Shown piece by piece: positions 1-10,021 of a stretch of 10,021 nucleotides of DNA. The translations under genes and the position numbers were made by a program. The notes beneath the pieces are model-generated. The model made no database searches, was not told where the DNA came from, and was given only the letters and a program-made list of their open reading frames with translations. Every line of letters starts with the position of its first letter. The first letter of the stretch is position 1. Source of the stretch: Gammaproteobacteria bacterium (GTDB lineage Bacteria; Pseudomonadota; Gammaproteobacteria; Chromatiales; Chromatiaceae). The stretch covers positions 1 through 10,021 of the forward strand of contig JAGVUH010000327.1 in assembly GCA_019136395.1 (NCBI GenBank), written 5' to 3'.

Positions 1-228
1 GGACAGCGTCTGCTTGCGGGCAACGAGGGCGATCTCGATGATGGCCCAGATCGATAGGGACCCGTCCAGCAGGGCGATCAGGACCAGCCGCGCTTCATGC
101 AAACCGTGAGCGACGAACATCTCGAAGGTGTATCTAATCAGAAAGATCAGTACCGACAGGATGCCCGCCATCTGAAGCGACAGATAAACCGGAGGATCGC
201 TCCGGGACGAGAATAGACGTAGGCCCAC
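1..228 (-). CDS. Small integral membrane protein, C-terminus beyond the window edge
   Basis: The reverse strand is open from a GTG at 228 to the left edge (76 codons), with an in-frame TAA three codons upstream of the GTG, so the N-terminus must lie in this stretch. The start is not certain: neither the GTG nor an internal ATG (about codon 20) has a clear Shine-Dalgarno sequence. The product has two hydrophobic segments, one around ILSVLIFLIRY and one around LVLIALLDGSLSIWAIIEIAL, separated by a short loop containing HGLHEAR. The spacing of an early xPPVYLSL stretch and a later LIALLD stretch loosely recalls the UPF0114/YqhA (TIGR00645) family of small inner-membrane proteins. That is a by-eye resemblance only. 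It lies downstream of, and on the same strand as, the OmpA-type lipoprotein gene. Confidence 0.5.
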   Translation of the reverse strand, partial: MGLRLFSSRSDPPVYLSLQMAGILSVLIFLIRYTFEMFVAHGLHEARLVLIALLDGSLSIWAIIEIALVARKQTLS

Positions 229-242
229 GGTTGTTTAAGTCT

Positions 243-368
243 TCATCGGGGTGGATGGTACGGCCCGGCCGCGGGCTGGGGTCGGGGCGGCGAGGGCGCT
301 GCGGGCGCAACGGGCGTGTACAAGGTGGAGATCCCCGCCTCGCTCATGTCTGAAGTCGGCGCTGCCAT
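243..368 (-). CDS. Possible 41-residue proline/alanine-rich small ORF after the lipoprotein gene
   Basis: An ATG at 368 lies seven bases past the stop of the OmpA-type lipoprotein gene and opens a 41-codon frame that ends at 243-245. The product starts MAAPTSDMSEAGI and then becomes rich in Pro and Ala, ending HPPR. The close spacing could allow translational coupling, with AAGG about 12 bases upstream as a weak ribosome-binding site. Nothing in the sequence gives a function. In GC-rich DNA a frame of this length can occur by chance, so this is a candidate only. Confidence 0.18.
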   Translation of the reverse strand: MAAPTSDMSEAGISTLYTPVAPAAPSPPRPQPAAGPYHPPR

Positions 369-375
369 GGACGGG

Positions 376-1056
376 TCAGCCTTGCGGGGTCTCCTGATAG
401 ATCAGGGTGATATCCACCCGGCGGTTCAGGCGCCGGCCTTCGGGATAGTCGTTGGATGCGATGGGATAGTCGGGGCCGTAACCGTGGGTCTGCATGCGGG
501 GCGGGTAGACGCCGGAGGCGAGGAAATAGTTCTGGACGGAGTCGGCCCGGCGATCCGAGAGCTGCATGTTGTGGGCGCGGGAGCCGGTGCTATCCGTATG
601 GCCGGCGATGTCCAGCCGGGTCTTGCCGTAGCGATTAACGATGCTGGCGATCTTGTCCATGGTCGAGTAGAAGCCAGGCTTGATGACATCGGAATCGACC
701 TCGAAGGCCGTCTCGCCGGTCATGCCCACCAACAGTTCGCCTTCGCTGATACGCTCCACCCGGATCTGGCCGAGGGCGATCTCGGTGGCCAGGGCCTTCT
801 GGAAGTCGCGTTGCTGCTGTTCCATGTAATTGCCGATCAGCCCCCCGACCAGGGCCCCGCCGATGGCGCCGATGACCGCACCTTGGGCGGAGTTGCGGGT
901 CGCCAGGGCGCCGATGGCCGCGCCGGAGAGGGTGCCGATACCGACGCCCTTCTCGGTCTCCGTCATGGGCCGGCGGTTGCCATATTCATCGGTGGCGCAA
1001 CCAACGGTAAGTACGGCGGCCATGAGGGCAGCACCGATCTTCAGGGGATGGGGCAT
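376..1056 (-). CDS. Outer-membrane lipoprotein with glycine zipper and OmpA C-terminal domain
   Basis: This 226-residue protein should sit in the outer membrane and bind peptidoglycan, tethering the envelope layers. Residues 1-20 form a lipoprotein signal ending in a slightly atypical lipobox, LTVGC, with Cys20 the predicted lipidated residue; the next residue is Ala, which fits outer-membrane sorting. Residues about 38-76 are a Gly/Ala-rich glycine zipper (GAAIGALATRN, GAIGGALVGGLIG). Residues about 107-222 are an OmpA-like domain with AGHTDSTGS (151-159), LSDRRADSV (166-174) and NRRVDI (211-216). Asp155 and Arg170 occupy the places of the diaminopimelate-binding Asp/Arg pair of OmpA. The frame is open upstream to 1095, but the ATG at 1056 is preferred: it places the signal peptide at the N-terminus and has GGAG nine bases upstream. 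The layout matches YiaD/Pal-like proteins. Confidence 0.93.
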   Translation of the reverse strand: MPHPLKIGAALMAAVLTVGCATDEYGNRRPMTETEKGVGIGTLSGAAIGALATRNSAQGAVIGAIGGALVGGLIGNYMEQQQRDFQKALATEIALGQIRVERISEGELLVGMTGETAFEVDSDVIKPGFYSTMDKIASIVNRYGKTRLDIAGHTDSTGSRAHNMQLSDRRADSVQNYFLASGVYPPRMQTHGYGPDYPIASNDYPEGRRLNRRVDITLIYQETPQG

Positions 1057-1216
1057 GCTAGGAATCTCCAGGTGGACGAAAGGGGTACGGGTCATTGCGT
1101 TAAGTCAATGGTAGCAGACCAGCCTCCCGTCCTGGTCAGGGCCCTCGGGGAGCCCGCCCCGCGCGCGTAGGCCCTCAGTCCAGGGATCCGTGTTACAAAC
1201 CGATACATTTTGTGAC

Positions 1217-1244
1217 TTGCTTAATCAGGAAACGCTAATATACT
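1217..1244 (+). promoter_or_regulatory. Candidate sigma-70 promoter for the 50-residue peptide gene
   Basis: TTGCTT (1217-1222) and TATACT (1239-1244) are separated by 16 bases; the -10 matches consensus at five of six positions and the -35 at three. Transcription would start near 1251 and leave a leader of about 33 bases before the ATG at 1285. The local AT-richness (positions about 1200-1260) stands out from the GC-rich surroundings. Confidence 0.5.
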
Positions 1245-1284
1245 AATCATCAATCTGAACCAACACCCCATCGGGAGACGAAAA

Positions 1285-1437
1285 ATGTTAGGTGCTATCG
1301 CTGCTGTCGCGCTTGTGGTTGGTGGAATCTCCGCCGGTGTCTCGGTCTCGCAGGATGACCAGCAGGCCCTCAACCAGCCCCAAGAGGCCGTCATCGAAGT
1401 CCAGGTCAGCAACGCCGATCAGATTCACGGCAACTGA
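1285..1437 (+). CDS. Small exported or membrane-anchored peptide, 50 residues
   Basis: This short gene has all the signs of a real one: a promoter-like sequence upstream, GGAG seven to eight bases before the ATG, a 50-codon frame ending in TGA, and a strong terminator 16 bases after the stop. The product begins MLGAIAAVALVVGGISAG, a hydrophobic helix without leading Lys or Arg, followed by a polar acidic tail rich in Gln, Asn and Asp (SQDDQQALNQ, then EAVIEVQVSNADQIHGN). The helix could be a signal peptide cleaved near AGVSVS, or an N-terminal membrane anchor. I do not recognise a family. It is monocistronic, lying between the divergent lipoprotein gene and the pfkB-family gene, and is insulated from the latter by the terminator. 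The only predicted property is export or membrane attachment. Confidence 0.7.
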   Translation: MLGAIAAVALVVGGISAGVSVSQDDQQALNQPQEAVIEVQVSNADQIHGN

Positions 1438-1453
1438 TGCCTGACCCCCACCA

Positions 1454-1487
1454 GCCCCGCCCGGGAGTCCCGGGCGGGGCTTTTTTT
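1454..1487 (+). terminator. Strong rho-independent terminator
   Basis: GCCCCGCCCGGG (1454-1465) pairs perfectly with CCCGGGCGGGGC (1469-1480) across a three-base loop, followed directly by seven T (1481-1487). It ends transcription of the 50-residue peptide gene. Confidence 0.95.
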
Positions 1488-1676
1488 ATGGCACCGATTT
1501 TTGGCCCCTTGAATTTTAATCCGTGACGAGCGAGGAAGACCTCAGCCGCATCTTCCCTTCTCAGGGGCGTGACGGAGCCCCTCCCAATCGTCCTCACCGA
1601 TGAGATGAGCCTATCCCGCCCCCGCGGGCAAGGCTAAAATGCGCCCCTTTCTTTCCCAACCGGACCTGGACGACCT

Positions 1677-2669
1677 ATGGAGCGCTATCACGTTTACGGC
1701 ATCGGCAATGCCTTGGTGGACATGGAATACGAGGTCGAACTCGAGGACCTGGAGGCCCTGGGCATCGACAAGGGCGTCATGACCCTGGTGGACGAGGCCC
1801 AGCAACTCGCCATCATGGAGCACCTGGCCGACCGGCCCCACGAGCGGGGCTCCGGCGGGTCCGCGGCCAATTCCATCATCGCCGTCAGCCAGTTGGGTGG
1901 ACGCGCCTTTTATTCCTGCAAGGTGGCCAATGACCACCTGGGCCACTTCTACCTGGACGACCTGATCGCCAACGGCGTCGCCACCAACCGCCACGGCGAG
2001 CGGGAGGACGGCCACACCGGGCGCTGCGTGGTGCTGGTGACCCCGGACTCGGACCGCACCATGCTCACCTTCCTCGGCATCAGCGGCGAGTTCACCGACC
2101 GGGAACTGGTCCCCACCGCCGTGCGCGCCGCCGATTACTACTACATGGAGGGCTACCTGGTGACCACCCCCGGCGCCCGTGTTGCCGCCATCGAGGGCCG
2201 CGACATCGCCCAGGCCGCCGGGGTGAGGACCGCCCTGTCCCTCTCCGACCCCAACATGGTCGCCCACTTCAAGCCCGGCATCCTGGAGATGATCGGCCCC
2301 GGCGTGGACCTGGTCTTCGCCAACGAGGCGGAGGCCAAGGGCATGGCCCGCAGCGACGATCTCCACGCCGCCATCGACTTCCTCAAGACCCTGAGCCGCG
2401 AGTTCGCCATCACCCTGGGGCCCAAGGGCGCCCTGGTCTTCGACGGCCAGGAGCTGATCGAGATCCCCCCGGTCAAGACCCAGGCGGTGGACACGGTCGG
2501 CGCCGGGGATATGTTCGCCGGGGCCTTTCTCTACGCCCTCACCCAGGGCTGGGACCACCGCGCCGCCGGCAACCTCGCCGCCGCGGCCTCGGCCAAGCTG
2601 GTGGCCAGTTATGGGCCACGGCTGCCGGCGCACGAGACCCAGGCTGTTTTGAAGGGGTTAGGATTTTAG
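1677..2669 (+). CDS. PfkB-family carbohydrate/nucleoside kinase, adenosine-kinase-like
   Basis: This 330-residue protein is a ribokinase/PfkB-fold kinase that transfers the ATP gamma-phosphate to a hydroxymethyl group of a sugar or nucleoside. The N-terminal PfkB signature is at residues 59-75 (SGGSAANSIIAVSQLGG). The C-terminal signature DTVGAGDMFAGAF at 272-284 holds the anion hole (GAGD) and the catalytic base Asp278. DPNMV (191-195) and NEAEAKG (216-222) are further family landmarks, and the length is typical. The ATG at 1677 is preceded by GGA at a suitable distance. Proteins of this form are usually annotated as adenosine kinases in Proteobacteria, but the substrate cannot be read from motifs alone; a sugar kinase is possible. 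GC is high (68% in one sampled 60-base row), in keeping with a native core gene. No terminator follows; an antitoxin gene converges on it 25 bases downstream. Confidence 0.93.
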   Translation: MERYHVYGIGNALVDMEYEVELEDLEALGIDKGVMTLVDEAQQLAIMEHLADRPHERGSGGSAANSIIAVSQLGGRAFYSCKVANDHLGHFYLDDLIANGVATNRHGEREDGHTGRCVVLVTPDSDRTMLTFLGISGEFTDRELVPTAVRAADYYYMEGYLVTTPGARVAAIEGRDIAQAAGVRTALSLSDPNMVAHFKPGILEMIGPGVDLVFANEAEAKGMARSDDLHAAIDFLKTLSREFAITLGPKGALVFDGQELIEIPPVKTQAVDTVGAGDMFAGAFLYALTQGWDHRAAGNLAAAASAKLVASYGPRLPAHETQAVLKGLGF

Positions 2670-2680
2670 GATTAGGTCGA

Positions 2681-2698
2681 TCAACTCATTAATTTCAT
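2681..2698 (-). pseudogene. Vestigial toxin start after yefM (five codons)
   Basis: The yefM-like gene ends in an ATGA overlap, the usual arrangement with a downstream toxin gene. The ATG at 2698 starts a frame reading MKLMS before a stop. MKL is a plausible beginning for a YoeB/Txe-type toxin, but five residues cannot prove it. The sequence then runs straight into the end of the convergent kinase gene, so the rest of any toxin is gone. Confidence 0.3.
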
Positions 2699-2949
2699 TC
2701 TTGTGCCAGCGGGTGGCTGGACGTCCGTTCCTGTCGGTACTGGGCTATGGAGCGGGCGAGATGCCCGGCATTGGCCGGAAAGCTCAGTAGGTAAACCGTC
2801 TCCATCAGGCTGTTGAAGCTGTCGAGGGACATGACGACGGCATCTTCTGCATCACGACGGGTGATGACCGTGTAATCCGCGTCGGCCGCAACGCGATCGA
2901 GCACTTGCTTCAGTTGATTACGGGCATCGGAGAATGAGATGGTTTGCAT
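2695..2949 (-). CDS. Phd/YefM-family antitoxin, apparently without its toxin
   Basis: The 84-residue product opens MQTISFSDARNQLKQVLDRV, the classic YefM start, in which the N-terminal half forms a DNA-binding dimer that represses its own operon. VITRRDAEDAVVMSLDSFNSLMETVYLL (residues 28-55 approximately) is the family core, and the C-terminal tail (PANAGHLARSIAQYRQER) corresponds to the disordered segment that wraps and neutralises a YoeB-like RNase. The ATG at 2949 gives the canonical start; a TTG at 2961 would add MTFA. Neither has a strong ribosome-binding site. The gene lies 62 bases after the AlbA_2 gene on the same strand and could share its transcript. A toxin would be expected directly downstream, but only 25 bases separate this stop from the end of the convergent kinase gene. 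Confidence 0.9.
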   Translation of the reverse strand: MQTISFSDARNQLKQVLDRVAADADYTVITRRDAEDAVVMSLDSFNSLMETVYLLSFPANAGHLARSIAQYRQERTSSHPLAQE

Positions 2950-3011
2950 GGCAAAAGTCAAACTTATGTTGGCGGACTCGCTGGATAACCGCCCAGGCCA
3001 GGAGGGCCCGA

Positions 3012-4298
3012 CTAGGTCGGAGCGTCACCAGCATGGGCCGAAAAGAGCGTCAGCTTCACCGCCCCGCCCATGTTGACCAGCTCCGGCCGGCGGCCGGACA
3101 GCTCGGTGCTGGTGCGCACCAGGGTCAGGAACCCCTCGCCGCGCGTCTCCATATAGCGGCGCCCGGTGCCGGGGCTCTCGTAATCGCGCAGGAAGCCGGC
3201 GAGGATCTGATTGCGGCGCACGGGCTGGCAACCGGCGTAGAGGTTTTCCTCGGTCAGGGTATTGTGCAGGCCGCCAGGGTTACGGATCTCGATCCGATCC
3301 AGGAACAGGGTGACGATGACCTGGGCGCCGGCGATCTCGTAATCACGATGGGCCAGGGCGTTGACCACCGCCTCCTGTAGCGCGAAGTCGCTATAGGCGG
3401 GCATGTCCACCCGCCCGTAGGCATCCTTCCTGGAGACCGTGCTGACCATCGGGCTGGTCCGCAGATAGGTCATGACCCATTCGATCTGCTCCGTGATCGG
3501 GCCGGTCACCCGTTTTGCATCGCGCGTATTGCCGTCGGCGAAGTCATGATCGTAAACGGCGAGATCGACATATGCCCCGGGCACTTGCTGATCGGGCCGG
3601 TCGGCGAACAGCAGCACGCCCACGTTGGTCGGCCGCCAAGCGCCGTCATCGTCCTGCACCGCCAGCTTCAGATTGCCGAGCAGGCGCTCATAGGACAGGT
3701 CGGAATCGGCCAGGCGGTGATGAAAGCGGCGCTGATAGTAGGTCTCGAAGCGCGTGCGGTTCAGCGCGTCCAGATCCGCCCCAAGCACCGGCCGCTCCTC
3801 GAAAGGCAGCATCAACTGCCGCCGCGCCAGCAGCCGCCCCAACTGTTCCGCTGGAATCGGCGTGCGATGACTGCCGACACGCTTCAGGAAGCGGCCGTCG
3901 CTGGTCTGATGCACATAGAAGCGCGCCCGCGACTCCTGCACCTTGATACAAAGCCGATGGCCGCCGTCGGCGCCCGGCAGCATGACCCAGTCCAGCACCG
4001 GCTCGATGGGCGGCACGCAGTGGGCCAGGGCGCATTGCAGGACGAACTGCTCAAGCTTGCCCCGCTTCCCGGGGTCGATGCCAAGGATGCGGCCCTGATC
4101 ATCGACGCCGAAGACGACCAAGCCCCCTTCGGAATTCGCCATCGACACCAATACCTCGGCGATGACCTTTGGTGCCCGACCCTCCTCGCTGGAGAAGCGC
4201 ACCTGATCGCCTTTGAAGACCACCGCTTTCAGTTCGAGCAGGCTTTCCTCGCCAGCAGCGATCTCGGCAAGCAGCTCGGTTTTGTCTTCGTAGAGCAT
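3012..4298 (-). CDS. AlbA_2 (Schlafen-like) - HATPase_c_4 protein
   Basis: The 428-residue protein joins two domains. The N-terminal AlbA_2 domain, residues about 15-135, has ESLLELKAVVF, the IAEVLVSMANSEGG helix and VVFGVDDQGRILGI; AlbA_2 is the bacterial form of the Schlafen core. The C-terminal GHKL-type HATPase_c_4 domain has ALQEAVVNALAHRDYEIAG, whose EAxxNALxHRDY is the N-box signature, then DRIEIRNPGGL. Such proteins are often named putative transcriptional regulators or RecG-like ATP-binding proteins, and some occur in defence islands; biochemical roles are mostly unproven. Many relatives are longer (about 470-560 residues) with a C-terminal winged helix, which I do not see here. The ATG at 4298 is chosen over an in-frame GTG at 4316; neither has a convincing ribosome-binding site. 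An inverted repeat lies just upstream. Confidence 0.88.
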   Translation of the reverse strand: MLYEDKTELLAEIAAGEESLLELKAVVFKGDQVRFSSEEGRAPKVIAEVLVSMANSEGGLVVFGVDDQGRILGIDPGKRGKLEQFVLQCALAHCVPPIEPVLDWVMLPGADGGHRLCIKVQESRARFYVHQTSDGRFLKRVGSHRTPIPAEQLGRLLARRQLMLPFEERPVLGADLDALNRTRFETYYQRRFHHRLADSDLSYERLLGNLKLAVQDDDGAWRPTNVGVLLFADRPDQQVPGAYVDLAVYDHDFADGNTRDAKRVTGPITEQIEWVMTYLRTSPMVSTVSRKDAYGRVDMPAYSDFALQEAVVNALAHRDYEIAGAQVIVTLFLDRIEIRNPGGLHNTLTEENLYAGCQPVRRNQILAGFLRDYESPGTGRRYMETRGEGFLTLVRTSTELSGRRPELVNMGGAVKLTLFSAHAGDAPT

Positions 4299-4322
4299 GG
4301 TGATAGGACTAGGCACCTGGGG

Positions 4323-4348
4323 TTGGTGTCATTAGTGTAATGCACCAA
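4323..4348. promoter_or_regulatory. Inverted repeat, candidate operator before the AlbA_2 gene
   Basis: TTGGTGTCATTA (4323-4334) is inverted as TAATGCACCAA (4338-4348), with one unpaired T (4329) and a three-base centre. It lies 25-50 bases upstream of the ATG of the divergently read (reverse-strand) AlbA_2 gene, where a promoter and operator would be expected. Its symmetry suggests binding by a dimeric regulator, perhaps the AlbA_2 protein itself or the adjacent YefM. That assignment is inference; no good -35/-10 pair was found. Confidence 0.45.
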
Positions 4349-4438
4349 TCCTGACGGAGCTGCTCACAACACAACGACGGTAGGCAGCTAAGGCCCTGTC
4401 AGTCCAGACCGGTTCCTGGCTGTGTGAACGAAAGGTAA

Positions 4439-4768
4439 ACTGTCATTGCTGCTCATCATCGGTTCATCGCCCTGCTGTACCGCGATGACCAGCGAGTGCA
4501 ACCACTGGTTGCACAAATTGGCTGGACTCATAACCTGGCGATTTTCCAGCGCTGCAAGGACCCGCTGGAACGGGAATTCAACCTCCTTATGTCCCGCAAA
4601 TTCGGCTGGTCAAAGAACGTCCTCATCCACCAGATCGACAACGCGAGCTACGAGAAAGCGCTGCTTGGCCAGACCAATTTCGACCAGGCGCTGAAGCCGA
4701 AATTGCGTGCCCAGGCCAAGCTGGCGGTGAAGGACGAATACACCTTCGATTTTCTGGAGCTGGGGTAG
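4439..4768 (+). pseudogene. Fragment of a DUF1016/YhcG PDDEXK-type nuclease
   Basis: The frame from the GTG at 4496 reads MQPLVAQIGWTHN, CKDPLEREF, RKFGWSKNVLIHQIDN and QAKLAVKDEYTFDFLELG. These are the last ~85 residues of the DUF1016 N-terminal domain of YhcG-like proteins, where the usual text is close to LVAQISWSHN and VKDEYTFDFLELGEEH. The frame is open back to 4439, but the upstream codons do not resemble the family. The frame ends in TAG straight after LELG, so the N-terminal half of the domain and the entire C-terminal PD-(D/E)XK nuclease domain are missing. Full-length proteins are about 340-380 residues. A nuclease is therefore not made. Such nucleases are found alongside restriction genes, which fits the restriction fragment 240 bases further on. 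Confidence 0.82.
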
Positions 4769-4789
4769 GGTAGCTAGCGTGCGATGTCG

Positions 4790-5001
4790 GCAGTACCGGC
4801 AGCCACGGCCCAACCTGTCCTCCCGCACCCTCCCGGTGAGCTCAGTGGTTCCCCCCCATGGTGACAAGCGGTAAAGTACCCTCCAACCCCCGCCCTGACC
4901 CCGTTCAAGGTAGAACGGCGACCCCAGCGCGGTGGGCCGACGTTGGCCAGTCGTACCCGCGCCGCCGTCTCACCGTTCCCATGGATTTACCGCCAGGACT
5001 G
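4790..5001. repeat. Duplicated non-coding block, copy 1
   Basis: This ~210-base block recurs at 7647-7855, in the same orientation, at roughly 85-90% identity by eye. No convincing protein is encoded on either strand in both copies. Two symmetrical elements are present: GGCCGACGTTGGCC (4935-4948), a near-palindrome identical in both copies, and CCTGA...TCAAGG around 4894-4910, a hairpin that carries one mismatch here but is perfect in copy 2. In this copy the block ends five bases before the start of the restriction-helicase fragment, so it may be that gene's former leader. Confidence 0.85.
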
Positions 5002-5005
5002 AGCA

Positions 5006-5191
5006 GTGAGCACTCCCTTCTTCGACCAGCCGATCCTCAATTCGCCCTACGCATGTCCCAGCCGCCACTGGGAACTCGACGCCAGCGGCCAGCCCACCCA
5101 ACGGATCATCAACACCCGGCGCCGGGCGGAATTCGTCACCCCCATCCCCAAGCCCCAGAAACAGAAGGGCGCTTCCGGGGCGAGGACGTGA
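5006..5191 (+). pseudogene. N-terminal fragment of a type III-like restriction helicase (Res subunit)
   Basis: The GTG at 5006 opens a 61-residue frame reading STPFFDQPILNSPYACPSRH, WELDASGQPTQRIINTRRRAEFVTPIPKP, then QKQKG before a stop. These are the opening ~55 residues of a DEAD/DEAH-box restriction endonuclease family (the BPTD_3080-like group, annotated as type III restriction or DEAD/DEAH helicase). The family is normally many hundreds of residues long, with Walker A and DEAH motifs, and none of these is present. The remaining bases to the MNT gene (5192-5255) show no homology I recognise. The fragment is the main piece of copy 1 that copy 2 of the duplication lacks. Confidence 0.78.
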
Positions 5192-5255
5192 AGGATAAGC
5201 AGGCGACCATGGAGACCTACCGTGATGATCGACCGCCGATCTCGATTGACACTCG

Positions 5256-5640
5256 ACCACCATTAAGAGGTCAACACCATGCCTGATCCCGTTGCTACTG
5301 ACATTGCCAAGCCGGAACTGGATAGCGCCGCCCGTGCCGTGGTTGCAGCGACCGTCTCCGCCGTCAACCCCGATCAGGTCATTCTGTTTGGCTCCCGAGC
5401 CCGCGGCGATGCTCAGGCGGATTCGGACATCGATCTGCTGGTCATCATGCCAGAACCTTTCACGGCCGCGCGCACCCGGCAGGGCCAGTTGCGCCTGATC
5501 AGGCGCGCGCTGCACGACTGCCGGCTGCCGGTGGATATCCTTCTGTATAGCCGCGATGAGGTGGATGTCTGGCGCGACTCTCCCAACCATGTCATTGGTC
5601 GTTCATTGCGCGAAGGAGTGGCCGTCTATGCAAGACCTTA
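5256..5640 (+). repeat. Duplicated MNT block, copy 1
   Basis: From the leader bases ACCACCATTAAGAGG to the MNT stop codon, this block matches 7874-8258. I count 12 base differences across the 363-base coding part (about 97% identity), clearly fewer than in the non-coding block upstream. The match stops at the MNT stop codon, where copy 1 goes into HEPN and copy 2 into an unrelated antitoxin ORF. Confidence 0.95.
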
Positions 5641-5641
5641 G
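5279..5641 (+). CDS. Minimal nucleotidyltransferase (MNT, MntA-like antitoxin), copy 1
   Basis: This 120-residue protein is a polymerase-beta-fold nucleotidyltransferase. It has a perfect GSx10DxD motif: Gly38-Ser39 followed by Asp50-Ile-Asp52, within GSRARGDAQADSDIDLLV, and a third carboxylate at Asp86 (LPVDILLYSRDEVD). In MntA-HepT (type VII) systems such proteins act as antitoxins by adding AMP to a HEPN toxin; all catalytic residues needed appear present. AAGAGG lies eight bases before the ATG. The gene overlaps the HEPN gene by 14 bases, the standard layout of an MNT-HEPN operon, and the HEPN ribosome-binding site lies within its last codons. A near-identical paralogue starts at 7897; the proteins differ at K11E, T66S, R76H and P120S (copy 1 to copy 2). 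Confidence 0.94.
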   Translation: MPDPVATDIAKPELDSAARAVVAATVSAVNPDQVILFGSRARGDAQADSDIDLLVIMPEPFTAARTRQGQLRLIRRALHDCRLPVDILLYSRDEVDVWRDSPNHVIGRSLREGVAVYARP

Positions 5642-6026
5642 ACACGCACGGCAAATGCTGAAGATGGCAGAGATGGACTTGCAAGCGATTGGCAATATGC
5701 GCGATCCACTTCAATTCGCCGACGCGATTTTCGGATTTCATGTCCAGCAGGCAACGGAAAAACTACTCAAGGCCTGGCTCAGCCTCAGTGGCACCGCATT
5801 TTCTCGCACCCACGACCTGCGGTTACTCTTGGCGCTGGTGGCGGATCAGGATGCGCGGGATATCGCCCCCTTCCGGGATCTGGAGGATCTGACCGACTAC
5901 GGGGTGCAATTCAGATATGACGCGCCATTTGACCTGGAGCCACTGGATCGCGCAAGCCTCATCGCGCGTGTGCAAGAACTGCAGCGGCTCGTGAAGCGAC
6001 GTCTCGCTTCCGCTGAATCCCTTTGA
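5628..6026 (+). CDS. HEPN-domain protein, partner of MNT
   Basis: The 132-residue, largely helical protein fits the PF05168-type HEPN family: FHVQQATEKLLKAWL (37-51), THDLRLLL (61-68) and LTDYGVQFRYDAPFD (88-102). An AAGGAG nine bases before the ATG at 5628 fixes the start, although the frame is open further upstream. Paired with MNT it should be the toxin, or the nucleic-acid-binding half, of a TA or abortive-infection module. I do not find the canonical Rx4-6H RNase motif; the only His after residue 38 is in RTH (60-62). It may therefore not be a typical HEPN ribonuclease, or may use other residues. Its TGA stop falls exactly where VapC-derived sequence begins, so the C-terminal residues could be affected by that junction. 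Length is normal for the family. Confidence 0.9.
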   Translation: MQDLRHARQMLKMAEMDLQAIGNMRDPLQFADAIFGFHVQQATEKLLKAWLSLSGTAFSRTHDLRLLLALVADQDARDIAPFRDLEDLTDYGVQFRYDAPFDLEPLDRASLIARVQELQRLVKRRLASAESL

Positions 6027-6129
6027 TCGGATCATGATTACCACGGCGCCAGAGCATAATGGGATGCTCGCCACCATGGATGGAGTCTTTACCCATTACC
6101 CGGAATTGAACGGACGCATCCTGACTTGA
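6025..6129 (+). pseudogene. VapC (PIN-domain toxin) C-terminal remnant, copy 1
   Basis: The frame beginning GAT CGG ATC (6025) reads DRIMITTAPEHNGMLATMDG and VFTHYPELNGRILT before a TGA at 6127-6129. This is the last ~34 residues of a PIN-domain toxin: DRxIxxTAxxH...LxTxDxxFxxYPEL is the typical C-terminal pattern holding one catalytic Asp. The rest of the toxin is absent and no start exists. The same remnant occurs at 8485-8589 and begins at the same codon, so both copies share the breakpoint. Confidence 0.72.
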
Positions 6130-6358
6130 GCGGACGGCCAGGTCCGGGTGAGCATCAACGGCGTCGACGTGTTACTGATCAAAGAGCAATCAGCCGCCAA
6201 TGAACGCAAAAATCGCAACTGAAAGAGATGTTTGAGCCCAGACCCGCCTTCACCAGGCAGGGGACAGGGCGGATCGACTCAAGCCGATGATTCGTCGCGT
6301 CCATTTACGTTCATGGGCGGCTGAACCACTCTGTCAGGGATATTCCAGCAGAGCCCGG
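6130..6358. other. Gap between VapC scar and DUF1028 gene; one short open remnant
   Basis: In frame with the VapC scar, 6130-6222 reads ADGQVRVSINGVDVLLIKEQ and then SAANERKNRN before TGA. It looks like coding sequence of some lost gene, since it is polar and beta-like, but I cannot name a family and there is no start codon with a ribosome-binding site. From 6223 to 6358 I see no gene, no terminator and no strong repeat. Confidence 0.4.
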
Positions 6359-7209
6359 TCATCGCGCCCGCAGCCAGAGCGCGTGTTTCACCCGCATATC
6401 CGCGAGCACCTCAAGATCGATCAGGTCGTCGTCGCGGATTCGTTCGTCGTAGTTCTCCCAGCCCATGAAATCCCGCAACGCGCCCAACAATCCCGCGTCG
6501 CACTGTCCGTCGGCGGCGCCCTGGTAGAAACCCCGGGTCCGGAGAATCTGCTGGAGTTCGCCAGCGATGGCGGGGTCGATCTTTACGAGTTGCGCGGGAT
6601 CGCTGCGAAAATAGGTCAGACGGCAGAGGGCGTACAACCGCTCCAGTTCATCGATCGGCCGCGCATGGTCGCAAACCGACAGGTCCACGAGACGATCGTC
6701 GAAACCGCCGTAACCGCCCCCGGCCCGCACCACCTTGAGCGCCGCCGACTGCTGCCCCCGCCGATCGCCGCCGTTGGCCTGCCCGGCCCGCAGGGCCGCC
6801 AGCAACCGCTCCGCCAACGACCCCGCGGTATTCTCAAACCCCTGTACCATGGACTCCACCACTTGCGGACCGCGCAATTCAGACCCTGCCGATCGCCGGC
6901 CCAGTCGAAGCAGTGGGCACCGGTAAAGCTGGCAGCCCGGCCCTGGGCATCGACGATGCCGACCTGACGATACGCACGCTGCGGGTCGCTGGCCGTCAAG
7001 ATCTCCAGCGCCTGCTGGGGCGTGGCACCGTTTTCCAGCAGGGCCAAGCCACGCGGACCAAAACCGGTATTGCAGTAGGATTGGGTCGCCACCGCCCCGA
7101 CCCCCGTCCGCGCAAACGGGATGGAGGCGCCGACATTGGGAAATTTGGATTGCACGGCCACTCCCAAGTCGCCGTTGGCGGGATCATAAGCAACGATGGA
7201 AAACGTCAT
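6359..7209 (-). pseudogene. DUF1028 protein gene with a frameshifting deletion
   Basis: The first reading frame starts at the ATG at 7209 (GAGG five bases upstream) with [38 protein letters not shown] and [10 protein letters not shown]. These are hallmarks of DUF1028, a family with an Ntn-hydrolase-like fold. It runs to FDWAGDRQG, where relatives continue roughly YAAQGNILAGPQVVEAM. Here only 11 bases (6872-6882) lie before [20 protein letters not shown] resumes in another frame; about 33 would be expected, so roughly 22 bases seem lost. The second frame then runs intact to 6359 and includes the C-terminal peptidoglycan-binding-like domain ([31 protein letters not shown]). Apart from this lesion the gene looks well preserved, so the break may be recent or a sequencing/assembly error. 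Its metabolic role is unknown. Confidence 0.88.
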
Positions 7210-7481
7210 GAAGCCTCTCATTAGCCCTTGTGTTGAGAGTATTGGCCATCCACGCACTCACACGGATAGGAAATCCAAGCCACCCTGAGCGCCCAGGTTG
7301 GCTCGGGAGAGGACGATAGCGGGGGCCGGATGGGTGGTCAATATCAACCAGCGGGGCTGACGGCCGTCGGGGGCGGGGCAGGCGCGCGCGTTGCGGGGTG
7401 CGGGGGCTCGCATCCGCGGTGCCGCGTGCCGCCGGGAGATGAGTGGGATCGCCCCGCTCCAGACCCTTGCCCGACATCGTG
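7210..7481. other. GC-rich gap between the DUF1028 start and the decarboxylase fragment
   Basis: Apart from the candidate reverse-strand promoter near 7313-7341, I see no gene here. The stretch 7360-7440 is very rich in G and C with short GC-alternating runs, which keeps several frames open without a recognisable product. The codons that should follow the decarboxylase fragment are not recognisable in any frame. Confidence 0.5.
7313..7341 (-). promoter_or_regulatory. Candidate sigma-70 promoter for the DUF1028 gene
   Basis: On the reverse strand TTGACC (7341-7336) and TATCGT (7318-7313) are spaced by exactly 17 bases. Five of six -35 bases and four of six -10 bases match consensus. It would give a leader of about 95 bases before the ATG at 7209. 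Confidence 0.45.
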
Positions 7482-7652
7482 TGGACTGCCCAGCTTCTTG
7501 GGGAAACTCCAGATATCCCAGCCACTGACAATCGGCGGGAAGCCGCCGAGATACAGGGCATGGGTATAGTTCCCCCGCTCCGCGCCGAACCGCACGGGGA
7601 TCACCTGGCCGCTCTCGGTATAGTCGCCGAACCCCGCACGGTCAGCGCTACT
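7482..7652 (-). pseudogene. Internal fragment of acetoacetate decarboxylase
   Basis: The reverse-strand frame reads [40 protein letters not shown] and [12 protein letters not shown]. This matches the middle of acetoacetate decarboxylase-family proteins: YxExGQVIPVxxxGxxGxYTHxMFLDxxPPIxxGRExWGFPKKLASP. The adjacent Lys-Lys pair includes the Schiff-base lysine of the family. Only about 57 residues are recognisable; the expected protein is about 245 residues or more. The 5' side of the gene stops at the boundary of the duplicated non-coding block (7647), so the duplication or insertion of that block probably cut the gene. After FPKKLGSP the frame decays. Two substitutions, GG for DD/DE and W for R/E, hint at loss of constraint. 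Confidence 0.75.
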
Positions 7653-7855
7653 GGCAGCCACAGCCTCTCCTGCTCCCCGCGCCCTCCCGGTGCGCTCAGA
7701 GGTTCCCCCCATCGGAGACAAGCGGTAGAGTACCCCCCATCCCCCGCCTTGACCCCGCTCAAGGTAGAACGGCGCCCCCAGCGCGATGGGCCGACGTTGG
7801 CCAGTCGTACCGGCCCCGCCGCCTCACCGTTCACATGGATTTACCTCCAGGACTG
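7647..7855. repeat. Duplicated non-coding block, copy 2
   Basis: This matches 4790-5001 in the same orientation. The near-palindrome GGCCGACGTTGGCC recurs at 7789-7802. CCTTGA (7747-7752) and TCAAGG (7759-7764) form a perfect six-base stem with a six-base loop. The block ends at GGACTG, after which 18 unrelated bases stand where copy 1 has the ~254-base restriction-fragment segment. Confidence 0.85.
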
Positions 7856-7873
7856 GCGTGCGGGCCTTCGGCA

Positions 7874-8258
7874 CCCACCGTTAAGAGGTCAACACCATGC
7901 CTGATCCCGTTGCTACTGACATTGCCGAGCCGGAACTGGATAGCGCCGCCCGTGCCGTGGTTGCGGCGACCGTCTCCGCCGTCAACCCCGATCAGGTCAT
8001 TCTGTTTGGCTCCCGAGCCCGCGGCGATGCTCAGGCGGATTCGGACATTGATCTGCTGGTCATCATGCCAGAACCTTTCACGGCCGCGCGCAGCAGGCAG
8101 GGCCAGTTGCGCCTGATCAGGCACGCGCTGCACGACTGCCGGCTGCCAGTGGATATCCTGCTGTATAGCCGCGATGAGGTGGATGTCTGGCGCGACTCTC
8201 CCAACCATGTCATTGGTCGTTCACTGCGCGAAGGAGTTGCCGTCTATGCAAGATCTTA
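7874..8258 (+). repeat. Duplicated MNT block, copy 2
   Basis: Matches 5256-5640, including the leader with AAGAGG, the full MNT gene and the AAGGAG and ATG of the former HEPN start. Homology ends at the MNT stop codon. Confidence 0.95.
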
Positions 8259-8259
8259 A
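7897..8259 (+). CDS. Minimal nucleotidyltransferase (MNT, MntA-like), copy 2, without HEPN
   Basis: At 120 residues this is 116/120 identical to the copy at 5279-5641, and the GSx10DxD motif (Gly38-Ser39...Asp50-Ile-Asp52) and Asp86 are unchanged. Seven of the 11 coding base differences are synonymous, which suggests the protein has been kept under selection since duplication or that the copies were homogenised. No HEPN gene follows; instead the next ORF is an AF2212-like antitoxin fused to the first codons of the old HEPN gene. It could still act on the HEPN made from copy 1, serve as extra antitoxin, or modify something else. The ribosome-binding site (AAGAGG) is the same as in copy 1. Confidence 0.94.
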   Translation: MPDPVATDIAEPELDSAARAVVAATVSAVNPDQVILFGSRARGDAQADSDIDLLVIMPEPFTAARSRQGQLRLIRHALHDCRLPVDILLYSRDEVDVWRDSPNHVIGRSLREGVAVYARS

Positions 8260-8473
8260 GAGCTACGAAGCCGTTTACCGCAAAGGGCACTTGCATTGGT
8301 TGCATGAACAGCCGCCTATCGATTCGGCGCCGGTCATTGTGACCATCCTGACCGAACATCCCGATTCCGCCAAGCGCCGTAGTCCACCGGCTTCACTCGC
8401 CGGCAAGGTCGACATTTTCGGTGACATTGTGTCCCCAATCGTGGACGAAGAGGATTGGGAATGTCTGAAATAA
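8246..8473 (+). CDS. AF2212/VapB-like antitoxin, chimeric N-terminus from HEPN gene
   Basis: The 75-residue frame starts at the HEPN start codon: MQDL comes from the HEPN gene, and from Lys5 on the sequence is unrelated to it. KSYEAVYRKGHLHWLHEQPP followed by VIVTILTE has the xYxxGxxxxL beta-hairpin pattern of small AF2212-like antitoxins that pair with PIN toxins; the C-terminal LAGKVDIFGDIVSPIVDEED plus WECLK resembles the toxin-binding tail of such proteins. The likely original start would have been an ATG directly before KSYEAV. Translation now depends on AAGGAG within the end of the MNT gene, nine bases before the ATG, so it is coupled to MNT copy 2. Its own toxin gene, which overlaps its end by 13 bases, is internally deleted. 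The family assignment is by pattern and is tentative. Confidence 0.72.
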   Translation: MQDLKSYEAVYRKGHLHWLHEQPPIDSAPVIVTILTEHPDSAKRRSPPASLAGKVDIFGDIVSPIVDEEDWECLK

Positions 8474-8589
8474 TCCTGCTGGTTGATTGGATCATCATTG
8501 CCACGGCCCTAGAGTAGGACGCGATGATCACCACCGTGGATGGAGTCTTTACCCATTATCCGGAATTGAACGGACGCATCCTGACTTGA
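8461..8589 (+). pseudogene. VapC (PIN toxin) gene with internal deletion, copy 2 scar
   Basis: An ATG at 8461 overlaps the antitoxin gene and reads MSEIILLVDWIIIATALE, then a TAG at 8515, then DAMITTVDGVFTHYPELNGR before a TGA at 8587. MSEIILLVD fits a VapC N-terminus (beta strand plus first catalytic Asp). WIIIATALE...FTHYPELNGR is the C-terminal end, parallel to the scar at 6025-6129. The roughly 90 central residues of a PIN domain are missing and a nonsense codon is present, so no toxin is made. The two scars match at about 85% of bases by eye from the GAT codon onward. Confidence 0.72.
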
Positions 8590-8621
8590 GGAGCAATGAT
8601 GGCCGCGAAGTTGAAGAGCAT

Positions 8622-9303
8622 GTGACGACGACTAAAAACGGCTTCTCGGCCAAGAGCCTTGAACGGACCCTCAGGACGCGGTATCGCGTGGCCTGGGGTC
8701 TGTTGAAACGCTTTCGGGTCGCGATGGTGCGCGCCGAACGCGCACCCCTGTCGGGTACCGTCGAAGTGGATGAAGCACTGGTCGGGGGTCAAGCATGATG
8801 GCAAGATAGGTCGTAGTGCAAAAAAAGCGATGGTTCTGTACGGCTTATAAATCAAGCAGCCTAAGGGCTATGGTCCTCAGGATGCGCCAGGTCGCCGATG
8901 CCTCGGACGTCAGCCTGCGTCCTTTCGTGTGCGATACGGTGGCCCCGGGATTCCACGTCCATACCGATGCCACTGGAGTGGTTACAGCCGGTTAGCTCAG
9001 AGCGGCTACGTCCATGAACGGACCATCATGAATACCTCCGACGATCCGGCGCATGTCGCCATGCCTGGTGTTCATCGCGTTGCCAGCTTGCTCAAGCGAT
9101 GGATTCTGGAAACCCACCAAGGCTCGGTGTCAGATGAGCACTTACAAGCTTATCTGGAAGAATTAAATTTCCGCTTTAATCGCCGTACCTCCAGCCGTCG
9201 AGGACTTGTCCTTTACCGCTTACTGGAACAGCACGCCGTGACAGACCAGGTAACCGAGAAGCATCTCATCCATGGCCATGACTGGCGGAAACACAAGATG
9301 TAG
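8622..9303 (+). mobile_element. Decayed IS1595-family (ISXO2-like) transposase
   Basis: The transposase can be followed across several frames. TKNGFSAKSLERTLRTRYRV, LSGTVEVDEALVGG (first catalytic Asp) lies in the frame ending at 8798. VKHDGKIGRSAKKAMVLYGL then stop (8848) then IKQPKGYG is shifted by one base at a G-run near 8784-8788. RMRQVADASDVSLRPFVCDT, APGFHVHTDA (second Asp) is in the third frame. WSGYSRLAQSGYVHERTIMN, HRVASLLKRWILETHQGSVS and LEELNFRFNRRTSSR return to the second frame and run to TAG at 9301. There are thus at least three frameshifts and one in-frame stop, and the N-terminal zinc-binding domain is missing. I could not identify terminal inverted repeats or a target duplication. 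The element is not active by itself. Confidence 0.88.
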
Positions 9304-9367
9304 TGCAGGAGGCTAACAGCCCACCCCTTTTTGTTATATTGGTTTAGTATACTTTTGTGAAATAAAG

Positions 9368-9967
9368 ATGTCTTACATACCAAAACGCACGCTAGTGATT
9401 ATTGCCATAGAAGTAATTGCCTTCGCTATGTCAGCAGCCCTTAGCTGTATTTGGATTTTGAATCCAAATGTGCTATATGAGCCATTCCTCGTTTTGACAG
9501 GGTTGATTTTCATCGCGACAGAAGCTTATCGGAGATACGAAGGACGATTATTCCATACCAAGAGTATTTTTCGCACCCCCTCCGAGCGAATACACCATCA
9601 CGATTCATTACGTCGGCAATTTGAAGAAGAGATACAGCGAGGTAGGCAAAATAAACTGCGCAAGGAAGTAATCATAAGAGATGTGAATCGCCTTGATGAC
9701 TATCCCAACTCAAAGCCAACAAAAGGTATTTCATCTTCGTTCAAAGTTGGTTTGCTCGACATCTATCACAAAGGCATTAAGGTTGGGCTGGGGTGGAAAA
9801 GCCTTGTAGACGAGCCACAAGGCCTCCGCAAAGTCAACTATAAATCCGGAGAATGTGCTCAACTGAATGCCATGCTTATTGGTGCGATTCCGTATGACTT
9901 TATCGTGTGGCGGAGTCCAATATCAATTGCAACACTTGTCAGTGAACAGCGCACGTGGGCTGATTAA
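9368..9967 (+). CDS. Unrecognised two-helix membrane protein, AT-rich gene
   Basis: The 199-residue protein has two hydrophobic helices, about residues 9-31 and 39-54, separated by a short LNPNVLYEP loop. A soluble, probably cytoplasmic domain follows: a basic/acidic helical stretch (RRQFEEEIQRGRQNKLRKEV, 82-101) and a mixed region with FKVGLLDIYHKGIKVGLGW. I do not recognise a named family. Two N-terminal helices followed by a cytosolic domain is a layout seen in several defence-linked membrane proteins, but many others share it. Base use is unlike the neighbours: two sampled 60-base rows have 35% and 43% GC, against 68% in a row of the kinase gene, which points to horizontal acquisition. 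The ATG at 9368 has only a weak AAATAAAG upstream. The last ~18 residues (RSPISIATLV...) read unlike the rest, so the C-terminus may be truncated or replaced. Confidence 0.7.
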   Translation: MSYIPKRTLVIIAIEVIAFAMSAALSCIWILNPNVLYEPFLVLTGLIFIATEAYRRYEGRLFHTKSIFRTPSERIHHHDSLRRQFEEEIQRGRQNKLRKEVIIRDVNRLDDYPNSKPTKGISSSFKVGLLDIYHKGIKVGLGWKSLVDEPQGLRKVNYKSGECAQLNAMLIGAIPYDFIVWRSPISIATLVSEQRTWAD

Positions 9968-10021
9968 GACGCTCCATCATGGCCCGGTAGACGCTGATGG
10001 GTGGAAAGTAGCCATGGATCG

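Follow-up and report, generated by a model that had tools for sequence, protein, structure and literature searches.

Architecture of the duplicated locus

The window, the whole 10,021-nucleotide stretch of DNA that was analysed, contains three long direct repeats in the same order: a non-coding block, an MNT gene and the 3' end of a vapC gene (Table 1). Self-blastn of the window paired the non-coding blocks over 4786-5001 and 7641-7855 (186/216 identical, 86%, one gap, E 1e-68), the MNT genes over 5257-5640 and 7875-8258 (372/384, 97%, E 0) and the vapC ends over 6023-6130 and 8483-8590 (94/108, 87%, E 1e-32). Because the remaining self-matches in the window were a 29-base terminator-like palindrome and pieces of at most 30 bases, the three long repeats cannot be ascribed to chance. 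A separate repeat search agreed, bearing out the preliminary description of three homologous blocks that occur twice in one order. Its statement that the intervening DNA differs between the copies also proved correct. Positions 5002-5256 of copy 1 contain the start of a BPTD_3080-type restriction gene, whereas the equivalent in copy 2 is 19 bases (7856-7874), and the HEPN gene of copy 1 stands where copy 2 has a 75-aa ORF. The restriction fragment matched profile positions 1-50 of 970 in NF046055 with 51.7 bits (full-length cut-off 800). The non-coding block of copy 1 matched no Rfam family at the gathering threshold, and a 24-base piece of the block had no exact match in viral contigs. The locus sits among decayed genes, with an IS1595-type transposase remnant downstream.

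Table 1. Features of the two copies in window coordinates
Feature	Position	Strand	Basis and remarks
Non-coding block, copy 1	4786..5001	+	blastn, 86% to 7641-7855; 4 bases before the restriction-gene fragment
BPTD_3080-type restriction endonuclease gene, N-terminal fragment	5006..5191	+	NF046055 match
22 bases 5' of MNT, copy 1	5257..5278	+	blastn; common to both copies; ribosome-binding-site-like AAGAGG (by eye)
MNT, copy 1, 120 aa	5279..5641	+	PF01909, 41.8 bits, above cut-off; GSX10DXD intact
HEPN gene, class II type, 132 aa	5628..6026	+	PF05168, 48 bits (cut-off 22); 14-base overlap with MNT
vapC 3' end, copy 1, joined to the HEPN gene	6017..6130	+	ATCCCTTTGATCGGAT at 6017; 87% to 8483-8590 from 6023 on
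Non-coding block, copy 2	7641..7855	+	blastn
22 bases 5' of MNT, copy 2	7875..7896	+	blastn; AAGAGG present
MNT, copy 2, 120 aa	7897..8259	+	PF01909, 42.1 bits; four amino-acid differences from copy 1
Chimeric antitoxin ORF, 75 aa	8246..8473	+	N-termini of 120 relatives, alignment; 14-base overlap with MNT
vapC start, first 22 bases	8461..8482	+	ATGTCTGAAATAATC, common to Chondrocystis AP018284; overlaps the antitoxin stop
vapC 3' end, copy 2	8483..8590	+	blastn, translation; in-frame stop, middle of vapC missing

The two MNT proteins match at 116/120 residues (dN 0.015, dS 0.078), and the GSX10DXD motif of copy 1 is GSRARGDAQADSDID at residue 38. The copies have thus accumulated few amino-acid changes, though silent and flanking sites have diverged. 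The silent divergence of 0.078 compares with 0.14-0.15 in the flanks, with 7 changes seen against 12.6 expected (Fisher p 0.15, Poisson p 0.067). Through gene conversion, the MNT copies might appear younger than the duplication, but such conversion is not a necessary cause of their higher identity, as the silent divergence is not significantly below that of the flanks. The preliminary description had made its case depend on the two MNT genes being closer to one another than to MNTs elsewhere. Against the 116/120 between the copies, the database MNT P0001 matched copy 1 at 119/120 and copy 2 at 117/119 aligned residues; since it is close to both, P0001 resembles an allele that stands near the ancestor of the two copies. 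P0002 reached 118/120, and the other relatives compared (P0003-P0020) were at most about 91% identical.

The HEPN-vapC join and the chimeric antitoxin ORF

The HEPN protein of copy 1 aligned across its full length with 13 relatives, and a regular-expression scan found no R-x4-6-H in it. Its reading frame runs into the vapC remnant. Homology between the tails of the two copies starts at TTGAT, whereas the vapC-like DNA of copy 1 starts 6 bases earlier, within the HEPN ORF. The sequence ATCCCTTTGATCGGAT at this point recurs unchanged within the DPFDR stretch of a Chondrocystis vapC, which sits 3' of an antitoxin of the same family as that in copy 2. The last two HEPN codons and the stop therein appear to be supplied by vapC DNA in another frame. 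The protein ends in SAE-SL-stop, and only 3/70 HEPN relatives end in SAES(L/F), namely P0241, P0248 and P0242 (98, 88 and 86% identical). A silent change of the vapC proline codon from CCC to CCT would give the F in place of L. Two relatives at 86-88% identity ending alike suggests that the HEPN-vapC join is probably older than the duplication; in P0242 and P0248 the join is deduced from the protein ends. Moreover, the MNT copies are 97% identical, above the 90% for P0003, so they probably split after the lineages that seemingly carry the join, assuming from similar identity levels that P0003-type MNTs pair with P0242/P0248-type HEPNs. The join could be recent if a natural HEPN gene chanced to end in ATCCCTTTGA.

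In copy 2, the place of HEPN beside MNT is occupied by the antitoxin ORF. Codons 1-3 of this ORF (Met-Gln-Asp) are those at the HEPN start, and the remainder is a VapC-type antitoxin in frame. Among the 120 listed of the 398 antitoxin relatives found, the stretch shared with the window ORF is preceded by Met-Leu in 116 and by Met-Phe in one. Met-Gln-Asp-Leu, the HEPN N-terminus, occurs among these 120 in P0121, P0122 and P0123, as in the window ORF. These three clusters hold 3, 4 and 19 member sequences (26 in total) and differ from the window ORF at 2-3 of 75 residues. Residues 4-75 showed 45-49% identity in the loci L119-L124 and as much as 78% in database clusters that lack the splice. An AlphaFold model of the chimera was of low confidence (mean pLDDT 66).

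The antitoxin is a member of an unnamed family whose genes stand ahead of a VapC-like gene in other genomes. A VapC relative lies next to the antitoxin relative in L023 (PIN, PF01850, 48 bits) and, by tblastn, in L120-L123; it was partial in L119 and was not found in L124, L126 or L127. The label AF2212-like, given to the ORF earlier, could not be upheld, as no Pfam or NCBIfam family matches the window ORF and no Pfam family matches its relative P0198. Copy 2 has no intact PIN toxin gene: the 22-base vapC start and the 3' end with its in-frame stop remain. This 3' end is similar to the vapC behind the antitoxin in L120, L122 and L123 (E 5e-9 to 2e-8 in a search of nine loci) and, at 50% and E 0.006, to the Chondrocystis vapC. 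From its sequence, copy 2 looks like a toxin-less remnant with two antitoxins.

Proposed replacement of HEPN in copy 2 and its alternatives

We favour, at a probability of roughly 0.56, a duplication of an already scarred MNT-HEPN locus, followed by replacement of HEPN with the antitoxin ORF in copy 2. The ancestral locus would have run from the block through the restriction fragment, MNT and HEPN to the vapC 3' end, the HEPN of a class II HEPN/MNT pair being already fused to the tail of a neighbouring antitoxin-vapC module. After duplication of this segment, everything in the HEPN ORF of copy 2 from codon 4 through the stop would have given way to the antitoxin ORF of such a module and the 22 bases with which its vapC opens. 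The 5' join falls within CTTA, which both sequences share, and the 3' join coincides with the TTGAT of the old scar, where the donor side shares at most about one base. Joins at such short shared sequence suggest end-joining or template switching rather than a site-specific recombinase. Integron-type cassette exchange was rejected, as no attC-like core was seen by eye at the joins. Because the 5' join leaves MNT with a stop codon and sets the antitoxin in frame behind the HEPN start, translation of the antitoxin would begin at a start codon inside the 14-base overlap with MNT.

The replacement reading presupposes a putative donor antitoxin-vapC module. No outside donor is necessary if the ancestral row was MNT, HEPN, antitoxin and vapC and if its duplication was followed by two different sets of deletions, one removing the antitoxin and most of vapC from copy 1, the other removing HEPN and the central part of vapC from copy 2; the apparent exchange would then be the outcome of these losses. 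Each copy indeed retains remnants of both modules, the vapC tail after HEPN in one and the HEPN start codons before the antitoxin in the other. Such reciprocal loss, however, requires that, in a vapC gene about 400 bases long, the endpoints of the two deletions lie only about 6 bases apart. The probable age of the HEPN-vapC join, seemingly common to the relatives at 86-88% identity and older than the split of the copies, favours replacement over two independent deletions. Furthermore, the four-gene row was absent at the nine Bacteroidota antitoxin loci, although few places could have shown one. We regard reciprocal loss as somewhat unlikely. Import of copy 2 from a related strain in which the chimera was already present would place the exchange elsewhere and dispense with duplication in place. 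The presence of the chimera in three other sequence clusters, the surroundings of decayed genes and the IS1595-type remnant after the locus accord with it, but the order of block, MNT and scar in both copies fits local duplication equally well and no direct sign of transfer was seen; we consider import improbable. An assembly or binning artefact is very improbable, given that the copies differ by 3-14% and that the splice recurs in three clusters (26 member sequences) from other contigs.

The preliminary description had seen here a cassette exchange around a constant MNT and, in it, a mode of toxin-antitoxin evolution. At this single locus, the evidence favours an exchange of the sequence after MNT, given the splice at the HEPN start codon, the other sequences carrying it and the seemingly older HEPN-vapC join. 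What MNT gained as a neighbour in copy 2, however, is no new toxin partner: it is a further antitoxin, accompanied by a broken vapC. As a general mode, exchange found no support: the next ORF after MNT was HEPN-like in 70/90 remote MNT loci in Chloroflexota, and the antitoxin of copy 2 followed MNT in 0/90. The event looks like a rare rearrangement in a region rich in decayed genes rather than a general new mechanism.

By tblastn, the nine loci of the antitoxin family in Bacteroidota held no MNT or HEPN relative, and the MNT scan of genome contigs yielded only one Bacteroides and one Chloroflexi MAG locus. Viral contigs had no match to MNT, the block pattern, antitoxin, HEPN or VapC. A plasmid search with MNT returned three cyanobacterial records at 31%; with the DNA of 4790-8590, it returned 18 records on an acetoacetate decarboxylase fragment and one on the restriction fragment, none being on the block, MNT or HEPN. 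Two Chromatiaceae plasmids were negative (0/2), as was a PfkB kinase query against E. coli. The antitoxin profile found nothing in 400 Chloroflexota genomes, a result of little weight. Solved structures comprised only remote MNTs and none for HEPN.

Function and comparison with known systems

By analogy with its family, copy 1 should still act as a HEPN/MNT pair in which MNT silences HEPN. Copy 2 would yield MNT and a VapC-type antitoxin without a toxin, and could at most neutralise the HEPN of copy 1 and VapC toxins encoded elsewhere. A rather doubtful extension is that copy 2 is a working toxin-less operon in which, through the swap of one ORF for another, the start codon of the lost HEPN now serves the VapC antitoxin, both antidotes being selected as protection against HEPN/VapC toxins elsewhere or on mobile elements. 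Should the chimera prove functional, copy 2 would be a naturally occurring operon that has no toxin and encodes antidotes from two different types of system, and one could ask directly whether MNT is maintained for its own sake.

A passage in a 2009 survey describes HEPN-MNT as a strictly unique pair, never seen in other toxin-antitoxin combinations, domain fusions excepted (PMC2701414). The locus offers a base-level example of how this pair can be broken, the toxin ORF being seemingly swapped for a foreign antitoxin ORF in a manner that kept the antitoxin frame and an MNT stop. On sequence grounds, we assign copy 1 to the class II HEPN/MNT pairs (PF05168/PF01909), whose definition, as worded in a passage of PMC7641770, includes HEPN proteins without RX4HXY. 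Like these, it pairs a GSX10DXD-bearing MNT with a downstream, overlapping HEPN of PF05168 that has no R-x4-6-H; unlike them, its HEPN seemingly takes its final codons and stop from a vapC remnant, and copy 2 is without HEPN. The type VII HepT/MntA systems (class I) share an MNT partner with the same catalytic motif. However, a regular-expression scan found no RX4HXY in the window HEPN, and the MntA model NF047752 scored 35.3 bits against a cut-off of 60.

Copy 2 resembles the antitoxin-VapC module of Chondrocystis AP018284 and L120-L123 in its second ORF, in its vapC start and tail and in the retained overlap between the antitoxin stop and the vapC start. It differs in having start codons from HEPN, an MNT upstream and a broken vapC. 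A further parallel is the partner swapping of type II Panacea antitoxins, in which one antitoxin domain neutralises many different toxins (PMC8832971, PMC10440598). As in the swapping described there, a module component has come to lie beside a new neighbour; in copy 2, by contrast, an antitoxin gene no longer has its toxin beside it and has a second antitoxin there instead.

A duplicated segment with different DNA behind MNT

Self-blastn revealed that a segment of three parts, namely a non-coding block, an MNT gene and the 3' end (tail) of vapC, recurs within the window in the same order and orientation, as the preliminary description had claimed. Its statement that the intervening DNA differs was confirmed as well: between block and MNT, copy 1 has 255 bases with the start of a restriction gene (NF046055 positions 1-50) and copy 2 has 19 bases, and MNT is followed in copy 1 by a HEPN gene (PF05168), whose alignment with 13 relatives covers its length, and in copy 2 by an ORF of 75 aa, hereafter the antitoxin. 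The label AF2212-like given to this ORF is unsupported, as no Pfam or NCBIfam family matched it. The region is rich in gene pieces, including DUF1016, restriction and acetoacetate decarboxylase fragments, a split DUF1028 gene and an IS1595-type transposase remnant.

Features of the window, with the identity of the two copies or the profile matched
Feature	Copy 1 or sole location	Copy 2	Strand	Identity or match
Phd/YefM antitoxin, adjoining the next gene	2695-2961		minus	PF02604
Schlafen AlbA_2 gene	3012-4316		minus	
DUF1016 gene fragment	4496-4768			PADLOC candidate family PDC-S02, about positions 100-188 only
Non-coding block	4786-5001	7641-7855		186/216
MNT with 22 upstream bases	5257-5640	7875-8258		372/384
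vapC 3' end	6023-6130	8483-8590		94/108
Short stretch behind copy 1 vapC tail	6131-6225			VRVSINGVDVLLIKEQ; by eye similar to part of a Phd-type antitoxin
DUF1028 gene in two pieces lying in different frames	6359-7257		minus	profile 1-113 in 6616-7257, 119-193 in 6359-6877; the latter part continues into a peptidoglycan-binding domain
Acetoacetate decarboxylase fragment, abutting copy 2 block	about 7476-7643		minus	PF06314 profile 60-116 of 238
ORF	8487-8798			no Pfam match
Broken IS1595-family (ISXO2-like) transposase, behind copy 2 vapC tail	8590-9303			PF12762 profile 85-153 on ORF 8929-9303

The splice and the module behind it

The end of MNT and the start of HEPN in copy 1 (5628) read ATGCAAGACCTTAGACAC, the corresponding stretch of copy 2 (8246) reads ATGCAAGATCTTAAGAGCTACGAAGCC, and the antitoxin of Chondrocystis AP018284 starts with ATGCTTAGAAGCTACGAAGCG. 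Among the 120 antitoxin relatives listed of 398, the residues at this point are Met-Leu in 116, Met-Phe in one and Met-Gln-Asp-Leu, as in the window, in three (the clusters P0121-P0123). These sequences and N-termini place the splice in CTTA, with a TAA stop left to MNT and the antitoxin in frame behind the ATG of HEPN. Because the three clusters carrying the splice comprise 3, 4 and 19 sequences on other contigs, a one-off assembly chimera is unlikely.

In Chondrocystis, the antitoxin overlaps a PIN toxin gene (PF01850) by 13 bases; in Geminocystis, the other plasmid match, the frame behind the antitoxin starts VapC-like and soon breaks up. Antitoxin relatives were found in 8 of 296 Bacteroidota genomes, giving nine loci (L119-L127), none with an MNT or HEPN relative. 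By tblastn, a VapC relative overlaps the antitoxin end in four of the nine (L120-L123), is partial in L119, starts 4 bases behind the weak antitoxin relative in L125 and is absent at L124, L126 and L127. The window's vapC tail matched the vapC genes of L120, L122 and L123 (E 5e-9 to 2e-8), weakly that of L125 (2e-5) and, in plasmids, only that of Chondrocystis (50%, E 0.006). This adjacency and the tail matches indicate that the copy 2 antitoxin and the vapC tail belong to one type of module. What copy 2 retains of vapC is 22 start bases and the tail, interrupted by an in-frame stop; the middle is missing.

Probable replacement of HEPN and the proposed order of events

HEPN of copy 1 ends in GCT GAA TCC CTT TGA, and since the Chondrocystis vapC contains GATCCCTTTGATCGGAT, the codons of DPFDR, the last two HEPN codons and the stop appear to be vapC DNA read in another frame. 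Among 70 HEPN relatives, the ending SAESL occurs only in P0241 and P0248 and SAESF only in P0242, the latter being the outcome expected from a silent change in the vapC proline codon. Four relatives (P0243, P0244, P0246 and P0247) exceed the window HEPN by four residues and have other C-terminal ends. The relative P0245 (8 member sequences) follows the family up to ...YDTPFD and then continues to its end with unrelated residues, perhaps reflecting another rearranged or frameshifted locus.

The protein ends suggest that the HEPN-vapC join is common to relatives 86-88% identical, and a join shared that widely would be older than the split of the MNT copies (97%). The ancestor of copy 2 would then have had no antitoxin behind HEPN, and HEPN would have been replaced by the antitoxin and 22 vapC bases. 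With the common tail start partly inherited, there would be no need for a pair of deletions whose ends lie within about 6 bases of each other. We favor this replacement after duplication with a probability of about 0.56, slightly lowered because the link between P0003-type MNT and P0242/P0248-type HEPN is an assumption.

The MNT copies are separated by 7 silent substitutions and 4 that alter the amino acid (dS 0.078, dN 0.015, ratio 0.2), and the flanks by 0.149 (block) and 0.142 (tail). Amino-acid changes lie well below the flank-rate prediction (4 seen versus 35 expected; Fisher p 2e-8), and silent changes not significantly so (7 versus 12.6; Fisher p 0.15, Poisson p 0.067). A single duplication age with selection on MNT explains this pattern; partial gene conversion may also have occurred. 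The database relative P0001 is identical to MNT copy 1 at 119/120 residues and to copy 2 at 117/119 aligned. Taking it as near-ancestral gives one amino-acid change in copy 1 and three in copy 2, so that constraint probably acted on copy 2 as well, at least up to the loss of HEPN. MNT relatives at 64% identity carry the names Candidatus Thiodictyon and Chromatiaceae, which makes a purple sulfur bacterium, or a close relative of one, the likely source.

Partner exchange had also been proposed as a mode of MNT evolution. We surveyed 201 Chloroflexota genomes (phylum name inferred) with MNT, 61 of which had a match, and examined 90 of the 150 MNT places listed, 30 that came with the search output and 60 retrieved separately, calling HEPN-like ORFs by iterated profile (E up to 0.01) when they started from 60 bases before to 250 after the MNT stop. 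The tabulated followers lend the proposal no support: a HEPN-like ORF stood next to MNT at 70 of the 90 loci and the copy 2 antitoxin family at none, although these MNTs, 30-43% identical to the window's, bear on the general rule and not on close relatives. Taking the first start codon, 63 of the 70 ORFs start at or before the MNT stop; three further loci have HEPN elsewhere in the stretch and 17 are without it (2 of the 17 end within 71 bases). A 2009 survey describes HEPN-MNT strictly as unique pairs (PMC2701414), and among the titles and abstract openings listed by literature searches no title was on MNT partner exchange.

Function of the two copies

The predicted products of copy 2 would be MNT and a VapC antitoxin. 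This copy is most likely a decaying remnant or near that state, and that it works as a two-antidote operon seems doubtful.

Among nine HEPN relatives scanned, six (P0241, P0243, P0244, P0247, P0249 and P0250) carry R-x4-H at 114-119; residue 119 of the window HEPN is Gln. As P0246 carries such a motif at another place, starting at 108, and P0251 and P0253 lack it, we do not read it as catalytic; the substitution in the window HEPN could nevertheless matter. By its motifs, copy 1 is assigned to the class II HEPN/MNT pairs, as defined in PMC7641770: GSX10DXD is present in MNT, and the motif scan gave no R-x4-6-H in the window HEPN. PMC11586414 likewise limits the canonical RX4HXY to class I HEPN.
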